Shown here one piece after another: positions 1 to 39,896 of a stretch of DNA of 39,896 nucleotides (position 1 is the stretch's first letter; every line of letters starts with the position of its first letter). The notes below the pieces were generated by a model. That model was not told the origin of the DNA, ran no database searches, and was given only the letters and a program-made list of their open reading frames with translations. The DNA is from an uncultured archaeon (GTDB lineage: Archaea; Nanobdellota; Nanobdellia; Woesearchaeales; CAIVOO01), in NCBI GenBank assembly GCA_903842985.1, contig CAIMOB010000041.1, positions 1-39,896 of the forward strand, given 5' to 3'. A program made the position numbers and the translations under genes.

Positions 1-135
1 AACCCAACTGTTGTAAATGATTATAAAAAAGGCAAGCTTGATGCCTTGAATTTCTTGGTCGGGAAGGTTATGTGAAAGACAAAAGGAACTGCAAAACCTG
101 TGGAATTAAAAGAAATAATTAAAAAAATAATATAA
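1..135 (+). pseudogene. gatB: GatB C-terminal end, interrupted by in-frame TGA
   Basis: The 3' end of the gene for the B subunit of the Asp/Glu-tRNA amidotransferase GatCAB, which amidates mischarged Asp-tRNA(Asn) or Glu-tRNA(Gln). Frame 1 reads NPTVVNDYKKGK, then LDALNFLVGKVM, then a TGA at 73-75. This matches the end of the GatB tail domain, typically Asn-Pro...Val-x-Asp-Tyr-Lys-x-Gly-Lys...Phe-Leu-Val-Gly-x-Val-Met. The same frame continues after the TGA with KTKGTAKPVELKEII and stops at TAA 133-135, four bases before the convergent lipoprotein gene ends. The part after the TGA still looks like the normal family ending (Thr/Ser-Lys/Arg-Gly-x-Ala-x-Pro). So the last 21 or so residues are cut off by one stop codon. 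It could be a truncated but working protein, a decaying gene, or a sequence error. The family call is good from the motif; most of the gene lies outside the window. Confidence 0.75.
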
Positions 136-138
136 AAT

Positions 139-516
139 TTAAATGCAAACGCCGTCCTTGCATCCATTCGGACACTTGTGCACATCTGTCTGCGGTTTTC
201 CTGTTTCACTGCAGTAATATTCATTCACATAATCCTTGACGCAATTGTCTTCCTTTTCGTATTTAATTGCGAAGTCATTCACGCCATATATCTTTCCTTT
301 TACTGCATAATCTTTTCCGCCGTCAGAATCAGTGCACTTTTCATCGCCGACAGGCTTTGCTTCTGCCTGTGGAGCCGCTCCCGGCATGGCCTGTCCCACT
401 GATGGTGCTGGAGGTGTAGCTGGAGTTGATATTGGTGCCGCAGCCTCTGGCGCTTTTTTTGCACAGCCAACTAGCAGGATGGCTGCAACCAAAAACAAAA
501 CAATAAGTCTTTTCAT
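139..516 (-). CDS. Cys-rich surface lipoprotein
   Basis: A 125-residue predicted lipoprotein. Residues 1-17 form a signal peptide (Lys-Arg, then a hydrophobic core) ending in a lipobox Leu-Val-Gly-Cys with Cys18 as the lipidation site. Residues about 19-58 are Ala/Pro-rich, a typical flexible linker. The folded part is residues 60-125, with the motif CTDSDGGKDY and six cysteines (61, 92, 102, 115, 119, 124), so three disulphide bonds are likely outside the cell. No enzyme motif is seen and the function is unknown. An AGGTG ribosome-binding site lies about 6 bases before the ATG. It converges with the gatB tail and sits downstream of mre11, with a possible own promoter near 541-557. Confidence 0.8.
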   Translation of the reverse strand: MKRLIVLFLVAAILLVGCAKKAPEAAAPISTPATPPAPSVGQAMPGAAPQAEAKPVGDEKCTDSDGGKDYAVKGKIYGVNDFAIKYEKEDNCVKDYVNEYYCSETGKPQTDVHKCPNGCKDGVCI

Positions 517-552
517 AATCGCACCTCTTTGTGAATAATCTTTTTTAAAAGT

Positions 553-1761
553 TTATAAAGCTTTCTTTTTTATCTCTATGACTTTCAGGGCGTCCTCGAC
601 AACCCTCTTCTCGAAATCAGCTGCTTTTTCGTCTTCTTCCTTTTCCTTGTTCAATAAATGCATCAGTTCGTGTATCAGTTTTTTCTCATCCTGGCTTATC
701 TTTATCTGGTTGATGTTTTCCTCAATTAGTTTATGCTCGATTTCGTCTGAAGAGCCGACCTTTACTGCATGGAACTCCTTTGACTCAAGCCCGGATGTAT
801 TTTTCATTATAAAATAAGCACCTTTTGCATAAATCCTTTCGTAAATCTGCCTGAAATCAATGTCTGATATTGTTCCTTCCTTGAGTTTTCCGGAAAGCCT
901 GATTGTTACAATTGTATTGAAGAATTCCTTATGCTTCATGTCTTCAAAAATCTCCTGCTCAACTTCCTGCGGGCTTTTTAAGTTGCAGTTTATCTTCATT
1001 GAAAGAACATTGCTGACCTGAATAGGCTGCCATTCTGCCTTGCTGTTTTCAACTATGAAAAATCCGCCGTTTCCAAATTTCTCGAGCTCCTTAAAATTTG
1101 CCGGGAACAGTGCACCAGGATAAGTTATCAGGCCATAACCCTTTTCATTTGCCTGAATTACATCGTGGACATGCCCGCCAGCATAGTAATTAAAATTTTT
1201 TGGCAGATATGAAAGCGGCGCAGAATCCATTTTATCAAGCCCTTCGGGCTTGAGCTCTGACAATGCAGTGTGGAACATGAATATTTTGTAGCCAGGCTCC
1301 TGCTCAAGGTTTGCCTTTTCAAGATTTTCATAATAATTCCTTTCAAGCATCCCTTTCTTGCCAACCATCCCTGTTATTTTTGCACCTGTTTTTTTGTCAA
1401 TTGTGAAATTTAATTTCAGCCTGTTGTTTTCAACGCTTCCCTTTACAACATTTATCAGCAGGCCTGCATGCTCAAGAACATCAATTATTGTCCTGCCTGA
1501 TGGTGAAAAATCGTGGCTTCCTGCAATTGCATAAGCCTGAATTCCTCTGTCTTTAAGCTCCCTCAGCTTCTTGACAGCAACCTTAAGATTATCTATGCCA
1601 GGCAAAGATGTGTTAAAAAGGTCTCCTGTTATAAGCACAAAATCGAGATTTTTTTCTATTGTAGTATCTATTGCCTTTTCAAATGCTTTAGCAGCCATAA
1701 AGCTCAATCTAGGCTCTCTCCAGCCACCTATGTGGCAGTCCCCCAGATGCGCGAATTTCAT
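553..1761 (-). CDS. mre11: Mre11/SbcD-type DNA repair nuclease
   Basis: A 402-residue calcineurin-like metallophosphoesterase, the nuclease subunit of the Mre11-Rad50 break-repair complex. Metal-binding motifs seen in order: Asp8-x-His10, GDLFN with Asp47 and Asn50, GSHD with His83-Asp84, His163 (FMFHTALSE), and GGHVH with His196 and His198. The C-terminal third is Lys/Glu-rich and helical, as expected for the Rad50-binding region. In many archaea mre11 sits next to rad50, herA and nurA. Here herA is on the same strand about 1.1 kb upstream, but two unrelated small genes lie between them and neither rad50 nor nurA is in the window. The start is a clear ATG. Confidence 0.93.
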   Translation of the reverse strand: MKFAHLGDCHIGGWREPRLSFMAAKAFEKAIDTTIEKNLDFVLITGDLFNTSLPGIDNLKVAVKKLRELKDRGIQAYAIAGSHDFSPSGRTIIDVLEHAGLLINVVKGSVENNRLKLNFTIDKKTGAKITGMVGKKGMLERNYYENLEKANLEQEPGYKIFMFHTALSELKPEGLDKMDSAPLSYLPKNFNYYAGGHVHDVIQANEKGYGLITYPGALFPANFKELEKFGNGGFFIVENSKAEWQPIQVSNVLSMKINCNLKSPQEVEQEIFEDMKHKEFFNTIVTIRLSGKLKEGTISDIDFRQIYERIYAKGAYFIMKNTSGLESKEFHAVKVGSSDEIEHKLIEENINQIKISQDEKKLIHELMHLLNKEKEEDEKAADFEKRVVEDALKVIEIKKKAL

Positions 1762-1866
1762 GCTTTTAGAGGGTTTAAACAGGTATTTAATTGTTTCTTT
1801 TACTACTTATTGGGGGTAAAAATAGAAAGATTTATAAATAGCAGTATACTAACAACTCTGGTTAAA

Positions 1867-2307
1867 ATGATAAATCCATCACAAACATCAGGTCTTTATG
1901 AAAGGCTTATTGAGATAGGAGCAAATATTCGTAATCTCGATACAGTGGTTGGTCCGATGGTTCGTGCGCAAATGCATTCTGATAAAAAACTTGTGATGGG
2001 CGGCTATGAAACATTAGAGCGTACTATAGAAAATTATCATTCGCGCAGTATTTTTAACCCAGAAAGAAAGCTGATACGCACCCACATTGGTGATCTGTAT
2101 GAAACAATTAATGAGCTAGCAATTCAGTATGTGCTGGAACAATTCCACAATGGAAGAGATATTGCAGCAATGGGTGAAAAGAAAAAAAGCAAACTTGCAA
2201 ACGAGTATATTAAAAAAAATCCTGAAAAATTCCCTTTTGCTGAAGAAATGAAAAAAGCGAAAAAAAAGGTAGGACGGATTAAATTTTTCTCATTAAGCTG
2301 CGATTAA
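1867..2307 (+). CDS. hypothetical protein, 146 aa
   Basis: I do not recognise this protein. The ATG at 1867 is chosen over an open frame that extends back to 1513 because the extension lies antisense to mre11 and a TATA box (TTTATAAATA, 1831-1840) sits about 30 bases before this ATG. The product is mostly helical and charged, with a Lys-rich tail (Lys-Lys-Ala-Lys-Lys-Lys) and no membrane segment. It uses CGT and CGC arginine codons repeatedly, unlike nearby genes that prefer AGA/AGG, which hints at separate ancestry. Its stop overlaps the end of the convergent gene by 15 bases. Confidence 0.7.
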   Translation: MINPSQTSGLYERLIEIGANIRNLDTVVGPMVRAQMHSDKKLVMGGYETLERTIENYHSRSIFNPERKLIRTHIGDLYETINELAIQYVLEQFHNGRDIAAMGEKKKSKLANEYIKKNPEKFPFAEEMKKAKKKVGRIKFFSLSCD

Positions 2308-2823
2308 TTGGCGGGTATTTTTAACAAAATTTATATTTTTATTAATTTCATTGGATACTTTTCCTTTAAGCTTTTCTAAATTGCTAATGACTGTATCGAT
2401 GTTAAGTATTGCATTTATATTTTTAAGAAGCTCAGGTTTTTTCCCAAACAATCCTGACTTCGCAATCCTTCTCTTTATTTCATCAAGCTTAGCGACTAGA
2501 CTGTCCATTCTTTGTATAATTATGCCTGTAACTGGCTGCCAGCGCAGGTTGTCCTCCTGCAAATATACAAGCCCTGTTAAAATTCCTTCGCGGTTTTTTT
2601 CTGTCTCTTTTGCAAATCCAAATCTTTTACATCTTAAATACTCGGGTAATAAGACATTTATTTTGTTTTTAGACTTTTCGATGCTTGACAATCTCTTCTC
2701 TTCGTCAAATTTAGAAACACTGTCAGAGATTTCTAAAAATTCTTTTTTAATCTCAAATAGATTATGTGAAATTGCATTGATTTCATTTTTCTCTTCTTCT
2801 GTCAATTCGTCAATTTTAGACAT
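2293..2823 (-). CDS. hypothetical helical/coiled-coil protein
   Basis: A 176-residue protein I do not recognise. Residues 1-55 are rich in Glu and Lys with regular hydrophobic spacing (coiled coil likely), and a second helical stretch spans about 100-170. There are no cysteine pairs, nucleotide-binding motifs or membrane helices. It lies on the same strand between herA and mre11, starting 35 bases after the herA stop, so it could be cotranscribed with herA. A link to DNA-end processing is only inference from position. It overlaps the 146-aa gene tail to tail. Confidence 0.65.
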   Translation of the reverse strand: MSKIDELTEEEKNEINAISHNLFEIKKEFLEISDSVSKFDEEKRLSSIEKSKNKINVLLPEYLRCKRFGFAKETEKNREGILTGLVYLQEDNLRWQPVTGIIIQRMDSLVAKLDEIKRRIAKSGLFGKKPELLKNINAILNIDTVISNLEKLKGKVSNEINKNINFVKNTRQLIAA

Positions 2824-2858
2824 AACTCAAGAGTTATGCTTTTTCTATTTAAAACTTT

Positions 2859-4355
2859 CTAAAGAAGCTGCACGCCGAGATATTGCTTCTGATATGAGAC
2901 GACTTTCTTTTCGGGATTCAGCCCGAACAGCGGAATCTTAATCGGCATTGCGAATCTCGCGAAGTTTGATGTTATTATTGCTTCGCCCTTGTCAAGCGAA
3001 GCTATGTTCCTATTGTCTTCTGAAAGGTCCTGCGCAGCGCTTTCAATCACTGCCTGCCTTTCAGGCCCCATCTCAATTCCAAGAATTACTTTTGTGTTCA
3101 TGTTTGCCAGAATTTCGCGCGGAATCAGTGAAGGAAGCTGTGTTATTGCTGTCAGCCCGACATTGAATTTCCTTCCCTCTCTTGCAATTGTTTCAAATAT
3201 GTTTGTTCCTTTTTCCAGCACGGCTTTTCCAAGGACCCTCGGCGCTTCCTCCAGAATAATTGAGATGACTGGCTTTTCTGTCCTTCCCTCAAGCCTGTGA
3301 TTTTTGTATCTTCTGAACACCTCATTTGCAATCAGGCTTCCGACAAGAAGCTCGACATTGCCTGCGATTGTCGATGTGTCTATAATTACTGTCTTTGCTT
3401 CTTCAAGTTCATTGACTATGTCTTTTACTGTTGTCTGGCCTGCCTGCAGGTCAAATATTCCTGAGCAGTAAATTGTGGTGTCTTTTCTCTGCAGGTCAAG
3501 AAGGGACATTATCCTTCTTCTGACAACGCTTAATGTTCCTGGCATGAAATTCTCAATCTCCTTCTCCAAAACAATCGCTTCAATCCACCCGGATTCAAAT
3601 TTCTTATAATAAGTGTAAAGCGCCTCAAGCTGCGCATCAGACCAGTTTATTATTCCTGAAAAGTGCATCGGCTTTACTGACTTCAGGTTGAACTTCAGCG
3701 TCTTTGTGCCCGGCTCCGGATTCTTTGAATAATAAACAACCTTCTCTTTCTTCGGATGGTTCTTAAGGCCGAATGATTTCCTGCCGAAATACTCATCGTG
3801 CGGGTCAAGCACAAGAATTCCTGCATAGGCATTGTCAAGCACATTCCAGAGCATTGTCTTTACAAGATTGGACTTGCCCCTGCCTGTTGTTGCAGCAATC
3901 AGGATGTGATGCTGGAAAACCTTCCTGCCGTCAAGATAAATCGGAACATCTATTACTTCAGAGCCGGAGCGCAGATTTCCGAAGAAAAGCGGATTCTCAG
4001 GCGGAGTTATGAAAGACAAGTCCTCCTTTGTTATTTTTCTGACATTTGAAAAGAAATCAGGAAGGTTCTTGCAGATTGCCGCTTCGTCCTTCTTTATTGT
4101 GATGAGGCTTTTGACATTTGCAAGCACATAATTTCTCAGATTAGAAGAGATGAATTCCATGTCTGTGTTCTCCTCCAGATTCATCCCTGAAATAAGCTCG
4201 AGGTTCTGCTGTGATATCTGGCTGCCGTAAATCAGGTCAAAAACCTGCAGGAGATATTTTGCATCCTCATTTTCAACTACAAGAAGTTCGCCTATCTCGA
4301 TTCTTTCACCGGCCTTCTGCCTGATAAGAATCTCGCCAAATCTCCCGCTTATCAA
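2859..4355 (-). CDS. herA: HerA-type DNA translocase (TTG start)
   Basis: A 498-residue HerA/FtsK-family hexameric ATPase. In archaea HerA pumps DNA during end resection together with NurA and Mre11-Rad50. The N-terminal HAS-type barrel begins with SGRFGEI; Walker A is ATTGRGKS at about 155-162; HDEYF follows near 186-190; and a Walker B-like strand with paired acids ([10 protein letters not shown]) lies near 365. No ATG is found upstream in frame before a TAA, so the start is TTG at 4353-4355. A TATA-like TTTAAATAATT lies about 20-25 bases before it, so the message is probably leaderless. Residues Val-Lys-Gly-Gln before the TTG have no other usual start codon. Confidence 0.9.
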
Positions 4356-4435
4356 CTGCCCTTTGACAGAAATTATTTAAACCACCTCATCAAATTTTAT
4401 CTATTGCTAATTAATAAATATTTCGGTGTTTAAAA

Positions 4436-5371
4436 ATGCAGATAAAAGCCATTCCAGAGGACTTTGTTGTAAAAGAGATTATTGATTTAAAAATAAATGG
4501 CGGCAATTATTCATATTATACTCTTAAAAAGAGGGATTATACAACAATAAAGGCAATTTCTTTTATTGCTGAAAAGCTAGATGCCAATGTCAAAGACATT
4601 GGTTTTGCAGGAAACAAGGACAAAACGGCTGTGACAGAGCAGGCAATTTCAATATTTAAGGGCCCGGCGAAGGATTTCAACTTCAGGGATATTGAGCTTA
4701 AATTCCTGGGAAAAGGAAAAGAAAGGATAAATTTGGGGGCTAATAAAGGCAATTGTTTTGAAATTATTGTAAGAAACATAGAAAATAAACCTAAAAATAA
4801 AAAAGCCATAATAAACTATTTTGACGAGCAGAGATTTTCAAAAAACAATGCTGAAGTCGGGAAGGCAATTGTCAAATGCGACTTTAAAACTGCCTGCGAT
4901 TTATTGAATGATGAGAAAGAGGTTGCTGATTACCTCAAAATCAAGCCAGGCGATTTTGTGGGCGCATTGAGAAGGTTGAACAAAAGAATTCTGCGCCTTT
5001 TTGTTCACGCCTATCAGTCATACATCTGGAACAAGACTGCTGAAGAGTATCTGAAAAAAAATAAAGCAACAAAAATAAAAATACCCATTGCGGGATTTGG
5101 CACAGTGCTTGAAGGAGAAATTGGAGATATCATAAAAAATATTCTTGAAGAAGAAAAAATAAGTTTAAGAAATTTTATAATTAGGCAGGTTCCCGATATT
5201 TCAAGCGAAGGTAATGAAAGGGACTTGATCGCCGAAATCAGCAAGCTGGAGATTGGAGCGCTTGAAGCTGACGAACTGGATGCCGGAAATAAGAAAATAA
5301 AATTAAAGTTTTTTCTGCAGAAAGGAAGCTACGCAACAATGGCAGTCAGGCAGATTTTCCAAGAGCCTTGA
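4436..5371 (+). CDS. truD: tRNA pseudouridine synthase TruD
   Basis: A 311-residue TruD/Pus7-family enzyme that makes pseudouridine at position 13 of tRNA. The signature GFAGNKDKTAVTEQ is at 57-70, with Asp62 as the expected catalytic residue. The N-terminal EDFVVKEI matches the family start. NAEVGKAI and the inserted TRUD domain follow. It is shorter than many archaeal members (often near 400), mainly by compact loops. It converges with adk and overlaps it by 26 bases. It starts divergently from herA, with a short intergenic promoter region at 4356-4435. Confidence 0.93.
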   Translation: MQIKAIPEDFVVKEIIDLKINGGNYSYYTLKKRDYTTIKAISFIAEKLDANVKDIGFAGNKDKTAVTEQAISIFKGPAKDFNFRDIELKFLGKGKERINLGANKGNCFEIIVRNIENKPKNKKAIINYFDEQRFSKNNAEVGKAIVKCDFKTACDLLNDEKEVADYLKIKPGDFVGALRRLNKRILRLFVHAYQSYIWNKTAEEYLKKNKATKIKIPIAGFGTVLEGEIGDIIKNILEEEKISLRNFIIRQVPDISSEGNERDLIAEISKLEIGALEADELDAGNKKIKLKFFLQKGSYATMAVRQIFQEP

Positions 5372-5981
5372 GCACATTTTTGTGCACTTCATCTATTGAT
5401 TTGCTTCCGTCAATCTTTATCAAAATTCCTTTATTTGAATAGAAATTAACAACAGGCTTTGTCTGTTCGTTGTAAATCTTAAGCCTGTTCTTTATTGTTT
5501 CTGGTTTATCATCATTCCTTATGTAAAGGTCTTTCCCGCATTTGTCGCATACTCCTTCTTTCTTTGGCGGATTTGTTATCAGGTTATACACTGCCCCGCA
5601 ATTGCTGCACGACCTTCTATTTGAAAGTCTTTTAATTATCAAATCATCTGGAACATCAAGATAAATTGCCTTGTCTATCTTCATTAGCTTATCAAGCTCA
5701 TTGGCCTGCTCCAAATACCTTGGAAAGCCGTCAAGCAATAATCCTTTTTTGCAGTCTGGCTTTGAAATCCTTTCCTTAAAAATAGTCATGGCAAGTTCAT
5801 CCGGAACTAATTCTCCCTTATCAATATACGCGCTTACCATCCTCCCAATCTCAGTCTTCTCCCTTTCAATGCTTCTCAGAATATCACCCATAGAAATCTG
5901 AGGAACCTTAAGCGTTTTCGCCAGAAGCTCTGCTTCTGAGCCTTTTCCGCTTCCAGGCTTTCCCAATAAAACTAGCTTCAT
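5346..5981 (-). CDS. adk: adenylate kinase with zinc lid
   Basis: A 211-residue adenylate kinase (ATP + AMP to 2 ADP). The P-loop GKPGSGKG is at 7-14, the AMP-site segment DGFPR at 84-88, and the LID domain carries Cys125, Cys128, Cys145 and Cys148 for a structural zinc. This is the bacterial-type Adk fold rather than the short archaeal trimeric AdkA or the Fap7-like type. The start ATG overlaps the stop of the upstream coiled-coil gene by 4 bases (ATGA), so the two are probably translationally coupled. Confidence 0.95.
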   Translation of the reverse strand: MKLVLLGKPGSGKGSEAELLAKTLKVPQISMGDILRSIEREKTEIGRMVSAYIDKGELVPDELAMTIFKERISKPDCKKGLLLDGFPRYLEQANELDKLMKIDKAIYLDVPDDLIIKRLSNRRSCSNCGAVYNLITNPPKKEGVCDKCGKDLYIRNDDKPETIKNRLKIYNEQTKPVVNFYSNKGILIKIDGSKSIDEVHKNVLKALGKSA

Positions 5982-6424
5982 CCGAAATATGCCTCTTCCT
6001 CTTTTTTCAGCTGCCTTGTCCAGGCATCCTTCATTTTTGACAGCGCTTCCTCAATTTTTTCCTTCAGCAAAAGCCACTCAGCCAGCGACTTGCTGATGAA
6101 ATCAGCATCTTTTTTATCATCTTCATTTACGCTTATTTCCTCTGACAACCTTATCAGATACATCAATCTCTTGTAAAAATCAAAAATTGCCTTTCTCTCA
6201 TTTTCTGAAATAAAATTAGACTCGTACATTGTTGAGGGCTTTTCAGGCTGGAGAATTTCATCAAATATTTCGGTAAAACCCATGAGCTTTTCAGTTATCT
6301 TTCTTCTTATGCTTCTAAGCAAGAATTCCTTCTGCTCTATTGCAGATATTTCAAACTCGCTGTCCAGCTTTTCAAAGTCAGGCAGGTTCAGCTTCTTTTT
6401 CAGTTGGTTGTATTCATCTTTCAT
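5978..6424 (-). CDS. hypothetical coiled-coil protein coupled to adk
   Basis: A 148-residue charged, mostly helical protein with no recognised domain. It begins MKDEYNQLKKKLN. The ATG at 6422-6424 is chosen because an extension upstream would read through the tRNA-Thr gene. It sits only 7 bases after the tRNA 3' end and 4 bases overlap adk, so tRNA, this gene and adk probably form one transcript; cutting the tRNA at its 3' end would release a nearly leaderless message. The function is unknown. Confidence 0.75.
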   Translation of the reverse strand: MKDEYNQLKKKLNLPDFEKLDSEFEISAIEQKEFLLRSIRRKITEKLMGFTEIFDEILQPEKPSTMYESNFISENERKAIFDFYKRLMYLIRLSEEISVNEDDKKDADFISKSLAEWLLLKEKIEEALSKMKDAWTRQLKKEEEAYFG

Positions 6425-6431
6425 TTTCAAA

Positions 6432-6516
6432 AGCCCCCGGTGGGAGTCGCACCCACGATCTGCTGATTTCTTTCTTTGGTACAAGTCAGCCGCTATAGCT
6501 ACTAAGCCACGGGGGC
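6432..6516 (-). tRNA. tRNA-Thr (TGT) with 12-nt intron
   Basis: The complement folds as a tRNA: acceptor GCCCCCG/CGGGGGC, D-arm with A14, G15 and A21, anticodon stem GCTGA/TCAGC, T-stem GTGGG/CCCAC, discriminator T73 and no encoded CCA. The anticodon loop is 19 nt instead of 7. Removing CCAAAGAAAGAA at 6468-6479 leaves CTTGTAA with anticodon TGT (bases 6481-6483), matching codon ACA. T73 with G1-C72 and C2-G71 fits archaeal tRNA-Thr identity. Odd points: position 19 reads C instead of G and position 55 reads G instead of T, so the D-loop/T-loop contact is not standard. A TATA-like ATTTAAAT lies upstream near 6540. Confidence 0.88.
6468..6479 (-). other. canonical-position tRNA-Thr intron
   Basis: The 12-base insert CCAAAGAAAGAA lies between tRNA positions 37 and 38, the usual archaeal site. 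Flanks give a relaxed bulge-helix-bulge: CTT of the loop pairs with AAG inside the intron, with three-base bulges TAC and AAA at the two cut sites. Confidence 0.75.
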
Positions 6517-6553
6517 ATGTTTAAATGGAAAAAGAAGGCATTTAAATAACTTT

Positions 6554-7132
6554 CTACAATCCTCTTACAGGCCTGAATATCTCTGATTCTGGAAGGAATC
6601 CTTTCAGTTCCAGGAACTGTTTTACATGCCCCTGCAACCTGTAAATATCCTCTCTGTACTTGTCTTCGTGCTCTTTTATTTCTTTTCTGTAAATCCTCTT
6701 TTTGAACAAATCTGAAAACATCTTCAACGGGCCCTTTAATTCTTTGCCAGGCAGCAATTCAATGTATGCATTAAGCATCACTTCAACCTCGCCCTTCTGC
6801 GCCTTGACCTTCTGGCCCTTGTACATTATCTCGACATCCTTCATGCCCAGAACATGGTAATCAACATTAAGAAAATATTTAAAATATTTGCTGCCGTGCG
6901 GCTCCCTGTTTGTCCTCCACCAAACCCAAATCTCCCTGCCTGATGTCTGGCCATGTTTCTCCAAATAAAATTCTTCCATGTATTCGTCTTTTTTGTCGCT
7001 TGCGAAACCCTCTGCAATAAGCCAGTCCCTAATCAGCTTGTAAAGCTCCTTCATATCATATACTTCTTCATACTTTACGCTCAGGCAGGCATCTGATTGC
7101 GCCCCTGTTATCGGGATTATATTCTCAGGCAT
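6554..7132 (-). CDS. conserved-looking hypothetical protein
   Basis: A 192-residue soluble protein I cannot assign to a named family. Residues about 27-140 alternate strands and helices, with Trp-rich IWVWWRT near 69-75, and the C-terminal part is a charged helix (KEIKEHEDKYREDIYR) ending FRPVRGL. There are no cysteines suited to metal binding and no nucleotide-binding loop. An inner ATG (MKELYKL, residue 27) is a possible later start. The first ATG has a TATA-like element about 25 bases upstream (TTTATAAATG, 7155-7164), which favours the longer form and a leaderless message. Confidence 0.7.
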   Translation of the reverse strand: MPENIIPITGAQSDACLSVKYEEVYDMKELYKLIRDWLIAEGFASDKKDEYMEEFYLEKHGQTSGREIWVWWRTNREPHGSKYFKYFLNVDYHVLGMKDVEIMYKGQKVKAQKGEVEVMLNAYIELLPGKELKGPLKMFSDLFKKRIYRKEIKEHEDKYREDIYRLQGHVKQFLELKGFLPESEIFRPVRGL

Positions 7133-7262
7133 TGTATTTTATAACTAATTTTTGTTTATAAATGTTTCCTTCGATTTTGAATCCCGCACGCTTTTTAGAA
7201 TACGTTTCCAGCTTTGCTGGAAACTAACATGTTATGACACTTGTAAAATTGTCTTTATCCGA
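7133..7262. other. intergenic stretch with a perfect hairpin
   Basis: This 130-base gap holds a promoter for the gene on its left and the hairpin listed separately. No tRNA, small gene or terminator-like T-run was recognised in the rest. Confidence 0.5.
7204..7224. repeat. 9-bp perfect hairpin, possible REP-like element
   Basis: GTTTCCAGC and its exact complement GCTGGAAAC are separated by TTT. The hairpin follows the string CTTTTTAGAATAC. A very similar layout (ATTTTTAGGATGC, then a perfect 10-bp hairpin with a 3-base loop) occurs at 21901-21932. This suggests a dispersed palindromic element rather than a terminator. Confidence 0.6.
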
Positions 7263-8000
7263 TCAAACGCTTTTTCTTCTAGAAAAAGGGTTTGTTATAA
7301 ATCTTTGCTTGGTCTTGTGAAGTTTTCTGTAAATCTTTGAATAGGCCAGCCACAGAACAATCTTAAGATAATAGTAAATTGAAAGGTGCCTTGAATAAAG
7401 TTCAACCCTGTGTTTTTTAATTGCCTTTATAACTTCGCTGACTGTTTTTTTTGAATCTATGAAGGTGTATGTTGTGTTTAGCCTCCAAAGATGGTGCGCA
7501 TCTGAATTTCCAACCAGCGGTTTTTTAAATTCATGGGCGATTCTTGCCGCCTTATTGTTCGGCCCGTTCCTATACTTAAGATAAAAATGACAGTATTCAA
7601 TCGCATCAAAAAGATTGATGTTTTCCAGAAGCGCTTTCCCAAGGCAGGATTTTAATTTGTAGAATGGGTGCGGCGCAATTATGAGAATATTTTTTCTTTT
7701 TTTACTCAATTTGTTGAGGTCCTGTAGTTTTTCCAATTTTTTTGATTCCCTCTCAGTTATGTTGTAAATAAGAACGTGTTTTCCATCAAGCTTGTGCTCA
7801 ACTCCTGGAATAAGAAGGATTCCCCTTTCTGCTGCATACCTTGAAAGCGCCTTGCTGTAAGTAACTTTTGAATGGTTTGTTATTGAAAGAACATTAAAGC
7901 CGAGCTTTGCTGCATAGTCTATCAGCTCCTTGGCGCTGTATCTTATTTCAGGATGATGAATGTCTTCACCGGTGTGTATGTGAAGGTCTGCCTTTAGCAT
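7263..8000 (-). CDS. PHP-domain metal-dependent phosphoesterase
   Basis: A 245-residue PHP-family protein. The first metal motif ADLHIHTGED is at 4-13 (Asp5, His7, His9), ITNHS near 40-44 gives another ligand, and GNSDAHHLW near 163-171 supplies the C-terminal metal ligands. The family includes histidinol phosphatase, nucleoside 3',5'-bisphosphate phosphatase and DNA polymerase proofreading domains. Nothing here picks one substrate. The Arg/Lys-rich C-terminal 40 residues (two YSKIYRKL-like segments) lie beyond the PHP barrel. It is transcribed alone, divergent from the YchF gene. Confidence 0.85.
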   Translation of the reverse strand: MLKADLHIHTGEDIHHPEIRYSAKELIDYAAKLGFNVLSITNHSKVTYSKALSRYAAERGILLIPGVEHKLDGKHVLIYNITERESKKLEKLQDLNKLSKKRKNILIIAPHPFYKLKSCLGKALLENINLFDAIEYCHFYLKYRNGPNNKAARIAHEFKKPLVGNSDAHHLWRLNTTYTFIDSKKTVSEVIKAIKKHRVELYSRHLSIYYYLKIVLWLAYSKIYRKLHKTKQRFITNPFSRRKSV

Positions 8001-8042
8001 ATCTGCTAGAGTTCAAAGAGTGTATTTAAATTTATGCAAAAG

Positions 8043-8050
8043 TTTATAAT
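8043..8050 (+). promoter_or_regulatory. TATA box for YchF-type GTPase gene
   Basis: TTTATAAT lies about 27 bases before the ATG at 8073, the spacing expected for a leaderless archaeal message. Confidence 0.55.
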
Positions 8051-8072
8051 AAACAATTAATTTTATTTTACC

Positions 8073-9269
8073 ATGTTAATCGGAGTGGTGGGAAAAGCGA
8101 ATGTCGGCAAATCAACGTTTTTCAAGGCGCTGACTTTGGCAGATGTGCTCATAGCTAATTATCCGTTCGCTACTATAAAGCCGAATCATGGTGTAGGGTT
8201 TGTAAAAATAGACTGCGTTGACACATTTTTCAAGGTGCAGTGCAATCCGAGGGAAGGATTTTGCATAAATCACAAAAGATTTGTTCCTGTAGACATTCTT
8301 GATGTTGCAGGCCTTGTTCCAGGAGCGCATGAAGGCAAAGGGCTTGGACTTGCGTTTCTCAACGACTTGAACCAGGCAGATGCTTTAATTCATGTAATTG
8401 ATGTTGCAGGAACCACTAATGAGAAAGGCGAGCCCATTGCAGGAGGCCATGACCCTGCTTTTGATGTTAAATTTCTCGAAGAAGAGCTTGACTACTGGTT
8501 TCTCGATATTCTAAAGAAGGGCTGGGAAAGATTTGCAAGGCAGATTCAGCAGGAGCACAGCAATGTTGAAAAGGCTCTCGCAAAACAGCTTTCAGGACTC
8601 AAAGTAGAAGAGAACCTGGTCAAAGAAGTTATAAGAAAATTAAATCTGAACAAAGAGAAGCCGACAGAGTGGACAGAAGAACAGCTTAAGCAGATTGCGG
8701 TTTACTTAAGAAAGCAGACAAAACCCATGATTATCGCCGCAAACAAAATCGACTTGCCTGGTGCAATGGAAAATTTTGAAAAACTTAGAAAGCAGTTTCC
8801 AGAGTATATGATAGTTCCATGCTCAGCAGAATCAGAGCTTGCATTGAAGGAAGCCTCAAAGCACCAGTTCATAAAATATACACCTGGTGACAACGATTTT
8901 CAGATGACAGATGAGAAAAAATTAAGCGACAAGCAGAAAAATGCGCTTAATTTCATAAAAGAAAATGTTCTGAAGAAGAACAATGGGACAGGAGTTCAGG
9001 AAATATTGAACAAGGCGGTATTCGAACTTTTGAAATATCTTGCAATCTTCCCGGGAGGAGTAAACAAGCTTGAAGACCAGTATGGGAGAGTTTTGCCGGA
9101 TTGTTTTTTAATGCCGCCGAAAAGCACTGCACTCGATTTCGCTTTCAGGATACACACAGACCTTGGAAAGAATTTCATAAGAGCCATTGATGTAAAGACG
9201 AAAAGGGTTGTCGGAAAGGAGCATGTTCTTGAAAACAATGATGTCGTAGAAATAATAAATTCAAAATAA
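8073..9269 (+). CDS. ychF: YchF/Ola1-type translation-associated GTPase
   Basis: A 398-residue Obg-family P-loop GTPase of the YchF/Ola1 group, which binds ribosomes. Walker A GKANVGKST is at 7-15, the G3 motif DVAGLVPGAHEGKGLG near 74-89, NKID gives the base-specificity motif, and a C-terminal TGS domain covers about 310-398. Human and bacterial YchF members have Asn-x-x-Glu and prefer ATP. This one keeps Asn-Lys-Ile-Asp, which predicts GTP. Residues NPREGF and CINHKRF form the short strand region after switch I. The gene is single and converges on the DUF2072 gene with no spacing. Confidence 0.92.
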   Translation: MLIGVVGKANVGKSTFFKALTLADVLIANYPFATIKPNHGVGFVKIDCVDTFFKVQCNPREGFCINHKRFVPVDILDVAGLVPGAHEGKGLGLAFLNDLNQADALIHVIDVAGTTNEKGEPIAGGHDPAFDVKFLEEELDYWFLDILKKGWERFARQIQQEHSNVEKALAKQLSGLKVEENLVKEVIRKLNLNKEKPTEWTEEQLKQIAVYLRKQTKPMIIAANKIDLPGAMENFEKLRKQFPEYMIVPCSAESELALKEASKHQFIKYTPGDNDFQMTDEKKLSDKQKNALNFIKENVLKKNNGTGVQEILNKAVFELLKYLAIFPGGVNKLEDQYGRVLPDCFLMPPKSTALDFAFRIHTDLGKNFIRAIDVKTKRVVGKEHVLENNDVVEIINSK

Positions 9270-9647
9270 TTATTTTTTTCTTTTTGAAAATGCGCTCGCC
9301 AAATCAATTACATATTTTCCTTCGCCGACTTTAAAGACAAGCGGGTCTTTTTTGAACAGATGGACAAGGTCGAGCTCGAATTTTCCGGGCTCAACTACAT
9401 TTATGGATTCGAAGTCAAGAATTATCGGCTGCTCCTCCTTTGTTCTTTCCTCCTCAACAAGCTCGAGCACATCTGTTTCTATCTGCCTCTTTTCTTCAGG
9501 TGTGAGCTTCTTTACTATGCTTTCTGCCTTTTTAAGCGACTCTTTTTTGACAAAGAAAAATAATTTTGCGCCGCAGGTGCAGCCCTTCAGTATCTGCTCA
9601 GAGCCATCGTCGTATAGGCTACCGCATCTGACGCATTGGTGGGGCAT
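9270..9647 (-). CDS. DUF2072-type zinc-ribbon protein
   Basis: A 125-residue archaeal protein with a short N-terminal zinc ribbon (Cys5-Val-Arg-Cys8, then Gly-Cys-Thr-Cys-Gly near 22-26) and a helical plus strand C-terminal domain ending in KRKK. It is the third gene of a small operon after the Era-like GTPase and the DUF2073 protein, separated from the latter by one base. This three-gene order recurs in archaea. The role is unknown; a ribosome or RNA link is inferred from the GTPase partner. Confidence 0.8.
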   Translation of the reverse strand: MPHQCVRCGSLYDDGSEQILKGCTCGAKLFFFVKKESLKKAESIVKKLTPEEKRQIETDVLELVEEERTKEEQPIILDFESINVVEPGKFELDLVHLFKKDPLVFKVGEGKYVIDLASAFSKRKK

Positions 9648-9648
9648 G

Positions 9649-10035
9649 TTACCTTTTCTTCTTTTTCTTTACATCCCTTGTGTAAAACTGTATTTTGGTT
9701 GGATCCTTCTTTATTGCCTTGACAACAGAAGCAGGCCCCACTATGGTTAGTCCGGTCCTGTTTCCAAGAAGCATGTCCAGGATATTGTTTTTTAGCTTTA
9801 TCATTGGTCCGCCCCGTACCTTTGAGGGGTCAATGACTTCCAGCTCTATTCCCTTGAACTCGTCGTTAATCTCCTCCATTGTTGTCTTTATCAGCTCTGC
9901 CTCTTCCTCTTTTGTCAGTCTTCCTTCAAGAAGGACTATCTTATTCTCCTTTGCTGTCTTCAATAGCCTCTTGATTCTGCCTAACGAACTCAGCTTCTCG
10001 ATTTCATGGTATGGTATAAATTCTATTGTTAGCAT
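9649..10035 (-). CDS. DUF2073 protein
   Basis: A 128-residue archaeal protein of the DUF2073 family: MLTIEFIPYHEIEKL, a Lys/Glu-rich middle (LTKEEEAELI), KVRGGPMIKL near 75-85, and a Lys/Arg tail. The ATG at 10033-10035 is chosen because GAGGTGA, a strong match to the 16S anti-SD, lies just before it; the GTG two codons upstream is part of that site. The GTPase stop codon TGA is also inside this ribosome-binding site, so the two genes are tightly coupled. Confidence 0.8.
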   Translation of the reverse strand: MLTIEFIPYHEIEKLSSLGRIKRLLKTAKENKIVLLEGRLTKEEEAELIKTTMEEINDEFKGIELEVIDPSKVRGGPMIKLKNNILDMLLGNRTGLTIVGPASVVKAIKKDPTKIQFYTRDVKKKKKR

Positions 10036-10037
10036 TT

Positions 10038-10670
10038 TCACCTCGCCACGTCAAATAGGGCCTCGTAAAACTCATCAATGTTATTCCCGTATTTTGCGGA
10101 CAACCCGACAACAGGATACTGCGGGAATGCATTTTTCACCTTTTTGATGTTTGCTTTCTTAAGGTCAATTTTGTTTGCACCAATCAAAACAGGTATTTTT
10201 CTTGCTGCAAGATTCCCGATTATCGTGATATTGACCTGAGAATAAGGATCTTTTGTGGCATCAAGGATAACTATGACGACATCCATGTTATCGAGCCACT
10301 TGATTGACTCAATAACTCCTTTTGTTGCCTCCTTTGCCCTCTTCTTCGCCTCCTTTTCCTTCATTCCATGCTTCATAAAATCTTCATAGTCTATTTTTGT
10401 GGCTATCCCTGGCGTGTCAATCAGGTTGAATTCAAGCTCTTTTTTGCCTGATTTTACTGTAATGTTCTCTTTTATCTGTATCTCCCTTGTTTCGTGGGCT
10501 ATCGCAGAAACCTTGCCCATCTCCTGCCCAAGCCAGTCCTTGCAGATTCTGTTTGCAATGGTTGTTTTTCCGCCGTTTGGAGGGCCGTAAATCCCTATCT
10601 TTAGCTTTCTCTTCCCCCTCAGCAGGCTATTAAAAACCCTGCTTATGAACTTTGAAAGAATACTAATCAT
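10038..10670 (-). CDS. Era-like GTP-binding protein (archaeal)
   Basis: A 210-residue small GTPase of the Era-like group found in archaea. G1 GPPNGGKT is at 29-36, switch I contains HETRE, G3 is DTPGI near 86-90, G4 is NKID, and G5-like VVGLSAKYG follows. The N-terminal 22 residues are amphipathic (ISRVFNSLLRGK) and may touch membrane or RNA. No KH domain is present, unlike bacterial Era. It is the first gene of the GTPase-DUF2073-DUF2072 operon, with a TATA-like ATATATAAAG on its strand near 10694-10704. Confidence 0.88.
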   Translation of the reverse strand: MISILSKFISRVFNSLLRGKRKLKIGIYGPPNGGKTTIANRICKDWLGQEMGKVSAIAHETREIQIKENITVKSGKKELEFNLIDTPGIATKIDYEDFMKHGMKEKEAKKRAKEATKGVIESIKWLDNMDVVIVILDATKDPYSQVNITIIGNLAARKIPVLIGANKIDLKKANIKKVKNAFPQYPVVGLSAKYGNNIDEFYEALFDVAR

Positions 10671-10721
10671 GGGTATTAAATTTTCAATTGCTCTTTATAT
10701 ATTTTTTGGTAAAAAAAGCAA

Positions 10722-10731
10722 TATTTATAAA
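10722..10731 (+). promoter_or_regulatory. TATA box for HTH/PIN gene pair
   Basis: TATTTATAAA lies about 27 bases before the ATG at 10754 and faces away from the promoter of the Era-like operon. Confidence 0.5.
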
Positions 10732-10753
10732 CATCTAAAAAATGGGTTAATGC

Positions 10754-11311
10754 ATGAACGAAGGCGTTAAAAACGATATTCTTGCAATACTAGAAAAAGT
10801 TATTTCAATCCTTGAAAAAGAAGAGGAAAAAGACATTTTTGAGCTTGAGGAGCTTAGCAACCACATAATTCACAGCGCAACAATATTTCAGGATGAAGAC
10901 TCTGTGTCAACTGCTGTCTTGGTTTATTCTATTTACAAAGTAATTGAGCGTGCGGGTCCAAGGCCTGAAGTTTATTTAAAAATAAGATCTGAAATTGAAA
11001 AAAGCCGCAAATTCCTTGAAAGCAATGACCTTGAAAAATACCGCGGATGCATAAAGAACATTTCCAAAATAATATCAGAAATAGATGAAAAATTCAAAAA
11101 ATATGTTGAAGAGGTCATTGAAAAGGCAAGGATAAAGAAAGGAACAAAGATATATGAGCATGGCATCTCAATAGCAAGAGTTGCTGAGATTCTTGGAATA
11201 TCCCAGTGGGACTTAATGAATTATGTCGGAAAGACAGAGATAACAGAGTTTGCTGTCAAAGGGCTTGGCATAGAAAGCAAATTAAAATATCTGCGGGGAA
11301 TTTTCAAATGA
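10754..11311 (+). CDS. helical protein with C-terminal HTH, partner of PIN gene
   Basis: A 185-residue protein. Residues 1-125 are predicted helical bundle, highly charged, with no catalytic motif. Residues about 135-170 read as a helix-turn-helix (ARVAEILGISQWDLMNYV). Its TGA overlaps the ATG of a PIN-domain gene by 4 bases (ATGA), so the pair is made together. Size and order resemble an antitoxin-toxin pair, but both members are larger than typical VapB and VapC, and the HTH is C-terminal. A regulator-plus-nuclease role is inference. Confidence 0.75.
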   Translation: MNEGVKNDILAILEKVISILEKEEEKDIFELEELSNHIIHSATIFQDEDSVSTAVLVYSIYKVIERAGPRPEVYLKIRSEIEKSRKFLESNDLEKYRGCIKNISKIISEIDEKFKKYVEEVIEKARIKKGTKIYEHGISIARVAEILGISQWDLMNYVGKTEITEFAVKGLGIESKLKYLRGIFK

Positions 11312-12000
11312 AATCAATATTTTTTGATGCAGGGCCGATAATAAGCCTAGCAACGAACAACCTGCTTTGGCTCCTTCAGGAGCTGAAAAATGTCTATCAG
11401 GGAAATTTTTACATATCAAAAGCAGTCAAAAAGGAAGTGATAGATAAGCCTTTCAGCGGGAAAAGATTCAAATTTGAGGCAATGCAGGTCATGGCTGTTG
11501 TTGAGAGCAAAGTCCTTGAAGTGAATTATGACAAAAAAATTGAAGAGATTTCAAAAAAATTGATGGATGTGGCAAATAGGTGCTTCATTGCAAAGGGAAA
11601 CTACATACAGATAGTCCACAGCGGTGAGATTGAGACACTTGCCGGCGCAATTGTTTCTGGCTCAGAACTTGTTGTTATTGACGAGAGAACAACAAGGATT
11701 TTGATAGAGAATCCGCAGGGTCTTTTGGAGCTTCTGCAGCACAAGCTTCACATGCCTGTCAAAATGGTCAAGGCAAACATTGATGAATTCTCAAGGCTTA
11801 CGCAGAACATAAGAATTTCAAGATCCGTCGAGCTGGCAGTCATCGCCTATGAAAAAGGTCTTTTGGACAAGCTGATACCCAATGTTGCGAACCCGAAAAA
11901 GGAGCTCTTAGACGGGGTTCTCTGGGGCATAAAACTCAACGGCTGCTCTGTTTCCAGGAGGGAAATTGAGCAAATACTCAAAATTGAGACGAAAAAATAA
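11308..12000 (+). CDS. PIN-like nuclease domain protein
   Basis: A 230-residue protein with a PIN-like fold: FFDAGP with Asp7, Glu43 in KKEV, SGEIETLAGAI with Glu107/Glu109, and VVIDERTTR with Asp125 give the four acidic positions of a PIN active site. Residues about 145-230 add a helical tail, including an SRREIEQIL helix. PIN proteins cut single-stranded RNA. The ATG at 11308 is chosen because it overlaps the preceding stop as ATGA; the longer open frame back to 11206 runs inside that gene. Toxin or RNA-processing use is not decided by the sequence. Confidence 0.8.
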   Translation: MKSIFFDAGPIISLATNNLLWLLQELKNVYQGNFYISKAVKKEVIDKPFSGKRFKFEAMQVMAVVESKVLEVNYDKKIEEISKKLMDVANRCFIAKGNYIQIVHSGEIETLAGAIVSGSELVVIDERTTRILIENPQGLLELLQHKLHMPVKMVKANIDEFSRLTQNIRISRSVELAVIAYEKGLLDKLIPNVANPKKELLDGVLWGIKLNGCSVSRREIEQILKIETKK

Positions 12001-12005
12001 AAAAG

Positions 12006-12013
12006 TATATAAA
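12006..12013 (+). promoter_or_regulatory. TATA box for 79-aa repeat protein
   Basis: TATATAAA is about 55 bases before the ATG, so this message has a real 5' leader of some 25-30 bases, unlike many genes here. Confidence 0.6.
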
Positions 12014-12051
12014 GGGGTTTGTTTTATTATCTATTAAATTTCGACTAAAAA

Positions 12052-12057
12052 GGAGGT
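12052..12057 (+). promoter_or_regulatory. strong Shine-Dalgarno site
   Basis: GGAGGT, 6 bases before the ATG at 12064, is among the best anti-SD matches in the window. It fits a highly translated small protein. Confidence 0.7.
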
Positions 12058-12063
12058 TGAAAA

Positions 12064-12303
12064 ATGGGAAGTGTTATATCAAAAACAGGCATTAAAAGAC
12101 AAAAAGAGTATTTGTACTACATTGACAAAAAAGGAAGTGTGTGCAAAGTCAAGATGGCTAGGGCAGGCAAGAAAAGAGGATCGCCTGAAGTTGTTTTGAA
12201 AGCAGGCATAAAGAAACAGAAAGGCTACCTTTACTATGTTGACAAGAAAGGCAATGTCTGCGCTGCCAAGATGGTAAGAGGCGGAAGGAAGAAAAAGAAG
12301 TAA
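12064..12303 (+). CDS. small basic protein with two tandem repeats
   Basis: A 79-residue, Lys/Arg-rich protein built of two copies of a 30-residue unit (about residues 7-36 and 46-75). Each copy reads roughly Lys-x-Gly-Ile-Lys-Lys/Arg-Gln-Lys-x, then YLYYIDKKG or YLYYVDKKG, then a Val-Cys and Lys-Met, then Gly-x-Lys. Each has one cysteine (27 and 66). I know similar small YLYYVDKKG-type proteins only as unnamed ones in archaea of this kind, so the function is unknown. A small beta-hairpin nucleic-acid binder is plausible from charge and aromatic content. It has its own TATA box and a strong ribosome-binding site and stands just upstream of tRNA-Arg. Confidence 0.8.
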   Translation: MGSVISKTGIKRQKEYLYYIDKKGSVCKVKMARAGKKRGSPEVVLKAGIKKQKGYLYYVDKKGNVCAAKMVRGGRKKKK

Positions 12304-12367
12304 GCCTCAAAAGATTTTTAAATTGATTTCTTTTTTTATTATTTTATGAGCCCGTAGCCTAGTTTGG

Positions 12368-12383
12368 AGACTTTATCGAACAA
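12368..12383 (+). other. tRNA-Arg D-loop intron (16 nt)
   Basis: AGACTTTATCGAACAA lies between G19 and the next D-loop base. Its bulge-helix-bulge: outer helix CCTA/TAGG, central helix GTTT/GAAC (one G-U), bulges GGA and AAA, inner helix GA/TC with loop CTTTA. Cuts after the second base of each bulge give exactly this intron. Confidence 0.8.
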
Positions 12384-12424
12384 ATAGGGCGACAGCCTCC
12401 TAAGCTGTAGGTCGGGGGTTCGAA

Positions 12425-12439
12425 ATCAAAAGACGAAAG
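12425..12439 (+). other. tRNA-Arg T-loop intron (15 nt)
   Basis: ATCAAAAGACGAAAG lies between positions 59 and 60. Its bulge-helix-bulge is perfect: outer helix GGGGG/CCCCC, central helix TTCG/CGAA, bulges AAA and AGT, inner helix TC/GA with an AAAA loop. Cutting at AA^A and AG^T restores the loop TTCGAAT. Confidence 0.87.
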
Positions 12440-12466
12440 TCCCCCCGGGCTCGCTTTATACTGAAA

Positions 12467-13498
12467 ATGAAAAAAACACTGGTGTTGCTTGGTTCATTGC
12501 TTGTAGGAATTGGGATATTTCTGTATATGATACTTCATTTCAACATTAAAGAGGCGCTGAGTTCGTTCGCTGTGTTTTCCCCAAAAACATTATTTCTTTA
12601 CCTTCTTGTATCTGTGATTATAATGATTGTTCTGGTCTTTAGGTGGAAAAGGATAATGAATACGCTTGATATCAAAATCCCATTTTTGAAATTGTTCCTG
12701 TACAAACTTTCTGGTTACGCAGTCGGTTACCTTGTTCCTACAAAAAAGGTTGGCGTTGATGCAAGAACCTACCTGCTATTTAAGGAAAAGAAGATTGTAA
12801 GTTCAAGCAAAGGCGCGTCTTCTGTTATGCTTGACAATATGCTTGAATTTGCCGGAGACATATTTTTTGCATTTGTGGGATTTATTGTGCTTATCAGTTT
12901 TTTTAATATCTCATTAAAGTTAAAAATAGCGTTGATTGCTGCGCTCTGCGCATCTGCGTTACTTGTGGGGTCTTTCTTTTATAGTTACAACAGAGGAAAA
13001 CATGTTTTTTCAAGGTTGATTGAATTTTTAAGAATCGACAGAATTAAGGTATTTAATCTGCTCAAAAACTGGGTGAAAAGCAGTGAAAAGCATAACATAA
13101 GATTCATAAAAAATAACAGAAAAGAAGTATTTATTTCATTCCTCATATCTCTGTCATTGTGGATTCTTATGTTTATTGAATACAAATTCGCGTTGAAAAT
13201 TATTGGCTACACTGTTGGGTTCAAGGAAATATTTGTTATCCTGACTTTTGTATCAATTGCTTACCTCATCCCCATACCTGCTGCGTTAGGTGTCTTGGAA
13301 GCTTCGCAGGTTTCTGCATTCTCACTGCTTGGAATGAGGCCTTCGACTGCAATTGCATTAAGTTTTATAGTCAGAGCAAGAGACTTAGTCTGGACAATAC
13401 TTGGGCTAACTGTGCTCTATGCACATAGCGCATCTTCATTAAAGGATTATTTTAAAAAAAATGACACTGCTGACAGAAGGGGTAAAGGAAGGGCTTAG
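12467..13498 (+). CDS. flippase-like / LPG-synthase-TM family membrane protein
   Basis: A 343-residue integral membrane protein with about 8 hydrophobic segments, matching the lysylphosphatidylglycerol synthase transmembrane (UPF0104) family, also called flippase-like; the archaeal protein AglD relates to it. It starts MKKTLVLLG; the motif PTKKVGVDARTYLL near 88-101 sits in a cytoplasmic loop and PIPAALGVLEA near 269-279 matches a conserved family segment. It overlaps the next gene by 38 bases. With the following two genes it forms a likely cell-surface glycan or glycolipid cassette. Its substrate is unknown. Confidence 0.82.
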   Translation: MKKTLVLLGSLLVGIGIFLYMILHFNIKEALSSFAVFSPKTLFLYLLVSVIIMIVLVFRWKRIMNTLDIKIPFLKLFLYKLSGYAVGYLVPTKKVGVDARTYLLFKEKKIVSSSKGASSVMLDNMLEFAGDIFFAFVGFIVLISFFNISLKLKIALIAALCASALLVGSFFYSYNRGKHVFSRLIEFLRIDRIKVFNLLKNWVKSSEKHNIRFIKNNRKEVFISFLISLSLWILMFIEYKFALKIIGYTVGFKEIFVILTFVSIAYLIPIPAALGVLEASQVSAFSLLGMRPSTAIALSFIVRARDLVWTILGLTVLYAHSASSLKDYFKKNDTADRRGKGRA

Positions 13499-14516
13499 AA
13501 TATTTTGGCAGGGGCTCCAGCCTTACAAAAGCTATTCCGGCAATTGGAGAGAAATTTGCAAAAAAATTGTAAACGAATGCTGGAATGGAAAGTATTTTCA
13601 GGTAAGCAACGGGAATTTCAGCGAATTCTACGTAAGGGATTTTGCTTTCTGCCATGATTCTCTTAAAAAATTGAGATATGGAGCTGAGACTGGGAAGACG
13701 CTGAATTACTGCCTTGAAAAATTCTCAAGATTCGGAAAAATTACCACAACAATAACAAAACAAGGGGTGCCAATTGATGTTTTTGGAATAGCGCCGGATT
13801 CCCTTGCGCTGCTTGTCAAGTGCCTAGACAAGAATCTGACAAAAGACTACAGGGAATTTTTGAACCAGCAGATAAATTATTATTATAAGATTATATTCGA
13901 TGAAGAAACTGGGCTTGTTAGGAAAAATACCTATTTTTCAAGCGCAAAGGACCACTGCACCAGGAATTCCTCAATGTATGACAACTGTATGGTTGCTTTT
14001 TTAAGCAAAAACTTGACTGGGTTGGGCCTTGAAAACCCATTCAAGTATAATTTTAATAAAGTCCTAAAGGAAAATTTTTGGACTGGAAACTATTTCAAGG
14101 ATGATTTGGATTCAGGAATCTCTTCTGACGCCAATATCTATCCCTATTGGCTTGGGCTGTTTGATTCAAAGAAAATGATTAAAAGATCTGTAGAAGCGAT
14201 TCAGAATGAGGGGCTTGACAAGCCTTTTCCAATAAAGTATACAAACAGCAGGAAAGGAAAATTTCTTTTCCCAATGAAAATTTTTGTTCCAAACTATGAA
14301 GGGAACACTGTTTGGGCGCACCATGGGCTTAATTTCATAAAAGTTGTTGAAAGGATTGACAGGGAAAAGGCGAGATTTTATAAACAGCAATATGCTGGAC
14401 TAATCAAGAAACATAAAAACTTTTTGGAGGTTTATGAACCAGACGGAACGCCGTATAAAACGAGGTTTTACAAGGCTGATTCCGGGCTTTTGTGGTGCGC
14501 AAATCTGCTATGCTAA
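13461..14516 (+). CDS. six-hairpin glycosidase-like enzyme
   Basis: A 351-residue protein that reads as an (alpha/alpha)6-barrel enzyme: repeated helix pairs, the motif EFYVRDFAFCHDSLKKL at 55-71 (Arg59-Asp60) like the Trp/Tyr-x-Arg-Asp entrance motif of glucoamylase- and amylo-1,6-glucosidase-type proteins, NSSMYDNC near 173-180, and GNTVWAHHGLNF near 282-293. No signal peptide is seen, so it is probably cytoplasmic. It overlaps both neighbours (38 and 7 bases) between a flippase-like gene and a GT2 gene, so it may trim or build a glycan used by them. I could not name a GH family; the call rests on motifs only. Confidence 0.6.
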   Translation: MTLLTEGVKEGLRIFWQGLQPYKSYSGNWREICKKIVNECWNGKYFQVSNGNFSEFYVRDFAFCHDSLKKLRYGAETGKTLNYCLEKFSRFGKITTTITKQGVPIDVFGIAPDSLALLVKCLDKNLTKDYREFLNQQINYYYKIIFDEETGLVRKNTYFSSAKDHCTRNSSMYDNCMVAFLSKNLTGLGLENPFKYNFNKVLKENFWTGNYFKDDLDSGISSDANIYPYWLGLFDSKKMIKRSVEAIQNEGLDKPFPIKYTNSRKGKFLFPMKIFVPNYEGNTVWAHHGLNFIKVVERIDREKARFYKQQYAGLIKKHKNFLEVYEPDGTPYKTRFYKADSGLLWCANLLC

Positions 14517-15220
14517 GCATAATAATACCTGCAAGGAATGAAGAAAAAATAATTGGAAGGCTTTTGAAAAGCATCAAGAGCCAGAATTTTGATTGTGAAA
14601 TCATAGTTGGAAATGACGGCTCAACAGATAAGACAGCAAAAATTGCAGGAAAATACGCAAGGGTTGTGACAGGCAAATGGGGGCATCCCGGCAGCGTGAG
14701 AAACGCGTGTGCAAAAATCGCAAAAGGCAATTATCTCCTCTTTCTGGATGCTGACGTTGTTCTTCCAAATAACTTTCTTAATCAGAATTTTAAAGAATTT
14801 ATTGATAGGAAAATGGTAAGCGCGACAACTTATGTTAAACCCCTGAGCAATAAACTAGTTGATATGTTCATTCATGGCTTCGGCTATAATCTATTTTATT
14901 TCCTGCTGCAGAGAATAAGCCCGCTTGCGTGCGGCTTCTGTATCTTCTGCAGAAAAGACATTTTTATTAAAGTAGGTGGTTTTGACAGAAGCATAACACT
15001 TGGAGAGGATCATGATTTAGTCAGGAAAAGCACAGAATATGGAAGATTTGGCATACTTCACGGCCCAAAGATAAAAGTTTCCGTCAGAAGGTTGGAAACA
15101 GAAGGAAGATTAAAGTATCTGCTAAAGATGGTTAAGGCTGCGCTTTTCATGACATTTAAAGGTCCGATAAGAGGGGAGATAGAATACACATTTGACCATA
15201 AATCTAAGAAAGTTCCTTGA
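14510..15220 (+). CDS. GT2 family glycosyltransferase
   Basis: A 236-residue GT-A fold glycosyltransferase. The N-terminus LSIIIPARNEEKIIGRLL, GNDGSTDKT at 34-42 and FLDADVVLP (Asp80-x-Asp82) are the GT2 motifs; GEDHDLVRK near 167-175 supplies the ED catalytic-type pair. A hydrophobic stretch near 120-145 may rest on the membrane. ATG at 14510 is preferred over GTG at 14492 since the GT2 fold begins at this methionine. It overlaps the preceding gene by 7 bases. It converges on gatE with a 17-base overlap. Confidence 0.87.
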   Translation: MLSIIIPARNEEKIIGRLLKSIKSQNFDCEIIVGNDGSTDKTAKIAGKYARVVTGKWGHPGSVRNACAKIAKGNYLLFLDADVVLPNNFLNQNFKEFIDRKMVSATTYVKPLSNKLVDMFIHGFGYNLFYFLLQRISPLACGFCIFCRKDIFIKVGGFDRSITLGEDHDLVRKSTEYGRFGILHGPKIKVSVRRLETEGRLKYLLKMVKAALFMTFKGPIRGEIEYTFDHKSKKVP

Positions 15221-17048
15221 TTTTTTCCATTATCTTCTTTGCGTCTGCCTTTCCCCTAAGCTTTGACATTGCCCTGCTTATTATCAGCCTCATGTCAGCG
15301 CCCCTGCTCTCTGCGATTATCCGCTTCAGCTCCGCCTCAAGTTCTTTGTCAGACATTGCTTCATATTTTTTAAAATCAAGCTTGTTTTTCTTTGCGTAAT
15401 CTACAAAGACGTCCTGAAGCGCTTCCTTGGCAATCTTTCCCTTGTCAAGCGCATCAAAAATCTTTTCAAAAACATCGTCGCTTATTTTAACATCCAGATT
15501 AAAGTTCCTTCTAAGATTCTTTTCGGTTGTAAGCATTATTTCTGCAATAAACGCCGGCTTCAAAGTTTTGAATTTGCCGATGCAGGCTTCAAAAAATTCT
15601 GTTTTTCCTGATTTTGAAAGCATCTCTGCCAAATCCTTTCCAAGCCCGTACTCTTCTATTCTTTCTGCTTTTTCAGAAATAAGTTCAGGAAGCTTTATCC
15701 TGCTTGTGTCTGGTGTTATTGAAGGAATGTCTGTCTCAGGGTACATCCTTGCTGCGCCAGGCATAGGCCTCATGAAGGATGTTGTAGCATCTGCATTCGG
15801 CTTTCTTACCTCCTTTACTCCACCTTCCAATGCAAGGTTTGCCCTCTCGACAACTGTTTCAAGCGCCTTTCTTGCCCTTGATTCATTGTCAGCAATTATC
15901 ACAAATGCGTCATTATACTTTAGGTTTAATGCCTTCTTTATTTCATCAAGCTCGGAATCCCTGAATCCGTATTTCTTCAATGCCTCATCTGAATGGAACA
16001 ATCCGCCGACGCCTGCAGCAACCTTCGCCCTTTCAGAAAGCTCTGTGCCGAATCTCTTGTCAGGCAATGTCTCCTTTCCAAGCATTCCTGAGAATCCTGT
16101 GAGTTTCTGCGCAAGAATCTTTCCTTTTTTGTCAAGCGTTGACTTAATTACTTTTGATTCTGATTTGCTTAATATTTTTGAGAGGTCGATTATTTCCAAT
16201 TTTATCTTGCTTAACTTTCTTTCCTTGAGCTCTTTTGTTATTTCAAGGATGTTTTTCTGCCTATGGGCTTCAAGCTCAACAATTTTTGGAATAAGTTTCA
16301 AATCTTGCTCGCCCTTTACCTCTACCCTTGGATGGCCTGCAATGTTTATGTTAATGTCCTGCCTTATTGTCCCAATTCCTCTTTTTGCTTTTCCAGTGCT
16401 TCTAAGAAACATGCCCAGTTTTTCAGCTGCCTCCTTGCACTGCTGAGGCGAATGTATTTCAGGTCCTGTGGCGATTTCAACTAAAGGAATTCCTAAGCGG
16501 TCCAGGCGCCAGTTTATCGAGCTCGGGTCTTCTGATATTTTTCTTGCAGCATCCTCCTCTATGCAGATAGTAGGGATTGTTATTTTTCCTTCAGATGTTT
16601 CAATGATACCGTTTCTCGCAACCAACGCTGTCCTTTGGAAGCCTGAGGTATTTGAGCCGTCTATGACTGCCTTTCTCATCACCTGGATTTCATCAACAAC
16701 CTTTGCCTTCAGCATCAATGAAGCCTGCAGCGCAACATTCAGCGCTTCTTTGTTCATCGGATGCGGAGGCTCCTCATCAAACTCAACAAGACAGGTGCTG
16801 TCTGAATATCCCTCATAAACAAAATATTTGTTTTTCATCATCTCCATCAGCGCTGCAACGTCTATGTCGCCTGTCTCGCCTGCCACAGCCCTCAGTTTTC
16901 TTTTAACAAGAAGGTCTGGCTTGTCATCTCTCAGATTAGAGGAGCAGCTGCAGAATAATTTGGCTGTATCAAGCTGCTGGTGTATCTCTAAGCCGCACTT
17001 CAAGCCAAGTTTTTTGTAATCCATTTTATCACAATCCTTGAGCATCAT
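15204..17048 (-). CDS. gatE: Glu-tRNA(Gln) amidotransferase subunit E
   Basis: A 614-residue GatE, the archaeal-specific kinase/transamidase subunit that binds Glu-tRNA(Gln) and turns it into Gln-tRNA(Gln) with ammonia from GatD. Family marks: GLKCGLEIHQQLD, KLFCSCSSNL, the cradle core with EFDEEPPHPMN, GSNTSGFQRT near 133-142, EEDAAR, VEIATGPEI and GTIRQDININI. An AspRS-like insert and a C-terminal YqeY-like tail follow. The ATG overlaps the gatD stop as ATGA, so translation is coupled. The second methionine or MDYKKLG at residue 9 are possible later starts. Confidence 0.95.
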   Translation of the reverse strand: MMLKDCDKMDYKKLGLKCGLEIHQQLDTAKLFCSCSSNLRDDKPDLLVKRKLRAVAGETGDIDVAALMEMMKNKYFVYEGYSDSTCLVEFDEEPPHPMNKEALNVALQASLMLKAKVVDEIQVMRKAVIDGSNTSGFQRTALVARNGIIETSEGKITIPTICIEEDAARKISEDPSSINWRLDRLGIPLVEIATGPEIHSPQQCKEAAEKLGMFLRSTGKAKRGIGTIRQDININIAGHPRVEVKGEQDLKLIPKIVELEAHRQKNILEITKELKERKLSKIKLEIIDLSKILSKSESKVIKSTLDKKGKILAQKLTGFSGMLGKETLPDKRFGTELSERAKVAAGVGGLFHSDEALKKYGFRDSELDEIKKALNLKYNDAFVIIADNESRARKALETVVERANLALEGGVKEVRKPNADATTSFMRPMPGAARMYPETDIPSITPDTSRIKLPELISEKAERIEEYGLGKDLAEMLSKSGKTEFFEACIGKFKTLKPAFIAEIMLTTEKNLRRNFNLDVKISDDVFEKIFDALDKGKIAKEALQDVFVDYAKKNKLDFKKYEAMSDKELEAELKRIIAESRGADMRLIISRAMSKLRGKADAKKIMEKIKELS

Positions 17049-18328
17049 AGCGTGCTTCTTATGTCTGTTCTTTCAGAAATCTCCCCTCTGAGATTCTTGC
17101 CAATTAATTCCCTGGCTTTTTCCTTAGGATAATTCCCCAAAAGCCATGCAAGCTTCACAAACGCTGTTTCTGGAAGCATGTCTTCGCCTGAAATTACTCC
17201 TGCATTCTGCAAGTCTCTGCCTGTGCTGTAGACATTCATTTCAACCCTGCCAAATAGCGTTTGAGATGTCATTACAACAGGAATTTTGCTGCAGATGCGC
17301 CTGACTGTTTCCAATATTTTCTTATGATGTTCTGTGTTTTTGTCGAGAACGGCTGTCTGCAAATGTCCAAGCCCTGTTCCTTCAATAATAAGCCCTTTGT
17401 AGCCATTGTTTTCATAAAATTCAAGAAGCTTATAGTCAAAACCTGGGTGTATTTTAACGATGCTGACCTTTTTTTCGATTTTATCCAGCAGATTAAATTT
17501 TTTATTTCCTTTTTTTGGATAATTCTTATTTAAAATTGTTATTTTTCCTTCTCTAGCCACTTCGGCAATCGGCAGCACATTTACTGACTTGAAAGCATCC
17601 CTTCTTGAAGAATGAAGCTTCCTTACCTTTGTTCCAAGATGTATTAGACAAGCAGAATCTTCCATATTCTTGTGCATGCAGACTGCAACCCCTGCAAAGT
17701 CTGACTTAAGTATGAATTGCGCAGCAGAAACTACATTGTCATAAGCGTCTGAGCTTCCCCTATCTGAGCTTCTTTGGGCGCCGACTAAAATTACGGGAAT
17801 TGGAATATTTTCAAGCATGAATGAAAGCGCACTAGATGTATAGTGCATTGTGTCTGTGCCATGGGTAACTATTATTCCATTAACCCCATTGTCCACTTCT
17901 TTCTGAACCTCTTTTGCGAGTATCTGCCAGTGCTCTGGCTCCATGTCCTCAGAAAACATCTGGAATACAAGCTTGCTTTTGATGTTAGCGATCTCCTTGA
18001 GCTCAGGAAACATCTCAAGCAGTTCTTCTGGCGAGAATCTCGCAACAACCCCTCCTGTCCTGTAATCAACTTTTGAAGCGATTGTCCCTCCTGTATGCAG
18101 GATTGCGATTGTCGGCAGGCCTTTCTTGGCTTCAACCTTGGCTTTTGCAGGCTCTGACTTTTTGTATTTTTCCAGAACCTTAATTTCCTTTACCTTCTTT
18201 TTGTCAATTCCAATATTGTATCCGCTCTCAAGCTTCACAACTACCTTACCGCTTTCTGAAGGCATCAGAACTCCCTCAACTGCCTCATCATTTGTCACAA
18301 CCTTTACCCTATCTCCAGCATCTGTCAT
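17045..18328 (-). CDS. gatD: Glu-tRNA(Gln) amidotransferase subunit D
   Basis: A 427-residue GatD, the asparaginase-like subunit that frees ammonia from amide donors for GatE. Residues 1-65 form a small beta barrel typical of GatD; the asparaginase domain has HTGGTIAS at 78-85 with the first catalytic Thr79, and THGTDTMHYT near 155-164 with the second Thr-Asp pair, then Lys in ILVGAQRSSD region. It is the first gene of the gatD-gatE pair. TATA-like GATTTAAATATT on its strand at about 18350-18361 predicts a leaderless message. Confidence 0.95.
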   Translation of the reverse strand: MTDAGDRVKVVTNDEAVEGVLMPSESGKVVVKLESGYNIGIDKKKVKEIKVLEKYKKSEPAKAKVEAKKGLPTIAILHTGGTIASKVDYRTGGVVARFSPEELLEMFPELKEIANIKSKLVFQMFSEDMEPEHWQILAKEVQKEVDNGVNGIIVTHGTDTMHYTSSALSFMLENIPIPVILVGAQRSSDRGSSDAYDNVVSAAQFILKSDFAGVAVCMHKNMEDSACLIHLGTKVRKLHSSRRDAFKSVNVLPIAEVAREGKITILNKNYPKKGNKKFNLLDKIEKKVSIVKIHPGFDYKLLEFYENNGYKGLIIEGTGLGHLQTAVLDKNTEHHKKILETVRRICSKIPVVMTSQTLFGRVEMNVYSTGRDLQNAGVISGEDMLPETAFVKLAWLLGNYPKEKARELIGKNLRGEISERTDIRSTL

Positions 18329-18344
18329 TTCTAAAATTAAAATT

Positions 18345-18376
18345 CAGCAATATTTAAATCTTACCAGAAATTGCTG
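18345..18376. promoter_or_regulatory. inverted repeat CAGCAAT-N18-ATTGCTG
   Basis: CAGCAAT (18345-18351) and its complement ATTGCTG (18370-18376) flank the TATA region of gatD in the divergent gatD/pdaD gap. The arms are short; a regulator site is possible but weak. Confidence 0.3.
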
Positions 18377-18397
18377 TAAAAACTCAAAAACGAAAAT

Positions 18398-18405
18398 TTT
18401 ATAAG
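18398..18405 (+). promoter_or_regulatory. TATA box for pyruvoyl arginine decarboxylase gene
   Basis: TTTATAAG is about 30 bases before the ATG at 18432. Confidence 0.45.
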
Positions 18406-18431
18406 CAAGTGCCATTAACAAAGCGTTTAAA

Positions 18432-18989
18432 ATGGTTGATGGACTTGTTCCGAAAAAGATGTTTTTCACGAAGGGAGTTGGAAGACACACTGAATTTCTT
18501 GAATCCTTTGAGTTGGCATTGAGAGACGCAGGGATTGAGAAGTGCAATATCGTAACTGTCTCATCCATAATGCCTCCTAGCTGCAAGATTATACCAAAAT
18601 CAGAAGGGCTTGCCCAGCTTAAGCCAGGCCAGATTACTTTCTGTGTCATGTCAAGAACTTCAACAAATGAGCCAAACAGGCTGCTGGCAGCTTCAATTGG
18701 CTGTGCTGTTCCTGCAGACCCAACTCAATACGGCTACCTAAGCGAGCACCATTCATTTGGCCAGACAGAGGAAAAGGCAGGCGACTACGCAGAAGACATT
18801 GCAGCATGCATGCTTGCCACTACGCTTGGCGTAGATTATGACCAAAATGCATCTTACGATGAAAGAAAAGAAATATGGAAAATCTCAGACAAGATTGTCA
18901 AGACAACAAACATAGTCCAGTCTGCAATTGTTGACAAAAACGGGCTTTGGACAACAGTTATTTCAGCAGCTGTTCTTCTTTTGGATTAG
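18432..18989 (+). CDS. pdaD: pyruvoyl-dependent arginine decarboxylase
   Basis: A 185-residue proenzyme that cuts itself to make a pyruvoyl group and converts arginine to agmatine, the first step of archaeal polyamine synthesis. The cut site is in [11 protein letters not shown], between Ser44 and Ser45, which turns Ser45 into the pyruvoyl cofactor. Further family marks: GAlike [39 protein letters not shown] and [20 protein letters not shown]. Agmatine also serves for tRNA-Ile2 agmatidine in archaea. Its end overlaps cdc48 by 4 bases, tail to tail. Confidence 0.95.
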
Positions 18990-21427
18990 CCGAAGTAATT
19001 AGGGCTTTCGTCCTTCATTTCCTTGCCTTTTGCAGCGCTGAAGAACTGCCTGACATTCTCATACGCTTCCTTGACATCCTTTGTCACAGACGGCCTGATT
19101 CTCTGCAGTGCTAAATCAAAGTTCTTTTTTGTAACTTCCTTTGATTTCATGTTTTCTCTCAGCGCAGTCATTGCAGCTTCTCTGCAGATTGCCTCTATGT
19201 CTGCACCTACATAACCCTCTGTCTTTTTGGCAAGATCTAATAAACAGATATCCCTCTGGTTTGTAACTTTTATTTCTTCTTCATTTTTTATTTTCTTATT
19301 TTGAATATCTCTTTCAGATGTTGGTTCGTCGCCTGCCATTTTGCTTGCGATGTTTGATTTCTTATCTCTCCTTTTTTGGCTTTCTGCTAAATCATCAATA
19401 TCCCAGGAGGCATAATTAATTGGCATGTCCTTTGAATGCACCTTGAAGATTTCAAGCCTCGCCTTTTCATCAGGCACCTGCGCCAGGATTATCCTGTCAA
19501 ACCTTCCAGGCCTTAGCAAGCCAGTGTCAATCATGTCAGGCCTGTTTGTGGCTGCTATGACAACAACGTCATGCATCTCCTTCAGCCCGTCCATTTCAGT
19601 CAGAAGCTGGTTGACAACCCTTTCTGTAACATGGCTGTCTGCTGAAAGCCCTCTTCTTGGCGCAATGGAGTCTATTTCATCAAAGAAAACAATTGTTGGG
19701 GATGTCTGCCTTGCCTTAATGAATATCTTCCTTATTGCCTTTTCTGACTCGCCGACCCATTTTGAAAGAAGCTCTGGCCCGTTGACAGAAATGAAATTCG
19801 CCTCTGATTCTGTTGCAACTGCCTTTGCCAGCAATGTCTTTCCTGTACCCGGCGCGCCGTAAATCAAAATGCCTTTTGGAGGCCTTACCCCAAGTCTTGT
19901 GAATACCTCTGGATTCTTGAGAGGCCACTCAACAGCTTCTTTTAATTCCTGCTTAACCTCATTCATTCCGCCAATTTCGTCCCATTTCACAGTCGGAATC
20001 TCCATCAGGACTTCCCTTAATGCGCTCGGCCTTACAACCTTGAGCGCGTTTAAGAAATCCTTCTGGTTAATTATAAGCTTTTCAAGCACTTCCTTTGGAA
20101 TAGATGACTTCTCTTCCTTAAGATTCACATCAGGAAGCACTCTCCTGAGAACAATCATTGCAGCTTCCTTTGCCAAGGCAGCCATGTCTGCGCCGACAAA
20201 CCCGTGCGTGATTGCGGCAAGCTCTTTCATGTTGACTGTCTTGTCAAGCGGCATGTTTCTTGTGTGGATTTTAAGAATATCCAGCCTGCCTTCCTTGTTA
20301 GGAACATTTATTTCAATCTCCCTGTCAAATCTTCCGGGCCTTCTCAATGCTGGATCAAGCGAGTTTGGTATGTTTGATGCTGCTATGACAACAACCTTCC
20401 CCCTTGACTGCAGCCCGTCCATCAGTGCAAGCAGCTGGGCAACAACTCTTTTCTCAACTTCGCCATGCGTCTCTTCCCTTTTTGATGCAATTGCATCTAT
20501 CTCATCGATGAATACAATTGACGGAGCGCTCTTTTCAGCATCCTCAAATTTCTTCCTGAGGTTTTCCTCTGACTGCCCATAGTATTTTGACATTATTTCA
20601 GGGCCGTTAATCAGAATGAAGTTCGCATTTGTCTCATTTGCAACTGCTTTTGCAAGCAGTGTCTTACCTGTTCCTGGCGGTCCGTGCAGCAGAACTCCTT
20701 TTGGCGGCTCTATGCCAAGCCTTTCAAATATTTCAGGATGCTTCAGCGGTAGTTCAACCATTTCCCTTATCTTCTTTATCTCCTCTGACAGTCCGCCGAT
20801 GTCCTCGTAGGCAACTTCAGGAAGCTTTTCCTCCTCCTTAAGTTCAACTGCCTCTGGATTAAGCACAATTTCTGTCTGCTCTGTTATTAGCACAGCCTCC
20901 TTAGGGCTTGTCTCGACAACAACAAACTTTATGTCAGAGAAGCCGAATCCCATCATGCTCTCGTCAAGCATTGAGAATATGTCAGAGAAAAAAGGGCTTT
21001 CCATCATTGCTGTCTTTCTCCCCCTTGTTCCGCCGAGCGATATTACATCTCCTTTTCTGACTGCCCTGCCAAGAAGCCCGCGCCTGAACAAATCAGGAGG
21101 CGCCCTTACCATTATGCCTTTTCTTGCAGGCGCAATCGCAATTTTTTTTGCTTCTTTGACATCAGATTTTGTTATAGTGACCAACTCGCCAATTCCTGTC
21201 TTGGCATTCCTTCTTATGATTCCGTCCATCCTTATGATGTTAAGGCCGATGTCTCCTGGATAGCTTCGGTCTACAATTGCGACTGTTTTTCTTTCGCCTT
21301 CAATCTCAACAATATCACCTGGCCGTATGTCAGAGCTTTTCAGAAATGCAGAATCAACCCTTACAATGCCTTTGTTAACATCATCCTGAACAGCCTCTGC
21401 AACTTTTAGCTTTAGTTCTTTTGCCAT
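18986..21427 (-). CDS. cdc48: CDC48/VCP-family AAA ATPase with insertion
   Basis: An 813-residue two-ring AAA+ unfoldase that feeds proteins to the proteasome or other proteases. N domain 1-185 (double-psi barrel plus a small clam lobe), D1 Walker A GPPGTGKT at 249-256 with a DEID Walker B, D2 Walker A GAPGTGKT near 523-530 with DEIDS. Between [15 protein letters not shown] and [16 protein letters not shown] there are about 50 extra charged residues (near 680-728), where other CDC48 proteins have a short link. The C-terminus ends SPNYFG. Gene 1 base after the zinc/AbrB gene's end, same strand, so likely cotranscribed. Confidence 0.95.
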
Positions 21428-21428
21428 T

Positions 21429-21824
21429 TTATTCTACCTCTATTACTTTTCCTTTCTTGGCCTCTTTTTCATTAAAAAATAAGCTTAATTTCCCGGGCTC
21501 ATCCATGCAGAGCCTTACAATTCTGTTCATGTGCTCTATGTGCTTCTTCATCTCATTTTCCATGTCCTGCTGGAAATCTATTATCTCTCTTGGTATTGAA
21601 ACAGCCCAGCTATTTCCAACCATTCTCAGCTTAACCTGGAATTCCCTGTTCCTCAATTTCTTGAACTCCTTATACTCATTCAAGTCAAGCGGATGGTACC
21701 AGACTTCCCTGCAGCCAGGGCACTGCCAGATTCTGATTCTGAAGCCTTCGCGGAGTACCTCTCCCTTTTGTGCCTTTTTATTGCACTTCTCGCAAAATAT
21801 TGAGCTTTCTGCCAGGTCTTTCAT
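21429..21824 (-). CDS. zinc-finger plus AbrB-like regulator
   Basis: A 131-residue protein with an N-terminal zinc ribbon (Cys11-x-x-Cys14 and Cys35-x-x-Cys38) and a SpoVT/AbrB-like strand-swapped region, [19 protein letters not shown], at 62-80. A helical tail follows. ATG at 21824 is chosen over a TTG 8 codons upstream because a TATA box (about 21852-21862 on this strand) lies about 28 bases before it and a palindrome occupies the gap. This predicts a DNA-binding protein that may control itself and the cdc48 gene one base downstream. Confidence 0.78.
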
Positions 21825-21827
21825 TGT

Positions 21828-21846
21828 GTATACACTAAGTGTATAC
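21828..21846. promoter_or_regulatory. palindrome GTATACAC-TAA-GTGTATAC
   Basis: A perfect 8-bp inverted repeat around TAA, placed at the expected transcription start just before the AbrB-like gene. It is a good operator candidate for that protein. Confidence 0.6.
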
Positions 21847-21878
21847 AAGTTGTATTTATATTTTTCGTTTCATATCAT

Positions 21879-21902
21879 AAAAATCCGTTTTGGCGGATTT
21901 TT
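21879..21902. repeat. 9-bp hairpin AAAAATCCG/CGGATTTTT
   Basis: AAAAATCCG and CGGATTTTT pair perfectly with a TTTTGG loop. It is directly followed by a second hairpin and precedes a shared string (TTTTTAGGATGC). On the plus strand it ends in a T-run, so a terminator role for plus-strand RNA cannot be excluded, but no plus-strand gene ends here. Confidence 0.6.
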
Positions 21903-21909
21903 AGGATGC

Positions 21910-21932
21910 TCAGAAACGAGTATCGTTTCTGA
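21910..21932. repeat. 10-bp hairpin TCAGAAACGA/TCGTTTCTGA
   Basis: A perfect 10-bp inverted repeat with a GTA loop, between two minus-strand genes (after one stop and before the other promoter). It repeats the layout of the hairpin at 7204-7224: T-run, AG-x-AT-x-C, then hairpin, then CAT. Confidence 0.65.
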
Positions 21933-21953
21933 CATAAGAAATAATATACAAAA

Positions 21954-22367
21954 TTATTTATTCTTTACCTGAACCTTTGGCATAGGCATAGGTGGTGGAA
22001 GCCCTGCATCCCTGCTCAGCATAAGTGCCTCGATGTTGCACTTCGAAAGAATGTTGTTCAGCAGGACGGTCATTACCTCTGCTTCAAGTTTCTTGCTTTT
22101 CTTCCACTCAGCAAGAATTGATTTTATTTTCTTTTCCTCTTCGACAAAAATCACCTGGCCGGTAAATGAAATTTTTCCCAATCCCGGCTCGTAAAGAGTT
22201 GAATATTCAAATGTGAATTTCAATGCATCCTGTTTTGTCTTTCCAAGAAACAAGTCAGATTTCTCAATATCCTTGATCTGCACATTATTCTTTATTGAAA
22301 CCTTTCCCTTAAAATCAGGTTTTTTCTCGACTTCAATTTTGTTAAAGCTGAATCCCACAACAACCAT
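21954..22367 (-). CDS. hypothetical protein, 137 aa
   Basis: A soluble protein of unknown function. It starts MVVVGFSFNKIEVEKK and is beta-rich up to about residue 85 (FKGKVSIKNN, KFTFEYSTLY, ISFTGQVIF), then helical (SILAEWKKSKK, AEVMTVLLNNIL), ending with a Pro-rich PPPMPMPKV tail. The strand-then-helix order resembles SecB-like small chaperone folds, but that is only a shape guess. ATG at 22367 is chosen over GTG at 22376 because GGTGAT, a good SD match, sits 5 bases before it. Confidence 0.7.
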   Translation of the reverse strand: MVVVGFSFNKIEVEKKPDFKGKVSIKNNVQIKDIEKSDLFLGKTKQDALKFTFEYSTLYEPGLGKISFTGQVIFVEEEKKIKSILAEWKKSKKLEAEVMTVLLNNILSKCNIEALMLSRDAGLPPPMPMPKVQVKNK

Positions 22368-22433
22368 ATAAATCACCTAAGCTCTATGAAAAAGACCTTG
22401 TTTATAAATATATCGCTGTTTAAAACCGAAAAC

Positions 22434-22475
22434 TATATAAATATACCAAACACAACTAAATATTAACTTTGGAGG
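22434..22475 (+). promoter_or_regulatory. TATA box and SD of PRC-barrel gene
   Basis: TATATAAA at 22434-22441 and GGAGG at 22471-22475 lie about 45 and 7 bases before the ATG at 22483, so this message has a short leader with a ribosome-binding site. Confidence 0.6.
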
Positions 22476-22482
22476 CATTAAA

Positions 22483-22776
22483 ATGATTAAGATGAAGCGC
22501 GTGTCTGACACAATTGGCATGAAGGTTTTCACTGATGCTGGCGATTATTTCGGGGAAATCGAGGAAGCGATTCTAACAAGAACAAAAGTTTATGGATGGC
22601 GCGTTAAGTCAACAAGAAATTCTTATCTTGAGAAAGTCATTGGCTCTGCAAAAGGAGTTATTGTGCCGCAAAGCCTTGTGAAATCATTTGGCGATGTGAT
22701 GGTAATTTCCAAGACAGCTATTCCGTCGCAGATGGAAGAAAAAGAAGAAAAAAATCCTGAAGAAGAACTTTCTTAG
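22483..22776 (+). CDS. PRC-barrel domain protein
   Basis: A 97-residue small PRC-barrel protein: VSDTIGMKVFTDAGDYFGEIEEAIL, GVIVPQSLVKSFGDVMVIS, then an acidic Glu/Lys tail. PRC barrels occur in photosystem H subunit, RimM and archaeal CdvA-related proteins. In euryarchaea and DPANN, stand-alone copies occur near cell-division or translation genes. The specific role is unknown. It converges on the duplicated protein with a 4-base overlap. Confidence 0.82.
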   Translation: MIKMKRVSDTIGMKVFTDAGDYFGEIEEAILTRTKVYGWRVKSTRNSYLEKVIGSAKGVIVPQSLVKSFGDVMVISKTAIPSQMEEKEEKNPEEELS

Positions 22777-23729
22777 GCTATCAGGTAAAAGGTTATCTTC
22801 TGGCCCAGCGTGTTCTCTGTATTTTTCTCCGTAAGCTTGCTGATTCTGCCCTGCATGCTTCTCAGCGAGATGTATTTGCTGTCATCCCTGGTCCTTATTT
22901 CATAGATGTTTTCCAAAAGCGCTTCTTTTCCATCAAGCATCAGGCACAAATCCCCTGCCAATTTTGGATTTTCTGAAGATTTGACCAGCTCATTTATTAT
23001 CTTTCCATAGCTTATTGATGGGTAAGGCACTGACTGTATCTTGAAAAGGTAGTCACCTGCCTGCACCCAGCTGTTCTCTGTCTGCTCTGGCAGATTTTCC
23101 TTGCTGAAGCCTGTCTGGTCCTTTAATTTTCCTTCAAAGTCGCTTATTATTTCAGCTGCATCCAGCTTCATCATCTTCGCCCTTACATATGTTCTTGCAT
23201 TTGCGGGGTTTATGACGCTGTAGTCAACCAAGCCGACTGCGAGTGACTTGAGATTCTCATTTTCCATTTCCTCAGGAAGCTTGAACTTTATTGTCTGCTT
23301 CACGCCCCTGTCCAGCACTTCGTCCTTCCATTCAAGAATCTTGCTGAGAATATTCTCAACAGATATGTAAGGAAGCAAATCAATTGTAATTACTCCTTCC
23401 TTTCTTGTTCCCTGATTGTATTCCTGCTCGATAATTCCAAGATAGGTTGTGAGTTTTTCATGGAGGTCGCCATAGGATGGCCTTTTTGTTGTGGGCTCGC
23501 TTGTTATGCTGAAGACTATTCCGTCCAGGTTAAGCTTCTTTGTTGTTGCTTCTTTTGGGATGTTTTCATCGCTGAAGCCTGTCTTTTCCTTCAAAGCTAC
23601 ATCAAATGGCTTTATCACTTCATTTTCCAGGAAAGATATTCCTCCTTCTCTTAGCCTGAAGTAGTTTTCTGCTGCTGCTGAATCCAATTTTTCAAATTTT
23701 TGTGGTTTTTTTACCGTTATAATCTCCAT
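22773..23729 (-). CDS. hypothetical protein with tandem duplication
   Basis: A 318-residue cytoplasmic protein of unknown function made of two related halves. Copy 1 (about 36-96) and copy 2 (about 195-250) share Leu-Lys-Glu/Asp-x-TGFS-x-EN-Ile/Leu-Pro, a Gly-x-x-Phe-x-Ile strand and SYG. Links between copies are longer in copy 1. There is no catalytic motif, metal site or membrane helix. ATG at 23729 is chosen because GGTGAT stands 6 bases before it; GTG at 23738 lies inside that site. It is divergent from a TrmB regulator and shares a palindrome with it. Confidence 0.75.
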   Translation of the reverse strand: MEIITVKKPQKFEKLDSAAAENYFRLREGGISFLENEVIKPFDVALKEKTGFSDENIPKEATTKKLNLDGIVFSITSEPTTKRPSYGDLHEKLTTYLGIIEQEYNQGTRKEGVITIDLLPYISVENILSKILEWKDEVLDRGVKQTIKFKLPEEMENENLKSLAVGLVDYSVINPANARTYVRAKMMKLDAAEIISDFEGKLKDQTGFSKENLPEQTENSWVQAGDYLFKIQSVPYPSISYGKIINELVKSSENPKLAGDLCLMLDGKEALLENIYEIRTRDDSKYISLRSMQGRISKLTEKNTENTLGQKITFYLIA

Positions 23730-23774
23730 TTTTATCACCTATAAACCTAAATGCTGGAGTTTATATAATAATTA

Positions 23775-23798
23775 TTGTGGTGATAAAGTACACCACAA
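23775..23798. promoter_or_regulatory. operator palindrome TTGTGGTG-N8-CACCACAA
   Basis: A perfect 8-bp inverted repeat with an 8-bp spacer. It lies directly before the TATA box of the TrmB gene (23799-23808) and between it and the TATA region of the divergent gene (about 23761-23768). This is the expected place for a regulator that controls both promoters. Confidence 0.75.
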
Positions 23799-23808
23799 AA
23801 TATATATA
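23799..23808 (+). promoter_or_regulatory. TATA box of TrmB-family gene
   Basis: AATATATATA about 27 bases before the ATG at 23831; the message is probably leaderless. Confidence 0.6.
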
Positions 23809-23830
23809 GAAGCTTTACCTTTTTTATATT

Positions 23831-24550
23831 ATGAATATCAAATTTTTAGAAGAAATCGGGCTGACGAACACAGAAGCGAAGATTTATCTGATACTTCTAA
23901 AGGAAGGGGCTTCTTTAGCTGGTACAATCACAAGGAATACAGGCATTCACAGAAGAAGCGTCTATGATGCAATTGAAAGGCTTGTTGAGAAAGGTCTTGT
24001 GAGCTACATCAAAACCAACAACAGGAAATATTTTGAGGCAGTTGACCCTTCAAGGCTGCTTGAGATTGCTGAGGAGAAGAAGCAGAATGTTTTTTCCTTG
24101 ATTCCTGAGCTTGAACTGATGAAGAAATTCTCAAAGGAGAAGAAAGAAACTGTGTTTTTTAGGGGAAAGCCTGCATTGAAATCTGTTTTTGACGACCAGA
24201 TAAAAGTCGGCAAGGAAATACTTATTTTTGGCGATGCAATAAATGTTAATGAGATACTGAAATACTATTTCCCAAAGTTTGACAGGGAAAGGGCAAGGAA
24301 AAATATAAAAGTGAAGATGCTTTTTGACGAATCTGCGCGGAAAAACAAAGAATTGAGGAAGATTCCGCTTTCGAGCGTCAGATTCATACCAAAGGGCTAC
24401 GGAAGCCCGATGTCAATTTACATTTACGGGGCGAATGTGTCTATTGTTTTATGGTCAGAGCTTCCAATCGCAATCTTAATAAGGGAGAAGGCGATTGCTG
24501 ACGGCTTCAGGAATTACTTCGAGTTCATGTGGAAAATAGCACGGCAGTGA
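23831..24550 (+). CDS. TrmB-family transcriptional regulator
   Basis: A 239-residue archaeal regulator. Residues 1-75 form the TrmB winged helix (FLEEIGLTNTEAKIYLILLK, HRRSVYDAIERLVEKGLVSY), followed by a coiled stretch (EEKKQNVFSLIPELELMKKF) and a C-terminal effector domain of the TrmB type with FRGKPALKSVFDDQI and YIYGANVSIVLWSEL. No sugar-binding extension is present, so its ligand is unknown. The TGA lies inside the tRNA-Gly gene: the last 10 bases are shared. The upstream palindrome suggests self-control and control of the divergent gene. Confidence 0.88.
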   Translation: MNIKFLEEIGLTNTEAKIYLILLKEGASLAGTITRNTGIHRRSVYDAIERLVEKGLVSYIKTNNRKYFEAVDPSRLLEIAEEKKQNVFSLIPELELMKKFSKEKKETVFFRGKPALKSVFDDQIKVGKEILIFGDAINVNEILKYYFPKFDRERARKNIKVKMLFDESARKNKELRKIPLSSVRFIPKGYGSPMSIYIYGANVSIVLWSELPIAILIREKAIADGFRNYFEFMWKIARQ

Positions 24551-24611
24551 TCTAGTGGTATGATTTGACCTTCCCAAGGTCAATGTGCGGGTTCGATTCC
24601 CGCCTGCCGTA
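24541..24611 (+). tRNA. tRNA-Gly (CCC)
   Basis: Acceptor ACGGCAG/CTGCCGT, D-arm ATCT-AGTGGTA-TGAT, anticodon arm TGACC-TTCCCAA-GGTCA with anticodon CCC, T-arm GCGGG-TTCGATT-CCCGC, discriminator A73 and no CCA. No intron. The first pair is A1-U72, whereas most archaeal tRNA-Gly genes have G1-C72. The gene overlaps the TrmB coding end by 10 bases and directly abuts the end of the convergent PP-loop gene, so it has no free flanks. Confidence 0.9.
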
Positions 24612-25913
24612 TTAAACTAAATCTTTTAACTCTTCTTTGTAAATAGAATTCACTTTCCTCTCAATCCTCTTCGGCATGATTGAAGGATAAATCCTGAAGA
24701 ACTTCTTTCTTAATTCATCTTCTCTTTCTTTTGCTTCGTCGAAGAACTTCTTCCTGAACTTGTCAATCAGATACCCTCTTGCGCCTTCTTTGTATGCAAG
24801 ATAGAACTCAAGCAGCTGCTCGTCCCTTACATCCTTGCTTCGGTCGTATGAATCTGTTTTCTTTCCGCCGAATAGGCAGTAGAGTTTCTGGTGCTTCTTT
24901 TCAAGGAAACTGCTTCTCAGGCCCACATCCTTTGGATTTGCACCAAACGCCCTCATCAAAATTGCTGTGTCGCTGCAGCTGTTGCATGCATGGCACCATC
25001 TTTTTTCCCTTGTGCCGTCCAATTCACCGCAGCTTGTCTGGAATTTTCCAAGTTTCTTGTATCTTGTGTGCAGGATTTTTGTGATGGCTATGTCAGTGAG
25101 CGGCTCAATTGCAGAAAAAACATTTCCGCCGGTGATTTTGTTAATCATTTTATTCTGCTTCTTCATCCAGATGGTTGTCTGGTCAAATGATGGGAATGTT
25201 TTAATCCCTTCTTTTGTTTTGAATGTGAAATTCATGTCCTGCTGGTTGCCTGGCACAACATACCTGCATTTGTAATTGCTCATTAAAGGTATCGAGATGA
25301 AGCAGAAGCTTGTTAGCATGTGAGAGTAGCCAAGACAGCTTTCTTCCTTGTTCCAGGTCTCAAAGTCATTCAATTTTTCAAGCTCATTTGTAACAACTTT
25401 TGTGCCAAGCTTCTTCGCATATCTTAATTTTGTCCTGTTCTCGCCAGGCGAGACAGTGTCATTTATGTAGACAGGAACGGTCTTCAAGCCAATCTCCCTG
25501 CATACTCCCAGCGTCAGCAGCGAGTCCTTGCCAAATGAAATTGGAATTACTGCGCCCTCTCCTAAGTTATATCTGTGTTCTGGATTTTTTATTTTGCCTG
25601 AAGCAAACTCGTATTTTATAGAATTGAATATCTTAATTGTTTTTTTCGCAGAAACATTATAGTCATCAACAGCAGAGGGAATTGATTTTCTTACAACTTC
25701 CTTGAACTCATTGTAGAACAAGGGCTTTGAAGTATTGTATTTTACTTTCTTTAACCCTGCAACCAAAGGCATTGTTACTGTAAGCAGATGCGCCAGATTG
25801 TCTGTCAGGAATTCCTTGTCAGGGAAGCGCTGCCAAACATCTTTTGGATAAGAAAGCCTGTATTTGCCGTTGACAGCCAATCCATTTATTTCATTATTGA
25901 AATTTAAATTCAT
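24612..25913 (-). CDS. PP-loop ATPase, QueC/MurL-like
   Basis: A 433-residue protein with an ATP-pyrophosphatase PP-loop ISFGKDSLL (Ser126-Phe127-Gly128-Lys129-Asp130-Ser131; the usual motif is Ser-Gly-Gly-Lys-Asp-Ser). A CHACNSC cluster near 310 suggests a metal site. Such enzymes activate a carbonyl with ATP, as in QueC (preQ0), thiolation enzymes or MurL (a peptidoglycan-precursor epimerase); MurL-like motifs include the CxxCxxC region. Which reaction applies here is not decidable. ATG at 25913 is chosen over TTG at 25919 because a TATA box TTTATAAACA lies about 27 bases before it. Confidence 0.72.
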   Translation of the reverse strand: MNLNFNNEINGLAVNGKYRLSYPKDVWQRFPDKEFLTDNLAHLLTVTMPLVAGLKKVKYNTSKPLFYNEFKEVVRKSIPSAVDDYNVSAKKTIKIFNSIKYEFASGKIKNPEHRYNLGEGAVIPISFGKDSLLTLGVCREIGLKTVPVYINDTVSPGENRTKLRYAKKLGTKVVTNELEKLNDFETWNKEESCLGYSHMLTSFCFISIPLMSNYKCRYVVPGNQQDMNFTFKTKEGIKTFPSFDQTTIWMKKQNKMINKITGGNVFSAIEPLTDIAITKILHTRYKKLGKFQTSCGELDGTREKRWCHACNSCSDTAILMRAFGANPKDVGLRSSFLEKKHQKLYCLFGGKKTDSYDRSKDVRDEQLLEFYLAYKEGARGYLIDKFRKKFFDEAKEREDELRKKFFRIYPSIMPKRIERKVNSIYKEELKDLV

Positions 25914-25975
25914 TCCCAAATATAAATTATATTTGTTTATAAACCTTCACTTCCACTGGACATCCCTTCACAGGG

Positions 25976-25984
25976 TTTAAATAT
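25976..25984 (+). promoter_or_regulatory. TATA box of hef
   Basis: TTTAAATAT about 27 bases before the ATG at 26006, facing away from the PP-loop promoter. Confidence 0.5.
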
Positions 25985-26005
25985 CTGTAGGGATTATGCC
26001 TTACA

Positions 26006-28183
26006 ATGATTAAGAATTTTACCCCAAGGCTGTATCAGGAAACTATTTTAGCAACTGCAGTTGAAAAAAACACACTAGTTGTGCTTCCGACAGGCATGGG
26101 CAAGACAAATATCTTCCTTATGCTTGCTGCGCACCGCCTAAAAAACTACCCTGATTCAAAAATACTCTTCATCGGACCGACAAGGCCGCTGATTGACCAG
26201 TACTACAATGTTTTCAGGGAAAATTTTGACATTCCGGAAGAGCAGATGGCAATCTTCACCGGCTTTGTGAAGCCGGAAAAGAGGCACGAGCTTTGGAAAA
26301 GCGCAAAAATAATTTTCTCGACTCCGCAGGGCCTGGAGAATGATGTCATTTCAAGCAGGATTGCGCTGGAAGATGTAAGCCTATTGGGAATAGACGAGGC
26401 GCATCGCGCAACAGGCGACTATTCATATAATTTCATAGCAAAGCAGTACAGCAAATTAGCAAGATACCCGAGGATTATTGCACTGACAGCTTCGCCTGGC
26501 TCTGATATTGAAAAGATAAATGAAGTCTGCAAGAATCTTTACATTGAGGCAGTTGAAATAAGGACTTATGACGACCCTGATGTGAAGCAGTATGTGCAGA
26601 AGATTGACATGGAATGGAATGAAGTCCAGCTTCCAGCACAGTTCAAGGAGATAAAATACTATCTTGATTCCTGTTTCAGGTCAAAATTAATTGAGATGAA
26701 GAATATTGGCTACCTGAATTCAACTCAGGTTTCAAAAAAGGATTTGCTTTTGCTTCAGGGCCAGCTTCAGGCGAGGATTGGCCAGGGCGAGAAAGAGCCG
26801 AATATCTGGAGAGCTGTTTCGCTTGGTGCAGAAGCATTAAAGATTTACCACGCATCTGAATTACTGGAGACGCAGAGCCCCCAATCTCTGCTTAACTATC
26901 TTGAAAAGCTGAATGAGTCGGCAGCAAACACAAAAACAAAGGCTGTGCAGAACCTTGTGCAGGACATTAATTTCAGGTCAGCGCTGCTGAGAACAAAAAA
27001 ACTTGTTGAATTGGGCATAGAGCATCCGAAGCTGATTGAATTAAAAAATGTAATCAGCAAAAACAAGGGAAAGAAGGTTCTGGTTTTCAACAATTTCAGG
27101 GACAATGCTGCAAAGCTTGTTTCTGAGATAAATAAATTAGGGGTTAAGGCAGAACTTTTCATCGGGCAGCAGAAAAGGAATGGCTCAGGCATGAGCCAGA
27201 AGGAGCAGAAGGAAGTTGTTGACAAGTTCAGGAATAATGAGTTTGATATTCTTGTCTGCACATCAATTGGAGAGGAAGGATTGGACATTCCAAAGGTTGA
27301 CTTGGTTATTTTCTACGAGCCTATTCCGTCGGCAATAAGGCACATCCAAAGAAGGGGAAGGACAGGAAGAAGCGGGAAGGGAAGCGTTATTGTTCTTGTC
27401 ACAAAAGGCACAAGAGATGAGTATTACAGATGGTCAGCATATCACAAAGAGAAAAGAATGCATCGCATTCTGAATGAGTTGAAGACGAAGCTTCAACTGA
27501 CAAAAAGAAAAGACACTTCGCTTGAGAAATACACTGCATCTGGAATAAAGATTTTTGCTGATTACAGGGAAAAAGGATCTGGAATCATAAAAGAACTTGT
27601 TGATTTAGGTGTTAATATTGATTTGCGGAAGCTTGAAACAGCCGATTATGTCTTGAGCTCAAGAGTCGGCGTTGAATACAAGACGCAGAAGGATTTTGTT
27701 GATTCAATAATCGACGGCAGGCTGCTTTCGCAGTTGAAGACACTGAAGCAGAGCTTTGACAGGCCTTTGGTTGTTGTCGAAGGCGACGAAGATATTTTCT
27801 CGCAGAGAAATATTCACACAAACGCAATAAGAGGCATGATTGCGACAATTGCAGTGAGCTATGGGATTCCGCTGATATTCACAAAGAACTTCAAGGAAAC
27901 ATCTGCGCTGCTTGCTGTAATCGCGAAGAGGGAGCAGGAGGATGTGCAGAGAGAAGTCCAGTTTCACACAAAGAAGCCACTGACAATGAAGGAAATCCAA
28001 GAATATGTTGTAAGCGCATTTCCTTCTGTTGGAACATCACTTGCAAGGGATTTGCTGAAGAGCTTCGGCTCTGTGAAGAATATTGTAAACGCGTCTGAGA
28101 AGACGCTGAAGGATGTTGAAGGTGTTGGCGAAAAGATTGCAAAGAACATAAAGGATGCTGTTGATTCTGAATATAAGGACTAA
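26006..28183 (+). CDS. hef: Hef helicase-nuclease
   Basis: A 725-residue Hef, an archaeal relative of FANCM and XPF that acts at stalled forks. Helicase: PTGMGKT at 28-34, DEAH (GIDEAHRA near 130), SF2 C-terminal motifs ending HIQRRGRTGRSGKG. Nuclease: ADYVLSSRVGVEYKTQKDF near 545-561, then a helix-hairpin-helix pair (SVGTSLARDLLKSFGSV, VEGVGEKIAKNI). The ERKxxxD motif of XPF enzymes is present as Glu-Tyr-Lys-Thr-Gln-Lys-Asp, i.e. Arg replaced by Tyr; the Asp of the GD motif is kept as Ala-Asp. Fold and helicase are intact; nuclease activity is not certain. Confidence 0.93.
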   Translation: MIKNFTPRLYQETILATAVEKNTLVVLPTGMGKTNIFLMLAAHRLKNYPDSKILFIGPTRPLIDQYYNVFRENFDIPEEQMAIFTGFVKPEKRHELWKSAKIIFSTPQGLENDVISSRIALEDVSLLGIDEAHRATGDYSYNFIAKQYSKLARYPRIIALTASPGSDIEKINEVCKNLYIEAVEIRTYDDPDVKQYVQKIDMEWNEVQLPAQFKEIKYYLDSCFRSKLIEMKNIGYLNSTQVSKKDLLLLQGQLQARIGQGEKEPNIWRAVSLGAEALKIYHASELLETQSPQSLLNYLEKLNESAANTKTKAVQNLVQDINFRSALLRTKKLVELGIEHPKLIELKNVISKNKGKKVLVFNNFRDNAAKLVSEINKLGVKAELFIGQQKRNGSGMSQKEQKEVVDKFRNNEFDILVCTSIGEEGLDIPKVDLVIFYEPIPSAIRHIQRRGRTGRSGKGSVIVLVTKGTRDEYYRWSAYHKEKRMHRILNELKTKLQLTKRKDTSLEKYTASGIKIFADYREKGSGIIKELVDLGVNIDLRKLETADYVLSSRVGVEYKTQKDFVDSIIDGRLLSQLKTLKQSFDRPLVVVEGDEDIFSQRNIHTNAIRGMIATIAVSYGIPLIFTKNFKETSALLAVIAKREQEDVQREVQFHTKKPLTMKEIQEYVVSAFPSVGTSLARDLLKSFGSVKNIVNASEKTLKDVEGVGEKIAKNIKDAVDSEYKD

Positions 28184-29379
28184 GCTGATGGATATTTTTT
28201 ATTGCTTTGTATCATTAATATTACTGCTGCAATTAATGCAAGTATTGCGCCGTACATAAAAGACCAGCTGTAGGAGAATGCTGTCCATAATACACCTGCA
28301 ATTGCGCTTGACACCAAATCGCCTATGCCATCCACAGTTGTCAATAAACCGAAACCTGTTCCCCTGATATCTTTTGCCAGAAGGTCTGCTGCATAAGCTC
28401 TTTCCATTACATCAATAAGCCCTGTCTCCACGCCTGCGAGCAGGAATAGAACAATAAAACTTGGTATGGCTGTTGGAAGCGCAACAAACCCTACGCAGTA
28501 TAATACAAATATTAAATATCCTGCTCCCACAAGGAATCTTTTGCTCATCTTATCTCCCAAAACTCCAGATACAAATGCAAATATTGCAGCACCCACATTC
28601 AGGAGAGCGTATAATCCTGCTGCAATGCTGCCTGCAGCCAATACTCCCATTGATGGTCTCAGCGCTTCCATGACTCTTAAAATGAGGAATGTGTTTGCAA
28701 AGTTTGCTATGCCAAAAATAGCAGTTGCAAAAAGGAATCTCTTGAAATCAGAGGGCATGTTCTTGATGGTGCCCCAAAATTCCATCTTGGTAATTTTTTT
28801 CTTGTACTTTTCCCTCACCATTAATACAGAAATGACTGCAAGTATTCCAGGTATCAGCGCAAGGAAGAATATGTTTCTTACGCCAAGCACAGGCAGCAGA
28901 AAGAACGCAAGTGCTGGGCCAATGATTGCTCCAAACGTGTCCATCATCCTCTCAAAGCCAAATGATTTGCTTCTTGTTTCCTTATCCACAGAATCTGACA
29001 GTAAAGCATCTCTTGCAGGACTTCTCATACCCATTCCAAGCCAGCCCAATGTTTTTGCTATTAATACATGAATCCAATGAGTAGCGAAGCCGAGTAGTGG
29101 GATGAAAAATCCAGTCATCACATAGCCAAGTATGATAAATGGTTTTCTTTTCCCGACTTTGTCGCTGTACCAGCCGGCAAATGTCTTAAAAAAGCTTGAA
29201 GAAAAATCAGATACTCCCTCTATAATCCCCAGTATTGCAGCTGCGCTGTGCAATTCAACTGATAAGAATATGGGCAGTATTGCCGTAGCCATCTCATGGC
29301 TCATGTCGCTGAATAAGCTGGCAAGTCCGAATAAGAATATGTTTCTATTCAGCCATCCTTTCTTCTTTTTATGAGACAT
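28180..29379 (-). CDS. MFS transporter
   Basis: A 399-residue major facilitator superfamily protein with about 12 hydrophobic helices and a central cytoplasmic loop (MVREKYKKKITKMEF). The motif A-like GWYSDKVGKRKP near 66-77 in the loop between helices 2 and 3 is the MFS signature. SPARDALLSDSVDKETRSKSFGF follows in the next cytoplasmic loop, as in drug- and nitrate-type subfamilies. The substrate is unknown. It overlaps hef by 4 bases tail to tail and lies 41 bases after the P-type ATPase start region on the same strand direction. Confidence 0.85.
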   Translation of the reverse strand: MSHKKKKGWLNRNIFLFGLASLFSDMSHEMATAILPIFLSVELHSAAAILGIIEGVSDFSSSFFKTFAGWYSDKVGKRKPFIILGYVMTGFFIPLLGFATHWIHVLIAKTLGWLGMGMRSPARDALLSDSVDKETRSKSFGFERMMDTFGAIIGPALAFFLLPVLGVRNIFFLALIPGILAVISVLMVREKYKKKITKMEFWGTIKNMPSDFKRFLFATAIFGIANFANTFLILRVMEALRPSMGVLAAGSIAAGLYALLNVGAAIFAFVSGVLGDKMSKRFLVGAGYLIFVLYCVGFVALPTAIPSFIVLFLLAGVETGLIDVMERAYAADLLAKDIRGTGFGLLTTVDGIGDLVSSAIAGVLWTAFSYSWSFMYGAILALIAAVILMIQSNKKYPSA

Positions 29380-29420
29380 CTTTAATCACTTTGCTTAATC
29401 CAATTTATATATTTTACTTT

Positions 29421-31967
29421 TCAGATATCATATTTCTTGAAAAAGAAATATTTCCCGACTTCCACAAGCACCAGGTATGTTATGACCATCAGCATCAGGA
29501 TGATGAAGTAAAGCAAAGGGGGCTGGGTAAAACCAAACAATTTTCCAAGAAAGGTAAATGGTATCAGGATTGCTGCCAATGTAACCAGAAGCGTGCTTAT
29601 CAGTAATCCCTTGCTTGGCCTGCTCCTGAAGAAAGGAATTCTTTTTGTCCTTATTATCAGGACAACAAGCGCCTGGGTTATCAGCGATTCGATGAACCAG
29701 CCTGTCTGGAACAGTGAAATTGAGGCATTGAAGACAAAAATCATGACAAGATATGTGAGGAAGTCGTAGATAGAGCTTATGGGCCCGAAGAAAAGCATGT
29801 ATTTTTTTATGTAATTTATGTTGAACTTCTTCGGCTTCTTCACATACTCCTCATCAACATTATCTGTGGGGATTGTCATTTCTGAAAAATCATAAACTAA
29901 GTTTGTAAGAAGAATCTGAACAGGAAGCATGGGCAGGAACGGCAGGAATATTGATGCAGCTGCTGCGCTGAACATGTTCCCGAAATTCGAGCTTGTGCCC
30001 GTCATTATGTATTTTATTGTGTTGCCAAATATCTTTCTGCCATGCGTAACGCTCTCTGCAAGGACATTCAGGCTTTTCTTCAGGAGAATTATGTCAGATG
30101 CATCTTTCGCAACATCAACCGCGTCATTAACAGAGATTGCGACATCTGCCTCGTGCAGCGCAGGCACGTCATTGACACCGTCTCCCATGAAGCCGACATC
30201 GTGGCCGTTCTGCTTCAGCGCCCTTATTATCCTCTGCTTCTGCATTGGCGTGAGCCTGCAGAACAGGTTTGCCTCCTCAACAGCTTTTTTCAGTTTTTCA
30301 TCGTCCATTCGGTCTATCTCATTCCCAAGAACAACATTGCGCATCGGTATCCCTATCTCCTCGGTAATTTTCTGCGTAATTAATTCATTGTCGCCAGTGA
30401 GTATCTTAAACTTTATGTTAAGTGCCGCCAGTTTTTCAATCGCGCTCCTGACTGTTTTTTTCGGCGGATCAAGGAATGTCACAAACCCGAGAAGCGTCAG
30501 GCCGCTCTCATCCTTCAGCTCATAATCTTTCTTAAGCTCAACTTCCTTGTAAGCCACAGCAACAACCCTCAGCCCCTGGTTTGCAAATCCTGCAAGCCTT
30601 TTTTCAAGCTTCTTCAGATGGCTTGATATTGAAACGGTTTTTCCGCCAATGTGGACCTTTGTACAGCTCTTCAAAGTTGAGTGGGGCGCGCCTTTTGTTA
30701 TAAAAAGTATTTTCCTCCCATTTCTGACAACAACAGACATTCTCTTCCTGTCATAGTCAAATGGAAGTTCGTCTATTTTGGTATAGAGCTTTGACTTCTC
30801 CTTAATATCTGCCTTTGCGTGCTGCCAGAGCGAAATGTCTATGGGGTTTCCGAAATATTTTTTCCCATGGGCAACGGCTGAGTTGCAAACAAGGCTGTAG
30901 AGCATAACCTTTTCATTTGACTTGTCATCGGCATCGGGGTGGCTGTAAAGCGAAATTGTTCCTTCTGTCAGCGTCCCTGTCTTGTCTGTGCAGAGCACAT
31001 CCATATTGCCGAAATCCTCAATTGAAATCAGCCTTTTGACAACAACGTCATGCTTTGCCATTGCGTGAGCGCCCTTTGAGAGCCCGACACTTATTATCAT
31101 CGGCAGAAGCTCAGGAGTAAGCCCGATTGCAATTGCAAGCGCAAACAGCAGCGAATTAAGAACTTCGTGCTTCATGAGTGTGTTTATGAAAAAAATACTG
31201 ATAACCAGCACCAGGATTGTCTTCAGGAGCATCCCCCCGAATTTGTCTATGCCTTTCTGGAATTCTGTTTCCGGCTTTTCGTTCACAGCTTCCTTTGCTA
31301 TCTTGCCAAACTCAGTATTTTCGCCTGTTTTTACAACAACGCCAAGGCATTCGCCTTCAACAACAGTTGTGCCTGCAAACGCATAGTTCTTGAGCTCGCG
31401 CAGAATAAAGCTGCTGAGCTTCAGCGCAGCAGAGTTTTTTCTGACAGGCATTGACTCGCCTGTAAGCACTGCCTCGTTTATTTCAAGATTTTTTGCCTGT
31501 ATTATCCTCAAATCAGCAGGAACTACGCTTCCTATGTTAAGGTAAACAACGTCGCCAGGCACAATATTCTTCACATCAACTTCTATCTTCTCGTCATTCC
31601 TAATCACTGTTGTCCTGTAAGCTATCTTTTTGTTCAGCTCCTCAACAATTTTTTCTGACTTGAATTCATTGTAGAATGAAAGCAGCGATGCAAGAAGCAC
31701 AATTGACAGTATTATTATTGTATCTGTAATCTGGCCGAAAAATGCTGAAATGATGCTGACAGCAATAAGAATCCACATCAGCGGGCTCTTGAACTGCCTC
31801 AGAAAAATAAGCAGCGGAACAAACCTTTTCTTTTTCAGTGCATTATAGCCATATTTTTCCAGCCTTGACCTTGCTTCCTGCTCTGTCAGGCCGTTTTCAG
31901 AGCTTCCAAGAACGCTTAGGACATCAGCTTCCCTTTTAGACCAATAGTCTGCTGCCTCTTTTACCAT
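29421..31967 (-). CDS. mgtA: MgtA-type P-type ATPase (Mg2+ importer)
   Basis: An 848-residue P3B-type ATPase. TGES (LTGESMPVRK) marks the A domain, CTDKTGTL near residue 325-332 carries the phosphorylated Asp, KGAP marks the nucleotide-binding domain, and GDGVNDVPALHEADVAISV the P-domain hinge. Transmembrane helices group as in MgtA/MgtB with extra C-terminal helices; FVPLLIFLRQFKSPLMWILI is the N-terminal family segment. Substrate is Mg2+ by family. No Mg-sensing leader was recognised in the short gap before it. Confidence 0.9.
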   Translation of the reverse strand: MVKEAADYWSKREADVLSVLGSSENGLTEQEARSRLEKYGYNALKKKRFVPLLIFLRQFKSPLMWILIAVSIISAFFGQITDTIIILSIVLLASLLSFYNEFKSEKIVEELNKKIAYRTTVIRNDEKIEVDVKNIVPGDVVYLNIGSVVPADLRIIQAKNLEINEAVLTGESMPVRKNSAALKLSSFILRELKNYAFAGTTVVEGECLGVVVKTGENTEFGKIAKEAVNEKPETEFQKGIDKFGGMLLKTILVLVISIFFINTLMKHEVLNSLLFALAIAIGLTPELLPMIISVGLSKGAHAMAKHDVVVKRLISIEDFGNMDVLCTDKTGTLTEGTISLYSHPDADDKSNEKVMLYSLVCNSAVAHGKKYFGNPIDISLWQHAKADIKEKSKLYTKIDELPFDYDRKRMSVVVRNGRKILFITKGAPHSTLKSCTKVHIGGKTVSISSHLKKLEKRLAGFANQGLRVVAVAYKEVELKKDYELKDESGLTLLGFVTFLDPPKKTVRSAIEKLAALNIKFKILTGDNELITQKITEEIGIPMRNVVLGNEIDRMDDEKLKKAVEEANLFCRLTPMQKQRIIRALKQNGHDVGFMGDGVNDVPALHEADVAISVNDAVDVAKDASDIILLKKSLNVLAESVTHGRKIFGNTIKYIMTGTSSNFGNMFSAAAASIFLPFLPMLPVQILLTNLVYDFSEMTIPTDNVDEEYVKKPKKFNINYIKKYMLFFGPISSIYDFLTYLVMIFVFNASISLFQTGWFIESLITQALVVLIIRTKRIPFFRSRPSKGLLISTLLVTLAAILIPFTFLGKLFGFTQPPLLYFIILMLMVITYLVLVEVGKYFFFKKYDI

Positions 31968-31994
31968 ATTTCACTTAAAAAGTGGCTTCTATTT

Positions 31995-32840
31995 TTAAAT
32001 TTTCAGCTGGTTAAGCCTTTTTATCCTTTCTTCAACAGGCGGATGCGTGCTTAAGAGGTTGAAAATGCCATTTGCAGAGAATGGGTTTACAATAAACAAT
32101 GATGAAGTTGCCTGGCTGCCGAATCTCATTGGCTTTGCCTTGACACCTTCATTAAGCTTTGCCAAAGCACTTGCCAATGCCTTTGGATTCTTGACTAATC
32201 TTGCGCCGGACTCATCTGCCATATACTCCCTTGCCCTTGAAATTGCCAACTGCAAAATCATTGCAAGCAGAGGAGTTATTATTGCCAATGCCAGTAAGCC
32301 GAACACCTGACTGCCGCTTCTATCCCTGTCTCCACCGCCAAAGATTGCAGCCCATTTGAACATCATGGCAAGATATGAGATGACGCCAGCGATTGTTGCT
32401 GCGACTGTCTGTATTAATATGTCTCTGTTTTTTATGTGTGAGAGTTCGTGAGCCAAAACACCTTTTAATTCTTCCTTGTTCAGCAGACTGACAATTCCTG
32501 CTGTGACTGCAACAGCTGCATGCTTTGGGTTCCTGCCTGTTGCAAATGCATTTGGTGTGTTTGTAGGAACCACATACAATTTTGGCATTGGTATTCCTGC
32601 TTCCTTTCGCACTTCATCAACAATCTGGAAAATTTCAGGTGCCTCTGATTTCTTTAGCAGCTTTGCCCTGTACATCAGCAGAACCATTTTGTCTGAGAAG
32701 AAATATGAAAAGAAGTTCATTGCAACGACAATCACCAGCGCTATTGTCAGGCCTTGTGCTCCGCCAATCAGCTGGCCCACCACAAGCATAATTCCTGTGA
32801 GTATGCCGAGCAAAAGAATTGTTTTTATCTGGTTAAGCAT
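31995..32840 (-). CDS. htpX: HtpX-family membrane metalloprotease
   Basis: A 281-residue zinc protease of the HtpX/M48 family that removes damaged membrane proteins. HELSH at 131-135 gives the two zinc histidines, and REYMADESGA near 209 carries the third ligand Glu. N-terminal hydrophobic helices (7-25 and 30-48) and two more after the active site hold it in the membrane. The first 16 bases overlap the end of the TOPRIM gene on the same strand, so the two are probably cotranscribed. Confidence 0.93.
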   Translation of the reverse strand: MLNQIKTILLLGILTGIMLVVGQLIGGAQGLTIALVIVVAMNFFSYFFSDKMVLLMYRAKLLKKSEAPEIFQIVDEVRKEAGIPMPKLYVVPTNTPNAFATGRNPKHAAVAVTAGIVSLLNKEELKGVLAHELSHIKNRDILIQTVAATIAGVISYLAMMFKWAAIFGGGDRDRSGSQVFGLLALAIITPLLAMILQLAISRAREYMADESGARLVKNPKALASALAKLNEGVKAKPMRFGSQATSSLFIVNPFSANGIFNLLSTHPPVEERIKRLNQLKI

Positions 32841-33178
32841 CTTGCTTTATTGTTATTGCCCCTATTTAAATATTTCGGCAAGCCCTCCATCTGCCTTAGT
32901 TCTGTGTTCTTGAAGAGATAATCCCTGAATGTGTTGTCTACTTTTATTCCGTTCCTGCTCAATTCATCCAGTAACTTTTTGTAAAGCTTCTTTCCTTCCT
33001 TGTCCAAGTCAGTAAGAATAATCACTTCCTTTGCTTTGATGCCTTCAACAACCTTGTAGATTGGCCTGCTGTTGAGGGCAATTATCTTTCTGAAGCCAAG
33101 CGATTCCAAGGCTTTCTTGTCTTTGATGCCTTCGACTATGGCTGGCTTGCCCTTGATTTTGCCTATTAGCTCCTCCAT
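32825..33178 (-). CDS. small TOPRIM-domain protein
   Basis: A 117-residue protein that is almost only a TOPRIM domain: AIVEGIKDKKAL with Glu16 and TDLDKEGKKL with Asp57 and Asp59 form the metal site seen in primases, topoisomerases and RNase M5-type nucleases. It has a Lys/Arg-rich C-terminal tail. Single-domain archaeal members are thought to be nucleases or 5S rRNA maturation-like, without proof here. It is divergent from the primase gene, which is suggestive only. Confidence 0.82.
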   Translation of the reverse strand: MEELIGKIKGKPAIVEGIKDKKALESLGFRKIIALNSRPIYKVVEGIKAKEVIILTDLDKEGKKLYKKLLDELSRNGIKVDNTFRDYLFKNTELRQMEGLPKYLNRGNNNKARCLTR

Positions 33179-33200
33179 AACCTATGTTTAGAAATGAAAA

Positions 33201-33208
33201 TATTTATA
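33201..33208 (+). promoter_or_regulatory. TATA box of fused primase gene
   Basis: TATTTATA about 28 bases before ATG 33233; this supports the shorter start and a leaderless message. Confidence 0.5.
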
Positions 33209-33232
33209 TTTGTTGTTGAATATCAGACAATT

Positions 33233-34531
33233 ATGGGGGTTTTGGAGTATTACAAAAGAGAGGATATCCAGGAAGCTATTCTTGAGTGCGCCAAGGACAG
33301 GGAGATAGCTGTCAAGTTCGGCGAAAGCGGATTCGGAAAAAGGCCTGAATCACTGCAGTACAAGAAGGATGTTGCTGAGTTTGCAAAAGAAGGCGCTACC
33401 TCTTTTCACTGCTCTGAAGAGTTATGGCATAATCCCCTGCAGCTTTCAACTGAGATGACCAAGCATGAGCTTGAGAAATTAAGAAGGGGCTGGGATTTAA
33501 TTTTGGATATCGACTGCCCGTTCCTTGAATATTCGCAGATTGCAGGCGATTTGCTTGTCAAGGCGCTGAAGGCTAAGGGAGTCAATGCAATTTCTGCAAA
33601 ATTCTCAGGCAACCATGGCTTTCACATCGGAGTGCCGTTTGAGGCGTTCCCGAAAGAGATAAAACTGACAAAGACAATTGATACTAAAAGTTATTTCCCA
33701 GACGGCGTCAGGGTCATAGCTTCTTATCTGCAGGGCATGATTAAGAAGCCATTGTCAGACGCAATTCTCAGGAAAGAGGACATTGACAAGGTAATGGAGA
33801 AGACAGGAAAGGATTTTTCAGAGCTTGTTGTGAATAATTTCTTCGACCCTTTCAAGGTTCTTGCAATTGATTCTGTGCTGATTTCCTCAAGGCACATGTT
33901 CAGGATGCCCTATTCTGTGAATGAAAAATCTGGATTGGCAAGCGTTGTGATAAATCCGCAGGAGATACTTGATTTTAAGAAAGAAACTGCGAAGCTTGAG
34001 AATGTAAAGGTTTCAAAGCTGAAGTTCATTGACAGGAATGTCTCAGAGGAGGCGAAGAATATTTTTGATGATGCAATCGGCTGGAGCCAGGGCTTGAAGG
34101 AGAAGGAGGAATTGAAGGAGAGGTTCAAGGGCACTGCAAAAAGAAAAATCAATTTTGACGAGGTCCAGCAGGCGCTGCCTGAGGAATTGTTTCCGCCGTG
34201 CATCAAGATGATATTAAATGGGGTTGAAGACGGCAAGAAAAGAAGCCTGTTTGTGCTTGTCAACTTTTTGACATCAGTCGGCTGGGACTATGACAAGATT
34301 CTGGAGTTATTGAAGAAATGGAACGCCCGCAACAAGGAACCGATGAGAGAGGCGCTGCTGACTGGGCAGGTTAGCTATCACAAGCAGAGAAAGCAGGTGA
34401 TTCCTCCGCCTAACTGCAGGAGCTACTACGAGGACTTCGGCATCTGCAAGCCAGACTCCTTGTGCGAGAAGATAAAGAACCCTGTGAGCTATGCGAAGAG
34501 AAGAGGGTGGGGAGTTAATAGTAATAAATAA
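33233..34531 (+). CDS. priSL: fused DNA primase PriS-PriL (monomeric)
   Basis: A 432-residue single-chain archaeal primase. PriS part: LILDIDCPF with Asp92 and Asp94 (metal site), SGNHGFH at 125-131 (nucleotide site), AIDSVLISSRHMFRMPYS with Asp213 as the third acid. PriL C-terminal part: Cys323 (ELFPPCIK), Cys395 (PPPNCRSYY), Cys405 (FGICK) and Cys411 (SLCEK) are the four ligands for the 4Fe-4S cluster. The N-terminal helical half of PriL is missing. Start: ATG at 33233 fits the TATA box; an ATG at 33194 would add 13 residues. Such a fusion is known from Nanoarchaeum equitans. Confidence 0.92.
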   Translation: MGVLEYYKREDIQEAILECAKDREIAVKFGESGFGKRPESLQYKKDVAEFAKEGATSFHCSEELWHNPLQLSTEMTKHELEKLRRGWDLILDIDCPFLEYSQIAGDLLVKALKAKGVNAISAKFSGNHGFHIGVPFEAFPKEIKLTKTIDTKSYFPDGVRVIASYLQGMIKKPLSDAILRKEDIDKVMEKTGKDFSELVVNNFFDPFKVLAIDSVLISSRHMFRMPYSVNEKSGLASVVINPQEILDFKKETAKLENVKVSKLKFIDRNVSEEAKNIFDDAIGWSQGLKEKEELKERFKGTAKRKINFDEVQQALPEELFPPCIKMILNGVEDGKKRSLFVLVNFLTSVGWDYDKILELLKKWNARNKEPMREALLTGQVSYHKQRKQVIPPPNCRSYYEDFGICKPDSLCEKIKNPVSYAKRRGWGVNSNK

Positions 34532-34557
34532 TTTTCTATTAATGGTGCTGAGATGGA

Positions 34558-34569
34558 TATATTTAAATA
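34558..34569 (+). promoter_or_regulatory. TATA box of 42-aa basic protein gene
   Basis: TATATTTAAATA about 27 bases before ATG 34591. Confidence 0.55.
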
Positions 34570-34590
34570 GTTAAAAAATATAATATTAAT

Positions 34591-34719
34591 ATGCCAAGCT
34601 TTTTAACGAGAAGAAGGAGAACCAAGACCAAGCGACCTGTAAGTTTCGGCACTTCTGGGGGCAGAGTTAGTTTCAAAGCAAGAAGAACGCCGAAAAGAAG
34701 AACAAGAGTTAGCTGGTAA
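34591..34719 (+). CDS. tiny basic protein, 42 aa
   Basis: The frame runs MPSFLTRRRRTKTKRPVSF, then Gly-Thr-Ser-Gly-Gly-Arg-Val-Ser-Phe-Lys-Ala, then RRTPKRRTRVSW and TAA. It has 42 residues, nearly half basic, with two Val-Ser-Phe groups around a Gly-rich turn. It has its own well-placed TATA box, which favours a real gene. It might bind nucleic acid, but the family is unknown to me and no domain is seen. Confidence 0.6.
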   Translation: MPSFLTRRRRTKTKRPVSFGTSGGRVSFKARRTPKRRTRVSW

Positions 34720-34727
34720 TTTATTAA

Positions 34728-34892
34728 TTACATATTCATGAAGTTTCTAATAGCCAATCCTGCAACAAAAATAATTACTCCAAGATAAGCTATTGGCATC
34801 CAATACAATCCGCCGATTACTATTAAAACAACACCTGCAACCATAAGAATACCTGAAAGATTTGTGTTTGATTGTGCTTTTTTATTCATCAT
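34728..34892 (-). CDS. small membrane protein, 54 aa
   Basis: The minus strand reads MMNKKAQSNTNLSGILMVAG and continues with two hydrophobic helices (about 14-28 and 34-49) ending RNFMNM. The first ATG overlaps the stop of the HNH-like gene as ATGA, so translation is coupled. There is no signal-peptide cleavage site. Function unknown. Confidence 0.65.
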   Translation of the reverse strand: MMNKKAQSNTNLSGILMVAGVVLIVIGGLYWMPIAYLGVIIFVAGLAIRNFMNM

Positions 34893-35323
34893 AACTTCCA
34901 AGGATCAAATTTCTCTCTTTTACCTGTTAACGGATTTATGTATGTTTGGCCTTGTGATCTATTTCTTTTTCGTTTACTTTTCTTCTTGCCAATTTCGCGT
35001 CCAATTTCTCTTTTAACTTGTCCTCTTGTCTTTGTTCCTTGTGATATATTACAAGAATGATGGGCTACAAAGCAATTTTTAACGGTGTATCCTCCGCCAC
35101 TTTTACCTGCTCTATTTCTTGCTAAATCCCAGTCTTCACCTGCACGTATTTTAATTCCACATAAGCGACAAGTGCCTTTGTCTCTCTTCCATACAATTCG
35201 TCTAATGATTGCTTTTGAAACTCTCTTTCCTTCTTTTTGATATCCTAAACCCAAATCAGCCATTTTTAAGGGTTTAACTTTAATTGGTTTAACGCCTCCT
35301 AAATCAAATGTATTTCTTGACAT
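34889..35323 (-). CDS. HNH-endonuclease-like protein, His replaced
   Basis: A 144-residue basic protein with HNH features: Cys52-x-x-Cys55 (CRLCG), Asp66-Leu-Ala-Arg69, GKSGGGYTVKNC, and AHHSCNIS with His88, His89, Cys91 and Asn92. In active HNH enzymes a His normally follows Asp in the first strand (Asp-x-x-His); here that position reads Arg69. So the protein may bind DNA without cutting, or use another His. The C-terminal half is Lys/Arg-rich. Its codons include CGA and CGC, rarer in neighbours. TATA near 35346-35358 on its strand, leaderless start. Confidence 0.75.
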   Translation of the reverse strand: MSRNTFDLGGVKPIKVKPLKMADLGLGYQKEGKRVSKAIIRRIVWKRDKGTCRLCGIKIRAGEDWDLARNRAGKSGGGYTVKNCFVAHHSCNISQGTKTRGQVKREIGREIGKKKSKRKRNRSQGQTYINPLTGKREKFDPWKL

Positions 35324-35430
35324 AAATCATTTAAAAGAAGAATATTCTATATAAATATTTCCCAAAACTCTGTCTCAACCGCCATAATCTTTATAAACCC
35401 CCTCTCAATCTCAAGTAATGTTCGGAATGG

Positions 35431-35461
35431 GTGTTTAAATATCTATTAAACGTTTAAACAC
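35431..35461. promoter_or_regulatory. TATA region and 9-bp inverted repeat GTGTTTAAA/TTTAAACAC
   Basis: GTGTTTAAA (35431-35439) and its exact complement TTTAAACAC (35453-35461) flank the likely promoter of the L3 operon. TTAAAC also recurs at 35446, 35454 and 35465. It may be a regulator site or simply an AT-rich promoter. Confidence 0.45.
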
Positions 35462-35478
35462 ATCTTAAACAACTAAAC

Positions 35479-35554
35479 GAGCCTGAAAAGGGTCTTTCAG
35501 TACAAGTTTAGAATTATAAACTTAGTTCTGGAAGAAAGACTTGCAAATAGGCTC
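35479..35554 (+). ncRNA. structured leader before ribosomal L3 operon
   Basis: The predicted 5' leader folds in nested helices: outer GAGCCT (35479-35484) with AGGCTC (35549-35554); middle TCTTTCAG (35493-35500) with CTGGAAGA (35528-35535, one G-U; alternative GTCTTTC/GAAAGAC); inner AAGTTTA (35504-35510) with TAAACTT (35517-35523). The element is 76 nt, downstream of a TATA-like site at about 35434 and 43 nt before the L3 ATG. It lacks tRNA T-arm features. Autoregulation by a ribosomal protein is a guess; a separate small RNA is also possible. Confidence 0.6.
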
Positions 35555-35596
35555 TTTTAACATAAAAGAAGGCAATTACAGGCAGGATTATCTAAA

Positions 35597-36547
35597 ATGG
35601 GAAGAATAAGAAATCCAAGGAGAGGAACTATCCAGTTCTGGCCTAGAAAAAGGTCCGATAGAATATATGCAAGAGTTAGATACTGGGCTGAGTCAAAGGA
35701 TGTAAAACCCCTGGGATTCGCAGGCTACAAAACAGGAATGACTCATATAATGCTTGTTGACAACAGGAAAAACAGCCCGACAAAAGGGGAAGTCATAAGC
35801 CAGGCAGTAACAATTGTTGAGTGCCCTCCAATAAAAGTGGCTGGCATAAGAGCATACTCGGGCAACAAGGTTCTTACGGATGTTCTCGCACAAAATCTTG
35901 ACAAGGAAGCAGGAAGAAAACTGAAGCTTCCAAAAAAGAAAAAAGAATCAGAGCTTGATAAGATTGAAAAGGCAACAGATGTGAGGCTGATTGTGCAGAC
36001 ACAGCCGAAGCTAACGACAATCGGAAAAAAGAAGCCGGAGATTTTCGAGATTGCATTGGGCGGAAGCATAGCTGACAAAATAAAGTTTGCAAAGGATGTT
36101 CTTGGAAAAGAAATTAGCATAAAAGACGTCTTCAAGGAAGGAAATCATGTTGACATTCATGCAATCACAAAGGGCAAGGGATTCCAGGGCCCTGTCAAGA
36201 GATTTGGAGTTATGCTGAGGCAGCACAAGGCTGAAAAAACAAAAAGAGGCCCTGCATCACTGGGTCCTTGGCACCCGCATCATGGTAATTATTCTGTACC
36301 TCATGCAGGGCAGATGGGCTATCACCAGAGGCTTGAGGCTAACAAATGGATAATGAAAATAGCAGAGCCGAATGAAGTGAATGGCAAGGCAGGATTCGGA
36401 AGATACGGCGTTGTGAAAAATTCCGCGCTGCTCCTCAAGGGAAGCATCGCAGGCCCTGCAAAAAGAATCATAAGGATGACACAGCCAATAAGGCCAAACA
36501 AAAAAATACCAGAGGATGCACCGTCAATACAATTCATAGCAAAATGA
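35597..36547 (+). CDS. rpl3: ribosomal protein uL3
   Basis: A 316-residue large-subunit protein L3. Motifs: GRIRNPRRGTIQFWPRKRSD at the start, GFAGYKTGMTHI, GKGFQGPVKRFGV near 196 and HHGNYSVPHAGQMGY. First gene of an S10-type operon in archaeal order. Stop TGA overlaps the L4 ATG as ATGA. The structured leader stands upstream. Confidence 0.96.
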   Translation: MGRIRNPRRGTIQFWPRKRSDRIYARVRYWAESKDVKPLGFAGYKTGMTHIMLVDNRKNSPTKGEVISQAVTIVECPPIKVAGIRAYSGNKVLTDVLAQNLDKEAGRKLKLPKKKKESELDKIEKATDVRLIVQTQPKLTTIGKKKPEIFEIALGGSIADKIKFAKDVLGKEISIKDVFKEGNHVDIHAITKGKGFQGPVKRFGVMLRQHKAEKTKRGPASLGPWHPHHGNYSVPHAGQMGYHQRLEANKWIMKIAEPNEVNGKAGFGRYGVVKNSALLLKGSIAGPAKRIIRMTQPIRPNKKIPEDAPSIQFIAK

Positions 36548-37347
36548 AACTGAAAATACTAAGCCTGGCAAAGACAGAGAAAGGTTCGAAGGAGTTGCCT
36601 AGGCAGTTCAACGAGGAAATAAGGCCTGACTTAATTTACAGGGCTGTCATCGCCATACTCGCCGGAAGAAGGCAGAGATACGGCGCAGACCCAAGGGCCG
36701 GAAAAAAATATTCAAGCGAGGTTTACAAGAGAAGAAGGGGCTTCAAGGGAAGCTACGGCATTGGAATCTCAAGAGTTCCCAGGAAGGTAATGAGCAAGCA
36801 GGGCTCGCATTTCAACTGGACAGGCGCATTCGCACCGGGAACAGTCGGAGGAAGGAGGTCTCACCCGCCAAAGGCAGAAAAAATCTGGGAAGTGAAGATT
36901 AACGACAAGGAAAGAAAGAAGGCAATAAGGAGCGCGCTGGCTGCAACTGTCGAGAAAAAGGCCGTTGAGCAGAGAGGGCATAATGTTCCGCCAATTTATC
37001 CATTCATAATCGAATCAAAAATTGAAGCGACTGAAAAGACAAATGAATTAAAATTAATCCTGGAGAAATTCGGGATGAAGGAAGAGCTTGAAAGAATCTC
37101 AAAAAGAAAGGTTAGAGCGGGAAGAGGCAAGTCAAGGGGAAGAAAGTACAAGAAATCGAGGGGAATTTTGCTTGTTGTCTCGGGCGACTGCAAGCTCTTG
37201 AGATTAAAAAATATTCCGGGAGTTGACGTTGCTGAGGTCAAGAAAATAGACACTGAAATGCTTGCGCCGGGAACAGCTCTGGGAAGACTGACAATATTCA
37301 CAGATAAGGCAATTGAAATAATGGAAAAGGAGAAGCTGTTTTTATGA
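36544..37347 (+). CDS. rpl4: ribosomal protein uL4
   Basis: A 267-residue archaeal L4 with the long basic central loop (KVMSKQGSHFNWTGAFAPGT), SRGRKYKKSRGILLV near 203 and the C-terminal NIPGVDVAEVKKIDTEMLAP. Coupled to L3 and L23 by ATGA overlaps. Confidence 0.96.
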   Translation: MKLKILSLAKTEKGSKELPRQFNEEIRPDLIYRAVIAILAGRRQRYGADPRAGKKYSSEVYKRRRGFKGSYGIGISRVPRKVMSKQGSHFNWTGAFAPGTVGGRRSHPPKAEKIWEVKINDKERKKAIRSALAATVEKKAVEQRGHNVPPIYPFIIESKIEATEKTNELKLILEKFGMKEELERISKRKVRAGRGKSRGRKYKKSRGILLVVSGDCKLLRLKNIPGVDVAEVKKIDTEMLAPGTALGRLTIFTDKAIEIMEKEKLFL

Positions 37348-37595
37348 AAATCGTAAAATATCCGCTGTCAACTGAAAAATCAATAAGGATGATGGAGTCA
37401 GAGAACAAGCTGACTTTTATTGTTGACAAGAAGGCGACAAAAGCGGAGATAAAGAAGGAGATTGAGGAGACATTCAAGGTCAGGGTTGAAAAGGTCAACA
37501 CTACAATAACACATCAAGGAATTAAAAAGGCATTTGTAAGGCTGAGCATGGACACGCCTGCAATTGACATTGCCACTCAATTAGGTCTGATATAA
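37344..37595 (+). CDS. rpl23: ribosomal protein uL23
   Basis: An 83-residue L23: YPLSTEKSIRMMESENKLTF, ATKAEIKKEIEETFKVRVE and the tail ATQLGLI. Short archaeal form near the peptide tunnel exit. ATGA overlap with L4; L2 follows after 1 base. Confidence 0.95.
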   Translation: MKIVKYPLSTEKSIRMMESENKLTFIVDKKATKAEIKKEIEETFKVRVEKVNTTITHQGIKKAFVRLSMDTPAIDIATQLGLI

Positions 37596-37596
37596 A

Positions 37597-38310
37597 ATGG
37601 GAAAAAATCTATTGCAGCAGAGAAGGGGAAGGGGCACACTTAGATTCAGGTCCCAGAAGCACAGGTATTACGGACGAATAAGCTATGCAAAGATGGGGAC
37701 TGAATTAAAGGGGAAGGTTGAGGATATCGTGCACTGCCCTGCGCACTCAAGCCCGCTGATGTCTGTAAAATACGAGAACGGCGAGTCTGCATTACTTCCT
37801 GCAAGCGAGGAAATTAAGGTTGGAACTGAGCTGAACTGCGGCGAAAAAGCAGCAGTTGAAAGCGGAAACGTGCTTCCACTAAACAAAATTCCAGAGGGAA
37901 CATTGATATTCAACATAGAATCACAGCCTGGAGACGGCGGAAAATTCGTAAGGTCTTCAGGAACATTTGCAAGGGTTGTCGCGAAATCTGGCGACATTGT
38001 AAAAATAGAGCTTCCTTCAAAAAAAGAGAAGGAATTCAACCATATGTGCAGGGCCACAATCGGAAGAATCGCAGGCGCCGGAAGGCTTGATAAGCCGATG
38101 ACAAAGGCAGGAAACAGTTTCTACAAGATGACCGCAAGAAATAGGGTCTGGCCTCATGTCTGCGGGCAGTCGATGAACGCTGTCGCGCATCCGCACGGCG
38201 GAAAGAGGTCATCGCATAAGAATTATCCAATGGTTGTTTCAAGGCATACGCCTCCTGGAGCAAAGGTCGGCAAGATTGCCGCGAGAAGGACAGGAAGAAA
38301 GAACAGGTAA
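37597..38310 (+). CDS. rpl2: ribosomal protein uL2
   Basis: A 237-residue L2 with MGKNLLQQRRGRGTLRFRS, GTFARVVAKSGD, WPHVCGQSMNAVAHPHGGK and HTPPGAKVGKIAARRTG; the HPHGG loop reaches the peptidyl transferase centre. L2 anchors domain IV RNA. Confidence 0.96.
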   Translation: MGKNLLQQRRGRGTLRFRSQKHRYYGRISYAKMGTELKGKVEDIVHCPAHSSPLMSVKYENGESALLPASEEIKVGTELNCGEKAAVESGNVLPLNKIPEGTLIFNIESQPGDGGKFVRSSGTFARVVAKSGDIVKIELPSKKEKEFNHMCRATIGRIAGAGRLDKPMTKAGNSFYKMTARNRVWPHVCGQSMNAVAHPHGGKRSSHKNYPMVVSRHTPPGAKVGKIAARRTGRKNR

Positions 38311-38312
38311 AA

Positions 38313-38693
38313 ATGGCAAAGAAAATATTTACATACAAAGGGAAAACAGTTGAGGAACTTCAGAAGATGAGTCTGAACGAGTTTGCTAATATGGTTCCTA
38401 GCAGAGTGAGGAGAAGCATAAAAAGGATGAATGAGGAGCAGAAAAATCTTTTTGAAAAGATAACAAAAGCAAAGAAAGACGTTAAGACGCAATGCAGGGA
38501 AATGCCGATAACACCAAGCATGATTGGAAAAACAATAAAAATACATCAGGGAAGGGAATTTGTTCCCATGCTAATCACAGAGGAAATGCTTGGTCATTGC
38601 CTCGGCGAATTTGCGCAGACAAGAAAGAAAGTGCAGCACAGCGCGCCAGGAATAGGAGCGACAAAATCAAGCGGCGCACTGTCGGTGAAATAA
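38313..38693 (+). CDS. rps19: ribosomal protein uS19
   Basis: A 126-residue S19 with the archaeal N-terminal extension KKIFTYKGKTVEELQKMSL and the core TPSMIGKTIKIHQGREFVPM, LGEFAQTRKKVQHSAPGIGA. Begins 2 bases after L2 ends. Confidence 0.95.
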   Translation: MAKKIFTYKGKTVEELQKMSLNEFANMVPSRVRRSIKRMNEEQKNLFEKITKAKKDVKTQCREMPITPSMIGKTIKIHQGREFVPMLITEEMLGHCLGEFAQTRKKVQHSAPGIGATKSSGALSVK

Positions 38694-38695
38694 AG

Positions 38696-39142
38696 ATGTA
38701 CAGATATGCATTCCAGGGTTTTGACAATGAGACAATGGCGAAGGCCGTCGGCCTAGACCTGCCCATATCTGCTAAAAACTCTACAATGGTCTGCAAAGCA
38801 ATAAGAGGGAAGCGTATTGAAAGGGCGAAGAAGATACTTAATGATGCAATAAACATGAAAGTTGCAATCGAGTTTACAAGATACAACAAGGACAGAGGCC
38901 ACAAGCCTGGCATGGGCCCTGGAAGATACCCAATCAAAACGTGCGAGGAAATACTTTCAATCCTGGAAAACGCAGAGGCGAATGCGCATCAGAAAAACCT
39001 CGGCTCTGAGCTTGTTGTGAGGCACGTCTGCGCCCACCTCGCCTCAAGGCCTTTCAGGTACGGAAGAAAGAGGAGAAGAAAGGCGAAAAGAAGCCACATT
39101 GAGATTGTGCTGGAAGCAAAAAAGGAGAAAACTGAAAAATGA
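38696..39142 (+). CDS. rpl22: ribosomal protein uL22
   Basis: A 148-residue L22 starting MYRYAFQGFDNETMAKAVG; ISAKNSTMVCKAIRGKRIERA, RYNKDRGHKPGMGPGRYP and RRRKAKRSHIEIVLEAK are family parts; the long hairpin lines the exit tunnel. ATG at 38696 is chosen since the open frame before it runs through S19 in another frame. Confidence 0.93.
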   Translation: MYRYAFQGFDNETMAKAVGLDLPISAKNSTMVCKAIRGKRIERAKKILNDAINMKVAIEFTRYNKDRGHKPGMGPGRYPIKTCEEILSILENAEANAHQKNLGSELVVRHVCAHLASRPFRYGRKRRRKAKRSHIEIVLEAKKEKTEK

Positions 39143-39885
39143 TTGAAAGAAAATTCGTACGCCAGAAGGTAAAGGAATTTGAAATACAGGAGTATGTGTT
39201 GAATTCGCTCGGAAGATCAGGAATAAGCCATGTAAGGCTTCAGCCAACGCCTCTTGGAGAGAAAATAATAGTCTATTCATCGCATCCCGGCCTTGTAATA
39301 GGAAAGGCAGGGGAGAATATAAAAAAGCTCACAATAACGCTCAAGAAAAAATTTGAGCTTGAAAATCCGCAGGTTGAGATAAGTGAAGTACTGAATCCAA
39401 GCCTTGACGCGCAGATTGTCGCTGACAAGATATCATACTCGCTTGAAAGATACGGCACAAAAAACTTCAAGGGAGTAATGCATAAGACAGTGACAGAAGT
39501 TATGTCTGCCGGCGCCAAGGGCGTTGAAATTGTGCTTTCAGGAAGGCAGCTGCCGAGCAGCAGGGCAAAATCCTGGAGAGTGCTTGCAGGCTACATGAAA
39601 AAATGCGGCGACATAGCAATATCATATGTGCTGAAAGGAAAGTCTGTTGCAAATCTTAAAAGCGGAACAATTGGGATAAAAATAAGCATCATGCCCGCTG
39701 ATTTAATACTCCCAGATTACATTGAAATCAAGGAAACCAATCCTGCAGTTCAGGAGATAAAAATCGAAGAAGTCAAAGTAGAGGAGAAGAAAGAGGAAAA
39801 GAAGGAAGTGAAGAAGAAAAATGAGAAAAAAAGCAAGAGAGTTAAGCCCGCTGAGCCAAGCGGAGCTGAAGAGCAAGCTAAGTGA
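39139..39885 (+). CDS. rps3: ribosomal protein uS3
   Basis: A 248-residue S3 with a KH domain (HPGLVIGKAGENIKKLT) and the C-terminal domain MHKTVTEVMSAGAKGVEIVL, RAKSWRVLAGYMKKCG. A long Lys/Glu tail (about 212-248) follows. The last 65 bases overlap the start of L29 in another frame, so the tail is coded over that gene. ATGA overlap with L22. Confidence 0.95.
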   Translation: MIERKFVRQKVKEFEIQEYVLNSLGRSGISHVRLQPTPLGEKIIVYSSHPGLVIGKAGENIKKLTITLKKKFELENPQVEISEVLNPSLDAQIVADKISYSLERYGTKNFKGVMHKTVTEVMSAGAKGVEIVLSGRQLPSSRAKSWRVLAGYMKKCGDIAISYVLKGKSVANLKSGTIGIKISIMPADLILPDYIEIKETNPAVQEIKIEEVKVEEKKEEKKEVKKKNEKKSKRVKPAEPSGAEEQAK

Positions 39886-39896
39886 GCTTGAGAAGG
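39821..39896 (+). CDS. rpl29: ribosomal protein uL29 (5' part)
   Basis: From ATG 39821 the frame reads MRKKARELSPLSQAELKSKL, then Ser-Glu-Leu-Glu-Lys, cut by the window end. The ARELSPLSQAELKSKL helix matches the L29 start (Leu-Ser-x-x-Glu-Leu-x-x-Lys-Leu-x-Glu-Leu), the next gene expected after S3. It lies fully inside the S3 tail in another frame for its first 65 bases. Confidence 0.8.
   Translation, partial: MRKKARELSPLSQAELKSKLSELEK

What the first reader, a model, noticed from the sequence alone, without database searches (positions are those of the whole stretch)
12348..12453. tRNA-Arg(CCT) with D-loop and T-loop introns, both perfect bulge-helix-bulge
Removing 16 nt and 15 nt gives a normal tRNA. 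Both splice sites show a full bulge-helix-bulge with a 4-bp helix and 3-nt bulges, but neither is at the usual anticodon site. Two non-canonical introns in one short tRNA gene are known mainly from Thermoproteales, so this is notable in a DPANN-like genome and predicts a broad-specificity splicing endonuclease.
Basis: partly seen in the sequence, partly recalled or inferred. Interest (0 to 1): 0.7.

Follow-up and report, generated by a model that had tools for sequence, protein, structure and literature searches.

The report
Twice-interrupted arginine tRNA gene
In a tiny uncultured archaeon, the gene for one arginine tRNA is broken by two short inserts in unusual places, each carrying the exact signal for the cell's RNA-cutting enzyme, and relatives show that such multiply interrupted arginine tRNA genes are common in this group although its cutting enzyme looks like the simple type thought to handle only ordinary introns.

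Summary
Positions 12348-12453 encode tRNA-Arg(CCT) with a 16-nt D-loop intron (12368-12383) and a 15-nt T-loop intron (12425-12439). Removing both gives a standard 75-nt tRNA; ARAGORN finds tRNA-Arg(CCT) only in the doubly spliced sequence. Both junctions form a complete bulge-helix-bulge (BHB). With shuffled intron letters the D motif arises at 1.0%, the T motif at 0.06%, both together 0 times in 400,000.

The genome belongs to the same order as named Ca. Woesearchaeota genomes. In 96 distinct Arg(CCT/TCT) genes of that order I found 22 candidate D-loop and 25 T-loop inserts at these same sites; 13 genes, from 13 families, have both, and seven of these carry a third intron. The exon-intron helix covaries at the D site. 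A syntenic orthologue lacks both introns.

The endonuclease prediction is not supported. Nearly all relatives, including all 12 others with both introns, have one EndA gene, end-to-end similar to the alpha4 enzyme of M. jannaschii. Reviews link alpha4 to strict, canonical-site introns. So this is a new member of a known kind whose lineage departs from a published correlation. Splicing itself and EndA assembly are inferred.

The parts
12348..12453 (+). tRNA-Arg(CCT) gene with two non-canonical introns
   Evidence: Manual parse; BHB parser; ARAGORN after in-silico splicing
12348..12367 (+). exon 1: acceptor 5' strand, positions 8-9, D-stem 5' strand, D-loop to G19
12368..12383 (+). D-loop intron, 16 nt (AGACTTTATCGAACAA), between positions 19 and 20
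   Evidence: same site in relatives
12358..12388 (+). D-loop BHB motif: CCTA(12358-12361)/TAGG(12385-12388) outer; GTTT(12362-12365)/GAAC(12378-12381) central; bulges 12366-12368 and 12382-12384; GA(12369-12370)/TC(12376-12377) inner
   Evidence: (o4 i2, strict)
12384..12424 (+). exon 2: end of D-loop, D-stem 3' strand, uninterrupted anticodon arm (loop CTCCTAA, anticodon CCT), variable loop, T-stem 5' strand, T-loop to position 59
12425..12439 (+). T-loop intron, 15 nt (ATCAAAAGACGAAAG), between positions 59 and 60
   Evidence: same site in relatives
12414..12445 (+). T-loop BHB motif: GGGGG(12414-12418)/CCCCC(12441-12445) outer; TTCG(12419-12422)/CGAA(12434-12437) central; bulges 12423-12425 and 12438-12440; TC(12426-12427)/GA(12432-12433) inner
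   Evidence: present in minimum-energy fold; o5 i2, strict
12440..12453 (+). exon 3: T60, T-stem 3' strand, acceptor 3' strand, discriminator G73
12315..12322 (+). TATA-like TTTTTAAA about 26-33 nt upstream of the gene (inferred promoter)
   Evidence: sequence inspection; inference only

Best explanation
This is a functional, single-copy (as far as found) tRNA-Arg(CCT) gene of a Woesearchaeota-type archaeon. Its precursor is spliced twice, each intron being excised on its own BHB by the tRNA-splicing endonuclease EndA; the exons would then be joined by RtcB. The two BHBs form locally, by pairing of intron 3' parts with conserved exon tetramers (D-loop 15-17a; T-loop 54-57), stacked on the D- and T-stems. 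They can therefore coexist in one precursor and need no anticodon-arm recognition. Introns at these sites recur in many families of the order, so the gene is one instance of a lineage-wide habit of D-loop, anticodon-stem, canonical and T-loop introns in tRNA-Arg genes. Shown: gene anatomy, BHB motifs, covariation at the D site, presence/absence in syntenic orthologues, presence of RtcB and of one EndA type. Inferred: actual splicing, which enzymes cut and join, the tetrameric state of EndA.
For: Spliced product is a standard tRNA-Arg(CCT) and is only recognised after both removals. Both BHBs are complete; shuffled introns give P(D)=0.010, P(T)=0.0006, 0 of 400,000 for both. In 96 distinct Arg(CCT/TCT) genes located by exon anchors without requiring intron pairing, 22 had a D-loop insert and 25 a T-loop insert of the same placement; the tetramer at the BHB position of the intron fully pairs with its own exon in 19/22 and 22/25 cases, against 1.4 and 1.4 for random positions in the same introns. 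D-site pairs covary (GTTT:GAAC, GTCT:GGAC, GCCT:GGGC, ATCT:GGAT): 19 against a permutation mean of 14.2, reached 0 of 2000 times. At the T site support is mainly positional (22 against a permuted 19.8, reached 58 of 2000 times), with A57 genes carrying TGAA or TGAC. A syntenic orthologue next to the same downstream gene and GatE in Ca. Woesearchaeota SI034_bin151 (L189) has no insert, and one in Zod_Metabat.1155 (L267, JAFGDD010000018.1) has D, canonical and T inserts. The gene is the only CCT gene found by the pattern search and AGG is 60 of 129 Arg codons in ten neighbouring ORFs, so a mature product is presumably needed. RtcB is present.
Against: No RNA data: splicing is not shown. The assembly is 60 contigs at about 93% completeness, so a second CCT gene cannot be excluded. 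The minimum-energy fold of the precursor shows the T-loop BHB but not the D-loop BHB. The D-loop position 19-21 tolerates length variation in ordinary tRNAs, so retention of that insert is not absurd a priori. Gene counts in relatives are not an unbiased sample: regions were chosen from anticodon-arm matches, and at least one of the 22 D inserts (L112, 93 nt, no helix) is probably a false join.
Confidence: 0.93

Rival explanations
1. The inserts stay in the mature tRNA as expanded D- and T-loops (unspliced, structurally tolerated).
For: Length variation next to G18-G19 is normal in D-loops; an insert at 59/60 lies at the flexible end of the T-loop; no RNA data exist (own knowledge of tRNA structure).
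Against: Pairing covaries between exon 15-17a and the intron, which retention does not predict. The T-loop helix would bury T54-G57 needed for the elbow. Orthologues without inserts have the same exon sequence at the junctions.
Confidence: 0.03
2. The gene is a decaying or pseudo tRNA gene; the inserts are neutral insertions and another gene serves AGG.
For: The genome is incomplete, so a second gene could be in a gap.
Against: All stems pair (one G.T in the D-stem), conserved tRNA letters are intact, and both inserts are exact BHBs. No other CCT gene found. AGG is heavily used. The same arrangement occurs in many families.
Confidence: 0.02
3. The introns are real but splicing needs a broad-specificity heteromeric or loop-bearing endonuclease, as the first reader predicted (a divergent structural subunit escapes the profile search).
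For: Reviews tie multiple and non-canonical introns to (alpha-beta)2 and epsilon2 enzymes (PMC4090602; PMC6379350). In relatives 13 of 25 T-loop inserts lack an inner helix directly next to the bulge. In the control set one genome labelled Thermoprotei also showed only one match, so a compact beta subunit can be missed.
Against: In 193 relatives the search finds one EndA gene in nearly every genome (a few have two matches; 19, mostly less complete ones, have none). The N-domain profile agrees in 118 genomes. Two controls, Ca. Calditenuis and a Nitrososphaeria genome, show two genes and Micrarchaeota ARM-1 shows the fused form. The protein aligns end to end with M. jannaschii alpha4 EndA with one single-residue gap and no loop insertion. 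Both window motifs are strict.
Confidence: 0.12

Closest known systems
Multiple non-canonical tRNA introns of Thermoproteales (e.g. Pyrobaculum), described in PMC4090602 and PMC8450103
   Same: Short BHB introns outside the anticodon loop; two or three per gene; positions 20/21, 29/30 and 59/60 are already listed for archaea.
   Different: Here in a DPANN (Woesearchaeota) order, at a few fixed sites in tRNA-Arg, and with a single alpha4-type EndA gene rather than the alpha2beta2 enzyme.
Nanoarchaeum equitans tRNA splicing (split and intron-containing tRNAs)
   Same: DPANN archaeon with unusual tRNA processing through BHB motifs; its alpha subunit is the second-best sequence match in the structure database for the EndA here.
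   Different: N. equitans uses an alpha plus beta enzyme (3IEY) and trans-splicing; here the introns are in cis and one EndA gene is found.
Methanocaldococcus jannaschii alpha4 EndA (1A79)
   Same: Best match of the EndA protein, end to end, E = 2.9e-34; catalytic Tyr/His/Lys positions conserved.
   Different: Euryarchaeal alpha4/alpha2 species are reported to have only one intron per gene, at the canonical site (PMC4090602).
ARMAN-2 (Micrarchaeota) epsilon2 EndA with ASL loop (PMC6379350, PMC12397907)
   Same: DPANN-type archaeon; review lists its enzyme as broad in specificity.
   Different: Fused three-unit 390-aa enzyme; the Woesearchaeota enzyme is a single-unit protein of about 175-190 aa without inserted loops seen.

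Membership tests
Archaeal tRNA gene with non-canonical BHB introns | Removal of inserts gives a canonical tRNA | tested here: met
   ARAGORN Arg(cct) only after both removals
Archaeal tRNA gene with non-canonical BHB introns | BHB (two 3-nt bulges, 4-bp helix, flanking helices) at each junction | tested here: met
   both together 0 of 400,000 intron shuffles
Archaeal tRNA gene with non-canonical BHB introns | Introns not at 37/38 | tested here: met
   anticodon arm uninterrupted; sites 19/20 and 59/60
Archaeal tRNA gene with non-canonical BHB introns | Introns excised in vivo | not testable with these tools
   No RNA data available
alpha4-type EndA | Single gene, one PF02778 plus one PF01974 domain, about 170-190 aa | tested here: met
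   In relatives. In the window's own genome the gene is split over two contig ends (L032 N-terminal part, L031 C-terminal part), so there it is inferred from a 49-base overlap
alpha4-type EndA | Catalytic Tyr, His, Lys present | tested here: met
   alignment to 1A79: VYERG, EDHAK, STKKR
alpha4-type EndA | Homotetrameric assembly | not testable with these tools
   Needs biochemistry
Broad-specificity (alpha-beta)2 or epsilon2 EndA | Second structural subunit gene or fused units | tested here: not met
   with controls; a very divergent or compact beta subunit cannot be fully excluded
Broad-specificity (alpha-beta)2 or epsilon2 EndA | CSL/ASL loop insertion with conserved Lys | tested here: inconclusive
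   collinear with M. jannaschii EndA, no inserted loop seen; not compared with CSL or ASL sequences directly

The most novel reading that the evidence does not exclude
A whole order of DPANN archaea processes two to three introns per tRNA-Arg, including motifs without a complete inner helix, with a single alpha4-type EndA lacking a second subunit or specificity loop. That would break the accepted coupling of endonuclease architecture and intron diversity.
Probability: 0.5. Interest if true: 0.68.

Novelty: new member of a known kind. Interest (0 to 1): 0.5.

Why it matters
A review states that alpha4 and alpha2 endonucleases go with one strict BHB intron at the canonical position, and that multiple or displaced introns go with heteromeric enzymes (PMC4090602); another links extra introns to loop-bearing enzymes (PMC6379350). 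Woesearchaeota appear to combine the simple enzyme with multiple displaced introns, which makes the coupling testable with one recombinant enzyme and ready-made natural substrates. Practically, the tRNA finders used here miss this gene, so tRNA sets of DPANN genomes are probably under-annotated.

Tried and rejected
Rfam and ARAGORN on the unspliced gene: no hit. The first shuffling test used a wrong T-intron offset and was redone. The RF00005 search of the own genome did not list the window gene even at E = 10. The strict BHB parser failed on several long or relaxed introns and on the tRNA at 6432-6516; relatives it missed were read by eye or by exon anchors. A 12-base rRNA target for the conserved guide-like stretch in G001/G002 introns was sought in the 16S-bearing locus L017 only and not found. 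Literature searches for tRNA introns in Woesearchaeota or DPANN found nothing specific, but subscription papers are not held, so absence there is weak evidence of novelty.

Full report
What is there. The gene at 12348-12453 (+) reads as tRNA-Arg(CCT) interrupted twice. The D-loop insert is 12368-12383 and the T-loop insert 12425-12439. Both junctions are complete hBHBh' motifs: D, CCTA-GTTT-GG^A-GA(CTTTA)TC-GAAC-AA^A-TAGG; T, GGGGG-TTCG-AA^A-TC(AAAA)GA-CGAA-AG^T-CCCCC. The anticodon arm is uninterrupted.

More than chance. With exons fixed and intron letters shuffled, a strict BHB giving the same product arises in 1.0% (D) and 0.06% (T) of trials and never together in 400,000. ARAGORN calls Arg(cct) only for the doubly spliced sequence. 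A BHB-aware scan of both strands of the window scores this gene 84, the intron-free tRNA-Gly 88 and the next place 62; four shuffled windows peak at 64.5. The scan did not parse the tRNA at 6432-6516, so it is not a complete finder.

Where it comes from. The genome tool places the relatives used here in the same order, and one of them, G015, is the public Ca. Woesearchaeota archaeon SI034_bin151 (its locus L048 lies inside L189, JABGUJ010000001.1). So the window is Woesearchaeota-type DPANN.

Comparison with relatives. A search by the anticodon arm alone, which does not depend on D- or T-loop introns, and a BLAST search gave many Arg(CCT) and Arg(TCT) genes. In 96 distinct genes located by exon anchors, 22 candidate D-loop inserts and 25 T-loop inserts fall at exactly the window's sites, and 13 genes from 13 different families have both (window, L036, L040, L041, L128, L135, L138, L275, L280, L285, L286, L287, L290). 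By length, seven of the 13 carry a third intron: at the anticodon stem in L138, and at or near the canonical site in L275, L280, L285, L286, L287 and L290. The BHB parser adds L034 and L037 (one genus), L044 and L052. The 5' strand of the anticodon stem, about 29/30, is a further recurrent site. These counts come from selected regions and are not population frequencies.

Covariation. Without requiring pairing in the search, the intron tetramer at the BHB position fully pairs with its exon partner in 19 of 22 D inserts and 22 of 25 T inserts; random positions in the same introns would give about 1.4 each. At the D site pairing also exceeds every one of 2000 permutations between genes (mean 14.2), because exon tetramer and intron change together (GTTT:GAAC, GTCT:GGAC, GCCT:GGGC, ATCT:GGAT). 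At the T site the exon is nearly invariant, so permutation support is weaker (mean 19.8; 58 of 2000 reach 22). By geometry 17 of 22 D and 9 of 25 T inserts are strict including an adjacent inner helix; 13 T inserts have the 4-bp helix without an adjacent inner helix.

Orthology. In SI034_bin151 (L189) an intron-free tRNA-Arg(CCT) stands beside homologues of the window's 13461-14516 gene and GatE in the same order. In Zod_Metabat.1155 (L267, JAFGDD010000018.1) the corresponding gene, beside homologues of the 12467, 13461 and GatE genes, has D, canonical and T inserts. The sites are thus occupied or empty in positional orthologues.

Machinery. The own genome has EndA in two pieces at contig ends (L032 and L031, sharing 49 bases); the C33 piece runs into an unrelated ankyrin-like frame, probably an assembly join. 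EndA sits next to an RNase Z-like gene in L032 (named from its sequence, not searched). The joined protein is 174 aa and aligns end to end with M. jannaschii alpha4 EndA (1A79, E = 2.9e-34) with one single-residue gap. Of 193 relatives, 174 have a PF01974 match, almost always exactly one, including all 12 other genomes with both introns; the N-domain profile behaves alike in 118 genomes. Controls show two genes in Ca. Calditenuis and a Nitrososphaeria genome and the fused form in Micrarchaeota ARM-1, but only one in a Thermoprotei genome, so a missed compact subunit remains possible. RtcB is present.

How it works, shown and inferred. Shown: two local BHBs on an otherwise normal tRNA, covariation at the D site, and positional orthologues with and without the inserts. 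Inferred: EndA cuts each BHB and RtcB joins the exons. Because each BHB stacks on its own D- or T-stem, the two can form in the same precursor. The mature tRNA is presumably needed: AGG is 60 of 129 arginine codons in ten neighbouring ORFs and no second CCT gene was found.

Against the literature. Non-canonical positions including 20/21, 29/30 and 59/60 are known, chiefly from Crenarchaeota and Nanoarchaeota, and up to three introns per gene are known (PMC4090602; PMC8450103). The same review states that alpha4 and alpha2 species have only one intron, at the canonical position, and a later review rates alpha4 as narrow and links increased introns to CSL/ASL loops (PMC6379350). The present lineage departs from that correlation on sequence evidence.

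Limits. There is no RNA evidence. The genome is an incomplete, fragmented assembly. The oligomeric state of EndA is not known. The literature library lacks most subscription papers.

Noticed in passing
L153/L318 (G000:C57, about 4524-4636, minus); L319, L320, L321, L328: A type II tRNA with Ser-like acceptor end (GCC..., G73), a short T-loop intron, and variable anticodon loops among orthologues (CTTATAA, CTTATGA, CTTAAGA, TTGAAGC). In the window's genome the anticodon reads UAU. Its amino-acid identity is unexplained.
   Followed up: partly
L269 (G001), L271 (G002), L275 (G006), L279 (G022): The tRNA-Arg(CCT) genes of both same-family relatives and two others have a canonical-site intron of about 65 nt that looks like a C/D box sRNA (C-box-like GATGA, conserved AAGAGAGTTAG before a D-box-like CTGA/CAGA); the window's gene lacks it.
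   Followed up: partly
L030 (G000:C1), L154 (G000:C46): Other tRNAs of the same genome use the same two sites: tRNA-Lys(TTT) with a 15-nt T-loop intron and tRNA-Glu(TTC) with a 49-nt D-loop intron.
   Followed up: partly
L039, L128 (D-loop introns); L052, L077, L078 (T-loop introns): Longer introns of different genomes share stretches of 12 bases or more (e.g. CTTAGCCCCACG; GCTCGCTTCGCTCGC), which might reflect a small palindromic mobile element living in tRNA introns.
   Followed up: no
L031 (G000:C33, contig end): The C-terminal half of EndA is joined to an ankyrin-repeat reading frame right after a 49-base stretch shared with the other contig end; probably an assembly chimera.
   Followed up: no
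window 6432-6516 (minus): tRNA-Thr(TGT) with what looks like a short insert at or near the canonical site (GTACCAAAGAAAGAAATC); found by Rfam but not by ARAGORN nor by my strict BHB parser.
   Followed up: no
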